From contig OX485804.1 of the NCBI GenBank assembly GCA_950295325.1, forward strand, positions 39,494,001 through 39,558,000: a stretch of DNA of 64,000 nt, given 5' to 3'. The DNA is from Polytrichum commune (taxonomy: Eukaryota; Streptophyta; Polytrichopsida; Polytrichales; Polytrichaceae). This document shows, piece by piece, positions 1 to 64,000 of the stretch. Below the pieces are notes generated by a model that ran no database searches, had not been told where the DNA came from, and was given only the letters and a program-made list of their open reading frames with translations. How positions within the stretch are numbered: the first letter of the stretch is position 1; each line of letters starts with the position of its first letter. The position numbers and the translations under genes are program-made.

Positions 1-29
1 TTTATGCATGATGCAAATTTGACGGGTGT

Positions 30-189
30 GATGGGCATTTGATAGGCATTTGACACACCAAAATGATTTGGACCCTCAATAAATTAGTATAGAATGCTCT
101 TTCATCAAACCTCCACACTACCTCTGATCATCCACTGATCTGAACATGGAAGGTGTCGTATGCATAACAACCAACTCCTGATCAAAAGT
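30..189. repeat. partial fold-back element (right arm) at the left edge
   Basis: CACACCAAAATGATTTGGAC, CAAACCTCCACACTACCTC and CAACCAACTCCTGATCAAAA match the right arm of the same family. Confidence 0.5.
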
Positions 190-415
190 CGTGTTGAGGT
201 AGAGGTTAACTCTATTACAACAAACATAAAAGTTGGTCATTTAAGAACCAACAAATATCAAGAACTTGATTACATGGTTTGTGTGGTGTCGGTTACACTG
301 ATTTGTGAAGTGGCCATATTCAAAGTGAAGTATTGAATACTAAACAAAAGAGAAATTCATAAGCAGCCAAAGAATGCTTGAAAGGCCTTGGGCTTGGGAT
401 CCATGAAACAGAAAC

Positions 416-564
416 TTGAGCTTTCAACATTCCTAAACAAACCTAACCCCATGAGGCAGCTTGGGATTTTGACCGAAAACTTATCACAGTTGTTCCACAT
501 GGGATCCATCCAGATGTTATGTAAGCTTGATAAACAGTTCAAGCTTGCAAGTTGAAAGCTCAAG
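416..564. repeat. inverted repeat with 14-bp perfect arms
   Basis: CTTGAGCTTTCAAC (416-429) and its complement GTTGAAAGCTCAAG (551-564) bracket about 120 bp. It is probably a short fold-back element; no TSD was identified. Confidence 0.45.
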
Positions 565-1379
565 TGTTGAGGGTGCTAAGTGAATGAGCATGTGTACAAG
601 GCTCCTTTTTATTTTCTTTGAGGTTTCAGCCTCTCAATTGTAGAACTCAGATTCAACACATTCTTGTCAGTCAAGTTCTCCTTCAAGACAGGACAAAGCT
701 GGAGGCAGGAGCATGATCCAAATACTGTTGAACACAAGGAAACTGATCCACGGACTTTGAGACCTTCATCGCATTACATAAATGGAGTACCACATCACAC
801 TTGCTGGTATGTCAACACCAGCTGCTTTGAATTCAACATCACAAAACCTGTAAGCCAACAAATTTGGGCTGCGTTAATTACCACTGTCCACTCAGGGACC
901 AGTGTTACATCACAACATGCATACAGAAGGTGAGATTCAACATCATACATGCAGGAGGAAACAGATAAATTCAGCAGTAATCCTTTGACATGACCTAATA
1001 TGCTCCAACTTACCCCTCAAACGGGGAAATTTGTTAAATACACGAAACCCATATGAAAAGCTAGGATTTGACACACCATTGACACGTTCCATATAGATGA
1101 GACTAAGTTATCTAGAAATGTATGTAAGAAACTACATAGAACTACAAAACCTAATTAAAACTCACTCTTGGGAGCTCACAGAGGGGGAGCTATCAACAAA
1201 GAGGGAGGTAGAGTGGGTGAATATGTAGTCATCCTAATGGAAAAGTTGTAGCAGGGTATAGAATCAGAGGGAGGGCGTTGGAATTGAGCCCAAAAAATGG
1301 AGCAAGCCTTGCTTGTAGAGTGTCTCCAAAACCCGATCGAGTAGCTACGCCTCCGTGTACCAACGATCTAGTGACATTG

Positions 1380-2230
1380 CCCAGGTTCAAGCCCGCTAGT
1401 GAACCGGTGAAAGTTCGGCACACCCCCTCCCTTTCAGGCCTGATGTGGAGGTCATCTTGCCAACACCAAAGTCATGCCTAGTCAAGGTGTTGTTGTGTAC
1501 CCAAGAAACAAAACAAAGAAAACGAAAGGAGGACGAGGTCACATGAAGAATGTGGATGAGCAGATGACCACGTTTTGCAACAATTAGAGAAATGCGGGTT
1601 TCTCAAATTTGTGCCTCCTCGGCCGAGTGGCTGCATCAAACAACGGGCGTGGAAGGAGATAAGGCATTGGATTGTACTCGTGAACCGATGAAAGTCCGGC
1701 GTATCCTCTTCCTTTTAGGAGCCAACTTGGACCTCGAATTGCCAACACCAACGTCTTGTTGGGTCAAGGTGCCATTGCGTACCAAAAAGAATATAAATAC
1801 AACATGACCTAAAAAACACGACAGGGGGGGGGGGCCAAGGAGAGAGAGAGAGGACGCTGGCCTGTTAGAGTTGGCATGAATTAGAGGTGCCTTTACTCAT
1901 TAGTGAATCCGAGGGGTCGGTGGTCGTCACCTGGGCCAAGCCCTGGAAATGGCAGGCGGCCAAGCTCTGGTTGTCGAATGATCAGTAGTCTTTAGGGCCT
2001 GACTTGGAGGTCATCTTGCCAACACCAAATTCTTGTCTGGTCAAAAGCGAAATGAAAAGAAAAAACGACCTGAAATAGACGAGCTGAGTGAGTGTTGAGA
2101 GAGAGAGAGAGAGACGGACAGAGAGACAGACAGGACATCGACGCCCGGCATTTTAAGGTTGGCATGAATACGAGACGCTTTGGCCCTGGGCATTGTCTCT
2201 ACTCGTATGTGAATCCGAGTCGTTGACGGG
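1380..2230. repeat. broken duplicate of the glucanase X8/GPI exon plus a thrice-repeated spacer
   Basis: Segments of the terminal exon (2232-2716) reappear just downstream of the gene. 1540-1670 parallels 2229-2400 (TCACATGAAG, GATGACC, CAATTAGAGAAAT, CTCGGCCGAGT, CATTGGATTG). 1907-1985 parallels 2423-2500 (GAGGGGTCGGTGGTCGTCAC, CTGGGCCA, GCAGGCGGCC). A spacer with TTGCCAACACCAA and TCTTG/TCATG occurs at about 1398-1505, 1680-1790 and 1995-2045. None is open over a useful length, so they are dead copies. Confidence 0.7.
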
Positions 2231-2231
2231 C

Positions 2232-4214
2232 TCACATGAAGGATGAACGGATGACCGCGGTTACAGCAATTAGAGAAATTAGGATTCTCAAAGCGTTGCC
2301 CCCAGCTCGGCCGAGTAACCTGCCAGATGCTGAGGATTTGGATGTGCCGGATCCTGTAGATGCCGAGGTTGGAGACAACAAGACATTGGATTGCACGCCC
2401 ACCACGAACTTGCAGGTCCCGACCGAGGGGTCGGTGGTCGTCACCTGGGCCAGGCCTTGGAAATCGCAGGCGGCCGAGCTCTGGTTGTTGAATTGGTAGT
2501 AATTGTTGAAGGCGTACGACGCGTTGGCTTGCACGGATAAGCTACTGCAGGAGCCTCCAGGGAGTAAGGGGGTGCAATCCCCATGCTGGCAGGCGTAATC
2601 CACGTTGGCCGGCAACAGGGTTAGGTCGGCAGTGGGGTTCACCACACACCACTGGTTGGAGAAGTAGGGCACATTCTGGGCCGCCACCAGCTTCGTCTGC
2701 GTACCACTGGCTCCACCTGCAACATCCGATCAAATCCATATGCTGCAGCTGGTCATGAAAAAGGAAAGAAAGAAAGGAGAGACCTATGTTTGCCCACATG
2801 CTACTGCCTCAATCAGGAGACGGACTCTTTCTAACCGCCGTAACCAGCGCAGCTCGATCTTCCGTTGCCTCAATTAAGAGATGGACTCTCTTTAACGGCC
2901 GTAACCAGGGCAACTTGATCGTTCGTTGCCTCGGGAGACAGGGAATTATCGCATACGAGCATACCTCTCATCCATCCAGTTTCAAAACTTGGCCCCTAGA
3001 GGTTTGTTGCCGATTCATCTCAAATGACTTGCCTCTATCTAATTCAGGGTCTTTAAGGCCAATACCGGTGTTGAATAGACGAAAAAAAAAGCAACCTCCG
3101 GGATGCATTTTATTTCAGGGCTTTTACGTTGGATGAAAGAGATAATTATGCTCGTATGCAATAATCCCCTCTCTTCGTTGCCTCAATTGAGAAATGGGCT
3201 CTTTCTAACGGCCGTAACCATGACAACTCGATCGTGAGTTGCTTCAATTAAGAGATGGGCGCTTTGTAATGGCCGTAACCCAGGCCAACTTCATCGTCCG
3301 TTGCCTCAATAAAGTTGTGGGTATTGACAGCCTAGCAGGGAAGAAACAATGGACAACGAGTTGACCTGGTGACACCCACAATGCTTGGGTAGACTATATT
3401 GGGTTCTAGTAATATGGGTCGGTGGAAAATGGAATTCACACCACTCGCAAGGCAGAGATGAACCTCCAACCAGTGAAGCTCATGGATTGTTGCTTGGTGG
3501 TCATGATATCGTTGGATTTTCTCTTAGGTTTTTGAGGAACCTTGTGGAGTAGAAGGGTCATCCGTATCCACAAGGGAGTATCCACCATGGGAACAAACAG
3601 AAGGGCTCAAGAACAAGTAGAAGGGTCTAGGAACGCATGGGTTTTACGCCTGAGAAGGGTTTCTTGAGTCGGGAACTTGGGCTCCCATCCTTATTCCAGG
3701 ACCCTCTAATCCAGGTTGACAGAAATTAGTTTAGGGATATCGTAAGTGAAGACCGATCCATCGTAATTGAAGACGCCCTAGTCGAGCTCAAAGGGGCCGG
3801 GCCGGGTGATATGCTCACGTAATTAGCTACCGTAATTTCCATCATTCTGAGATGTGAACATCATTTAAAGTGAGGTAGATGTGCTTCACTGTGCAGTTCA
3901 CCTAGATTAATTTGGGGACACTTCAGGTGGAGGGTATAAATGTCAAGATGAATCAGCCATAAACCCCACGGATTCTAATTAGCCCTTGACATAGACAGAC
4001 ATGCAGACATTCCTGTAAGGTCCAGAGTGTATTCATCGATCCAATATGATTGATCATATGACATTTTGTTATTGAGGCCGATGTGCTTGAATGTGGGGTT
4101 CACCTAAGAAATTACTTCCTGATGGAAATTAACTTGGAATGAATCAGGCATAATGTAAGTAGGGGGTAGGTGTTAATTACCAGACCTCTTGGCTTCTACG
4201 AATGTACTAATTGG

Positions 4215-4249
<35 letters not shown>

Positions 4250-7200
4250 GTAAAACATTAATTAAGTACCTGTGAGGTCCAGTGTATATTTGACGGATCC
4301 GTCGTAATTGAACACACCCCAATGACGCTCGAACGGCCCGGGCAGGATGCTCTTGGCGTCCTCGTCCAGGAGGCTGAACAGGTAGCCCTCGATCTTCACT
4401 CCGGGTCGCAACGGCGTCCCCGTCCCGCTCTCCAAGTGGTTCACCAGCTGCTGATTAAATTTCTGCGACAAGGTGATATTCGCATACGGCGTCCCATCCG
4501 TCGGCCACCCGATTTCACCCACCACCACCTGCATGTTGGGGTACCCTGCCGCACTCAACGCGCTCACCAGCCCGTCGTAGCTCGCGTCAAACACGTTCGA
4601 GTACACGCGCGTGCCGTCCATGATTGGGTACGCGTAGCCCTCGAAAAACGCGAAGTCGAGCGGGAAATTGGTCCCGAGCACGAGGCTCAGAAATGGATAC
4701 AAATTCACCACGAACGGCGCGCCCGTGCTGTCGAGGAACGCCGCGATTTGGAGCATCAGCGGTGCGAGATCGGTCCGGAACGTCGCCTGAGACGGCAGGG
4801 TCGCGCTGCTCAGGATGTCTGCGTTGCAGGGCATCACTGCCTTCACCGTGTCTGCGTGTCCTGCGGCTTGTAAGGCAGCTTGCACATTTTTTAAGGCCGG
4901 GAGCGCTACGTCTTGGTACTTCCCGGCATAGCCATTCAGGAAAGGCTCATTCCCCACAGCCGCGTACCTGCAACACATACATACATAACCCTAGTCTTCA
5001 TCAACATCCAGTTCCTGCATTTGCAAACTCATCCCTAGTATCTCCTCCCATGGAAATTCATCAGTCTGTCCAGAAGATTGTTGGAATTATCATACAAAAT
5101 TGGCAGTCACTCTCTGGAAGACAAGTCCAGCTGCAGGACCTAGGCTGACCGAAATACTATCATCATCCAGCTCTTGGAAACTCTGTAACAAGTTCTTTTT
5201 CAATACATCTCTCATCTACTACATTATGTAACTGATTTTAGTGTGGATAATATTGATGTACTGCCATCATCACCGTTCAGCTCCTCCTCTTGCAAACTCT
5301 ATGGAGATTTATCAGTCCATTCAGAAGCTTTGTTGGAAATAGAATGCAAAATTGGCAGTCACTCTCTGACACAGAACTCCAGCTACAGGAGCTAGGCTTC
5401 AAATTCCATTATCATCCAGCTCTGGGAAATTCTGTCGCCAATCTTTTTTTCGAGACATTAATATCCGACTGCTCGTGCAAACTCTTCTCTTTAGTCTGTC
5501 CAAAAGATTGTTGGAATTAGAACTTCTCACTACATACTATCATCATCCAGCTCGTGCAAATACTCTCTCGTCCCATCAACAATAAGTTAGGCGTTTCCCA
5601 TACACTTCACTTCCACCACTGACACATGGAAAGCCATACAATATGTTGAGAATCTTGTTGTAATTAGCATCAAAATTGGCAATCACTCTCTGAAAGAAAT
5701 TCCCTCTCCAGCTCCCATCAACAATAGGTGTCTTCCATAGAATCTTCTACCACTCGCATCGGTGTCGATGCAGATCAGCACTCATGGCAGGAAATCCAAT
5801 CTGTCCATATTAAGCTTGTTGACATTTGCCATTCTCTTGCGCTCAGGTTTTGTCAGGTGGCAACCCCAGTCCCGTAATTAAGTAGCAAATTGTCCTCGAT
5901 ATTAAAGACTGGTGAAGATTAATTGTCGGTTCGAACAGAAGCTCAAGAAGCCTGTATGCCAATAGGAGCCGGCCTTACCAATCGACGATGTTTTTACGGA
6001 GGAAAAGCCAATAACAAAACGTTTCATGTTTTTGATGTGGTTTTGCCGACGAAGAATAATCTAGTTTGTTATCACCAATCTCTTTTACCACGATATTGCC
6101 GATTTTGTGTAGGCTTCACCTTCAAGTTGAGGATCAAATAAAAAAAGCAGTGACCAGCCTTGAGACAAAGCTCACCATCCGAGGCAAATGGAAGGACTCA
6201 AATTCCTTTAGTGCCTTGGCCCACCAAACTCGGTGCAAGTTTGGGCTGGAGCCCAAGTTGTGTGTAGCAACCCCATAAACAGTAGCAAATTGTGTGCAAG
6301 CTAGTTTTATCCTCGAGTTTAATCAAAGGCTGTAGTGAAGATTGATTTGTGGGTTTCAACTTGAAGATCGAACCAAACAAGCATGAAGCAACCTGAGACA
6401 AAGCTCACCATCTGACGCACATGGAAGGGCTCAAAGTTCCTCTTTGGCCCATCAAAACTCAGTGCAAGCTGGAGCTGGACCTCGAGTTGTGTGTGGGCAA
6501 CCTCATATACAGTACACTAAACACCTGATTTAGTGTGGCAGTAATGGCGTGCCAGGAGTGGTGGTCATGACATGTCATGTAGGGCACCCTAATTAATTCC
6601 CACCCGGTGATTTCCAGGGAATCAATGTGGGCACCACCAAATCAGATGATGTTTTAGTGTAGCAAATCAATGATCGGGGAGAACCGGCAGTTAGTTACAG
6701 ATGAACCGGTTGAGTTTGAGAAATAACCGGTTGAAGTTCAGGACTGCAGGAAAATTACCGATCATTTTGGAAGAATGTGTAGAATATACCCCAATTTAAT
6801 AAAGAAAAACCGGAGGATGTCAACATGTAACCGGTTGGACTTGCAAACACTAGGATCTCAACCGATTATGCCCAAAAATCTCCCCGATCATTGTAGCAAA
6901 TTGTGCAAGAAAAATATAATTTGTGGTATGGTGAAGGAGATTAATGACGATAAATTGTGTGGGATTGCTATATAAAATAATAAGGGGACATTCATGATTA
7001 ACTTACTTGATATTGACGCCACTGCTGCCACCTCCCAGGTACTGGGTCACGTTTTCCTTAACCCAAGCGGCAGCGGCATCCGCACTCCCTGCCAGTGCGG
7101 CCAGCATCTCGTTAGGGGCGGCCACCATGACCTCGATGTTGGTCCCTGCCATGGACCCAATGATAAGGGGATCTGCATCGAACAGCTTCACCTTGTTCAA

Positions 7201-7395
7201 GTTGTTGTCCTTAAGCAGCCCCACCACCACCGATGTGGGAAGGGGGTTGTAAGAAATAGTCCCCCAGTTCACCCCCACCGCTTCCACTGCCTCCCATGAC
7301 CCTATTGCTGTCCCCAGGACCACCATTCCCATAGCCAATAACCCTACCTGCACCATTCCCAAATCTGTCCAGCCTATCCTTCTTGATCTCGCCAT
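2232..7395 (-). CDS. GPI-anchored glucan endo-1,3-beta-glucosidase, GH17 plus X8 (CBM43) domain
   Basis: Three exons (7007-7395, 4270-4967, 2232-2716) join in frame at GT-AG sites to give 523 aa plus stop. Residues 1-40 form a secretory signal. The GH17 domain starts at the GVNWG motif (residue 41). The expected proton donor is E137 in AVGNEPF, whose codon context spans the first splice, and the nucleophile is E281 in VVVGEIGWP. The X8 domain runs from about W385 to 470 with six cysteines (386, 405, 410, 419, 446, 464). A Ser/Gly-rich linker and hydrophobic tail after 480 look like a GPI signal. The family hydrolyses callose-type glucan at the wall or plasmodesmata, and X8 binds the glucan. 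The closest recognisable clade is the plant GH17-X8-GPI group. Both introns and both flanks carry repeats. I see no lesion, so the gene looks functional; substrate and location are inferred from the family. Confidence 0.93.
2806..3330. repeat. minisatellite of about 61-63 bp in glucanase intron 2, split by a MITE
   Basis: Units at 2806, 2867, 3180, 3242 and 3302 read CGTTGCCTCAATTAAGAGAT, GGGCTCTTTCTAACGGCCGT and AACCAGGGCAACTCGATCGT with variation. A 228-bp MITE (2941-3168) divides the array. Confidence 0.7.
2941..3168. mobile_element. MITE with GGGATTATTGCATACGAGCATA ends, copy 1
   Basis: The left end (GGGAATTATCGCATACGAGC, then ATACCTCTCATCC) pairs with the right end (GGATGAAAGAGATAATTATG, then CTCGTATGCAATAATCCC). 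It interrupts a minisatellite in intron 2 of the glucanase gene. A related copy is at 47152-47373. Confidence 0.65.
4215..4250 (+). repeat. CAGA microsatellite
   Basis: About nine CAGA units, one interrupted by CAAA, close to the donor site of the glucanase second exon. Confidence 0.85.
4990..5760. repeat. degenerate tandem repeat in glucanase intron 1
   Basis: Units near 5010, 5280, 5480 and 5640 share TGCAAACTC, TCAGTCTGTCCAGAAG, TTGTTGGAATTA, AAATTGGCAGTCACTCTCTG and ATCATCCAGCTC. The period is irregular at 150-270 bp. Confidence 0.65.
5855..6510. repeat. second tandem duplication in glucanase intron 1
   Basis: GGCAACCCCA-CAGTAGCAAATTGT, TGGTGAAGATTAAT, GAGACAAAGCTCACCATC, ATGGAAGG-CTCAAA and GTTGTGTGTAGCAACC recur with a period of about 240-400 bp; units start near 5867, 6145 and 6380. 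Confidence 0.6.
6512..6662. mobile_element. TIR element with CTACACTAAA ends, copy 1
   Basis: Left end GTACACTAAACACCTGATTT is the complement of the right end AAATCAGATGATGTTTTAGTGTAG with small gaps. No coding sequence. The hAT MITE inserted at its right edge. A second copy lies at 50368-50549. Confidence 0.65.
6668..6893 (+). mobile_element. hAT-type MITE, 226 bp, perfect TIR and TSD
   Basis: The ends are perfect 15-bp inverted repeats, CAATGATCGGGGAGA and its complement. The flanks are an identical 8-bp duplication TAGCAAAT at 6660-6667 and 6894-6901, diagnostic of hAT-superfamily insertion. The interior has several AACCGGTT motifs and no coding capacity. It lies in intron 1 of the glucanase gene and abuts the end of another inverted-repeat element. 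Confidence 0.9.
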
Positions 7396-7462
7396 AGCCT
7401 CGACCTAACCAACCTTGGGGGGTGCGAGGGGTTAAGGTTCACTCGGACTCCCTAACTAATAT

Positions 7463-8260
7463 AAACATGCAGTCTTCCGAACTTGGATTTTTATCCTTGC
7501 AGCTCCAATACATGAGCTGAATATTCTAGCTTCATCACACCCTACAGTGTTGAGTTTGAGTTTTCCCCTAACCTTCTTTAGAGCATGCAGCCCCTTCAGA
7601 GTACCTAAACATGCAGAATTCCAAGCTGGGCTTATTTTGCTTGCTCCAATGCACCTGATTCTAGCTTCATCGCACCCTAACGTGCTGAGTTTGAGTTGTC
7701 CCTAAACTTCTTGGGGGCAGGCAGCTCGCTCCTTCAGAGAACCTAAACATACAATATTCCAAGCGGGGTTTTTTAGGCTTGCAGCTCCAATACTTGAGCT
7801 GAGAATACTAGCTTCATCACACCATCCATCAAGTGTTCAGTTGTCCCTAAACTACTATTTACTTTTTCTTTCCTTTTTGCGCTCTAGCTGAAGAGAATCG
7901 GTTGGGTTGGGCTAGACTTGCAGCCTAAAATGGGGCTTATGCTTGCTCGCTCGCTCCCAAACATGCAATATTCCAAACTGGGGACTAGGCTTATGCTTGC
8001 TCCAATACATCAGCTGATTCTGGCTTCATCACACCCTAAACTGTAGAGGTTGAGTTGTCCATAACATTCTTGAAGGTAGCTACTTTGGAGCTCATAATAC
8101 TTGCTCCAATGCACCTAGCTGACTCTAAAAGAGCTTCACCATACCCTAAATATGCAATATATTTTGTTCCCAAATGGACTAGCTAGACTGCTTGCTCCAA
8201 TGCAGCCAATTCTACCTTCCTCACACCCTGGAGTGCTTAGTGGATGTCCCTTGAGGGAAA
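7463..8260. repeat. five-unit degenerate tandem repeat upstream of the glucanase start
   Basis: Units start at about 7463, 7607, 7745, 7959 and 8148 (periods 138-214 bp). Each contains AAACATGCA-like starts, CTTGCTCCAATGCA or GCAGCTCCAATAC, CTAGCTTCATCACACCCT and GAGTTGTCCCTAAAC. As the gene is on the minus strand, this is its promoter region. A TATA-like TTTATATTAG (minus strand, about 7456-7465) lies in the unit nearest the gene. Confidence 0.75.
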
Positions 8261-9109
8261 CGGGTTGGGTGATTCTTCATGACGGCAACATTGATCATCA
8301 CCTCCAGTTATTAGCCTTGTAGTAATCTCACCCTCCTGCAGCCAGCCTTGTTATAGCCAGAAGGGAGCGCTCTTCAGCATCTCTGCACCCTCATATGCAA
8401 CCGGCACATGGAAAAACCTGCACAACGGAAAGCTGAGTTGTCTTATCAAAGTAATATCTAGTACTACTAACACTACTTAAAGTTGATGAAACACTGCAAT
8501 ATCAAACAGCTGCTTGTCTTCCCTGCCAGTACCCTGTATATTAGACCGGCAGCTGGATACAGACTGGAAATCTTTGTGATTGATCCAGACTAACCTCGCT
8601 GAATGATCATGTGCAAAGAGAGGGACAGACACGACGGCATTCAAGCTTCTCTAACTTGGTCCTCTTCTCTTCTGTTGGGCTGATGCGAACTTCTGGGTTC
8701 CCTTCTGCTGCAGCTCCCCAGCCTGGATGCAAATAATTAGAAGCAGCCGCGAGGTCGCCGTCCGGAGGATGGAGAGCGATGCTCTGGGCCGGTTGTGCCG
8801 TACCTGGTCGGCGACTGAAGGTAGGTGGCATAAGGCTCCGAGCGACTCCTGATGAGTCGCCTGACTGATGCAGGCTTTCCTTTCAGCTTCCGGTCAGGCA
8901 TCTCTCTCTCTCTCTCTGGCAGTGTCCGGGGAGATTTTTGGGCATAAAGCATGTGGGTGTTATTTGGTTCGTCTTCATGTTCTCCAACTTCTACCGATTA
9001 GATTTACACAACAAAACTACGGTGAAACATTTATGCAGAAACCGGATTGGAAATCGACCTCCCGTCCCTTGATTTAGTTATGGTTATCCAAAATGCATGT
9101 TAGTTGATT
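8261..9109. other. no gene recognised, upstream of glucanase repeat
   Basis: Moderately GC-rich at 8620-8940 with a short CT run (about 8900-8918). Overlapping short open frames have no recognisable motif. Confidence 0.5.
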
Positions 9110-9284
9110 TCTTAACTAGATACATAAGTCCTTCCAATTACATTCACTATTCAATGTAGAGCACCTCTTAATAGTTGAAGATTTAGTCCAATCTCTTTTA
9201 AACATGTGTCTTTATGATATTTGCTCGTTGATCTTCATTGAACCACATACAAATCAAACATAAGAGTCCAATCAAAGAAACGAG
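9110..9284 (-). repeat. CACCTATATTTGAG interspersed repeat, partial
   Basis: CCAATCTCTTTTAAACATGTG, TCATTGAACCACATACAAAT and AAACATAAGAGTCC follow the minus-strand consensus. It directly precedes an eroded hAT MITE. Confidence 0.45.
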
Positions 9285-9491
9285 CCACTTCAGATCCATT
9301 TTACCTTAATCAGTCGAGGTCCTAGTGTTCCCAACACCAACTGGCTACATGCTGATATCTTTAGGTTTCTTAATTAAATTGGAGTATATTCCAGAAATTC
9401 CTCTAAAATGATCAGTAAGTTTCCTGAAGTCTTGAACTTCAAACTCAGCCGGTTCATCTATAATGAGCAGCTGGTTCTCCCGCATTCATTG
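9285..9491 (-). mobile_element. hAT-type MITE, fourth copy, eroded
   Basis: The internal sequence follows the 9701-9926 copy (GTCCTAGTGTT, AAATTGGAGTATATTCCAGA, CCTCTAAAATGATCA, GGTTCTCCC) and ends in CATTCATTG. The left TIR is eroded and no target duplication is left. The left boundary is approximate. Confidence 0.6.
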
Positions 9492-9700
9492 CTCTCTGGG
9501 GTTCTTACTTGCTTTCACCTTCCTGATCCTGGATAGTAGTTGGGCCGATTGCTCCTCAGACGCAAAGATCGGGTCACACACTTGGCCATGAAGTCATTCC
9601 TTGGCTTGTAATTGGAGCGAAGATCCCCATCCGCCGCGGGATCGAATGTTGTCCCACAATTATAATAATCGCTGCCGATATTGTTGCAATCAGTGCCCAT

Positions 9701-9926
9701 CAGTGATGGGGGAGATTTTTGGGCATAATCGGTTGAGATCCTAGTGTTTGCAAGTCCAACCGGTTACCTGTTGACATCCTCCAGTTTTCCTTTATTAAAT
9801 TGGGGTATATTCCATAAATTCCTCTAAAATGATCACTAATTCTCCTGCAGTCTTGAGCTTTAACCGGTTATTTTTCAAACTCCACCGGTTCATCTGTAAC
9901 TAAATGCCGGTTCTCCCCGATCATAG
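9701..9926 (-). mobile_element. hAT-type MITE, second copy, 226 bp
   Basis: Same family as the 6668-6893 element in the opposite orientation and of identical length. Ends are CAGTGATGGGGGAGA and TCTCCCCGATCATAG, flanked by GTGCCCAT (9693-9700) and GTTCCCAT (9927-9934), an 8-bp target duplication with one mismatch. Confidence 0.88.
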
Positions 9927-12529
9927 GTTCCCATGCGGACAGTATAAGAGCTGCGGGTCTCATGTGATCATTCTCTTCTTGAAGCCCATTTATACTACAC
10001 TTATTATCCCAATTATTGCGCGTTACTATTTGGAGTTATGTAGTGCAATAACGTCTTACTCAGGAGTTCAATTTTTATTAACGAATGTTCAAAGGGTTGT
10101 TCGGACATTATTATGGAACATAAATGACTTGCTTGGTGAAATATTGCATTCTCATTAAATAGATATAAGCATCTATGTAAATTGAATAGTAACATGCACT
10201 AAGTGGGGTAATTAGTGTAGTGACCAGTGACCAATGACCAACTGCCTTCTAAAATCCCTCCTTTGTTCAAGAATGAGTGGCAGTCACATTTTGTTTTTAC
10301 ACAAGGTTACCTAAAATAGAAGTGATCATGGGCGAGGATGTCAAAATATGAACAATGTTTGGTGGTCACCTAGATTTTGCGCCAAGAGAATGCAAATAGG
10401 TCGTCTCAAGATATAATACAACAAATTTATTTGTGAATATTTAATTTGTATTGGAGTTTATTTTTAGCCTTTTCATTTATAAATTTTCCATCAAGAACAC
10501 TATGTTTTGGACTAAGTCCGCTTTATCCTATGACACGTGACAAAGAACTCTTAAAATGTGACATGAAGTTCTCTTGGTCATGGTCTTCGGACTACCAACA
10601 TTGACCACAATAAATCATTATTATTTTTCTTGCAGTCATTGGTCACATGTGTAAAACAACCCTTAGTTGGACACCTAGTATATGTATATTTGAGTTGTAT
10701 GTTACATATGGGCAAAAACTCGTCGTTAGAACTTAGAAGGGTTTGTAGAAGAGAAAGAGATTCTCTACTTTGAACTACTCTTATGACTTTTGTAATGTTC
10801 CGTAGATTCTAAAATTTGAAATGAGACTCTTCACAATTCACAATCGCTAACCAAATAACCCGATCCTCAAACCACTTCAAAAGTCAAAAATGTTTGTGAA
10901 GTTGGAATTGCCCAACACGGGTTCTCACCTTCCCATTGGACGAGTTTGCATAGACGGCAGGAAGCTCTAACTTGGGAGAAGTAAATAAATGTAAAAGTTG
11001 ATACGTTGATTGGGCTTGAGCCTGGCTCGAGTTCATCTGTCAACGTGATACAATCGCAACAACTATGATGATGGAAGGGGCTCTAGCAAAAACAAGCCCC
11101 CCATAGGTTGATGGGTTGATTCATTCCGATGCCCCCCAAAACCCACACGGGCAAAACATTGGGTTCTCTAATGTCACTTGGTGCATCACACTAATTTGAA
11201 CTATTTGAGGCCATACCAAATCATATACACATATCGATACAAAAGTGGATCGGGGCTTGAATCCATCCGTCAAAGTGATCCGGTCACCACAAGAACTCCG
11301 GTGATGCCATAGCTCGTAACTTATGTGTACAAGTGGGGTGTCGTGCAAAATCATTGCAGTGGATTTTGGCAAGCAGCGCTTGCCTGATGAGCATGATGAG
11401 CTACCTTGTGTATCATTGGTCTCCTGTACGAAAAGGTACAATAACACTGGCCCTCCACATACACGTGTATGCACTTGGAAGTTGGACTCGGACACCGAAT
11501 TTAAGGCAATCGGCTTACCTATACGGCGCGATATATATTGTGGGCACTCCCAACTCGGCAGACACATTTCCAACCGTTGGATCGGTTCGAGAAGTGCCTC
11601 AGCTAGTTAGCATTTGTGAATCACGAAAATTGTCATCTCAAGTTTCAGAATCGGAGTTGAAATGCAGGAGTTGTAAAGGGTCAAAGCGAAGATTCTCTTT
11701 CTTTGCAAATGGTTTTATAGGTTTCTTTCAAATCTAGAGTAATAAATAGCCCACTCTTATCATATATAACACATATCTTTTTGGATGTTCAGCTCTGAGT
11801 CGTGTCATGTACCACTCAATCAAGACCTAATCGGGTGCCTATATATGAGTGGCATATGACTTGGAACCTTGTAGTTATGAAACGACACGTGTCTAATTTA
11901 TTTATTTTTAACTCAAAAAACACAATTGGGAGAATCTTAGTGACAGTTGGAAAGAAATGATACCTTCCAATTCACTGTGAACTTTTATAACTTTTACACC
12001 GACTCGAGAACTCGAAACAACAATCGACATGATTTGCAAGTGCCAACTGCATGAGACAATCCCCGAACCGATCCGATGGCCAAAATAATGTGTGAAGTTA
12101 GGTGCCCACAATGATGAAGCCACATACCTTCGGAGAAAAGCGACTGCTTGACTCGGAAGCATTTTTAGAATGATACATTAAAGTGTGCACCCAGGGCTCA
12201 GAAATTGAACACTGCTGGCAAAAGACTGAAAATCTTTTGCTTCCAATCTTCAGATGCACAGAAAGGTGTCGGTCTTCTTGTTACTTGTGTGTCAATCATG
12301 CGTTGATGAGAACTTTATCGTGGCATTGTGCGATTCGCGATTCATTTCCAACTCTGCAAATTTATCAACAATTCAAGTCATGTCTTTATACTTTGAGCCA
12401 CATGAGGAGCATGTCATTGTTCGTTAATTTTGATGTCACACGCACACAAAAAAAATTCCTTGGTTGCCATGGAACAAAACACAGCATTCTGAATCAAGTG
12501 GTCTGGTGCGTGCTTTCCCTAGATAATTA
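9927..12529. other. no gene recognised
   Basis: AT-rich DNA with only short, mutually overlapping open frames. A minus-strand frame at 9515-9700 beside the MITE is the only one with an odd Cys/Asn-rich composition and is not identified. The 11.1-11.7-kb frames on both strands lack motifs. Confidence 0.5.
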
Positions 12530-12779
12530 AGCATCTTGGAGAGTAACTTATACACTCCATCAGATTGTTTTTTGGCAAGGTTTTTAGGACGAAGCTTGGT
12601 ATGTAGATGGGAGAAAGGCTTTGTCCGGACATAGGTAATAATGAGGTGTCATTGAATGAGAGCTTGCCACTTTGACTAGGGTTGGCATTCATCTCGTGTA
12701 ATCAAGGACCTAGCTTCTTGGATCTATTCTTAAAGTCATGCAACAAAGAGAGCGTCCTTTCACATGCTTGAGAATGCTG
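12530..12779. repeat. TAGCATTC-family element, eroded copy
   Basis: It matches the family by AAGGCTTTGTCCGGACATAG, ATCAAGGACCTAGCTTCTTG, TCCTTTCACATG and the end GAGAATGCTGA. It abuts a copy of the CACCTATATTTGAG repeat family. Confidence 0.5.
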
Positions 12780-12784
12780 AGGTA

Positions 12785-13110
12785 GATGGGTATTAAATGG
12801 TCACTTTTTCCGACTATCATCCTTCTCCTAGGACACGATTAGTACGACATGCTTTGCAATTCCAAATCATGGCTGTAGCAACTTTCCTCGTAATTTATAG
12901 AGCTCATTTGAATATCTTATTCGTTGTCAAAGTGAAGGTTTTCGTGCTCGTTAAATGGTCACATAGGCCCCCTCAATCACATCAATTATTAAAATTAGAA
13001 CGGTTAATACATTTTGAACACATAATTCAATCTTTTGTAAACAAGTGTCCTTTTGGTGTCTGTTCTTGGATGTATAATTACCCAAACACCACTCAAATAT
13101 AGGTGGCAGG
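12785..13110 (-). repeat. CACCTATATTTGAG interspersed repeat
   Basis: Minus-strand copy of a roughly 230-340-bp dispersed repeat. Diagnostic strings on the plus strand are TTTCCGACTATCATCC, AAAGTGAAGGTTTTCGTGCT and CACCACTCAAATATAGGTG. It closely follows the 30.28-kb copy. Confidence 0.55.
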
Positions 13111-13793
13111 TGCAAGCATGGTCAAGTGCACAACTCTTGAGCCCTACATAGGTTTAAGTGAAAGTGATTCGAGACTATATACTAACTTTGAATTCTGCAA
13201 AAACAAAAAATTATAAACAATAAAAAAAACACATTGATCTACAAAGCCAAACAATTTACGTTCACAACTTTTTCTTTCAAAAAAAGTCTACATTTAGGAG
13301 ACAGTGCAAGAGGTGTGCAAGTAGGTGATAGTAAACAATAATTGTCTAAATTTTGTATAATTTTTTAAATCATAGTAAATTGATGTCTATTTACAAAAAT
13401 TTGTAACATTTGATGCCCTCGATTTCATAATGAATTAAAGGAATATGACAAAATCCAAGTTTAATATATTTGAGGTCATGAAATTTACATCCAAAACCAG
13501 ATATAGGCATTGCTTTTTACCATCACTTTCAATGGTAGGTTTTGAAGATCCCATCTTGATATTTTATACATGAGTATCTAACACGACAATAGAGGTCGGC
13601 ATGAAGAAAAATCCAATATAGACAACATTTTGCTACTACGTTAGATGTTTGAACAAAAAAATGATGGTTTTAATATTTGGAGCATTTTTTTGACACACTT
13701 GACCATGCTTGCACCCTATCCGATTAAGACAAGTAACCATGAGGATAATGAACAAAAAAATTATGGTTTTAATATACTAGAGCATTTTAGGCA

Positions 13794-13800
13794 TCTCTCT

Positions 13801-13846
<46 letters not shown>
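13794..13846 (+). repeat. CT microsatellite
   Basis: Roughly 25 CT dinucleotides with CCC interruptions at the left. Confidence 0.95.
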
Positions 13847-13848
<2 letters not shown>

Positions 13849-15960
13849 AATGAGACTCAAAATTTCATCAACCATATATTGCAATATCTGTCCATTGGTT
13901 GTAAAAGCATGGCACCTTTCCAATATTGAAATTGAGAGGTGCAATGACGACGACGACAACAACAACAACAACACATGGTGGACTCGATGTGACACTTACA
14001 TAAGTTAGTGACGAGTCGCACCTATTCCCAACAATTTGGGAAGTTTTGGTGCTCAGAGGTGATTCAATATATGTGCCATGCCAGTCAGCCAAGAAAAGTA
14101 TTGCATCATACCTCAATCTTGTATAGAGGTTCTACACGAAAATTGTCCAATTGTGGTCATGTGGGTGGCATCATCAAGTGTCCATCTCAATCTTGCCCCA
14201 TTTCTTGCATGGGATAAAGTCCTTATTGAATACACTATCATGGCATTGCATGTAAAAATCTCATAATTGTGAGAAAGTGGGACCACAAGTGAAGACTAGA
14301 TTACAAACCGGAATTGGTGCACCTATCTTATACTAAACATGATCATTCCTATGAGATGTGCTCATAGGTTAAGAATGCAATGTGATGTCAAATATTCTAT
14401 CAATATCGTATCTCACATGCGAAGCAAATGTTATTTCCATTTCAACTCAACATTCATGTGTCAATTGTTGTATAAATTAAATTTGAATAAGGATTTTGTT
14501 TGGCTTTGTATGTATGCGAGTCTATCTAATATTGGCAAGATATTGGCGCAATGGAATGCCAACATGGAAAGTGGCCATTCATCAACAACTAGTTAATTGG
14601 TAGTAAGGGAGACAACCCTTCACAATGGTTGTCGAGAAGAAGTCTATGGGCGATGAAAGCAGCTTCTGGCTTCTTGTGAAGCCACATTGCCCGTGCTTTC
14701 TCGACCGTCGGATTTGACAGATGTAACCCTCCTCCCCTGATCTCCTCCGTCCACTGCGTTGGGGTAGTACCTATCTTACCATATGTGAATCATTTATCGG
14801 GGAGGGAGGGGGGGACTAGAAAGACACTGTAATGAGGATTATGAGTTATAAGATTGTTTATATTCAGGTTACACTCAATGAATAATGAAGGAAACATAAA
14901 AACTTGCAATTCGAATGAGATGATTCCATATGATTTCCTTGGTATAAGAAAAGCAAACTTTTTAGCTCATGAAGTAGTAAAATGCAAGAATAGTGCATGG
15001 TGTTTTGGAGTCATGGCATCATGATATGATGATGATGATGAGGGTAGGTATGGTTACATTCCAACCATTTTTTTGCAAATATGTTTGTAGTGTGTAGTAT
15101 TTCTCAAATTCAAGAGTAAATGCAAACTCACCCAATATATCATAACATTCTTCAGGCAACTCTATTCACTTTTTTTCTTTTTTCTTTTTTTTATGATCTT
15201 TTTACAATTCAACTTGCACTTATCACCAGAGTTTTACAATTCTACTCACAGTTGAGTTCACATGTAATTCAAGGAGGTTGGTTTTGGTGTATAACGTTGT
15301 TGTTTATTCACATTCAAACTATGTAGTTTAGTTTTCATGAACATTTGTTGCTTTGGTGCTATAACAATTTCATTCTTATTTTCTCGGACAAAGAAATCGG
15401 GGTTATTTCATTGACAAATATTACGATTGTCACAAATTTGACATTGAGGTATACTTGAACAAACCACTTGTCCAAAATAATAAGGGATGTGCACTCGTGG
15501 GGACAAAAACATCAAAGGATATCAAAAGCAACGACATAACAACCACAAGTTTGAATGCGTGTATTCTATGTTTGGCAATCATCGTATTTGTGTAGTTTTG
15601 CAATCTAGTGAGCATCGTATTGATGCTTGGAATTGTCCAAAATTCATGCATAAACCCAAATTTACTGAAATCTTGGTTAAGAGGCAAACTTAAGATATTG
15701 GCGTAGTGATGTGTTGGGGAGGGGATAATAGAAGAAGAAGAAGAAGAACTCCAGTCTGCAAAGGAGGTTGGAGTGAATAAAGTGTTTGTTTTTAAAACAA
15801 CCATGGCCACGTCCTATAGGACAATGACTTTGGGTGTAGAACTACTCGACCCTTTGCAAGGAGTATTTTATTTTGACCAATGGCCTGAGTAGTAACTGAT
15901 ATTCATGATAAATTATAGTTTATGTATTTTATGTTGTATGTTTTAATTATATATTATCTA

Positions 15961-15986
15961 TTCCTTTATTCCTTTATTCCTTTATT
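15961..15986 (+). repeat. TTCCTTTA/CCTTTATT microsatellite
   Basis: Three units of TTCCTTTAT. Confidence 0.85.
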
Positions 15987-17712
15987 TTAAATATAGCCTA
16001 CTGGCTTATGATGGTAGTTGGGTGAGTTGTGCCCAGAGTGGGTTATAAAGGTGAGTTTTCAAAAGTGAGCGGGCACTAGGTCATTGGCTCCTTGTTGGTT
16101 GGTAGTGGATGGTTCATCACTGATATTTGGTCCGGGTTCAATTCTTGAGGAGCCCATTTGAGTAGATATGAGTTTGAAGTGACTTGGAAACACTATGTGT
16201 TAGACATGGTGTTTGACAAATGGCCTAGGGGAAGGCATTTACATTAGTAGCATAATAGCATTTGGATTGGTCACTATGGGATAGTCACATTTGAATAGGA
16301 AAAAGAAAAGAAACGAAAAAAGCAAAAGCAAAAAAGAACAATGCATTTGTATTGAAGGGCATAACATGAGCATGGAAGCAACCATGACAAACATTATTAT
16401 GATGACTAGAGTTACCATGGAATGTTATTAAGATGTTGGTTGGTACCATGAGAGGTGGTACGGTCTATGTCTTTTTCACACATATCACAAAATGTACAAT
16501 CAACTAGGGGATGAGTATTGAGTTTTATTCATGCCATATTTTTATGCTTGCATAATGGCCAAGTGTCTTTTGTAGCAAAGTGTGAATCTTCATCATTTCA
16601 TAAATTTGGGCATGAAAATATAATACAATTGATGTGCAAAACCGACTCTCTAGGCAGATAGAGATTTACATTCAATTTTCCTAAAGATCGTTAACTAAGA
16701 TTAATGGAAAGATCAATTGCATTAGCATTTATTTGTCCATTAAATTTATACATATTATAGGTTATTTTCCTAGATAATGTCATAGTTGATTTTCAATTGA
16801 GGGGGATATGATGGGAAAATTAGTCCTTAAATTAGTTGTTAACCTTTTGAGCGGCCATGTCAAAAGTAACATATTTCTATACTTACCATGTGGGTAACTC
16901 ACATTCTTCCAACTAGATCAATAAATAAAGGTTCACGTCAAATATGTGACCCTATTTCAAGTACACAAAAAAGTATGTTTGATCATCACTATCACATATG
17001 AATACGTTCTCATGTCCTCTTTGCGGTGCAGTGTACCAAATATGGTTTCAAGCTCATATAACCAACAAAAATATTAGATTGTTACATGGTAAGGGCTTAT
17101 AGAAATGGTGTACATAGGTTGTGTAGTGGACCTCCATGTCTTGAGCATATCCTTTAGGAGTTAAGTATTGGGAGAGTAGTGGTTGGGTGGTATTATTAGG
17201 TTATAGAGTTGGGAGTCATATAAAATGGATTTTAAGTTGCAATCATAAACTCTCAAATGTTGGTGGATGTTATCACGCATAAACACGTTCAATGTTGTAA
17301 TAAGGATGAACTTGCAGATGTAGCAACTATTACAATTATCTTTGATGGCGAATCCCAACCATACACATTGGTAAACTTAGTTAAATAGTTGATAGGGTAA
17401 TAATAGCATCACATACACATGTGTTTGGTTGTCTAACTTAACCAACATTATGAGTGATTTTGGTTGCAATACATTATTTTCTTACATCACATCATCGTTT
17501 ACTATTGATTGGGTCACACATATGAACTCAACTATCTCGAGAGTGTTATCTTTGTCATTCTTTTGCTGCCTAGATTTGTCATATATTAGAGCACCTTATG
17601 ATGAAGAAACACTACTTTATGCAAATCTTGTATCAATATGTAGGTGGTTTTTCAAACACTCATCCTTTGAGTTCCACGCATTCAAGATTGGATAAAAAAT
17701 GACCCACAATAT

Positions 17713-17745
17713 CCACACGCGCGCACGCACACACACACACACACT
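17713..17745 (+). repeat. CA/CG microsatellite
   Basis: CACACGCGCGCACG followed by CA dinucleotides, then a short TATA-rich stretch. Confidence 0.9.
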
Positions 17746-18948
17746 ATACATATATATAATGTAAAATTTGCCAATTATAATGTTACTCAACCCCTCATTG
17801 TTGCTCCCTTCCTAAATGGGGATTGTAGAACAAGAAGTTGCTCATTTAATCCTATCATGTTTGATGGTTGCATTGTGAGTGGGTGGCATCACAAAATTGC
17901 CAAGTAGGTGTTGAGCTCCACATGGGGGCCCTCACATTGGCCACCCACGGTCTTTGACATGTGTTCACTTTATAAGGGGGATCCAAAATAAGAAGGGCAT
18001 TATGCTTGAAAATTTCCCGACCCCATGGTGCAACAACCTACAATTGAGTGATGTTATGATCCTAAACATGTGGGTAAAAATGTTTGATGTGGCTGATTCG
18101 AATGCTACAAAATATTTACCTCTAGAATTCGACCATACAATGTCTTAATAGGTTGGGACGAACCAACATTGGTTCCTTGGAGGCAAGGGTTTAGGCATCC
18201 AACAAGGAACAAGTGTATGGGTTGGTTTGCCCAAATCGTCTTAATAGAGTAGCAATTTTATGAAAATGGTAACACCAATTCAAATGCTCAAGTGAAGATG
18301 CATGGGTTACAAGGCTACCGACAACCAAGCCAAAATTTGGAGTAAAATCTCCACATTCCCTTGTTTATGTCAATCGACAACCATTACTTTCAAACGGGGT
18401 TGTACTCAAATTTGAAAATTGCAACAAATGCCAAATCTAAGGTGTATGCGCCTAATTTGGTTACTTATCTTAATCAAACACTTATATTTGAGTATCGCAT
18501 GTTTAAGGGAGAAAAATCAAAAACATTGAATGATCACTATAGGTGTATCAAAAGAGGGGTAGAATGATACTTGTGTGGATTCAAAATGGCTAATTGAAGA
18601 AAATGGTGGCCCGAAAAGGATGCAGTGATAAGTGGGATGCAATAATTGGTTGGATAGGTGTGTTTCACACCACTTGCAATCATTTTTGAGTGCCATTGAG
18701 TTAACCATTTGTGTGCATTTGTATGTAGAATAGGATAATTTTATTTTCAAATTAGGGAGACTCTACTATACAAGTAGGGGGTTTGACTGACTTCTTTGGG
18801 AAAATGTAACTAATTATTTGTAGGGAAGAAAATTATGAAACAATATGCATTCATCATCATTTCCTCTACTCCATCTCTGCAAAATATTGCACAAATTTCA
18901 AGCCACTCTTTATGGTCAAATCAACTTATTTTCACCATTTTCCATAGA

Positions 18949-19190
18949 TCTACCTTAGGTGTTCTACCAACAATGGACACCAAAAGGACATGTCTGCAAA
19001 AGAGCTTGAACTACGTGTTCAACACATGTCACACCATTCTAGGTTTAAATGTCAACATAAGGGGGGGGGGGGGGCGCTACACGAGAAACTTCACTTTGAC
19101 ATTGAATAGAAATATTCATATGAGCTCCAAAAATCATGACATAACATTATTTTGCCATGTGGGTCGGTTCCATGACCCTAGAATATGTCA
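18949..19190 (+). repeat. CACCTATATTTGAG interspersed repeat, partial
   Basis: GGACACCAAAAGGACATGTC, ACCATTCTAGGTTTAAATGT, CTTCACTTTGACATTG and ATATGAGCTCCAAAAATCAT match the plus-strand consensus. A G-run of about 14 bases (near 19062-19074) replaces the usual short G tract. Confidence 0.5.
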
Positions 19191-19325
19191 ATTATAATAG
19201 GTGGGCCCCTAAACAAAGTGAGAATATTTGTATATTATTTATACATTTAGGTTGTCACTTGGAAATTTCGGTGGAGTTATGCTCCTAACACTATTCACAT
19301 GAATTATTGTTCATCCCGGCACTAT

Positions 19326-20339
19326 TCACATGAAACATTGTTCATCCCCTGTTGTTCTTGAATCTTGTGAATTGTTTTGATGACCGGCCATGAACAATCC
19401 TTGACAAGGCCAACCTACAACAACTAAGTTGATGGGCCCATGTATTGTGATTTCTTCCCTAGAAATCAATGAAATGTCACTTGGCAATGCAATGAATGCC
19501 CTCTTTGTAACAATCCTTGGCAATAACGTTGGAAATCACTTCCTCAACTTCTCTGTGTGATGTATGGCCACCTTCTTTGCCAATCCATTGTTGTCCACAT
19601 ACAAATAACGTCTCACTTTAGTACTAGCTTGAAGAACAACTACTAATCCAATGGCTACCTCTCCAAACAACTCCAATAGAGTAATACCTTCCTTTGAAGG
19701 TTGCCAATGTATAGTAGAGGTATCTAAGGGTGGCCCCATGTCCTTGATAATATCAATGCCCCCTTCTTCTTCATCGTGTGGTAACACAACCCATTGCCAC
19801 ACCTCTTGGATTGGTTTTGTAGCAACATTTTGTAAATCTTCAACGTTACCCCATGTAGATTTTTCTATTTGTAAAGACTCTTCATTGATGTCATCAATGC
19901 CTTCCAATTCTTCATTTTCTTCTAATGTGCTAGAGGAAGGGCATTGTGTACGTGGTGACCCCCACTCATGGAAGTCTTCTTCAAACCGAAGGGCTTCATC
20001 ATTTACAAACCCAGCAAAGCAATAGGTATCAGCCATATTACCAGTAAGAACTTGAATAAATCGAGTTGGCAACTGAGCCTTTCACCCATCTCATGCTTGC
20101 CATTTTGGCCTATAAATGGTTGTTTCCATCCAAAAGTCTAAGGTTAAACCCATCGGGTACAATCCCATAGCCCCTACCAAAACATCATAAGACTTGGCCT
20201 CCGTGACCAATTCACACTTTCCACTCACACACTCATACTCAAGCCCACTCACATGTCCCAAACAATTCTTACAATACCACTCCTCACACGAAAAAATATG
20301 TAATCTTTGGTACTCTAGGCGCGGCCTAGCCTTCTCCAC
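19326..20339 (-). pseudogene. Ty3-type fragment: protease-like end plus N-terminal half of C5 DNA methyltransferase
   Basis: Three consecutive minus-strand frames form one decayed reading. 20091-20339 has Cys-rich CEEWYCKNCLGH, then YDVLVGAMGLYPMG, resembling the C-terminal end of a retropepsin-like protease. 19536-20072 has an acidic linker, then GITLLELFGEVAIGL (C5-MTase motif I, normally F-G-G-I-G-T-G) and RRYLYVDNN (motif II). 19326-19523 has LPSDISLISREE and VVVGWPCQGLF, i.e. motif IV with an intact Pro-Cys-Gln. Similarity ends a few codons after motif IV. The block around motif IV (LP-D-LI, GP-D/N, GW-CQG) matches the 62.8-kb element, so both derive from one element type. Frameshifts and a stop make it non-functional. 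Confidence 0.75.
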
Positions 20340-20839
20340 TCAATGGAAAGGATGTGGCTATGCCCACATAACAAACCCCAACCTACTCCCAGGATCCATC
20401 AAGTAGGCATGACTAGCCACTCATGCCAATCACATCTCCACTACAATCGTTACCATCACACATGATGATTGAACATGCAATACAATCAACCTGCTCCAAT
20501 AACCAAACGTCAACCCTATACTTACCACCCCACCCCTCACCTTACAATACACCACAACCCTACCCTCCCCCACCTAATATAATAATAAAGAGCCACCACT
20601 TACCTCCATTTTGATACTCTCCCCCACAACCACCCCACCCCAAATATTCACCTTCCTCCGACAACTCCCCACAACACTCCTCCCCTCTTGCATCACCTAC
20701 CCCGCCACACCCACCCCACAAACAAATACAACACCCAATAGCATTCCTAAAGCATGGCCAGTAGCCAAGCATCCCCTCGTCACCAACCCTATCCACCAAC
20801 AACCCCCCTCCCACCAACCATAACAACATTCCCTCCCTA

Positions 20840-22240
20840 TGGTTTCCACACGTCCAATCCTACTACACATACAATTCGTTCACACCATTGGATGGCGAAG
20901 GAAACAATAATATTGTAGGAGCCGGAGTCTTCAATGGACCTTTACAAGTCAAGATCATTGCATGCCTCCCAGGATGTCCCAATATCCTCATGGCATAACT
21001 ATATGCACTCCTTATTGCAGCACGTCAAACCCAAACACTCCCCGTAGGCACATTCATATTCACATATAGCCTACACAACATTAAACTCCTCCTCAACCAC
21101 ATTAAAAAAAACCCGTCCTCCCAATAGAACCACCTAAACAAACTCCTCATAACCCAAATAATAAATACACTAAAAAAATCCCATCACAAAATCACCATCC
21201 GCAAGGTTAGAGCTCACACAAACATAGTTGGAACAATGAGGTAGATAAATTGGCCAAAGTAGGAGTGGAAAACCCCTGCATCTGGGACACCCCCTTCAAC
21301 CTCATAGGCCAACAAATGCCATGCTGGCCATTCATCCCCCCAACCTCCACACAACATGATGGCTCAATTCACAACCTCAAAAGCTACATTGATAAAGAAT
21401 TTGTAAGTGCACTTATCTCCCCTGGAAAAAATAAGTTGCCCTATATAGACAAATGGCTCTCTAGCACCAACATACACATAAAATGGTCAAACCTATTTTG
21501 CGATGCCTCTTGGATTACCAACGTGCAAATTACACAAACCTACAAATTTTGATATGGAAAATGCCTATGGAATTGCCAGAAAAAATCACGTCCTTAAACA
21601 AGCCATATCCCCAACATGTAACCTATGCACATCCCCCATAATGACAAATGCTTCCACCTACTATCATGTTGCACTAACAAGCACATAAACAACCTCATGA
21701 CAAACCGATATAAGAAAGCGATACACGCACTAGCAAATACATTGCTCACCCACCCCACAACCCGTAGCTTTACCCTAATTAATGTTGGCAAAATCAAGGA
21801 CAACACACACTTGACAACACCAACTCCTCATTGCTACTTCCTTGCACATTTTACCTACCAAGATGTAAATGCACAACCCGATTTCGACCATATATACTAT
21901 GCATCTTACATGCCCCACCTACAAACTAACCCACCATTTAGACCCAACCTAAACCTCAAAGTTCAAATTCTTGAATTCACATACTATAATGATAGATTCC
22001 CCGCCAAAGCTACACACCGCAATCTTGACGAATATGCCATTCTACACCCACTCCTATCCCAACTTGGGTAGACAATACTACCACCCATTATAATCATGGT
22101 AGGTATACACAACATTATCCACACAACATCTACTAAAGATCTACACATCCCCTACTCCAAAATCCATAAACTACTAGAGTCCTTCTCTCAAATTGCTATA
22201 AGATACCTAACACATATTATTCTAAACAAAAGGAAAACCA
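20840..22240 (+). mobile_element. 3' half of an R2-like LINE (RNase H, CCHC finger, endonuclease-like end)
   Basis: Frame-by-frame reading shows an RNase H-like region at about 20890-21260 (VGAGVFNGPLQVKI, LYALLIAARQ, FTYSLHNIKLLL, KVRAHTNIVG, then NEVDKLAK after a frameshift). The Asp and Glu positions of the active site are changed or replaced by a stop. Downstream comes a finger (CNLC, then DKCFHLLSCC after a frameshift) and a region at 21625-22071 ending EFTYYNDRFPAKATHR, resembling the restriction-endonuclease-like end of R2-group LINEs. The C-rich DNA at 20400-20830 may be the eroded RT-RNase H linker. No poly(A) tail or TSD was found. Confidence 0.6.
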
Positions 22241-24464
22241 TAAAAAAGACAAGCCCCGCTCCCACTTGACTAAACAACTACTCACTATCACTAGAACTTA
22301 AGAACTAACCTAGAACACATAGATATAACACTAACACATGGTCCACCTATGAAAATAAGCACCAAGCCACCCCGCACTCATGCCCAAGTAGACATGGAAA
22401 AAAGTGGTGAACGTATTGCATGTAGGTGTGAAAAAATTGATGTTCATTTTTTCTTTTCTTTTTCTTTCTACTTCTTGCTCCATTGGGCAAAGTCGTCAAT
22501 CTCGGGGGGTTCGCTGGCGAAAATCGTAGAATAACGTGCGATAAAAAATAGGGTCCAATATATTCATTGTAGATAAATTTTGTAAAAAATGTACATGTAA
22601 AATAGGGGATTTTGAAATAATGAAACATGTTTACATGTAAAATACCATCAAATATAATATTTTCAGGCTTTTTACATGTAAAATACCATCACCTTATAAT
22701 CTTTTCTGCAAGGTAAATACCCCCCCCCCATAAATAGGTCCCGAACGCACGTGTATGCAAAATATAAGAGGGAGTGAACCCCCCGAGTCGTCAATTTGTA
22801 ATACAAATTAAATAGATTCTCAACAACAAGGCCCCTATATGATTCCCTACCAAAGACTCATGATCTTTAATTGCATCGTACAATTTACACTTGCCTCTGT
22901 GCATAGTTTGCCCCTTGCTCCTCCACCCTTGTTTCCACATGGACACATCTATCCTCAACTTTCATACATTTTTCCTCGACCTTCTACGACTTTGACAACT
23001 TGAATTCAACCTTCCTTTTCACCTTCTCCCATTCAAGTTCTTCCATCCTCTATTGCTTTCACTCCAACGCTATTAAATATTCATCTAATGTTATAATTGT
23101 GTTTTCAACATTTAAGAGACATGACACGACCAATATTGGTATTAAACTTGGTTTTCATTAGCAAATGACCCATGTAGAATCTACTCATGATGTTGTCCAC
23201 TACACAACATTGAATGATAAAAGAGATCCCCCTTATAACACCAAAATGGGAAGTAGAGAATCTTTGATTCCAGAGCCTAGATGAACACATTCCTTAACTC
23301 CGATTCAACGATTTCAACTTTGATGGTCCTTATTTGCAATTGCTAACCTGCTCAAGCTTTTAATGCTTGAATCCATCAGTTGAATGATTCCACAAAGCTG
23401 GAGGTGTCCATGTTAGCCTCATCTACCTTATATCCATCAAGCTAGTACAAGCCTAGTATAATTCTAAACCCAACCCCTTAGTAGGATGGTCCACATCTAA
23501 CATAAGGTGATCCAACACCACCTCAAAGTAGAGACATTTTGGTTAGGCCCTAAACATGTCCCATTTAGGGTCACTTCACACACAAGCCAATAGATGTAAC
23601 CATGAAATTGCGAGAGTCCAAAAGAAGTGCCCAAAAGCTGTCCTACGACACTTCCAAAATCATGTAGTGTGGTCATGGGCCCTCAAGTGTAGTGCGAAGT
23701 CATATTTGACCGGGCCTTCAACCATATATTATTTCACTAAATTTCTATTCATGCGGGGTCCTCACACATGACAAAATATAAGAAATCAACGGTTGTGAAA
23801 TTTTGGAGTGCCTTGGTCTCCCGGTTTTGTGTTAAGCCTACCTCCAAGAGGTGGTTCTTGAGAATAGTACAAGTGACCATAAAACATGATCTAGTTGATG
23901 CCATGTAGGAATCCATGTAGACTTTACATCCATCTTGCATTCACATACTCCATTGGTCCCTCAAGCGTAGTGTGAAGCAAACTTGGATTGGCTTTGCCTT
24001 TTCCACCAATGAGAGTGCTTTAAGTGCAATGGTCACATGCCCTCAGTCTTTTATGTGAAGTGGCCCTTAGATCCAAGCCCGGCATTGCCACCTCAATATT
24101 GTTATGCCAACCCCATATATATATGTCTTCAACATCACTATAGCCTAAAACTGACCTATCTTGCTCTATGACAAGTTGGCCCGAGTCTAGACCATGAGAG
24201 GTGCAGACAAAGGAGACTTAACGATGGGTCTCCTTCAAAACATTACTCAACTGATGAGTTGTGTTCAACTATCATGACTTTAGATTATGTATGAAGCGGT
24301 GGGGTTCTATCATTGAGAATCTTTCATCTCGAATCTACTGTTAGGCCCATGAACATAACTCATCAGCTAAGTAATGTTATGTTAACCTCAAGGTCATCAT
24401 TAGCATAAGTTATCTTAATTAGGTTTTTTTTTTAAATGTATATGTTTGACATTCAACTCCAAAT
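22241..24464. other. intergenic, mostly unassigned
   Basis: The 3' flank of the LINE remnant, two C-tracts (one at about 22722-22731), repeated TTTACATGTAAAATA motifs at 22590-22690 and the coiled-coil remnant listed separately. Confidence 0.45.
22885..23046 (-). pseudogene. short coiled-coil ORF remnant
   Basis: ATG at 23046 opens a 54-codon frame (EELEWEKVKRKVEFKLSKS, TAG, KVEEKCMKVEDRCVHVE) with one internal stop and a heptad-like charged pattern. It is probably the tail of a transposon-associated coiled-coil protein. No specific family is recognised. Confidence 0.25.
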
Positions 24465-24668
24465 CAATGAATGGGGAGAATTGACCACTAATTACATACG
24501 AACCGGTTGAAGTTCAACACTTCAAGAAAATAACATATCATTCTAGATGAATCTACATAATATGCCTCAAGATAGTAAAGAAAAACCGAAAGATCACAAC
24601 ATGTAATGGTTTGGACTTGGAAACATTAGGATTTGATTGATTGTGCCCAAAAATCTCCATGGGCATTG
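24465..24668 (+). mobile_element. hAT-type MITE, third copy, 204 bp
   Basis: Same family, diverged. Ends are CAATGAATGGGGAGA and TCTCCATGGGCATTG, with a perfect 8-bp target duplication CTCCAAAT at 24457-24464 and 24669-24676. Confidence 0.85.
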
Positions 24669-25004
24669 CTCCAAATTTAAAGTGTCATGTAGCGTTCTCA
24701 AAAACAAAAATAAATGTCAATGGACATCTACATCTTATTCTAAAATGATACCTCAAATTTTAATTGTCAAAGAGTACATATCATTTCAATTTCTAATGTG
24801 TCAATTGACATGTGTGGTTTTTCTCCGCAAGTCACACAATGTGTCAAATTCTAAATTGCGCGTGTCAATTGACATACTCCCCCCCCCCCCCAACAAGTTT
24901 ATGTGTGTCCAATGTCATAAACTTCCAAAAACTTTGTAAAAAACACATGCATCCCTTTTGAATTTTGGGAAATAAAATTAAAATCACTACATCCACTTCT
25001 AAAG

Positions 25005-25250
25005 GGCACCTATATTTAAGTCATGTACGGTTAAGAACCGAGGTGCGAATGTAAGAATGGAGATCAAACCGACATGTGTCTGAACGATGGTGAACTACGT
25101 GCTCACAATTGGTCAACTATTCTAGGTCTAATAATGAACTCCACAAGTTAAGTGAACTACATGCATCAATCAAGAAGAATGAGAATGTTCACTTTGACAA
25201 TACATGACAAGCTCCATAAATCTTAAAGGAAAATGGGCTACGACTTTGAT
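25005..25250 (+). repeat. CACCTATATTTGAG interspersed repeat
   Basis: CACCTATATTTAAGTCATGT, GACATGTGTCTGAAC, CTATTCTAGGTCTAAT and GAATGTTCACTTTGACAATA match the family. Confidence 0.5.
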
Positions 25251-25636
25251 TTTAAAATTGAATATTGTGCATTAATCATCCATACTAAGGGCACATGAGG
25301 TCCCAAATCCTAAGTCCAATTCACTTCAGGTCAATATGTACAATCTTAGCTGTTAAGAGCACGGAAGTTGGGATTTGCCACTTTACATGAGTTCCAAGTT
25401 TCAAGTATGTCATGGATGTCTGCATTGCAACATTGTTGAGGGTGAGGATAAAGACTTGTGTTGAGAGTTAGGTCAAGCAAAAAGCTGGACCCAACTCTCA
25501 ACACGACTCCCAAGAATAGATTTTCATAGAATAATCAAGGTCCAACTTTAGTGAATGCAAACCATATTTTTAAGGGTTTGTGGAGGCTCCAAAGTTGGGA
25601 CTTGGCCTCCAAATGTTGGGACTTGCTAGCATGAGT

Positions 25637-25661
25637 GGGACTTGGGACTTGGGACTTGGGA
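25637..25661 (+). repeat. GGGACTT microsatellite
   Basis: Three to four units of GGGACTT. Confidence 0.85.
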
Positions 25662-26152
25662 CCTCATGTGAAGCGGCCCAAATAGCGTGTGTAACAATAT
25701 CCTATGGAGAAGAAAGGCTTGGGTACAGAGCTAAAAGTGTCCATTTTAGGCCCACTTCCCCTATTATAACAAAATGGTGCTAAAAAAGAAGAAAGAAAAA
25801 AGTGGAGTAGCTGATCTGCGCCGCCACTCCACGCTGGCGATGCCGATGCCTTCCTCCAACGGACCAGTCACTCGAACATTCGGGAACCTTGTTTGAACGC
25901 TCAGGGAACGTGTTGGGAACTCACATGGAACGTCCTCTGCCCCCCAGAGTCTAAGGAAGAGGGAGAAGGATGTCCAACGAACTTGGCTTGGGAGGCTTTT
26001 GGGGAGGAAGAAAGGAAGAATTTGTGTTGCTTCCATGGCATCATTGGGGAACTGCACAAAGTGGAGGATTGAAGAAACCTAGGCTACTTGTTGATGTTTG
26101 AAACACCTCTTGATCGCTTTGTAGAATTTCAGGTAGGTTAGGCATTGTATTG

Positions 26153-26185
26153 TAATATAGTGTAGTGTAGTGTAGTGTATTGTAA
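26153..26185 (+). repeat. GTAGT short repeat
   Basis: AGTGTAGTGTAGTGTAGTGT followed by TATTGTAATG. Confidence 0.8.
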
Positions 26186-26889
26186 TGTACACATATGGAT
26201 TGCATGTAAAATTTCTCAGAGGCATCGAGAAGAATGGCAGCAAGGTTAAGTTAGCAGCCATCTGAAGTAGTTGGGAGGGTTTGATAGTTTCTATGTTGTC
26301 AACATTTTGGGTTATGATTCATTCAATAGTGATGGAGGCAACTCATGGTTGAGTCAACCCTTCAATTAGGTCTTGCAGCTGTCAAATACTATAGAAGCAG
26401 ATTGGAGAAGATTGGAATTGATGCCTAACCCTGTGTTTCAAGGGGGGCATGGATTCAATGTGGTAGGTTGATGCGATGGAATGAATCAATGTGAAGGAAT
26501 CAGTGTTGATGGTATGTCAATTTAGAGGTTTGTGATGTGGTGGTGATGGTGGAGGACACATACCTAGCCTTTGGTTGTAGAACAATTGTAGTGTTTTGGG
26601 ACGACTAGGTAGGACTGGCCAAATTGGAGGAGAATTTTGAGGTGGAAGTAGAGATGATGGGTTCTATGCGTCCAAGCATGTGTGAAGAATGTCCAGAAAG
26701 GCAAGGGAGAATTGCATTTTGGGATCCGTTGCAAATGTAGGAGGAGTCGCCGCGAGCTAAGGACATCATTCATTATCACATCCCATGCCTTTCTTCAGTG
26801 GGAAAATGGCAGAGTGTGATGTCTCACTGGAGTTAATTGGAGTGGTAAGCTTTCTTTCGGATCCGAATCCTCTGTTGTGCAAAGTGGAG

Positions 26890-27640
26890 GTACTTATTGT
26901 AATTTCAAGTTTTCAGCACGAGCTCCAACTCAGAAGTACAAGTGCTTCAACTGGAAAGTAACAATGTCACTAAAACAATGTCCATACATTTGGGAGTGCA
27001 TTAGGTAGCAATTAGAGCACTACCACTAGGGTTAACTCTGGGTTGAAGACTTGGCATCTGCAATGGCAAAATCAAAAGGGAGATCTGCATACTCTGTACT
27101 AAGAGAAGTCCCTCTTTTTTGTACTTTCGCATTCGCACTCCAAGTTGTCCGAACGAACGCCAACTCAAAAAACCAAGTATTTCAGCTGAAAAGTAACAAT
27201 ATTCCTTTAAGTACAATCTTTTGGGAGTGCATAAGAACTTAAATAGAACACCACCACTAGGTTTAAGTGCGGGTTGAAGATTCACATGTGCAGTTGCAAA
27301 ATCAAAAGTGAGATCTGATTGCAATTGAGCTTAATGTGTGCAGGAGAAAATACACCCTTGGCATAGACCGGTGGGATGGGTTAGCTTTAAGTAATAATGT
27401 CACTAACATTGTACATATATTCGGGAATTCATTGATTAGGGCACATCAATCAGGGCATTACCACGAGGGTACAGTGTGGGTTGAAGAATGCACATCTGTG
27501 ATGGCACAATGAAAAGGGAGATCTGATTGCAATGGAGTTTTATGTATGCAGGAGAAAGTGCATGAAAGCCTCGCAACAATGGACCAATGGGATGGGCTAG
27601 CTTTAAGTCAGCAGCTGAGTCAAGTGTGTCTACGTACACC
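26890..27640 (+). repeat. three-unit degenerate repeat covering the WEE1 5' end
   Basis: Unit 1 at about 26900-27105, unit 2 at 27145-27420 and unit 3 at 27420-27640 share CTGAAAAGTAACAAT, TTTTGGGAGTGCAT, CCACTAGGGT, GGGTTGAAGA, CAAAATCAAAAGGGAGATCT, TGCAGGAGAAAGT and GGTGGGATGGGCTAGCTTTA. Unit 3 carries the WEE1 start codon and first 25 or so codons; unit 2 has a non-coding version of the same stretch. Confidence 0.7.
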
Positions 27641-30600
27641 TTTGCATCATCACCATAGCCAACAAGAGGAGCCTGAAAGCCACGATAATAGAGTAGAGGG
27701 AATGGATGGAAATGGGGATGAAGGAGTAAGTCTAGCGGATCAAGAGAACCCTTCCGATTACATTTGTAGCCAGGACTTTTTCTGGTAATTCTCGGAACCC
27801 TCACAACTTACAGAGCATTCTTGACCCCTAAACGCTTTTGGAGCCAGATTTGTGCCTCTCATACATATGGTAATTTGACATTGTACAACGTGGATATACA
27901 TTGTGATGTATTTTTTGGTAGATAGTGATAGCTTGTTGCCTTGGAAGGTTACACTTCTTAACTTAAATACCTTGCTAAAAGAACTTTCACTGAGTGTATA
28001 TTCGCCAAGGTGTTTATCAAGTATGAACACTCACTACACCACTTAAAAATGCTATGTAGCAAAAGCAGGGTGTTTTCTCGAGTGAGCTAATCTTTTGGGT
28101 TCTGTTTTCCTTACTTCAGGGTTTTAGGGTTCTAGGGTTTTTTTCTTCGGTCTCCTGGTTTTCTTGTGTCAAAATTGAGGTCTTTGTGCATATGCTATAC
28201 TACAATTTGCTTGAGTCTTCTCAGGTTAGGTGTGAGGCTGGTATGCTTAGATTGTATGGATTGCATGCTCTAGGGTCGGAAGTTGAGGGATATTAATAAT
28301 AACTTAAACCCTCTGCAGGTCTCATTCTAGCTGCCAAACATCTGGAAATTAGGGTACACTTTGTCTTTTATAAATGTTGTTGTCATGCATCTGAGTGAGA
28401 CGTTATGGCATTGAGTCTATCCCCGTTACATGGTAATTACCTTTTCTGTTTCGCCAAAAGTCTTCAACCTTGAAACCTTAGTTCTAAAAATGTGAAAGGA
28501 CCATTTCGTTTGGGTCCACCTGTATTTCGAAACATGACATATTGTTAGCTTTTTCCTATTTGTGTACTTGGGAATGCAGCACACCAGACTTCATCACTCC
28601 AGTTGATCAACAATTTGCTATTGACCTTGATAACAAGGTATTCTACCCTCATTTGAGAACTCCTTGTCATTCAATTTGTGCTCACTCATTTATTTAGCAG
28701 ATGGAGTGCTTGTTGTCTGTTTCCCTTAAATTTCCATCACCAGCAATTAAATTGCCTATTATGAAATGTAGGGCAATTCAGGGTGCTCACGGTCACCAAG
28801 GGGGTTAACACCGTTACGAGTGAAAAGACCAAGATCAGGTATGTTACACATTTAAAAAAGAAGAAAAGGTAGAAGTCTTTGTTTTATAACCTTTGCAAGC
28901 TGCCTGTCAGAACACTTGGCCATTTTGGATCTGTAGAAATGAAGCTCTAATTAATTAGTCTTCTCTAGCCACATCATTGCATTGACATGTTGATCAAACT
29001 TATACATGTGAAGTAAATGCTGCAGGTGTTAAGCTAGAGGTTTTCTCGTCATAAGGCCTCGAATTCAACATTTTTCCTCTCCATGCCTATTTCACTTTCG
29101 TTCGCGTTGTGATGTCTTTAATATTGATCTTTTTTATCAGATACTATCCAGACACTGCCAACTTGGCTGGATGATGATAATTCCTCAGAACAATTACTCG
29201 AGGATACATCACTTTCAGAGACCCCTCTATTACCAGATGATAATAAAGTGCCAGGCATTTCATCAATGGGGAAAAAGTCTCATTCAACCAACACCCCAAA
29301 CTCGAGAGGAAAATTGGCTTCAATGCGGCGGCGTGTGCAGTCCCCGGATTGCTTACGAAATCCCTTCCTGGAGGATAATGCAGACATTCTTCAAAAACTA
29401 AATTCACAATGTGGGTAGAGTTCTTTACTTTGTGCTTGTCATTGAATCCTTGTTTCCGATTATTGATGGAGGGAATAAGTTCACCTTACTTATATTGATG
29501 CATAGCATTCCTAAGTGGTGTAGTGGGGTGTTCTCCCTATATAACCATCTTGGAGATTAGAGCTATCCTTAAACTTGAATGAGAGTTTTTGTCGGGCATC
29601 CACCATTTTTTCAAAAATCTCGGTACAGGGGAGAAGGCCTTCTCCAAAGATAGGTAACAATGAGGTGTTAACTAATGAGAGCTAGGCACTTGACTACTGC
29701 TTGGCATTTATGAATGTAATCAAGGACCTTGATTTTTGGAAATTCAATTTTTAAAGCTAGAATAGAAATAGAATGTCCTTACACATGGTTAAGAATGCTA
29801 CATTGTCTTATCATGATGTAAATATCAACTATGTGTCATTTAAACTAGACATGATTTGGGTGGAAAAAGCATTTATTCTGTGAGTTCTGTTAGTGTCTGC
29901 AGGGCGAGCATTGATGCCATTGAGTAACCCTGTGTTAGGCCAAAACAGTTTTTCTCGCTACCAAGAAGATTTCCATGAGCTTCAGGTACAATTGTTTTTA
30001 TAACTATATATTTTACCTGTTTTAGTAATCAAAATTACAGTCTAGGTTCTCACGATTATATATCTATACAAATGTGGCAGGAAATCGGCCGTGGTAATTT
30101 CAGCCGAGTATATAAAGTCTTAAAGCGAATTGATGGTTGCCTGTATGCTGTGAAACGCTCCCAGCATGCACTTCGAATAACCAGCGAAAGGTTTAAATTT
30201 TCTCCCCTTAAAACTAATCATTAAATTACTATGTAATGGTGTTGACATGCACATCATTGCACTCCGATCAACTTGCACTAAGGTAGATGGGTCTTACATG
30301 GTTTCTTTTTCCAACTAGTCCACTTTTCCTAGGATATTAAATGCATGATTAGGATAAGATATCTAGCGAATCCAAATCCATGGCCAAATCCTCATTATTT
30401 TCAGAGCTCATATGCATCTTACTCCTTATCAAAGTGAAGATTTTCGTGCTCATTAAACTGTGTTGTAGGTCCCCCCAATTATGTTGACCATTGAGTCCAG
30501 AATGGTATTCAGATTTTGAGCACGCAGTTCAATCTTTTTAAAACATGTCTCTTTGGTATCCATTTTTCGAGCCACACCAAACCACATAACAATCAAATAT

Positions 30601-32630
30601 AGGTGTCCTAGTAAGAAAAGTAATCAAATAATGGTTGTGTACCTTACACATTGTCTTTACTCCAACTGCACAGATTCCAGTTTAGATGCCAATGCCTTTA
30701 TATTCAAGGATCAATATGTTCCAGCAAGGGTTGTAATTTCTGGCTTTTTGTTTAAGCAGGAAGCAAGCTCTTACCGAGGTACAGGCACTTGCAGCTGTGG
30801 GTGAGTCCCATCTGTCATTATGTTGATGGTCTGTAAATTTAATCAGCATGAAATATCATGTAGTTACACATTGTGATGTAGAGGGATCTTGCAGTACACA
30901 AGCAACATAGTGGAACTCGGGCATTTTTAATTTGATTAATTAATATGTTATTTACTCACTGTTGTTTGACCTGATAATTTGTCCATATGCACAACCTGTA
31001 TTTTTTGAGTCCAGGGGCCCATAAAAATATAGTAAGGTATCACACCGCTTGGTTTGAGAGTGACTTCTGCTACATCCAAATGGAGCTTTGTGACGGAACA
31101 CTTACTCAATTGCGAGAATCAGACCCAGATATTTCAAAGGAATGCTCATTGCTGAAAATTCTGCGACAGGTATATCCTAGGAACCCACCAAATGTATAAA
31201 TTCTTCAACTTGATCTCTCTCAACTGTCATTGCTTCCTTGAACAGAAGTGGAACTTGCTCAATACTAAGCACATTCATCTTTAATTCCGAAGCATCTTCA
31301 ACCCCAATCTGGGCCTCTTCATGCACACAACGAGTATTTGAGCTACATGCTTTCATTTTGAGCTAATTTTATGTCAATAGTGATTGTAATTAAAACTTAC
31401 TCATTTTTCTAGTGCACTTTCAAATTGGATTCTATTACACAACTTGGGTTTCCTTGGATATACAAGGACATGCCTAGTATTTTGATCATCAATGTCACTT
31501 GATAATTTTTGAATTTTTTTCCTTGACATAAGATAATGTACTAAATAAAAACTTAAGCCCACATATAAAAAATATGGCTTTAAGACTTGGTGAGGCTTAT
31601 AGAAATTGTGTATGTAGGTCGTTAAAGGGTTAACTCTTCCACAAGGTGTTGGATTTATACCCTCAAATATGGTGTGCTGTAGCAGTTTTTTATGTACAAC
31701 CTTTTTAAGCCTGACAAATTGCCTTGGCATGTTAGATGTTGAACGCACTGTCAAGAATTCATTCCAAAGGTTTAGTCCATCTGGATGTAAAACCCGACAA
31801 TATTTATGTACTCAACGGTGTTTACAAGCTAGGTGACTTTGGACGTGCAACACGAGCAGATGGAAGTTTGAGCATTGAAGAAGGTGATGCTCGCTATGTT
31901 GCTTTAGAGATTATAAATGACGATTACAGTCAACTACCAAAAGTTGACATGTTTGCTCTTGGTGCAACAATCTATGAAATGGCGAGAGGGTCACCTTTAC
32001 CCTCCTCAGGGTCACAGTATCAATCTTTGCGGCAGGGGAAAATTAGCCTTTTGCCAGGCTGTTCCTTGCCATTCCAGAACATCTTGAAGGTATGCCAACT
32101 TGTCTGTCCAAGAGAATTAGTATCTGCTTCTGTAAGAGGAACTCAGTACATAGAGTTGGCCTCTAACTTGACAAGAGTTTTGTCTGGGAGTTGGATGTTT
32201 GGATATAATACCTTCCATGTTCAGTTGGTGCATGCTTGGAGCTAGTGTGAAGCGTTTGAATGAAGAACATTCTATATCGATTTGTTGAGGATCAAACTCA
32301 AGGTCCTTCAAAGTTTGGTACCTTTTTAAGGAGATTTGCAGATAACTCTCTTGGAAAATTTTCTTATAGATTTTGCACATGATGTTTTTTTTGTTTGCTG
32401 AAGCAGATTCTGGTAGTACATGATCATTGACGAAAGTGATCAACATGCACACATTACGTTTGTCAATCATCAATGTGCTCTAATGAAAAATGCCTTGGTT
32501 TTTTTTGCAGAGCTTACTGCATCCAATGGCAAAGTTAAGACCAACAGCTGATGAGCTGCTCAAGAATTCCATCTTCAACCGAGATGATTCTTTAGAGACA
32601 TCAACAAGTCCTGGTGATGTGTCCACGTGA
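27546..32630 (+). CDS. WEE1: WEE1 protein kinase
   Basis: Ten exons join in frame: 27546-27784, 28580-28637, 28772-28838, 29141-29410, 29903-29985, 30081-30190, 30760-30800, 31015-31169, 31736-32089 and 32511-32630, giving 498 aa, close to the usual plant WEE1 length (about 500). The N-terminal regulatory part has the plant WEE1 motif SQDFFCTPDFITP (split by the first intron) and a basic RVKRPRS stretch that may be a nuclear signal. Kinase landmarks are the glycine loop GRGNFSRV (242-249), lysine K264 in YAVKR, catalytic D358 in HLDVKPDN, D375 in GDFG, and EEGDARY downstream. WEE1 inhibits cyclin-dependent kinase by tyrosine phosphorylation at the replication/DNA-damage checkpoint. The donor at 29410 (GTGGGT) is the only weak splice call. 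The start codon lies in the third copy of a tandem repeat, so the true 5' end, possibly with an upstream non-coding exon, is uncertain. Confidence 0.95.
29512..29800. mobile_element. TAGCATTC-family TIR element in WEE1 intron
   Basis: Ends TAGCATTCCTAAG and TTAAGAATGCTA are inverted. The interior has GTAACAATGAGGTGTTAACT and ATCAAGGACCTTG as in the other copies. Non-coding. Confidence 0.6.
30283..30630 (-). repeat. CACCTATATTTGAG interspersed repeat in WEE1 intron
   Basis: GTAGATGGGTCTTACATGG, CAAAGTGAAGATTTTCGTGC, AAACATGTCTCTTTGG and CAAATATAGGTGTCCTA match the 12785-13110 copy along most of its length. Confidence 0.55.
32167..32325. repeat. partial fold-back element (left arm) in WEE1 intron
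   Basis: TTGTCTGGGAGTTGGATG, GTTGGTGCATGCTTGGAGCT and TTTGAATGAAGAACATTCTA match the left arm of the 38.75-kb fold-back family; the right arm is absent. Confidence 0.55.
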
Positions 32631-32879
32631 TAATTTTGGTAATATTGTGTTAAAATTATAGCTCACCATTCCAATTTTCTGTGTCAGGAGCTACAACTCC
32701 CTGCCTTCAGTGGCAGTTGATGATCAAGATTTTGATTTTGGTATATATTAAAAGGGCCACCATGCATCAAGTGTGTTTGTCCTAATACCAGGAAAATATA
32801 TCTGTGGGTGTCGGGCATTAGGCTATGAGACCTAACATGCCTATACTCTTCTTATGGGCATAGTAAAAATCTAGCCCTA

Positions 32880-33290
32880 AATGAAATGAAATTGATTTTA
32901 GAGTTCGGGAAGCCGAAAGGCTTATGGGACTAAAAGTACATCAAGATGGTGTCGGACCACTTAATTTCCTATAGTGGCGTAGTGCAGTAGCCTCTCTGAG
33001 GGAGAGGCTAATTTCAACTTATGGTCCAATTGAAAGAAAGACTTGAGACTCCCTATTACTACCTTCTCAAATAGTAATTGAAACTTATCTCTGATGGAGT
33101 TATATAGGGGGTCCTCATTTTCAACTACATTACAAGAGAAAAACTGGCATAATCTATTATCTCTAGAGATAGGGGTAATTGACCGTCTAGTTTTAATGGC
33201 AAGCCTAGGATTTGATGTACAGTAAGCAACAATGATCTTGCATTGTGGTGGTGTCAATGGTTTCTTCAAGTACAATTCACACTCACCTAA
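32880..33290 (+). repeat. direct repeat downstream of WEE1, copy 1
   Basis: It shares GGCTTATGGGACTAAAAGTACA, GTAGCCTCTCTGAG-GAGAGGCTAAT, TGGTCCAATTGAAAGAAAGA, TATCTCTAGAGATAGGG and CAATGATCTTGC-TTGTGGTGG with copy 2 at 33528-33945. It begins about 250 bp after the WEE1 stop. Confidence 0.7.
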
Positions 33291-33527
33291 AGATTTACAT
33301 GTACATTATGTTTTCATTTATATTTGATCTGTTATACAATTCCAGTACCAGGAGAATATTAGAAACAAACAAATTGGCATGTTCAGAAATATTGATGCAA
33401 TCGGGAGTTTTAACCCTTGATCCAGTAATGCCTATTATAAACTGAAGTTGAAATTGTTCCTACACATAGAGCAGCTTACAATACCAAAAATGTGATGTCT
33501 TCAATAAGTTAATGGCAATGTTGAGAT

Positions 33528-33945
33528 GTAATGAAATGGAAGTGAAATTTATTTTGAAGTCCAATGAGTCAAAGAGGCTAATGGGACTGAAAGTACATGA
33601 TGGTGGTTTCAAGTCAGTGGATTCTCTAGAGTGGCGGGCATGGTAGCCTCTATGAGATAGAGGCTAATGTCAATTTGGTGGTCCAATTGAAAGAAAGATT
33701 TGAGATTCCCCAACACTACATTCTCAAATACTGATGGAACTCTACTGGGCATTCCAACACACATTGTGCCTCATTTTCAATTACATTATAGGAGCAAAAG
33801 TGGTATTGTCTAGTATCTCTAGAGATAGGGATAGTCAACCATTAACCAATTTCCATTGCTAGTCTATGGTTCGAGGTGCGGTAAGTGGCAATGATCTTGC
33901 GTTGTGGTGGTGTCAATGGTTTCCTCCAAGTATAATTCACATTCA
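33528..33945 (+). repeat. direct repeat downstream of WEE1, copy 2
   Basis: Collinear with 32880-33290 over about 415 bp, separated by about 240 bp of unrelated sequence. No ORF in either copy. Confidence 0.7.
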
Positions 33946-35181
33946 TATTTGAAAAGATCCTTGAGGTGGAGGTAATCTAGTTTCTTCTGTGAGAGATGGA
34001 AAGAGTTCCACTTTTAAGCAAGAAAGGCCTCCTTGATATCATCATATGAAATTTGAGAGCAGTAAATCATTCACTTTTAGAATGACATTCACAAACACTA
34101 AATTTTTGAGGATTATATGATTGACCTCAGCTTGTGGAAATTTCGTAATGTTTCAGTGCTGATGATCTCCCCACGAGCCGACCATGCTCCTTTGATACTG
34201 TAACCCTCAAATCCATCATTGATGAAAGAGATGCAAGTAATGTAAATGAATACAAAAAGGAGTCACAATAAATTTTTGCAATTGGATAATTTAATCACGT
34301 GACATGTTCTCATTTGGCCCTTGACTAGAACCCTGTGTCCAAAATACTTCCAGCTCAACCAGAAAGAAAAGATAAAGAAACGCCTGTGTTCTAGCACCAG
34401 CGTGAATGTGAGCGCATTGGCCTTATAACGATCATGCAGCTCAACCAGAATGTATAATATTTCCACCAAGTCATTGGATATGGACTGAAAAACAGTCTTT
34501 GTGACTCATTCAATAGCCCCAAAATCTCTAATTCCGATTTACTACAAGTCCACAATTCTCCTAAAGAAAATTTGTCAAAACTAATGTGAAGTTCTAAAAT
34601 TTGAACCACAGGGTAAACAATTGTTATTTGTTGGCCATCTTCTCAAATTGACCAACTTCCTGTAAACAATAAGTAAAAACTAAGCAAAAGAATGGGTTCT
34701 ATACACCTGTGATTTCTGCTCTAAAATGGTTTTTGTATTCAGTTGTAACAATCAATATGCAAGGAATGGAGAAAAGAATGGAGATATTTCTCGACCCATG
34801 GGATGATGGGTTTCAAGCTGGCTTACTTAATAATTTTCCTTTTTCTAAAGGTTCAGATTCTCCAGGCAAGAAAGTGGTGTTCCTTTGCTCTAAGGCTATA
34901 TCCCACCTTGTCCTCTTCTCTGCGGATGCCACTGAGACAAATATACACAAGCGGTAAGGTCCAGTTTCAATAAATCATAAAAAAAGTACAACCTCCGACA
35001 TTTTGGAGTAGACTGACAGTATCTAGCATAAAATAATGTTTTTCCCTTACAAGGTCCTGTTTGGAATGCTGACTATGCAGTACCAGAAAATTTATACAGG
35101 GAGGCAAAACCCCGAGTAAACAACATCTACTTAGGGTGATAAGAATGTGCAAATGATATGCTTTTACTCTAGCAGAACCCA
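33946..35181. other. intergenic between convergent WEE1 and FBT genes
   Basis: No coding motif; short open frames only. Confidence 0.5.
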
Positions 35182-35500
35182 TAGCATTCGTAAGCATGTG
35201 CAAGGACGTTCTCTTTCTATTCTAGCTTCAAGAAAAAAAAATCAAGAATCAAGGTCCTTGAGTACATGCATGAATGCCAAGTGGCAAGCTTTCATTCTGG
35301 GTCAAATCTTGACTTTGTTTCGCTGTATCTCTGTAGCATCATCAATACGCCTAATCAACTTGACTTTAGTCAACACCTCATTGTTGCCTATGTTCAGACA
35401 CAAAGCCTTCTTCCATCTACCAAGATTCAATTGAGGAAGTTTGTCCTGAAATAAATCTTTCTTAGGATATCTGGATTACCTAAAGAAATATTCCATTTGA
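35182..35500. repeat. TAGCATTC-family element, single-arm copy
   Basis: It shares TAGCATTCGTAAGCATGTG, GTTCTCTTTCTATTCTAGCT and GACACAAAGCCTTCTTCCAT with the 35982-36500 element. It lies just downstream of the FBT stop. The right end is approximate. Confidence 0.55.
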
Positions 35501-35546
35501 ATTGGCACCTAAATAAGCTACTTAAGGATGTTAGGCCTTGTGCAAA

Positions 35547-38500
35547 TTACTCTTTCTTGGACATAACATTACCTAGAGCTTTCTCTGCCTTCTCAACTGC
35601 TACATCCAGGTCACTTTCCGAAGGAAGCAGTCGTAGAAATGGCAGTGGTAAAAGAGATGACAAGTTGCATACGGCCACGAGAAGCGCCAAATGTTGATAA
35701 TTTTGACTCGTCACTCCAAGTAGCCTGGTGAGACCTGCCCCTAAAAATCCACCTGTCACATTTGCCCCATTGCTGATAGACATCAAAGTCGCAAAGAGTG
35801 TGGCTTCAACTCCAGGTGGACAAAGCCTTGCAGCCAGGACAAGGATCGGCATAAATGATACCTGCAACATATGAGGTTTATAATGTAAGACTTTCATTCA
35901 ACTGATGATGGGCAACAATGATGAAGTACATCTTGAGTGTAAGGTACAGATTACAAATAACATTGATGTTCATGATGCACATAGCATTCTTAAGCGTATG
36001 TAAGGATGTTCTCTTTCTATTCTAGGTTCAAGACATAAATTTCCAAGATTCAAGGTCCTTGATTACGTGCATGAATGCCAAGTATAGTCAAGTGGCAAGA
36101 TCTCATAAGTGGACACCTTCTTGTTAGTTTTGTTCGGACAAAGCCTTCCCCCATCTATTTTCAACTTGGAAAACCTGGCCAAGATGCTTGTCTAGGAAGA
36201 GCGCCCACTACACTACTTAGGTTCCAGTGCAAATGAAATGATTCTTAGGTGATCTGGATACCCTTAAGAATGATTCCATTGGGTATGACCCAGCTCTTCA
36301 ATTGAATCTTTGTAGATGAAAGAAGGCTTTGTGTCTGAATCTGTAGGTAACAATGAGATTGGGGTTGACTAATGAAAGCTTAATGCTTCTTGACAATGCT
36401 CAGCATTCACAAATGTACTCAAGGACGTTGTCTCTTGAAATTTTAAAGTCTTGAAGCTAGATAAGAAAGAGAAAGTCCTTACACATGGTTAAGAATAATA
36501 TATTCATTCACATTAGAAATGGAGGACAACAACCAGAAATGTTATGGAAGCCAGTGGTGTTACCTGACTTAAGACTGCCAACACGAGTGTATCACCCATT
36601 GCAAACCATTCATCACTAATGCCCAACTGCCGATTTAGCCCTGTCACAAGGAGCAACTGGTAAACGATTTCCCACAAGTAAGTATGCATGCCTGAAACAA
36701 GGAAGAACTGCAACAGCATTACATTTTTTTTGTGAAAGCAGTTCACAGAGCAGAGCAGAACTGACCTGTGTGAGGCCCAAAATAGTTCCGAGTATGGTAC
36801 TCCAGAAGAATATTTTCTGTAGCGAAACACGTTTTAAGTACGCGTTGTACACACCGACGCCAATGAGAGATGCCACTGCTGACACAAGTTTAACACGACC
36901 CAGAAACTCAGCTCCAAACCCAAGCTTGTTTGTCCTGCAACCACACCATTATAAAAGAAATCACTTTAGTAAAGTGAAGATGTAAGTGGTCAAGAAAATT
37001 CTCCAAAGGTGTGTTTTTAAAAACAACCTAGTTGGAACATAGGCCCACCTTCAACCTCAACTACAGTTTTCTTTTGTTTACACACAACTACTGGGCTTGC
37101 AGTTGAAGAGTACATGTAACCTCAATAATAGTCCTTCCTATTGGTGCAATTTGTGGAGTGCAGACAAACAATTCATGGATTCTAGTGGAAAGTTTGTTCA
37201 AGAGTAATTGACTCCTACAAGTCCTCTAATCCTCTAATTCTTTGGCCTTGGCGTTCTCTCCAGGGTGCTACATAGTAGTAACAAACAAAATAGGACCAAA
37301 GAAAGTGAACTACAACCATTGCTACTTCTACTCCCGACTAAACCTTGTATCGCAGTTATGCATAGTACAGTAGTTGTGGTTGTGGTTGTTATCAATGCAC
37401 TTTATGCCTCCCTATCCCTCAAAATTAGACCCAAAGAAAGAAAACTACAACCATCAACCATCAACCGCTGGAAGGGTGGTTGTGTGTGAACGCACCTTAA
37501 GTGGTATCATCAGTATTGTAGAATTTCTTTGATTAATCTCGCAAGAGCATTTCCGAGTAGAAAAAAAGAATTACTAGAATTATCCTCTAACTCAACATGA
37601 CATTTTATCAGGAGTTGGTTGTTTTGCATGCAACATCTTCCATGTCTGGTAAATTTTTGGTGCATGCTTGGAGGCAGCATGGAGGTTTGAAAGAAGAACA
37701 CTCTACATCAGCTTTTCGAGGGTCAAACTCATTTTGGCATGCCAAGAGGTGCTACAATATGTTCAGCCCTCAATGAGCCAAAGTAGATTGTTCTTCATTC
37801 AAATTCAAACACTACCTCTGAGCATGTGCCACAAGTGGAAAGAAATTATTGATGTTGTATGCAAAACACCCAATGGCAAATTATAGGGGACCAACTCCCG
37901 ACAAAAAGTTACATTGAATCAAAGGATAACTCCATTGAATCTGAGGTGATGCATCTCAAGCTTACGTGAAAAAGAACCAGGCAGTATCTGATGTTGGAGT
38001 GGCCTGCCAAAGGAAGATGAAGAGAGTGGGCATGAAAATGTTGGGCTCTTTCACAGTCGCCCATAAATAGCCTAACTGGATCCTTGATGTCTCCCTAAAC
38101 CCAGGTCTCCCACTGGGTTCTGTTAAACTGGGTGCTTCGGGATCATATCTGCTCACTGCATTTGAGGACTCCTCTTGCACTAAGCCCGCCACAAGTGATG
38201 TTAATAGTGGTAAAAGAGCTGTTATACCAAACACAAACCTGCAAGTGACACAAAAACATCATGTATTAGAGCTACATACTTTCATTTTGAGCTGATTATG
38301 GCAGAAATGACTTGATGAAAATCAATTCATTCATGAAGTGCACTTTTTATATCAGTTGGACACCTTAATGCTATTTAAGATTTGAGAAATGGGTGCACTT
38401 GGATGCAATATATGCTTCGAATTTTGATCCTAGATGTCACATATGAGTATATTTTTATTTTCTCCTTGACATAAGATGATATACCAAATACAGTTTCAAA

Positions 38501-41500
38501 CCCACAAATAAATATAAATATGATATTGAGATATGGCGAGGGCTCGTATAGATTGTATATATAGGGTCTAAGGTGCATTGAGCCCCCTAGACCTTTAAGG
38601 GTTAAGTTTCCTCTGCCTTCCTCTTCAATAACTTGAAAAGGTACCAGAATTCAGTCTAAGGTGAATATGTGCATGTTGATTAAGTAGAGTTACAATGCCC
38701 CCATCATTGAACCTTATGAGATGCCAAAACAGTCAACTTTTAATTCAGCAGAACTTTTGTTCAAGAGTTGGTTGTTTTGCAATAACACTTTTCATGCTCA
38801 GTAAGTTTTTGGTGCATGCTTGAAGTTGGTGTAGGATTTGAACAAATAACATTCTATATTGGTTCTATATCGGTTCACTGAGGGCCAAACTCATTTTAAC
38901 ACCTCTTGGCATGCCAAAATGAGGTTGACCTTCAATGAGCTAATGTAGAGCGTTCTTCATTCAAACCTCCACACCAACTCCAACCATGCACCAAAACTTA
39001 CCGAACATAGAACATGTTGTATGCCAAACAACTATCTCCCGACCAAAAGTCCCAGTGAATTGAAGGATAACTCAATATTTGCTGGAACAACCAGGAAAAG
39101 GTCACCAAATCAGTACCTCACACCATAATTGTCCACAAGGTAGCCACTAAAATATGCACTGACGATTCCTCCTATTGCAGATGAACCCCAACATAGCGAT
39201 TGCAGCGAGCCCGATGTGCCTTGAGACTCACCTCTGGCTCTTTCAACAACCATGGAGTCCACCACCTGCGTAACCCACAAATATGTTGTTTTAAGGTAAG
39301 AAGGCGTAATTCAGTTACCTAAAGTGGACACCTATATTTGAGTGATGGGTGGTTAGGTGCAGATCTAAGAAAGGACACCGAAAAGGCATCATGTGTTTAT
39401 AAGAGATTGGACCACATGCTCAAAAAATTTTAACCATTCTAAGCTCAACAGTCAACATCCTAAGTTGGGGGACCTACATGGCCTTCTAATGGCTCACTGA
39501 TCGTCAGTGGACTTTGATAATTGATAACAATTCAAGGTTAGCTCCAAAACTTTCTGGGATAGATTTTGGCTTTGTCAGATACATTTGCAGCCACATAGAA
39601 ATGTCAGCCTCACAAATAAGGCAGCAACCAGTTAACGTAACCAAACAAGGCCCATCTTCCTTAATAACAAGAAACATGCCCCTTAAAACAACAGAACTGG
39701 CTCCGCAGCAGAGAGATAATTAAAATAATAAAATGAAATCGACCTAGATATAATGTCACCAATCTGCACTCGGATCCATGGAGCTCCCAATTTGCTTCGG
39801 TGCAAAACCGGTTTGAGTTGCATCCTGTTTCTTGATAACAGCTATATTTGCTATCCAATATCAATAAAATAGTGTCAATTTTTGGCATGTTGAGCTCATG
39901 GTGTCTGATGTCATACTTACAACATCAGAGAAGGCTACCGATAGAGAGCTGAGAAGAATTGCTGAGACAGCAGCATACTTATTGTGCACTATTGTGGCCA
40001 ACGCCCCCCAAGCTGCCGCTCCCAACAAGCCACAGAGAACCAGATATGAACGCCTTCGATACCCAAACAAGGGAACTCCATCACTGCATCACATAGCAAG
40101 CAGCTATCATTCTTAATGCTTAAAAGGACCAGAGGTGTGTTTATACAGGATACGTGATGAATTGTAAAACCCCCCCAACAAGTCTTTGAGGTGATGTTTT
40201 TATTTGGTCTATGATAGTGAAACCGTATTTAGCACAACAATTTGAATTAATGGAAATGAAAATAAAGTCATATGTGAGAACGGTGGTTAGATATATGTGG
40301 TATGTAGTCAAGTCTAGGTCATTCATACGAGCTCAAATCTCCCGATAATGTTGAGCTCCCAATCATGCAATTTAGTGTGCCTTGGCACTGGAAGAAATAA
40401 TGCATATGATAAATAAGACACACTTGATATTTTTTGCTTGAAATATCACATTTCCAGCAGGATATTTGAAGGAATTACTTGCTTACCTGATAAACCCATA
40501 GAGAGGCTTGATTAGCCACGGAAGAGCAGACAAGCCTGCATACAATGCTGCCTGTGCCATACCCACAATTGTTTTAAATGAAACATTATGACAATAATGT
40601 AGTCATTATTACTTCGCAAAGTTAAGTACTCCTAGTGAAGTAAAATGCTTGATATTCACAATAAATGATACTTAGCATTTGTAAGTGACATTCCAAAAAT
40701 TATGGTGAAATTATTGTGCAATTCTCTCTGTATACCACTAGCTTTGATAGCATTTCTCCTTTGCATGTTCGCCACTCGAAACACAGCAGTGCACATCAGT
40801 TTAGCTATAGACTTGTCTTATCCAGTGAAGGGGAAATTATTCCAAAACTTATGGGGGTAAGGGCTAAGGACATGACTTGGAATTGCTAGTCATCTCGCAC
40901 TAATTGTGTGTTTCATATTCTATATGAAATGGGTGCGGAGCTAAAATGTCTGTTTAAGGCCCACTTATCTTACATACAGAACAGACACCTGACCAAAAAA
41001 AATTAAGCGACAATGAAGTAATTACCTCTGCAGGATCAAGTCCTAAGTCATCTTTGAGAAAATATCTAACGGCTAATTGAGCAAGCCCAAGAATTCCCTG
41101 CACGAAGTAGACCATTGCTATTGCTATTGTATCTGGCGACATTTCCACCCCATACAACTCCCATCTTTTCCTTCTTGACGGTTGTGCCTCTCGTTCAAAT
41201 TGAGGTGCGTTCATTGCCGCCTCCTGCATCGCGACTTCTTCCTGATCCTTCGATTCATGATCTTGACCTTTTGTGTGTACACCTACAGAACAAAATATGA
41301 AATAGTAATCACATGATATTGAAATTACAAGCAGAGAGTTCATAGGACACGATGCAATTACTTGTTTGCAGCAGCTGTCAAACCCAATGAAACATACTAC
41401 AGTCTTTTGCAGTGCTTCCACAGGACTGACCTAGAAGAGTTTTGAGAAGACATAAACTTCTCAATTACATACCATCTCAAAATCCAGGGTTTGATGTTGA

Positions 41501-42874
41501 GTTAATGTCATTACATACTTCAGGACTTCATATTTTTTCAATGCAAACTCAGCATTTAGCTAATGACTCATCAAACATGGACTCCACTCACAGTTCAATC
41601 TATACAATACAGAACCAAAACATAAGAATTGCAATCCTATGTTGGGTAGGCATTGGTTCATTACTTCACATGAATATTGGAATTATAAGCAGAGTTCATA
41701 GTACACAATGCCAATTACTTGCAACAGCTGTCAAACCCACTGACACATACTACAATTTAGTGCAGTGCTTCCACAGAACCTACGCAAAAAGAATTCTGAG
41801 AAGACATAGAGAATTTCAAGTAAATGCCATCTCAAAATGCACATGGCCAGGGTGTAATGTTGAGTTGATGTTGCCATATATTCTTCAGGGCTTCATAAAT
41901 TTTCACTAACAAACTCCAACTTTATCTAAATGGCTCATTAAAATTTGATTCCACTCAGAGTTCAATCTATATAACACAGAACCAAAAGATTAAAATTGCA
42001 AAACCCCCCTATGTATGGTCGGGCATTGAGTCATTCATGAAATTGAATCAGTGTTAAATCCGTGTTGACATATAAATCTAAAGATTTCCAATGACCAGCC
42101 ATCAAACCCACTGACACATACTACAGTCTACCTACTGCAGTGTCCACAGAACTAACCCAAAAAGGGTTCTGAGAAGACATAGAAACTCTCTAATGAATAC
42201 CATCTCGATATGCAAGTAGCTAGGGTTTAATGTTGAGTTGATGTCGTCGCATACCCTTCAGGTTTTCATATTTTCTCAGTGTGTACTCAACATGTAGCTC
42301 ATGACTCATTAAGTATTGATTCAACTCACAGTTGAACCTATACAATACAAAACAAAAATTACAACCCTATATTTGGTACGTATTGATTCATTGATGTAAC
42401 TGAATCACTGTAAAATCAGTGTTGACATATGGATCTAGAGGTTTGTGATGATCAGCTGTCAAACCCACTGACACATACTTTAGTCTACTGCAGTGGTTCC
42501 ACAGAACTGACCCAAAAAAATTCTAAGATCTAGAAACCCTCCACTGAATACCACCTCAAAAATGTAGGTGGCCAGGGTATAATATTTTTCGGTGCAAACT
42601 CAACATTTAGCTAAATGAGTCATTAAACATTAATTCAACCCACAGTTCAATATATATAAACAGTCTGGAAAAAATAAAAGATTGCAACCCTATGTTTGGT
42701 TAGCGTTGCTTCATTGATGTAATTAAAAATCAGTGTTGATAACACATGGATCTCACCAGTCTTTGAAGTGTCTATAACAATTGCCTCTTCAGCTGGAACA
42801 GGCACATACATTCCTTTGTCTGTAGGACTGCCACGGCGGCCTGTCAGACCGTCTGCTGACCCTTGGCCCCTCAT
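35547..42874 (-). CDS. folate-biopterin transporter, FBT1/BT1 family (MFS), probably plastidial
   Basis: Exons 42757-42874, 41026-41282, 40487-40551, 39921-40083, 39117-39265, 37966-38238, 36766-36934, 36564-36656 and 35547-35861 join in frame to about 533 aa. Family signatures include [80 protein letters not shown] and the terminal [20 protein letters not shown] block. The string of hydrophobic segments fits a 12-TM carrier moving folates or pterins. Similarity is to the plant chloroplast envelope FBT1 type rather than the FBT4-like branch. An acidic, polar leader precedes the first membrane segment. The initiator is uncertain: ATG at 42874 is the first in-frame methionine, but an acceptor-like site near 42899 could add residues from an upstream transit-peptide exon not identified here. 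Introns hold tandem and fold-back repeats. Confidence 0.9.
35982..36500. mobile_element. fold-back TIR element (TAGCATTCTTAAG ends), about 519 bp
   Basis: The left half (TAGCATTCTTAAGCGTATG, TGTTCTCTTTCTATTCTAGG, CAAGGTCCTTGATTACGTGC) is complementary to the right half (CTCAAGGACGTTG, GAAGCTAGATAAGAAAGAGA, CACATGGTTAAGAATAA) across a spacer. It sits in the last intron of the FBT gene. Confidence 0.65.
37601..37908. mobile_element. fold-back element, second copy
   Basis: Same arms as 38754-39049 (GGAGTTGGTTGTTTTGCATG; GGTGCATGCTTGGAGGCAGC; CTCAATGAGCCAAAGTAG; CCAACTCCCGAC). The right arm is interrupted by about 20 bp. It lies in the neighbouring FBT-gene intron. Confidence 0.65.
38754..39049. 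mobile_element. fold-back element, about 296 bp, FBT-gene intron
   Basis: Nearly the whole element is a long imperfect hairpin. The left arm (GTTGGTTGTTTTGC, GGTGCATGCTTGAAGTTGGTG, GGGCCAAACTCATTTT) is complementary to the right arm (GACCTTCAATGAGC, CATTCAAACCTCCACACCAA, GCAAA-like motif, CCAAACAACTATCTCCCGAC). No ORF. Confidence 0.7.
39325..39545 (+). repeat. CACCTATATTTGAG interspersed repeat in FBT intron
   Basis: GGACACCTATATTTGAGTGA, AGGACACCGAAAAGGCATCA, GAGATTGGACCACATGCTCA and TTGGGGGACCTACATGGCC match the family. Confidence 0.55.
41372..42740. repeat. four-unit tandem repeat (about 353-371 bp) in FBT-gene intron
   Basis: Anchors CAGCTGTCAAACCCACTGAC start at 41372, 41725, 42096 and 42453. 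Each unit continues with CATACTACAGTC, GCAGTGCTTCCACAGAAC, GAGAAGACATAGA, TACCATCTCAAAAT, TTCAATCTATACAATACAGA and a TTGCAATCCTATGTT block. Confidence 0.8.
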
Positions 42875-44220
42875 TTGTCCAATATCTCCAGAATCAAAAT
42901 AAGTACCTCAGAAAAGAATATCGCAATTCAGTTTCCTCCAACTGAAGAGGCTCCACGATTCTATATCCAAGTTTCGCAATGGGTTCACCCATAGAATGGC
43001 TGCAATTTTGAATGACTGCTTTCAAAGAGTTGACACACAGTCCTGCCACAGCTGAGAACCCTAATAATCATCACATTCGGCCCACATCATTTCTCATACA
43101 GATTCCCCTGCCTGCCGCATGCCTCACAATTCCCTTCCAACTTCTTGTTGAGAGAACTCAAAACCTTGGTCTTTTTTGAAGATGGATTTTATAATCAAAG
43201 AGAATTTTGACTGTGAGTAATTTCTCTCCTGGGGCCGTGTGTATTCCACTGGAGCCGGGGAGTCAGACTACTTATGATGATGCCCCTACATGAACCAACA
43301 AGAATTTGAGAGAGGAATTCCAGTGCTGCAAAAGAAAAGCACCATTGCAAAAAATACTGCAATAAAGAAGAACTACCATATTCACAAAATCATCCTTAAT
43401 GCCCACATGAGAATGGAGGAATGGAATGGGTAAAACATAGATGAAGCATAAAACCAAAAAAAATCCCCCTCACCGACTGCAGCCTCAAAATGACCCAATC
43501 TTCATCACCACTACCATGACCTAACCCATACAGCAAATGTCAGAAAGAAATAAAAAGTGGCAGAACGAGTTCGGACAGCACAATGTGAGGAGCGAGAGAA
43601 ACGATGATCCAGAAACCTTGATGGACATGATGATTTTCCACAAAAAAATGGATTCACAAAAATAGGTGTGGAATAGTCCAACCCGTATACCTATAGAAGA
43701 AGGCCTTCCCAGCTGCCACCTCCTCCAAGTCCACAACACTATGTTCAAACTACTTAAGTAGGTTTGCTCTCTCACAACATTGTGTCAGCAACAAGCTCTC
43801 CGAAAACTGTCAATATCTTCACAGATTGTTCGAGAGCTGGTGAGAAATGATCCACTCGTTCTCCAGCATTCAAGAAGAAGGAGAAGAAGGAGGAGGAGGA
43901 GGACCGCTTTGGAGCCTGTTTGTATGCTTTAAGTATCTGTAGTTAAAGGCTTAAAGGTCAGCGAGTATGTGAGATTGTGAGAAAATTGATAGAGTGTCTG
44001 GGACTGTGAGAGAGTGACAGGCTTCTGGAAGTTTAGGACCTGGATTTAGATTGCTTTGCAGCTGACTCGCAGGCTTGTCGCGGTGAATGGTGCGGAGCGG
44101 AGCTGCAACGGGGGAGACAAAAGAGACAATAGCCACGTGGGACCCCGTATCCTCCCGCGGACGGTATACTGACCGGTATATGGCACTCTAAGACATTATA
44201 GTTAGAGTCCACCTTTGATA
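42875..44220 (-). other. FBT-gene 5' region, transcription start and first exon unresolved
   Basis: No in-frame methionine precedes 42874. An open minus-strand stretch at about 42905-43070 (including ATG then GEPIAKLGYR) ends in TGA before it can join the recognised exon. A Ser/Leu-rich frame with ATG near 43629 (MSIKVSGSSFLSLL) looks targeting-peptide-like but lacks proof of splicing. A purine-rich GAAGAAGGAGGAGGAGG stretch at about 43871-43904 may be 5' UTR. Confidence 0.4.
44131..44141 (-). promoter_or_regulatory. G-box upstream of the FBT gene
   Basis: GCCACGTGGG contains the perfect palindromic G-box core CACGTG (44134-44139) in the GC-richer stretch (43.9-44.2 kb) that lies 5' of the transporter gene. 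G-boxes bind plant bZIP and bHLH factors. A single site is weak evidence for a promoter. Confidence 0.35.
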
Positions 44221-46849
44221 TATGTTAACACTTCTGAGCAAGAAAGTTTTAACACTTATGTGGTGTTGAAACTTTAACAAGTTATGGGGGGTAGCATTGA
44301 CAATTTGTTACACCTACATGAACAACACTTGTGTGACTTTGGAATTAAAAACAATAATACTTACATAATAAAGAATGATAATTCAAAAGATATGAATGTC
44401 ATCACATATATAAGCGTAATGAAAGAAAGAAAGAAAAATCTATAATATTTTGATGAGATTCATGTGCACATCAAAAGTTGTAACACGAACTGCCGTGATC
44501 AACATGTGGACAACAGGCTCACATTCATGCCGGTACCTTGTACGGGCGTTATTTTTTCTTTTCTTTCTTTTTGCACACTGAGACCTTATTTCCTTTTGAA
44601 GTGTTCAAATGCTTTGGATGAGGGATGTAACATCACTAGGTTTTTGTTCTAAAATTTGTTTCTAGGTCATTAATGCACACCTAGAAACAAACGTGTGCAT
44701 TCATAGTGGGTCCAGTTCCATTCTTTAGAGATACCAATGCCAATTGTTCCAATAAGGTAGTTGTAGGGTTTAGGGTTAGAGTTATCGTCAATATTATCCA
44801 AGTTAGAAAAATTCATAGCCTCACTTTCATCCAAATTAATGTTTATCAAAGTGAACACATTGAAGGGAGGAGTATAATTCTATAAAATTTCTTAATAATT
44901 AACAATTAACACATACTAGTGTATTTTGTGATTTTTTTTTTTTTTTTTTTTTTTTTTGGGGGGGGGGGGAGGACAATTTTTCTCAATGCATGTGTGATTC
45001 TAACACTTGTTGGGGTAACACATCTCAAGGGTGGATTGTACGTGTAAAGCCCCTAATAGGGGACAAAACTATGGGTTTGATCCATCTTTGAATTTTTTAT
45101 ATATTAAGAGCTTGTTAGCTCATTGTATTGCAAGCTTGTTTTTTACAAATTGGGTGAAACTTCATGGAACATTTTGAGAGAATTCTAGGATCCCAAAGAG
45201 GATTTGTCCACGAGACTCGCCAACCCTAAATCCCAGCAAGGGCTAAATACCCATCTCTTTGAGTTGGGCCCCACCATAGTTACCCAAAGTGAAAATGCAA
45301 TTCGTTATATTACATCATGTTTCTTCTTGTATTAGATTATTTGACTACAAATTAGTGTTAGAGGGTGCGAAGTAGTCTAGAGGGATAGATGCATTAACCA
45401 CAAACCCACCGGGGGGGGGTGAGCTTTCATTAGACGTCATTTACCTTGGTAATAATGGTAGGGGTTGAACTCAAAGTGGAGTTAACCATAGGCTAACACG
45501 GGAATTACAGCCACCCATCCTAGTACGACAGGCCACAAAGCCAATTTGAATAGCACACCACCACTCTTTGAGCATGTTAATTCTAAGCCTTAAGAAAACT
45601 TGGATGAGTTTATGAATATGCTTTTGAACTTGCCTTTTTCACCATGAGCTTCCCCAAGACTTTATGCATAATTCTATAGAAAATGACCTCTCACCTCATG
45701 TGTAGACTTGGGCTTCACGGGGTTTGTGGAAACTCATTCATCGTGGATGACATGGTTATAGTAAAACGAAACCCCCCTACAGGGTTGATTGTTGATTCAT
45801 TCCAATTGGAAACCATTAGACTAATTCAAGTCTCTAAAGCCATTGTCAAAGTTGAAATATCAAGAAATAGTCACTTGAAGTTATAGAACAATTCTCTGTA
45901 GTTCCATCTCTCTAATGGATGAGTTTACGTAAACACCATGAGTCCTTGGCATCATGTGTGGTGTCACACCTTGTGGGATCCAAGTTCAAGTATAACTGGA
46001 CTAAATTCAAGTCCAAAATTATAATATGTTAATTTCTATCATAGGATCCTAAGATAGGATTGTATGATAAGATTCTTCATATATGCAAAATTAATTATGA
46101 TAATATTATAACCGTTATTTTGGTGGAATTTTCACTATTTAACCAGTATTTATACAACAAGTATTGACATGCTGTGCTGCGAACAAAGAGTTTTTGCTTC
46201 GACACCGTTGAAGGAGAGTGGTGCTCTAATTAGAAGACTTGTTAATCAAATTCACTACAAGTTGTTATTATCTCTCTATGTTAGGTACACTAAATATCAT
46301 ATTTAGTGTCACTTTCTATTTGGAGTTACACATTGCTATATCCTTTTTGCCACTGATGTAATTTCCTACCAAGTAAAGTTGTTATTATTCTATAATGTCC
46401 AAACAACAAATTTGACGTTTGTAGGCAGAATATGAGATATGCAATAAATAGATACAACATTGGGTAATTTCAAATAGTATGTGACATTGAATGCAATATT
46501 TTAGTGCAGTGCACCGGAGTAAGCAAAATGAATAGTGTATTTTATCCGAGTTTTTTGTGCACATCGTGAACAACTCTCACTGGCTAAACCAACCCTAAAA
46601 GTGGCCCTTGCTGGTAAGAACCGTTCATTGGTGGCCTGCCCCAGTATGTGTGGGTATGCTATAAGTGTACTACAAGAAGACAAGTTGATAGCACACCTAA
46701 TGAAAAGAGAGTTGCACCAATACTCTTGATATCTTGTAAAAAGTGATAACTTCATGTGGGCTCACATTCTTCTATTCCCCACAAAAATGTTAGGGTGAGA
46801 GGGTATTAAGGTAGACATGCTAATTCCAACATGGCAATAATTTGGACAC
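44221..46849. other. intergenic between FBT and DUF1295 genes, no gene seen
   Basis: AT-rich, with the poly(T)-poly(G) tract and a G-run near 45411-45418. Short overlapping frames without motifs. Confidence 0.5.
44932..44969 (+). repeat. poly(T) then poly(G) tract
   Basis: About 26 T followed by about 12 G. Long homopolymers of this kind are error-prone in assemblies, so exact lengths are doubtful. Confidence 0.9.
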
Positions 46850-47090
46850 CTATATTTGAGTGGTATGTGTTTGGGTGTGGATTGAAGAATGCACATAAGA
46901 AAGACATGTGTTTAGAAGGAGATTGGATTACATGTTAAAATATGTTGAGTATTCTAGGTTCATTAGTCAACATAGTTGGGAGGGACTTAGATGACCACTT
47001 AATGAGCATGAGAATCTTCACTTTGAAAATGACTACGATTTTTATTTGAGCTCCAAAACTGACTACCAACATAATTCAAATTTCCTAATC
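46850..47090 (+). repeat. CACCTATATTTGAG interspersed repeat
   Basis: GGACACCTATATTTGAGTGG, GAAAGACATGTGTTTAGAAG, TTGAGTATTCTAGGTTCATT, GAGCATGAGAATCTTCACTT and TTTGAGCTCCAAAACTGA form the clearest copy. Confidence 0.55.
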
Positions 47091-47151
47091 ATCTCATTTG
47101 TGTGTTCCATATCTTACTAAAAGTGGGTACATATGAATTGGGCACATCTAC

Positions 47152-47373
47152 CTTATTGCATACGAGTGTAGTACATACCTCTCATCCATCCAATTGAGAA
47201 GCCATTGAACAGCATGCAGTTCAAAGTTTACATTTTAAAGTTGATTTGACATCAAAATTAGATCTAAAGACCCCAAATTAGTGTATTAAAAAAATTATAT
47301 TTCAGGGCGGGGGGGGGGGGTCAAGTTTGTAAGTTGGATGGATGAGAGGTGTGCTCTTATGCAAAGATTCCCT
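47152..47373. mobile_element. MITE with ATTGCATACGAG ends, copy 2
   Basis: Ends TTATTGCATACGAG...CTCTCATCCATCCAA and TTGGATGGATGAGAGGTGTG...CTTATGCAAAGATT form an inverted repeat of the same type as 2941-3168. A run of G (47306-47320) sits near the middle. Confidence 0.6.
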
Positions 47374-48582
47374 AACAGCAAAGTGTTAGCTTTCAAAGGA
47401 AAGAAATGGGGACTGGTGTAAACTAAAACAATACCACTTATCGCATCAATTCATCATGGACAAGGTTAAGGTGCACACACTCCAGAAAGTTTGCTAACAC
47501 ATTCTCAATATCCTAGGATACAAATCATTACAACCAACTGCAGCTTTACACCAAGTCTAGACATTTCCAGTTTATTTTCTATGTTCAAAGCTTCTATGGC
47601 AGTAGACCTCCGCGATTCAGAAAATATGAAAATAGAGAGATTATAAAATTGTCAGGACAGCAATGGTTCTAGTAACCCAATTCACCAACTACAAGTGATA
47701 CATGTGCATGATTGTGTGAGAGTAGTAAAAGCCAACACTTCAAAATGACCAATAGACTATTGATCAAGAAAGATCAACAAGAAAAGTCATTATTCATTTG
47801 CACTCCAGCAAGAGAAAAGCCTACTTTTGGGTATTAAAGCGCATGAAGTGTAGGAGCACTTTGTGTTAAAGTTATAAGTTGCACAACTTGAATACAAAAA
47901 ATATACCTGAGTTGGTTTAGAAGAGTGCATGTTTACAAAATTTGTGTTCCATGTACACTAAGCATCACAATTCACAGCTTGTTACTATAAAGCCCAAGCA
48001 CCTCAAGGACATTGGTCTGAAACCAGCCCGGAAAAGACCTACGACGTAAAAGATGTCTAATCTGGCATTAGTTGTACATCTGTAACAGAGCACATACTGA
48101 AGGAATCCAATGGGCTTTACAAACATGCTTGGGAATTAGCAGATAACACCTCAACATAGCCCAAAATATCTTCAGAGAAATTAAAGACAGCTCTCATGTT
48201 TTCTGAGACGTGGCTCTTTCAAGGTCCTTGACCCAGAAGGTCACATTGTGAGATATGATGTGAAGTGATGTTCTTGCATGATGAAACCTTGCGCATATTA
48301 TGATTGAAAACCTTGTATGGCTGCAAAGGTAACGGCCAATTTGGACTGCTGGTTTTCTAATCTGTCATAGTCCACAAACTTTTTCACTTGAGTCCCCGGT
48401 CGATGCGCCTATATGCATGCTTAAACATACTACTGACTCTCAATAAATGCACTAGAGCCCCACAATTTCCAAAGTGCATGGATGGAGATATACCAACACT
48501 GGATTGCTAACAAAAGATGGAAGTTAATAGATGAGTATCCTTACTTAACAATCCTAAGATAAAATGCCCTTTTCTGTTACAA
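47374..48582 (-). other. 3' flank of the DUF1295 gene
   Basis: No coding motif. The part nearest 48582 should include its 3' UTR. Confidence 0.4.
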
Positions 48583-51500
48583 CTAGCTGTGAGGTTCCAG
48601 ACACTCCTCACCTGTAGCCAGCTTTTTGTTGTACAAGGGCAACTCGAATAGGAGAGTGGACTTCACCCACTTTGGAAGGCTCCCGTACACAGCAGGGGGA
48701 AGAGGAATCAGAGGGCTGCCACATATTTCCATAATAAAAATGATGAGTGGAAGTGTTGCCTACATTGTGAGGAACAAACTGGAAAAACTGACAGATATTT
48801 GCACTCTTGTAGTTTCCAAAAATAACACCTGAACTCCAACATACTCCAAAACATATAAAAATTAGAGATACTTGGATCCACTCAAGTTGTACCTCGTTCT
48901 GGATTTGTAAGCCCGGTACTCTGCACTACCTCCATGCTTCTTGTCAGCTGATGCCTGCACCACAAATAGGCAATGTGTCAACAGAACACTCACCAAAAGC
49001 TTTCCAGCATCTCAGATTCCACCATGTCCTTTTGTAGCAATATCCACTTATAGATAAGTGGATGTTTGGACCATTAAAATTCCTCTTTTATCTGGTTGAC
49101 TGTTCAAAGATAAGTGTCAAGAGGATACTCAACATGGTTGTACTCTGACCTGGGTAAGGGGCACTTTATGGTAGAGCTTGAGGGCCCATGACCATTGAAA
49201 TCTAAAATCTCTAAAAAAACCAACATGGAGTCCTACATGGCATGCATGGACAATATTTCATGGTCTAATGGATTGTGCGTGAAGCCCATCTCGAAGGTAA
49301 GTCTGACACTAGACCGGGAGACCATGAAACTTTAAAGTCCCACAACCCTTGATATATTATAGCTTAGAGTGTAGAAGCGCACACATGAATAGGATGATAG
49401 TAAACTAGCATTCGGTTGAGAGCTCGGTCGCATATTTTCTTTCCACTATGCTTGGAAGACCCATGAGCGCACAAAATTCAATTTCAATTTTCCATGGTAC
49501 GACCTTCGGATGAGAGTCAAGAGCCCTCACAGTTTCATGGTCTTTAGCTTGTTCTGGAATTATTATTGCTTTTATCATATAAAGACCTAATTTTGTTTAT
49601 TTTTAAATGAATTAGGTGAGGGTGACTTAATTACTTCTGACTTGAATGAATAATATCAAAGAGATTTATATCAAGATAACACTACTTCCATAGTGTAAAG
49701 TGACCCTATATATCATGTAATCACTATACTCAGGGAGAAGGAGAATGTAGGCACACCTCAAGTATGGGGATCCCACTGACAAAGAGAAGAAGTAAGGTGA
49801 TAAAAATTGGACTAACGATAACTCCCCATTGACCACCTTTCAGAACTGGCGTGGAGGCCACAAATATACCATACCACAAGAGAATCTGTCACCAGGACAA
49901 ATTGAGTGTTAGCAACTATGTGAGATATCTTCAGTATATAAAGGTTCAGCAACTGTCTTGAACAAAATAGTCAATGTACAAACTAAGTGTCAGAGCTCCA
50001 CCTTGTGTCAGTATGGAATTTACAAACATTCTAGTAATATGACACACCTTTCAAACCATATCACTGGTGCCTACCAGTCAGGGCAAATTTACATACCTCT
50101 CCAAAGTAGTTAGGGTGTCGGGTCCATTTCCAGACACCAACATCACACCATCTATGATTAGATGCTGTGTCCTTTTTAAATTGGAGCTTCTGCTGATCTG
50201 CAACTGCTTCAACGACCACACCAATACCCCACATAGTCCAGCCAACTATGTCTGCTGTCTGAATTGCAGGATTTCGACTTATGATTCCATTTACCACCGT
50301 CAGTGGCAGGGTTACAGTCCACACCCAAATACCCTGTCAACACATTGACTACAGCATTAGTTTTCCACTACACTAAACAGCTGGTTTATTGTGGCATAAA
50401 AATTAGTGTGCTATGTTAATTAGAGTGGACGGTGTGACTTGTCATGTAGCACCAAGTGTCATGTGATATCCTCTCTAGTTACCACCTATTATGTGGGTCA
50501 ATGATGAATAATGTGAGCCCCACTAAATATAATCAGATGTTTAGTGTAGTTCACTACCCTTGATAGTACTTTGCTGGACTGCTCTCATGATCATTGTCAT
50601 TGACTGACATTCTGTCTCGGAGGCAACAAAAATTTAGCTTGCACAATGACATTTAGCACATCCACACCTGAATGGTCCAGAACACAGCAAATCTCAGGAG
50701 ATTATCTCTCCTGCCATCCATGCGTTTGTCCTCACCCCATTCTAGTATCCTGGTTCAGAAAAAAGTAAATCCAGTATTTGCATTCAAATAACAGATTACA
50801 TGTCAAACTCTGCACATTGTTACATAACCAAAGAGAACCTGTGACTGCTGTGTTTCATCGAGACCAGTGTCTTCATCACAAGGAAGCAAAATAAACATTA
50901 CAGCCAGGCAATCCAATGCACTCAAATTCAAAACCCCTATCATAATTGCAGGATAAGTACACCACATACACGATGGAAAGATCACATAACATACAGACCC
51001 TGAACAATATGAAAGTCACAACCTCGGTGCTTTATATATGGTTATGTTGAATAGAGGAAACTCTTACCGCATAAGCAGGAAGAGTGACAATCGAAGGCCC
51101 CAAAGGACAACCAAGGATGTCAGCACAGTCTGTGACCTCCCAGACAATATACACATAACATTTGATATAAGCCATGTATTGCATTTACTATAGTAGATGG
51201 AGCAAAAGACGTTCTATTTTTTATGATATCTCTTGGCTTGTAACACATGGCAATTTTCTTCGACAATAGAAGAAAATAAATCATTATCAAGGATAGAACA
51301 TGAATATGCAGGACAACTGTAAAGTGAAGTACATGTTAAACTGACCTGGCGTAGATAATGAGTGTTGTTGAGGAAAAAGGATACAAGAGCAAGTACTACG
51401 AAATTGAACACACCTGCCCATTCCCACGATTTGTTACCTTCTCAACATCATCAACAATATCTTTTCACCTGAACATCATGAACTAGGTAATGGACTCAAG

Positions 51501-53247
51501 GAGCCTTGCAATGGATTATAGAAGACACCCATTCTACCAAGCCATGGTAGTGACAAGGTAGATATTGAGTGTCTACTACAACCGATGGCAAGGCGACACA
51601 TGCCCGTTACCAAACGTAGTGGTCAAACCATGGGATGATCATCAATTATGGGTGATAATGTGACTCCTCGTATCAAAGAATCAACAAAAGCCACGTCAGC
51701 AAAATCGTTTGGCCTCACCACTGCGACTAGTAGCAAATTGACTAACAGTTCATATGTCAGCTTGAAAGCTTGCTCAACTTCGATGCAGTCAGGATTGCAT
51801 CCGAATTGACGTGAATGATGAGTATGTTCAAACATACTTATAAGAAAAATAGCTCAGAGTCAATCTAAATATTCACTTGTTCTCTCCGGATGACAAGAAA
51901 GACTGATTCTGTGCATTCTAGTAAATCAACACGTCATTCACAGAAGACCTTACCAGCAAAGTCTGTGACCTTATCAAACTTCATTGCTGCAGCAATGATG
52001 AAAAATGTGAATTGAAAAGCTGCCTGCACAAGCCCACGCAACAGAGATATTTCAGTCAATTGGCCAAGTAATTTTTCATAGTGCCACAAAGAAACACGTA
52101 GAGGATTGATGGTGCTAATGAATCTTCAGCTGAGCTGTAAGAAATACCTAGTGCACCAATTGCCTAAGATAAATTTAATTTCTGAAACATGACAACCCCA
52201 TCTTGTAGGGTAAGTGTATGGATCAGAACTGTGCCTGTCAATCCCCACTGCCAGAGGAAAAATGCTGTGAGTATTTCAATTCATACGACACTTATTACCT
52301 GCTTTTCCATAATGGCCAATTGTTTTTGGAACCTTCCATTGGTCAGTCAGTCAATCACCACATGAGTGGTTTGTTGAACATCAGACTAAATACGACCTTG
52401 AAAATCGAACATTGCTGAGATAGGTGTATAATTCTTGTAACTCGTTTTCTTTTTCACATACTAGTGGGTAGAGGGTTTTGAAATAAAACTAAGTATTTGA
52501 TACACAACAGATCGTTATTGAAAATATTCACTAAAATGTCCAAGGGTATACAGGCAATACCATGGAATTTTGCAATGGAATAAGAACTAGGCAATAGATG
52601 TGAGGAGTCCTGTCACAGGTCATAATATCCTATAGCCAATGGCAAGGCGACATGTATTTGTTACCGTACGTAGTGGTCATGTCATGGGGTAGTCACCAAT
52701 TCCAGGTTGTGCCTCCTAGTATCCAATAAGGAATAGCAAAGTCAGCAAAATCGCTTGGTCTTGATAGTTATGGCCTATCCATGTGCTATGGTTTTTAGAG
52801 CATAATTGGGAGCCGAGTTACTCAAAACGTCTCAAAAGAGTAAAGGATATGAAGTTGATCAGTACATAATCTCCGATACCTTGTGGAAAATAGCTCAGTC
52901 TAAGAAACCACTCTAGTCTAAGCCCTTTTTGTAGCCCAAATCGTCCTGTGAGCGAGTCCGCTCACATTCACAGTCTACTAAAATTTTCAAAAGCCAGACT
53001 CGGTATGTATGGCCGGTGATGATTTGTATACTCCAAGTTTCGACCTCCTCTCAAGCTCTTCACCGAAAACAATGCACAGGGTCCAAGCAAATTCGAGCTC
53101 CCAGAGACAACCAGAGAAGAGAGGAAAGGACAACAAAAAAACAAAACACGGAACACTGAATCAGCAGATGAAAACACGTACGGTGACGAGGGCCGTGATG
53201 CCCAGGTAGCTGACATCGCCCTCCATGGCCATCGTAGCTTGCTTCAT
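48583..53247 (-). CDS. DUF1295 / 3-oxo-5-alpha-steroid 4-dehydrogenase-like membrane protein
   Basis: Nine exons (53182-53247, 51954-52023, 51346-51413, 51068-51129, 50668-50749, 50097-50333, 49757-49885, 48893-48954, 48583-48715) splice at GT-AG sites into exactly 302 codons plus stop. The protein has several hydrophobic helices, a central ILEWGEDKRMD motif, DQQKLQFKK, and WKWTRHPNYFGE, the C-terminal signature shared with steroid 5-alpha-reductase and ICMT-like folds, where it contributes to NADPH binding. It ends with SADKKHGG and a conserved aromatic tail LPKWVKSTLLFELPLY. The exact substrate of plant DUF1295 proteins is not known to me; reductase activity is inferred. I chose the ATG at 53247. 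ATGs at 53232 and 53226 are equally in frame, and an in-frame ATG at 53364 would add a Ser-rich extension. Confidence 0.9.
50368..50549. mobile_element. TIR element with CTACACTAAA ends, copy 2
   Basis: Terminal repeats CTACACTAAACAGCTGGTTT and AATCAGATGTTTAGTGTAG enclose about 140 bp sharing short motifs with copy 1 (GACTTGTCATGTAG versus GACATGTCATGTAG). It lies in an intron of the DUF1295 gene. Confidence 0.65.
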
Positions 53248-53929
53248 TCCGCGGCGAGCGTGCAATGCAGGCCAGGCGACGAGAGAAGAAGAGCTTGAAC
53301 ATGGCCTTTGAAGGTTAAGGGTTAAAGGCCTCTCCGCCCATGTGGCGCAACAAGGAAAGGCCACCCTCCTTCTCCAATTGGTTCTCTACTAAGGGCCGCT
53401 TTACACAGGAGAAGAATTCTAGGGGAATTATTGGGCGAGAGGGACACTCTTGTCCGGTGGTGGTTTACGCTATGGTCAAGAGTCTTTCGGTGGAGAACTT
53501 TGTATATGGATGAAAAAATGACAAGGCTGCCAATGTGGCGACATTTTTTGATGGGGAGTTCTCCTGAGGTCAAGTTTCTTGGGCAACCTCAAACCCTCGG
53601 ACAAGAAACTTGGCCTCCGGAGAACCCCAACTTGAATAAAATATTTTTTCCTTAGAGAAATCTAAACCGTTAGATTGAAAGCTTGCCATGTTCAAAACCT
53701 ATTGACTTGGTTGGTTCTTCCTCTTTCACTTCAACGCTCTCTTGCTTAGTTGTAGAGGCAAGTTGAAGGTTCATATGTGAGAAATTTGTGTGTAGAAGTT
53801 TTTTTGCAAGATGGTTGGTTACGCGCATTTTCCGTTTATTTGTAGCCAAGATGAAAACTACGCTGGTAGTGATAATTCATTTTAAACAACCAAGTCAATT
53901 TGCAACTAGTGCCTTTAGATCTTACAATC
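53248..53929. other. 5' flank of the DUF1295 gene
   Basis: GC-richer up to about 53600, consistent with promoter and 5' UTR on the minus strand. No additional gene seen. Confidence 0.4.
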
Positions 53930-54290
53930 CGAATTCTCTTCAACTAATAGAAACTTGATTGGAGAGTTTGAACCTTGTGAAGACAACATAGATATTGGAG
54001 GAAAATAAGTAGATGAAGGGAGTGACGTGCAAATTGTAGAACCTTTTGCCAAACCCCTAAACAAGAAGAGAGATACAGTAAAAAAGAAGAAAGCCCTAGC
54101 AAAGAGGAGAGCTACAAAGGTGAAGGTGGAAGGAAAAGAAGAAGAAGAACGAAAAGAATAAAAGAAGAAAAATTGGTTCGACAACGAAGTTGAGCACTTG
54201 ATCGTACTTCGAGGGGAGATGCAGCCGGAGTTTGAGAATAATGCAAACAAAAAAGATATATCAACAATCTATTCAAGGATTTTTTTAATT
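53930..54290 (+). pseudogene. fragment of a trihelix/SANT-like, lysine-rich protein gene
   Basis: One forward frame reads EFEPCEDNIDIGGK, stop, VDEGSDVQIVEPFAKPLNKK, a long Lys/Arg/Glu-rich stretch, stop, then NWFDNEVEHLIVLRGEMQPE. The last motif resembles the first helix of plant trihelix/SANT-type DNA-binding domains, which are common in genes captured by or derived from transposons. Two stops and no continuation make it a fragment. Family assignment is tentative. Confidence 0.35.
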
Positions 54291-54909
54291 TTATTTGTTA
54301 CATAGTAGCTTTGTTTAGCAAAAGGCGTATGCCCTTTGATGCCTTTGCCTTCGCTTGCAACCGAGAAGGCCGGATTGGCCCGGATATGTGCCCCCTCTTT
54401 CCCTCCCATTTGAAATTCAAATGAAATGGGGTTTCAGTCAAAATAACGCCACCAAGCATCAAATCATGGACCTCCAAGTTTAAAGCCTTATCGTTACACT
54501 TCACCAACCAACATTTTTTCTCTTTCCTTGATGCTAGAAGATCTATACATTGTTAATCTATTCATTTTACATAACCCAAGCATGTATTACCTTAAATATT
54601 TCAATATCATTTTTAAAGATTAAGGACATGTTTTTAAGCATTTTAACACGATCCAACACTTCATATTGCATAGTAGTCTAGTATTATAATTCATTTTGAA
54701 TACGAGTTGATACATGGATTCGACTTCAACCACAAATGTTAGTTGCAATCCCTGGATTTTTTTATATTGCTGAAGTATATATGTCGCAAAAAATTTGAAA
54801 TTATTTTTAATTCGTACAAAGAGGACGAACTCGTCAATTCGGTTTCAAAAAATGATAGGCATGAATGTAAATTCTATGATTTTTTGGATTAGTGGTGGCA
54901 CTAAGCCGA

Positions 54910-55020
54910 CTTATCGTGTAAATAATGATCGTGTATCACTTCAGCTCGAACACCAACCTCCACTAATCAAACAACACTAAAACATAGCAAAGTCACTCAT
55001 AAACAACACACCTCGACAGA
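54910..55020 (+). repeat. direct repeat, copy 1
   Basis: GTGTAAATAATGATCGTGTA, CCACTAATCAAACAACACTA and TAAACAACACACCTCGA recur at 55348-55465, 435 bp away. Confidence 0.6.
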
Positions 55021-55347
55021 GAAGAAAGATAGTCAAACCCTTGCAAGAGCTTTAATTTTCTCTTCAAATGTACATAATGAGTCAAACTATCTTTCACTCT
55101 ACTACGGGAGAATCCAAGAGTGTAAGAAAAGGGAGAAGAACTCAAGATTTATTGCAAAAACATGCAATCTTCACCTCATACAAGCTCTCTCCACACACTC
55201 ACCCACAAGACTTGACTTGGCAAGAATGCCAAGCCAAGGAGGAGGCTCCTCACTTAGGAGCCTTTCTCTCCACATCTAAGATTTATCCATTCAAATTTAA
55301 ATGAATGAAACCCAACGGATAAGGTGCGGCCGCCGAAGCCAAATACC

Positions 55348-55465
55348 GTGACAACTGTTGTGTAAATAACGATCGTGTGTCACTGCAACTCAAGTACCAA
55401 CCACCACTAATCAAACAACACTAAAACATAGTAAAATCATTTATAAACAACACACATCGATATGC
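55348..55465 (+). repeat. direct repeat, copy 2
   Basis: Counterpart of 54910-55020. The DNA between the copies holds a short open frame (55068-55304) and a TTGGCAAGAATGCCAAGCCAA inverted repeat near 55219-55238. This could be a small LTR-type element or a tandem duplication. Confidence 0.6.
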
Positions 55466-56363
55466 CCCCCCTCAACTGACTATGGAGTCCCGCCAAACAG
55501 CTAGGACCAATGCCAATCCAAAGGGCATGGATAATGAAAAATTACTCCGCAACTAACTAGTGTGGTGAACATCATTTTAAAGAACTGTAGGTTGGATGTA
55601 ATGTGAGCCTCATCCTTAATCGCCTCTGATGTTTGGCCATCAGATTCCAAAGAATTAGTTCCACCGCCTCATGTTGATTGCGTCTCTAAGCCATAACTCT
55701 TCATTTTCCATTTGGGCATGCACAAGATGATGAAAACCACATAAGATCATGGAATACGATTGGTGGAAGCACCAAGTACCAAAGATCCTCGACAGCGAGG
55801 ACAACTCCACTGTCTAGATGGTAGAGAAGTCAAGGGTGGCCTCAAGCATGTCCACGGGTAGATCACTCTAAGGCATTTTTGTGCACCACGTGCGGTTGGG
55901 GTTTTTTTTTGTTTTGGGGCTATTTACCTTTAAGGGTTGAATTAAAGCCTCCCAATAATTACTTAAATTTCAAAAATGGCCCATTTGTTTCCACCCTTCC
56001 ATTACTTATATTATCCAAGTCACTGTAATTTTTTGTACTCTATATTCCTTTTAAGTAATAAAGGCTAATCTACTTCCTAACGCAATTGACGAGTGTTCAG
56101 GGAAAGCATGAAAACAAAGAAGGGTGCAAACAATAATACCATAAAAACAGAGTTATGAAGAAAACACATAGGAGACCATAGCAAAGTAATACCATTGCAA
56201 ACACTATTATGATGAAAACACATAGGATCCTTATCTTCAACCCCTATATTAATTTTACAAAAAAATAATGGCCCACGTTTTATGTCCATCTAACTTACTT
56301 ATAATGGGATTGCCTACATTTAATGGCCCCTTCATTACTTGAAATTCCTTTATAATTTTTATT
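55466..56363. other. downstream flank of the Ty3 element, LTR not recognised
   Basis: A 3' LTR would be expected here, but no matching copy is found upstream of 63.3 kb. Duplicated ATGAAGAAAACACATAGGA strings near 56155-56225 are a local tandem repeat. Confidence 0.4.
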
Positions 56364-56873
56364 TCAAATGATTTTAATCCTCTCTATATTATGCCGCACG
56401 TCATTTTTAAAATGCACTAAGTGATCTACCCGTGAGCATGTCATGTGCCAACCACATTGACACTGATCAGACAAGAGCATAGTAGCCGCTCGTTTCTTCT
56501 CTCCACACACAAAATATGGAAGACCCTCTAGCACGACAGCCAGTTTAGAATGAACTGTATCCTCAATGGGTAGATGACATGGGACACAGTTTTTGGAATG
56601 CTCGCGACATTCCCTACCATCATTGCCTTCCAACAACAACAAACCACTCGGCAACACCTCCTTCACCCGAAGGATAGTATGCCCCGCCCTGACATCCAAT
56701 GTTGTAGGCAACTCACGTTGGAGATAAACATAATCCCCCTGTCGGAATCTTCGCAACTGAGGTCGGTAAGCACCACTACGAATGCGTGCATAGCGCAATG
56801 TATCATGGTGTTGAGCAATGGACAGATTTTCCATGGCCATAGGCACGGCCCTCTGAAAGAATTGAGCCCGCTC
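56364..56873 (-). pseudogene. integrase C-terminal tail with degenerate PHD-like finger
   Basis: In the same frame as integrase, beyond its TAG, the sequence gives a basic tail (RYARIRSGAYRPQLRRF) and RQGDYVYLQRE-type residues typical of the post-core integrase region. After a linker comes a Cys/His cluster: YFVCGEKKRAATMLLSDQCQ followed by CGWHMTCS. The spacing and the GWHM-C ending match the first half of a PHD finger (Cys-x2-Cys, Cys-x2-Cys, His-x2-Cys), with two ligands substituted. PHD fingers read histone H3 tails. Many Ty3 elements carry a chromodomain here, so a PHD finger would be an alternative chromatin tether. Moderate confidence because half the ligands are lost. Confidence 0.6.
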
Positions 56874-56876
56874 CTA

Positions 56877-57857
56877 CAAATACTTTGCCCAAATGTTTGG
56901 GTCGTCCAAGTCCCCAACAGGAGCTAACTTTTTCCAAGTAAAACTCGGGAGTATAGGCTCACATTCATACAACGACTGATACGGGTTGTAGGACGCCAAA
57001 GAGGCATGCATACTAAATCGATAGCCCATAGCAATCCAATGCAACATAAGGTTCCAATCCCGATGACTCCCCCGAAGTAATCCATACATCTTCAAGCCAC
57101 GCTTGGTTGTCTGAACAACCCGTTCAGCCAAGCCATCCGCCTCCAGATGATCCCGAGAGGTGGTGCGGTGATCTATGAGCGCCTTAGTGCACAACTCCTC
57201 AAAAGCACCAAGAGACTCCCTTCCTTGGTCCGTCAATACCTCAGCCGGTGCTCCAAAACGTGCCAACACACGATCCAAAAAGGTGGCCGCAGCCAACTCT
57301 GTAGAATTTTGGGGTACATCAACAAGCTTAATCCACATGCTAAAATGCTCCACCATCACCAACACGTACTTTGTTCCACGTGGCGTAACAACCAACGGTC
57401 CCGCAGAGTCCAATGACCAACGGTAGCCCAATCCCATGATAGGTAAGGGTTGTAACTGAGGTGACAAGGTGTTAAAGCTATATCTGACCCGGTCACAAAC
57501 TTCACACCTCCCAACATAAGCAGCCACCTGTTGATACATGCCAGTCCACCAATATTGGCCACGCAACATTGAATGTGTCCTACGTATGCCAAAATGTCCA
57601 AGTTCCTCATGCACTTGTCGCACCAAGGAAGCCCTCTGATCTACTATACGACTTGTCCCATCTGACCACAATCAAAATAACAAAATGTTCTCCCAATGAA
57701 ACCTTGTTATTCGATGTCCAATCCTATCCCTTTCCATTGCCGAGGTAGACGAAGGAAATGTCCCCTGCTGAAGCTTATGCAATACGGGGAGATCTTCCCA
57801 TATATCCGCAATAGCTTGAGGTCGATCAATCTCATCATCCGATGTCGTGTAAGAAAT
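56877..57857 (-). pseudogene. Ty3-type integrase (H2C2 finger and DDE core), interrupted
   Basis: The HHCC zinc finger is intact: His residues in HEELGHFG and Cys residues in CEVCDRV. The catalytic triad is recognisable as Asp in SLDSAGPL, Asp in LTDQGRES and Glu in ADGLAERVVQ. The frame extends upstream to about 57857 (DDEIDRPQAIADIW) across a TGA at 57672-57674, and stops downstream at TAG 56874-56876. The upstream end meets the nested insertion. It would catalyse strand transfer of element cDNA. Confidence 0.85.
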
Positions 57858-58009
57858 GGTTTAATAAGTAAATATAATGTGAAATGTTTTGAGAATAGGG
57901 TTTAAAACTAAAAAAAATAAAACTAAAAAAAATAAAGGTATAGACAAAAGGGAGGGGGGAGATCAGAGGAATGAGGGGAGAAGAGAAAGAACCGTGGTTA
58001 GAACCACGA

Positions 58010-58190
58010 AACTTAGAGTCACATGCTCAAAGGGTAGGTGGCGCCAACTGGTAGTTATCTGCCTAGTTTTCACCAGCAGTTTCAAGCCACGTGGCCATTC
58101 GCCTGCTCATACGGGTCCAGAGGGTTTCGAACCCGGACCAGTGCTATGGCGCTTGAAGCACTTTACCAGTTGGGCTTCCGCGGCTTGGCG
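58010..58190 (-). repeat. tRNA-derived SINE head
   Basis: On the minus strand an A-box-like segment (GCCCAACTGGTAAAG, within 58161-58180) is followed after about 30 bases by a perfect B-box core GGTTCGAAACC (58124-58134). These are the internal RNA polymerase III promoter elements of tRNA genes. The flanks do not pair into an acceptor stem, so this is a SINE or tRNA relic rather than a working tRNA gene. Confidence 0.6.
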
Positions 58191-58437
58191 TTTATCAGAG
58201 CATGCTGAAGGGATTTATATTCCTATCCATTGTTTATACGTTTTTTTATTTTTTATTTATTTAAGTGGATTTGAGTGGAAGAAAGAATCATATATTTTGG
58301 GGAAGCTTTAGAATAACGCATTCTTACTAGAAAGTATTTGGGTTACAAGAAGAATGACCATTTCAGAGCTTCACCAGTTTGATGTGATTATTTTGATTTT
58401 TTTTTTAACATGTCGAATTGGAGAGTTTTGTCTGAGT

Positions 58438-58859
58438 CTTAAGATGAAGAACTTCAACCAGAGCTTGAGCTGGATTTTTCTTTATCTCAACTGCCGACTC
58501 GTACTCTTCTACCACTTAGTCATTTACCACTGCATGAGCGTCCACAAGAAGAAGCTGGCCCTTCTCGGCCGTTGAAGCAACCTTGTGTGGAGCAGCGGTG
58601 ACACGGAAACCTTCAACAAGATGCTCGTGCATTGGTGATTTTGTTGCAAGCTGGATGTGTTGAACCTAACACTCGGGATGTGACATTTGGAGGAATTTTT
58701 GAACGCTTAAATGACGATCAATATTTTTGTTGTCTTGAGCCTGCGAAAGGAAATTACGGCCATCAACATTGGCTACAAGGTCCAGTTAATCCATTGTCTA
58801 AGGCTGATCGTGCGGACTACGTTGCAGTTATTCTTCGACGCATCTTCAAGTTCTTGTAG
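58438..58859 (+). pseudogene. unidentified decayed ORF inside the nested insertion
   Basis: A frame starting at about DEELQPELELDF runs to TAG at 58857-58859 with one internal TGA near 58600. It has an acidic, Leu/Pro-rich first half and a second half with DVTFGGIFERLNDDQYF and KGNYGHQHWLQGPVNPL. A stop lies immediately upstream. Codon-like composition suggests former coding sequence, probably carried by the inserted element. I do not recognise the family. Confidence 0.4.
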
Positions 58860-60379
58860 TTGGAGTGAAATTCCTTTTGGAATTCTTTTTAATATCATTT
58901 AGAAATATATTTGAGGTTATATGTTTTGTTTTTTTTGTTTTTCAAATTTCATCTTGTGTGCTTGAAGTTTGGTAAATGAAAGGTAGAAATAGTTTACCAT
59001 TTTGGTAGACTTTTGATGCCTTATGGCTAAGATAAGGAAATGACAAGGATTAAAGGATAGATAAGAATTAAGGGATAGATAAGGATGAAGTAAGCCTATT
59101 TGGGTTAACCAATGACTAGTTGAAGCCCATATGACATAGGTTTGGGTTAGTGTTGACTTTGGCGAGGAAGTTAAGAGGTTGACCCCTCTCTCCTCAAGGA
59201 GGTGTATTGACAAGGATTAATGATAGATAATGATTAAGGATAAATAGGGATGAAATAAGCCTATAGGGGTTAACCAATGACTAGTTGGAGCCCTTGTGAC
59301 ATAGGTTTGGGCTAGTGTTGACTTTGATGAGGAGGCTAAGGGGTCGGCCCCTCTCTCCAAATGGGATTGTGGAGTTTTAGTTTTAGTGTGTGTGTATGGA
59401 GGGCGAGAACTCAGTGTGTATTTGGAATTTTTCTATAAAAATTTGAGAGTTTGTACATCTTGTCGGTGTGATTCCGAAATGCTATAGCACGCTCCATTCG
59501 GACTTTGTATGTGAATTCTATGAGTGTTAGAGTGAAACTATGTTTGTTGTAAAGAAATTTAGAAGACCATGACTTCAAAAGCTTGTAAAAATTTATGTAT
59601 AGTGTTTTTGTTTATGAAATTTGAGTGAGTGATGTGTTATTGTACCAGCTCTTTATGAAGCTTTAAAATTCTTGATTTAGAGTTTTGAAGAGAAAGTTAT
59701 TGCCTTCAAGGCAAGAGGGTGTTAAGCTGCCAACTAGATTCAACAATGAAAGTGTGTACCAACTTCAACAGAGCATAGAAAACGTTTGGTAAGGATTTTT
59801 AAAATGAAATTTGGAGAAAACATGTGTGATGTTGTTAGCTTTTCAAAAAGCTATCACTTGGCATTAGCAAAGCTTATATGAAACCAGAACGTCCTATGAA
59901 GTGAAGGGAGGTACAACTAACAATGAATTTGGTTGTATGACCTTTGACAAGCTATGAAACTTCGACAGTATTTTACTAACCTTTAATATCTATTTTATTT
60001 TGTTAAGCACTTTGATAACTTTCCAAAATGCTAAAATACTCTTGATTTGGAGTAATTATGTTATTTTGGTGGTTCTTCAAAGTTTGGCTACAATTTTAGA
60101 GAGAGATCCGGGATTTTGAATATATGTATAAAACTTATATGGGTTTGTATATATGATGTATTCAAAGATGAATATTTTTTACATTATCTTAGTCTCCCAT
60201 GTCTTAAGCCAAAACTAATTGCAGCTAGAAATCCAGTATTTTCCCAAAGCAAAGACTTCTCTACCTGACACCGAGCCTTGTATCGGAACCTCAACAACCG
60301 CACCAAAAAATAAAGTGAGGTAAGTAGTCGCGTGCTAACTTGGAACCACCTTTCGATTACAATCTCCATGTCACCTGGC

Positions 60380-60848
60380 CCCGGTCAAGTCTTCATCCAA
60401 AGGACTTGGATTGCGTGAGAGTCCATTTGCATCCAAATTGGTAATCCCAACACGGCGTACTACCTCAAAGTCATACTCCTAGAGCAATAAAACCCACCTG
60501 GTGAGCTTGCCAGTAAGCTTATTTGACTCCATGAGCCACAATAGCCCACACTGCCGCCAAAGTTTTTCCCTCGTATGACGAATAATTGGCCTCAACCGTA
60601 TTGTTGTTTCGCGACGCGTAAGCAACAACGTACTCCCGGCCAAAGTCATCCTTCTAAGTGAGAACTGCTTCCAAACCCAATGAGCTCCAGTCCGTATGCA
60701 ACTGGAAATATTTGGAGACATCTGGACGTCGAAGCACTGGAGCCGTATCCAGTTTCTGCTTCAATGTCTCAAATATTTGTTGATGCTCATGACCCCAAGT
60801 CCAAGGTTGGTCCTTGCTCATGAGAATGGTGAAAGGCTTTGCGATCAA
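60380..60848 (-). pseudogene. RNase H and connection domain of the Ty3-type element, internally deleted
   Basis: The block starting MSKDQPWTWGHEHQQ and ending FQLHTDWSSLGLEAVLT is the Ty3 connection/RNase H start, with the first catalytic Asp in HTDWSS. It is followed by TAG (60654-60656), then REYVVAYASR and ANYSSYEGK with the conserved Glu region. The sequence then jumps directly to WLMESNKLTGKL, so the segment holding the middle RNase H strand is deleted. A second TAG at 60479-60481 is followed by EYDFEVVRR and NLDANGLSRN, the usual end of the domain. Confidence 0.8.
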
Positions 60849-60866
60849 GCTAAAGTTTTTGATGAA

Positions 60867-61828
60867 TCAACGATAGTAATTCGCCAAGCCCAAGAAAACA
60901 CAAAGTCTCGGCACATCGACCGGTGCCGGAATCTTCTGCAAGGCGTCCACCTTAGTTTGCTGCATTCCAAGACCTTCTAGAATAATCATATGACCTAGAT
61001 ATGCTAGTCGGTCATGGAAAAACTTGCATTTGTCATGGTGCAAGTGCAATTCCCACCGCCGCAACCGCTAAAAAAAACTTGCAGATGCCTTACATGCTCT
61101 TGTGGTGTCTTGTTGAAAATGATCACGTTATCAATGTAACACCGAGCAAAGGGCAAACCAGAGAGAACTTGGTCCATCACTCTCTGAAACTTAACAGATG
61201 CACTCTTGAGGACAAATGGAAGAAACTTCCAATGATACAGTTAATCCTTCCCTTCATGATCAACTCCCCAGAATGTGGTTCTCACTCAATCTCCCACAAG
61301 TAATGGGAGCTGGTAATAGCCGGATCTCAAGTCCAATGTTCTAAAGACCCGAAAAAATCCAATGGCATCAAACAACTCCTCTGGGATTGGCACGGGATAC
61401 CGATCCGACTTGGTCTTCAGATTAACTAGACGGTAATCCCCGCACATCCGTTTTTCCGTCCAATTGCCAAAAATATCCTTCTTCGATGGCATAACCGTAG
61501 CACAAGCATACTCCCCGTTGGAAAGTTTGATTAGCCTTGCTACCAAGAGCTCTTGGCAACGAGCCTGAATGCCAAACCGCTCGGAAACATTGAGCCTATA
61601 AGGTCTCTGGAAAATGGGATGGTCGTCCTCCAACTTAATGTGGATGGGTTTTCCTTTATAACCTTCAAGATCCTGAAGGCTAAAAGCAAAACACCTATGG
61701 TACGAGCGAATAAATGATCGTATTTTTTGTGTCTCAGCACTAGTGAGATGAGGGCCTAATTCCAATGGCCAATCATCAAACTTTGTGGTATCCCTCTCTA
61801 CCAGAGGAAAGCCACCTGGTGCTGGCAC
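60867..61828 (-). pseudogene. Ty3-type reverse transcriptase, inactivated
   Basis: The frame 61286-61828 has a linker, the fingers motif KRMCGDYRLVNLKTKSDRYP and the palm segment FRTLDLRSGYYQLPL with the first catalytic Asp. It is cut by TGA at 61286-61288. Downstream the frame resumes with the LSGLPFARCYIDN motif. The catalytic box should be Y-x-D-D but reads YIDN (61127-61138), removing one metal ligand. The thumb/connection block HHDKCKFF, LAYLGHMI and FLGLANYYR lies at 60867-61064. It is the polymerase of the element and is non-functional here. Confidence 0.85.
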
Positions 61829-61840
61829 GGACTCTAACTG

Positions 61841-62960
61841 CTACTGAGAGGAGGGGGCATTAACCATGCCCCTAACCTCCGTGATAGCAATAGAGTCCAT
61901 CCCCTCTTCATCACCACCAATATGTGATGATGAAGCCACCATCGGAGGTGAAGAAGCCAAAGCAGTATAAATCCGTTGAGCTCGGAGCTCATCCATCACT
62001 TGCTGCTCGAATCGAAAGATTCGTTCGGCTTCTCTTACCATGACCTCAATTCCCTCCTCCGTAGATGTGGACCGTTGTGCCCCTTGACCAAAATCCTTTG
62101 CCCCCAGAGACAACATTTGGTCACCATGATGTCGTTGCAATGCAAGGCATAAACCAACAGTCCATACCATGGTATGAAGATCCATGGCTTGGCCCAATAC
62201 GAAGCGTCGTTGGCCCTCAGAAAGGCCAAAAGTTGCGGTGGTGCAAGTGCGGAATCCCATGGCACACTCCCGTTCGTCAGCCAATGGTTCAGTGTGGGTT
62301 TTGGTGTGAGCATCCCACACCATACCCGGCCCCCGATCGCGGAAAGTGAATGACTGTGGAAACGTCATAAAGGTGGGAAAGGCCCGCCGTGGTGCCCCCA
62401 CTTTGTTGACCAATGCCAACGGGGGTAAATCATCTCGAACAACCGGCAAAGAGGTCCGGTTTGGATCCAAGATATCATCCACCTTCTGATCAAAAGGTGG
62501 AGGCACTGCAGAAAATGCTGCAGCTAAAGTAGATGACGGTGCGAGGTTGGTCCAGATCCACCGAGGCTGGTGGGCATAAGAACCAATGCTCGTGGCATCC
62601 ACAAAAATGGATCTCCATAATGTTGACGAATATAATGACCGCCTTCCAACACCTTGTCCCGAGAGTCGCCCAACAAAATTACATTCTCGAAGATATACCA
62701 TGGAGGGGAAGGTTGGTGGAAAAACCACCACTGCATGAGGCGGATGAGGTCCCAAAAATAGATTAGACCTGGGATCCTCTAGACCTTGGCATGCTCTAGC
62801 ACGTGAATGGCCTTGGCATGACCATCCCGCAGTTACCATATCCACCGGACCCAAGTGTCGTAAGTCGGCCTCAGTGATGAGTGTGACATCACGAGGGAGA
62901 CATGAAAAACACCCATGAATGGCAGTCGGGTGTAACTGTTCGCTTTGGCAGGATATCCCC
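61841..62960 (-). pseudogene. retrotransposon-encoded cytosine-5 DNA methyltransferase, C-terminal half (motifs IV-X)
   Basis: Motif IV is present as AGWSCQGHS, with the catalytic Cys codon at 62816-62818. The family has Pro before that Cys; here it is Ser. Motif VI is YIFENV (ENV codons 62680-62688). SYAHQPRWIWTNL resembles motif VIII. The RRAFPTF and ERECAMGFR blocks and SEGQRRFVLGQAMD correspond to the target-recognition/motif IX-X end. The central part from about 62.75 to 62.60 kb is in another frame, reached by one gained and one lost base in T-runs, so the two shifts compensate. Motif I (SAM binding) is missing. A coiled, Glu/Arg-rich linker and a TAG at 61841-61843 separate the domain from reverse transcriptase. 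The assignment to the C5-MTase family is strong from motif order; activity of this copy is excluded. Confidence 0.85.
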
Positions 62961-63301
62961 CACGCTGGGACTTACCACGCCCCCTGCGTGGATGGATGTC
63001 GTCAGAGCCCAAGTCCCAAGTCGAAGTCCCCCCGATTTGCAATACCTGCCGCACAATATTTGCCACGCCAATTTTTTTTATAAAAGTTTTTTTGGGCCGC
63101 CCCCACCCTGCCCCTGCCCGCGCTCGCGCTCGAGAGGTGTGGGAGTTCCCGCCTCGACCTCTCTCCCGTCCCTTGCACTTCCTCCTCGTCTGGCACCTCT
63201 TTCTGGAGCGTTGGTTTGAAATTTGGGATGCTTGTGAAAGTTTGAGCTTTGAAAAGTGTTGCAAACTCCAGAACTTGATCGTCATCTTGATTCTGCTGCA
63301 T
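62833..63301 (-). pseudogene. leader of the Ty3-type polyprotein, gag-like but unassigned
   Basis: An open frame from the ATG at 63301 begins with polar/acidic residues and passes into an Arg/Gly/Ser-rich stretch. A second frame over 62833-63285 is also basic (RARARAGAG, PRRGRGKSQRG). No gag zinc knuckle or protease motif is visible. The methyltransferase N-terminal half with motif I is absent here. Recognisable methyltransferase sequence starts abruptly near 62.95 kb, which suggests a deletion junction. Function is not assigned. Confidence 0.4.
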
Positions 63302-63399
63302 CCACTTGGCTTCTAGAAATTAGGTAAAGAAACTCCGCTTCTCCATCGCCTCCTTTGTCTTCTTCACACATCTATATGAGCTCGTCGAAAATTTCAATG

Positions 63400-63990
63400 C
63401 TAGTTGAACACAAGGGAAGCAGGGAGACATTTGAGCATTTCGTCCGTATTTTGATGATGAATACAAATTGAAGAATGAAAATAAGATATCCTGGTGAAAT
63501 GATACAATCGATGCTGCCGAACAGAAAGCCAGAAAGGAATAGTTTAGGGTCATATGAATACTAAGCCTCTTAGACAGGAGATAGTAACCAGCTGTCAAAA
63601 CAACGTCCTCATCCGTCAGGTTCTTCTTTATCACACAAACGCACAAACTTTCCGGTGCTACTTTCAAAAACAAGGCGCCAGTTCACAGAGAAAAAAAACC
63701 AAAATAACAATGCTATAAATCTATACCTGTTCACAAAGATAAGTAAAACAAAAATTCAATTCTCGATGTACAGAAGGGAGCAGGGAGCTATTCGAGCAGG
63801 TTGAACAATATTAATGTGAAATCCTAATTAAATGAAAAAGTCGATGTCGTCGAACAGAACGGTAGAAAGGAATATTCCATTATCAACAAAACCCGGCCAA
63901 TTGCTCACATTAACCTCTCACTTAGACAGGAAAACAGTAACCAACTGCCAAAACCTCGCGAATCATGACTAAGGGTTTAGGGTTCCTGAT
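63400..63990. repeat. two-unit degenerate direct repeat at the right edge
   Basis: GGAAGCAGGGAG, GTCG/GCCGAACAGAA, AGAAAGGAAT (63531 and 63864) and CTTAGACAGGA-GTAACCA (63569 and 63921) recur 333-352 bp apart. It lies upstream of the Ty3 reading frame, where a 5' LTR/leader might be expected. Confidence 0.6.
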
Positions 63991-64000
63991 GCTACTTACT

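Follow-up and report, generated by a model that had tools for sequence, protein, structure and literature searches.

Hosts methylate cytosines to silence transposons, and an element family that keeps a methyltransferase (MTase) under selection therefore runs against expectation. This question is raised by a 64,000-nt stretch of Polytrichum commune DNA (contig OX485804.1 of assembly GCA_950295325.1; hereafter the window), in which a preliminary description had recognized a cytosine-5 (C5) MTase domain directly upstream of reverse transcriptase (RT) in a Ty3/Gypsy-type polyprotein. Well-preserved relatives of the element allow us to ask why a mobile element carries a tool that its hosts use for silencing.

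A decayed element with a methyltransferase remnant

The window contains a 5'-truncated copy interrupted by two insertions (Table 1). A 376-aa frame (62,971-61,841, minus strand) holds MTase motifs IV, VIII, IX and X. On the same strand, GWSCQG of motif IV was found at 62,827-62,810, QPRWIWTNL at 62,569-62,543, ERECAMGF at 62,275-62,252 and LGQAMDL at 62,197-62,177. FENV of motif VI (62,691-62,680, minus strand) lies in a frameshifted stretch, in a frame different from that of the other motifs. Truncation at about 62,956 has removed motif I, and no gag, protease or repeat A or B was detected in the 5.6 kb upstream from 62,901 (tblastn and blastn, E ≤ 1e-3). With motif I lost, the catalytic PCQ changed to SCQ and its frames shifted, the window copy is, as it reads, dead. 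It retains the repeats B1-A2-B2 at 55,462-54,912. Searches of the window with Rfam and ARAGORN gave no match.

The ordered C5-MTase motifs that had been reported on one strand were thus recovered on the minus strand, though FENV lies out of frame with the others. Downstream on that strand come RT, RNase H and integrase, as had been stated, with RNase H parted from integrase by the ~2.4-kb insertion. The adjacency of MTase and RT also held, but an in-frame TAG lies at their border. The Pfam search that had been proposed as a check gave a divided answer. Compared with the DNA_methylase profile, the 376-aa frame stayed below the curated cut-off of 22 bits (18.9 bits, E = 1.1e-3), whereas an intact relative, L001, was above it (45.9 bits, E = 6.8e-12). 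The frame matched 87 proteins at E ≤ 0.01, the best at 2e-143 with 89% identity, and many of these contain PF00145. Given the 87 protein matches and the score of L001, the MTase match of the window copy is not a chance result.

Table 1. Coordinates of the element copy and of a second, older relative within the window
Feature	Position	Strand	Remarks
Whole decayed, 5'-truncated MTase-bearing Ty3/Gypsy copy	54,912-62,956	minus	protein and DNA matches to L001 and genome copies
Boundaries of the copy	5' break near 62,956; 3' end near 54,912	minus	
DNMT3-type C5 MTase remnant (predicted), motifs IV to X	61,844-62,956	minus	motif I absent, motif VI frameshifted
In-frame TAG at the MTase/RT border	61,841-61,843	minus	
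CAG TTA after the TAG	61,835-61,840	minus	fits UAG-CAR-YYA, as defined in PMC3542737
RT and start of RNase H, two frames	60,540-61,840	minus	
RNase H end and linker	60,272-60,544	minus	
Later insertion, ~2.4 kb	57,843-60,271		between RNase H and integrase
Integrase (zinc-binding and core), C-terminal part, first half of PHD finger	56,436-57,842	minus	
Second insertion, ~0.6 kb	55,849-56,435		inside PHD finger
Second half of PHD finger	55,783-55,848	minus	
Polypurine tract GAGGGGGGGCA	55,463-55,473	minus	directly before repeat B1
Repeat B1	55,356-55,462	minus	
B1/A2 junction, putative internal integrase site	55,346-55,363	minus	GACA-gc-TGTC in intact copies, mutated here
Repeat A2	55,019-55,353	minus	86-88% identity to A of seven intact copies
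GCATTCTTGCCAAGT within A2	55,215-55,229	minus	complementary to primer site after A1 of intact copies (putative self-priming)
Repeat B2, element 3' end	54,912-55,018	minus	
Second, older relative: protease end and N-terminal MTase half including motif-I region	19,353-20,261	minus	32% to L001

The older remnant in Table 1 is 47% identical to P0025 and belongs to another subfamily. Elsewhere in the window, host gene pieces with two GH17 stretches and an X8 domain were found at 2,232-7,404 (minus strand), together with a protein kinase exon at 31,736-32,245, which we take to be of the WEE1 type. By themselves, these gene pieces and the element's relatives would point to a land plant, probably a bryophyte. 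A 165-bp tandem repeat occupies 59,041-59,358, inside the ~2.4-kb insertion.

Relatives in the host genome and in other sources

Using the MTase fragment of the window as query against the host assembly (407.8 Mb, 64 contigs), at least 109 genome copies were scored from 738 first-look candidates. With P0040 as query, at least 121 copies were scored from 472 candidates, in a list that overlaps the first. This second list revealed another MTase-bearing family, in which 14 of the 121 rows (e.g., C4:33931212 and C1:24461152) have an open frame of exactly 1,386 aa; the identical frames suggest a very recent expansion.

The intact relative L001 is a 9,285-bp contig (CADCWO010000201.1), presumably from desert crust, that was binned with a cyanobacterial metagenome-assembled genome (MAG) and whose ends are identical over 127 bp. 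It reads as one element: a gag-like part, protease and MTase share one frame and are followed, in frame, by RT, RNase H, integrase and a PHD finger. Two CCHC-like stretches were seen by eye in the gag-like N-terminal part, which had no match to a Pfam gag or knuckle domain. The aspartic protease match fell just under its cut-off (20.5 against 24.3 bits); in another relative, P0097, protease and MTase both exceeded theirs. Contamination would be the simplest reading of a plant element in a bacterial bin. A related MTase ORF labeled Candidatus Obscuribacterales (P0005) is, like L001, probably plant contamination of this kind.

Intact members have the gene order Gag-protease-MTase/RT-RNase H-integrase-PHD, and the RT-RNase H-integrase order with a DDE integrase is that of Ty3/Gypsy elements. 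The same domain order was observed, as far as the ORFs extend, in Marchantia polymorpha (P0107, P0109, P0110, P0112, P0114, P0133, P0145), Calypogeia fissa (P0105), Closterium (P0140; P0123, partly) and many unnamed records. Metagenomes, too, contained relatives of the window element, and a search of viral contigs with P0011 and ORF2 of L001 found none. Distant MTase-like matches on IMG/VR contigs (L002 and L003; 27 and 36%, alignment A1 search) lie outside this family.

A conserved UAG at the MTase/RT border

We examined the border between MTase and RT in 80 copies, including that of the window; of the 109 scored, the 29 lowest-scoring rows were left out. All 80 have an in-frame TAG, whereas any other in-frame stop is common to at most six (ungapped offset, 150 codons each side). 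The exact motif TAG CAR YYA occurs at 74 borders (52 TAGCAATTA, 21 TAGCAGTTA and 1 TAGCAATCA); the remaining six read TAGTAGTTA (two copies), TAGCAATTG, TAGCAGTTG, TAGAAGTTA and TAGCATTTA. In 35 of the 80 copies an uninterrupted frame of 366 codons or more leads to the TAG. Beyond it, 17 of the 35 have no further stop in the fetched DNA, which reaches about 300 or 500 codons. For the P0040-derived list, 12 of 121 rows were fetched for border reading. The second family has TAG CAA TCA in 11 of 11 fetched copies, and a third, divergent family (L124) has TAG CAG CCA in the one copy fetched. L001 likewise reads TAG CAA TCA; the nucleotide context of the stop comes from the copies of this genome and from L001 only. 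UAG-CAR-YYA is described as the type I readthrough motif of tobamoviruses (PMC3542737). The codon after CAR encodes L, S or P in different families and its nucleotides stay YYA, a pattern expected from selection on readthrough and not on the peptide. Since the motif is kept across families, translation should yield a Gag-PR-MTase product and, through readthrough, Pol; the stop context would predict the amount of enzyme made.

Protein collections were compared by domain pieces. The MTase runs into RT within one ORF in 14 of 242 proteins, including Closterium P0140 and three of the seven Marchantia models (P0110, P0133, P0145); either the clade includes members that lack the stop, or it was passed over in gene models. 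RT lies ahead of the MTase in another 19 of the 242. Among 92 proteins with MTase and motif X and without RT or integrase, 39 end 92-158 residues past motif X, each with one of a few C-terminal sequences that recur. Such an outcome is expected of a conserved stop, although the end patterns were picked after the ends had been seen.

Affinity of the methyltransferase and selection on it

In a PDB profile search with 27 relatives, DNMT3A ranked first (E = 1.8e-19), with DNMT3C and DNMT3B at about 2e-18. Weaker matches were 4onj, named only DNA methyltransferase (8e-10), DRM2 (9.6e-10), HhaI (6e-8) and DNMT2 (2e-5), and DNMT1 was not among the 57 matches listed. An AlphaFold model of the L001 MTase domain (33-sequence alignment; mean pLDDT 86.4) was submitted to Foldseek. 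The best 50 of 207 matches (E ≤ 0.001) were all DNMT3 chains, the first with E = 1.7e-18 and a TM score of 0.83 by target length. By profile and predicted structure the element MTase is thus DNMT3-type, with its motifs in unrearranged order and closest to DNMT3 among C5 MTases.

Among the 35 open copies, GWPCQG was present in 30, FENVP in 29 and HRPRWIWTNL in 32, and five exact motif strings were each found in 29-32 of the frames. The E and N of motif VI are kept in at least 90% of rows in alignments A1 and A2, as is the PCQ cysteine in alignment A2. Pairwise dN/dS was calculated over 300 MTase codons in the 35 open copies (595 pairs) and over 200 RT codons (231 pairs, a set filtered for open frames). 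Median ratios for the MTase were 0.27 at dS 0.1-0.2 (198 pairs) and 0.25 at dS 0.2-0.4 (275 pairs); those for RT in the same bins were 0.13 (61 pairs) and 0.12 (58 pairs). At the level of sequence, the MTase is under purifying selection. In young pairs (dS 0.02-0.10) the medians were 0.67 for the MTase (57 pairs) and 0.07 for RT (59 pairs), which suggests more relaxed selection on the MTase in recent copies. Between L001 and the genome copies, the MTase had a median dN of 0.31 and a median dS of 2.46, which is near saturation, with dS undefined in 8 of 35 comparisons.

Element ends, split repeats and priming

Both ends were fetched for ten copies chosen for long open frames. An exact 4-bp target duplication flanks all ten; duplications of 4 or 5 bp are described for most plant Ty3/Gypsy lineages (PMC6317226). 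The element starts with TGTCACGG in nine copies and TGTCATGG in one and ends with ACACGACA in all. Its 5' end is formed by repeat A (A1) in each of the ten, 333-334 bp long where measured. With ten further copies fetched at the 3' end only and also chosen for long frames, 20 3' ends were available. Fourteen have B (106 bp), 2 bp, A (333 bp) and B (106 bp), four have B alone and two have no B, so that B-A-B accounts for 14 and B alone for 4 of the 18 readable ends. Instead of a complete LTR at both ends, the copies have split repeats, A...B-A-B or A...B. Where both A1 and A2 are present, in seven of the first ten copies, the two are 99.1-100% identical, and the insertions are therefore recent.

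A primer site beginning ACTTGGCAAG directly follows A1. It is complementary to 12-15 nt inside A in nine of ten copies (one was not parsed), and L001 has the same pairing between primer site and A over 13 nt, with changed letters. The polypurine tract given in Table 1 directly precedes B1 in L091 as well as in the window copy. From the positions of this tract and of the primer site, the conventional LTR would be B-gc-A and the genomic copy its circular permutation. A palindrome, GACA-gc-TGTC, marks the B/A junction of intact copies and is also present in L001, and the ends of genomic copies correspond to a cut at this palindrome inside the B-gc-A LTR. If a one-LTR circle were opened there, A...B would result, and a two-LTR circle would give A...B-gc-A-B; both forms match those seen. 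The repeats thus predict a circle-based route of integration.

An RT clade with two kinds of methyltransferase

From an RT-RNase H search we took the best 120 of 2,241 matches and built a FastTree phylogeny of 117 sequences. A single clade of 108 (support 1.0) contained all 30 sequences labeled as C5-MTase carriers and four carriers of a Dam-type MTase. The nine sequences outside it included a chromodomain element and RTs from Chara, Tanacetum and animal Gypsy elements. The remaining 74 clade members were labeled as having no MTase in the ORF seen; many are ORF2 pieces that would exclude it, and a recount by domain pieces found an MTase in two (P0230 and P0239). Members without an MTase in ORFs that may be partial came from Haematococcus (P0194, P0196), Myrmecia (P0231) and Klebsormidium (P0172, P0212). 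Deep nodes inside the clade were weak (0.12-0.58), too weak to order gains and moves.

Relatives have the MTase in one of two slots, between protease and RT or between RNase H and integrase. The latter was noted in P0118, P0120, P0121, P0122, P0201, P0203, P0218 and P0219, although in P0118 and P0122 only an MTase before integrase is visible. MTase and RT trees were correlated (Mantel r = 0.75, 0/2000 permutations) over the 21 of 30 elements with a long enough MTase, as they were within the slots (r = 0.72, 9/2000, and r = 0.87, 0/2000). MTase and RT have thus been inherited together across a clade with members in Closterium, liverworts and the host of the window, and the genetic model Marchantia polymorpha is among the carriers.

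Four relatives, P0229, P0237, P0238 and P0241, carry a Dam-type N6-adenine MTase ahead of RT, and each of them scores above the PF05869 cut-off. This MTase follows protease in the three of the four ORFs that reach protease, and a PHD finger lies between RNase H and integrase in three of the four carriers. Selection for DNA modification itself, and not for an effect on one host pathway, is hinted at most strongly by this exchange of unrelated MTases within one slot; the exchange also suggests that modification, and not the particular base, matters. The PHD finger of the family resembles those of chromatin proteins such as CHD4, PHF12 and UHRF1.

Proposed mechanism and alternative explanations

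The land-plant element family supposed in the preliminary description is borne out by the relatives in Marchantia and Calypogeia. The statement that the family "had" such a strategy puts it too far into the past, as many long open frames and near-identical repeats are present. Neither of the two outcomes named as speaking against the proposal was obtained: a C5-MTase match was found, with profile and structure placing the domain with DNMT3, and no element boundary separates MTase from RT, which relatives hold together within defined ends and target duplications.

The window preserves a dead copy of an element whose intact members encode Gag-PR-C5 MTase, a UAG in readthrough context and Pol, and we consider it probable that such members read through the stop, methylate their cDNA and integrate from circles. 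Most ribosomes would stop after the MTase, and Pol would arise by UAG readthrough. As part of Gag-PR-MTase, the enzyme would reach Gag-like amounts and be packaged along with the RNA, whose own A repeat would prime reverse transcription. Its most likely target would be the cDNA of the element itself, and methylation would mark or protect this DNA ahead of integration. Circles with one or two LTRs would then be opened by integrase at the LTR-internal palindrome GACA-gc-TGTC and inserted with 4-bp duplications. Weighing against this reading are the high MTase ratio among young pairs, the six borders that depart from the exact motif, the proteins with MTase and RT in one ORF and the clade members without a visible MTase. 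A wider proposal is offered more tentatively, as one that may well be right but that we stop short of favoring. It holds that an old green-lineage Gypsy clade depends on a carried MTase, either C5 or swapped for an adenine type, for its own cDNA. Its bryophyte members would combine leaky-stop Gag stoichiometry with integration of circles at the LTR palindrome and not at cDNA ends, so that the puzzling DIRS-like repeats would reflect circular permutation.

The MTase might instead act in trans on the host genome and alter methylation or silencing to the element's benefit. Retrotransposon DNMT domains are reported to have given de novo CG methylation in yeast (PMC5890265), and the likeness of the PHD finger to those of chromatin proteins would fit such a role. 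The Gag-linked placement and the joint descent with RT suggest a role in the particle, however, and the Klebsormidium methylome is described as not highly divergent, though with fewer copies there (PMC5890265), so we regard action in trans as unlikely. Slightly less likely again is a possibility raised in the same paper, that the MTase is a brake: new copies would be marked in advance for silencing by the host and copy number kept in check, favoring element and host alike. The silencing of plant transposons by methylation is in keeping with a brake, but the high copy number and near-identical repeats (99.1-100%, seven copies) show recent bursts. It seems more improbable still that the domain persists for something other than catalysis, for instance to bind RNA or DNA inside the particle. 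The weaker constraint on young copies and the fact that only 29-32 of 35 open frames retain the five exact motif strings would agree with this, but GWPCQG in 30 and FENVP in 29 of those frames, the E and N of motif VI (at least 90% in alignments A1 and A2) and the PCQ cysteine (alignment A2) argue for activity, and replacement by an unrelated Dam-type MTase points to catalysis.

The UAG could also be a plain terminator, with ORF2 expressed via reinitiation, splicing or a separate transcript. ORF1 and ORF2 stand apart in protein collections, and the MTase-to-RT models of Marchantia (P0110, P0133, P0145) could reflect splicing or stop loss. Against this, ORF2 continues in frame directly from the stop and the readthrough consensus of the six following nucleotides is kept in four lineages; we would give a plain terminator about the same low chance as the brake. 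A host MTase pseudogene lying by chance beside an unrelated retrotransposon might be imagined from the window copy alone, which is broken and whose Pfam match is under the cut-off. Its chance is negligible and it was rejected, since the same border recurs in 80 of 80 genome copies examined and in the metagenomic contig, and ten copies have defined element ends.

Comparison with known systems

The literature matches listed, in a search with little coverage of subscription journals and preprints, included no title on a bryophyte Gypsy-DNMT, a Dam-type MTase in Gypsy or readthrough in such elements. A 2025 study of DNMTs (PMC12344493) describes DNMT3s in LTR Copia and DIRS elements of streptophytes and dinoflagellates. 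The main text of the plant LTR element catalogue of Neumann et al. (2019; PMC6317226) is without the words methyltransferase and PHD. That paper describes the self-primed chromoviruses Tf1/Sushi and Tcn1, whose primer site is complementary to their own 5' repeat, as here; the present element differs in its PHD finger, its permuted repeats and the lack of a detected chromodomain. Membership in the chromoviruses was rejected on the PHD finger in place of a chromodomain, for which L001 gave no match. With type I readthrough of tobamoviruses, as described in PMC3542737, the element shares the stop and the six following nucleotides, but here the stop lies between Gag-PR-MTase and RT of a retrotransposon, and readthrough is predicted from sequence.

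Separate DNMT captures have been reported in dinoflagellates and one charophyte (PMC5890265). SymbioDIRS-Dnmt3 and SymbioLINE-Dnmt of Symbiodinium are likewise retrotransposon-borne C5 MTases, but on tyrosine-recombinase (DIRS) or LINE backbones, whereas the present element has a DDE integrase and 4-bp duplications. The DIRS elements with Dam-like adenine MTases named in the same paper also combine an MTase with split repeats; they differ in MTase fold and recombinase, and Dam-type MTases occur here in Gypsy relatives as well. Assignment of the present element to the DIRS order was rejected, given its DDE integrase and 4-bp duplications in place of a tyrosine recombinase.

The closest counterpart is KnitGypsy-Dnmt3 of Klebsormidium nitens, described as a Gypsy element with a DNMT3 in its Pol ORF, DIRS-like repeats and purifying selection on the MTase, and interpreted by its authors as acquired independently within the lineage of K. 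nitens (de Mendoza et al., 2018; PMC5890265). The Klebsormidium RTs P0172 and P0212 fall in the RT clade described above, with no MTase in the ORFs seen. The present element shares the Gypsy domains, a DNMT3-type MTase within a Gypsy polyprotein, purifying selection on it and the DIRS-like layout, with A-B-A-B repeats (B-A-B at 14 of 18 3' ends, A1 in 10 of 10 copies). Compared by description, the MTase of KnitGypsy-Dnmt3 lies inside the Pol ORF, whereas that of the present element ends the Gag-PR side at a conserved UAG. The words readthrough, PHD and target site do not occur in the main text of PMC5890265. Beyond KnitGypsy-Dnmt3, our analysis adds the land-plant distribution, the stop context, the Gag-side placement and the PHD finger, together with exact ends and 4-bp duplications, predicted self-priming, a pair of repeat forms pointing to circles, and the exchange for a Dam-type MTase.
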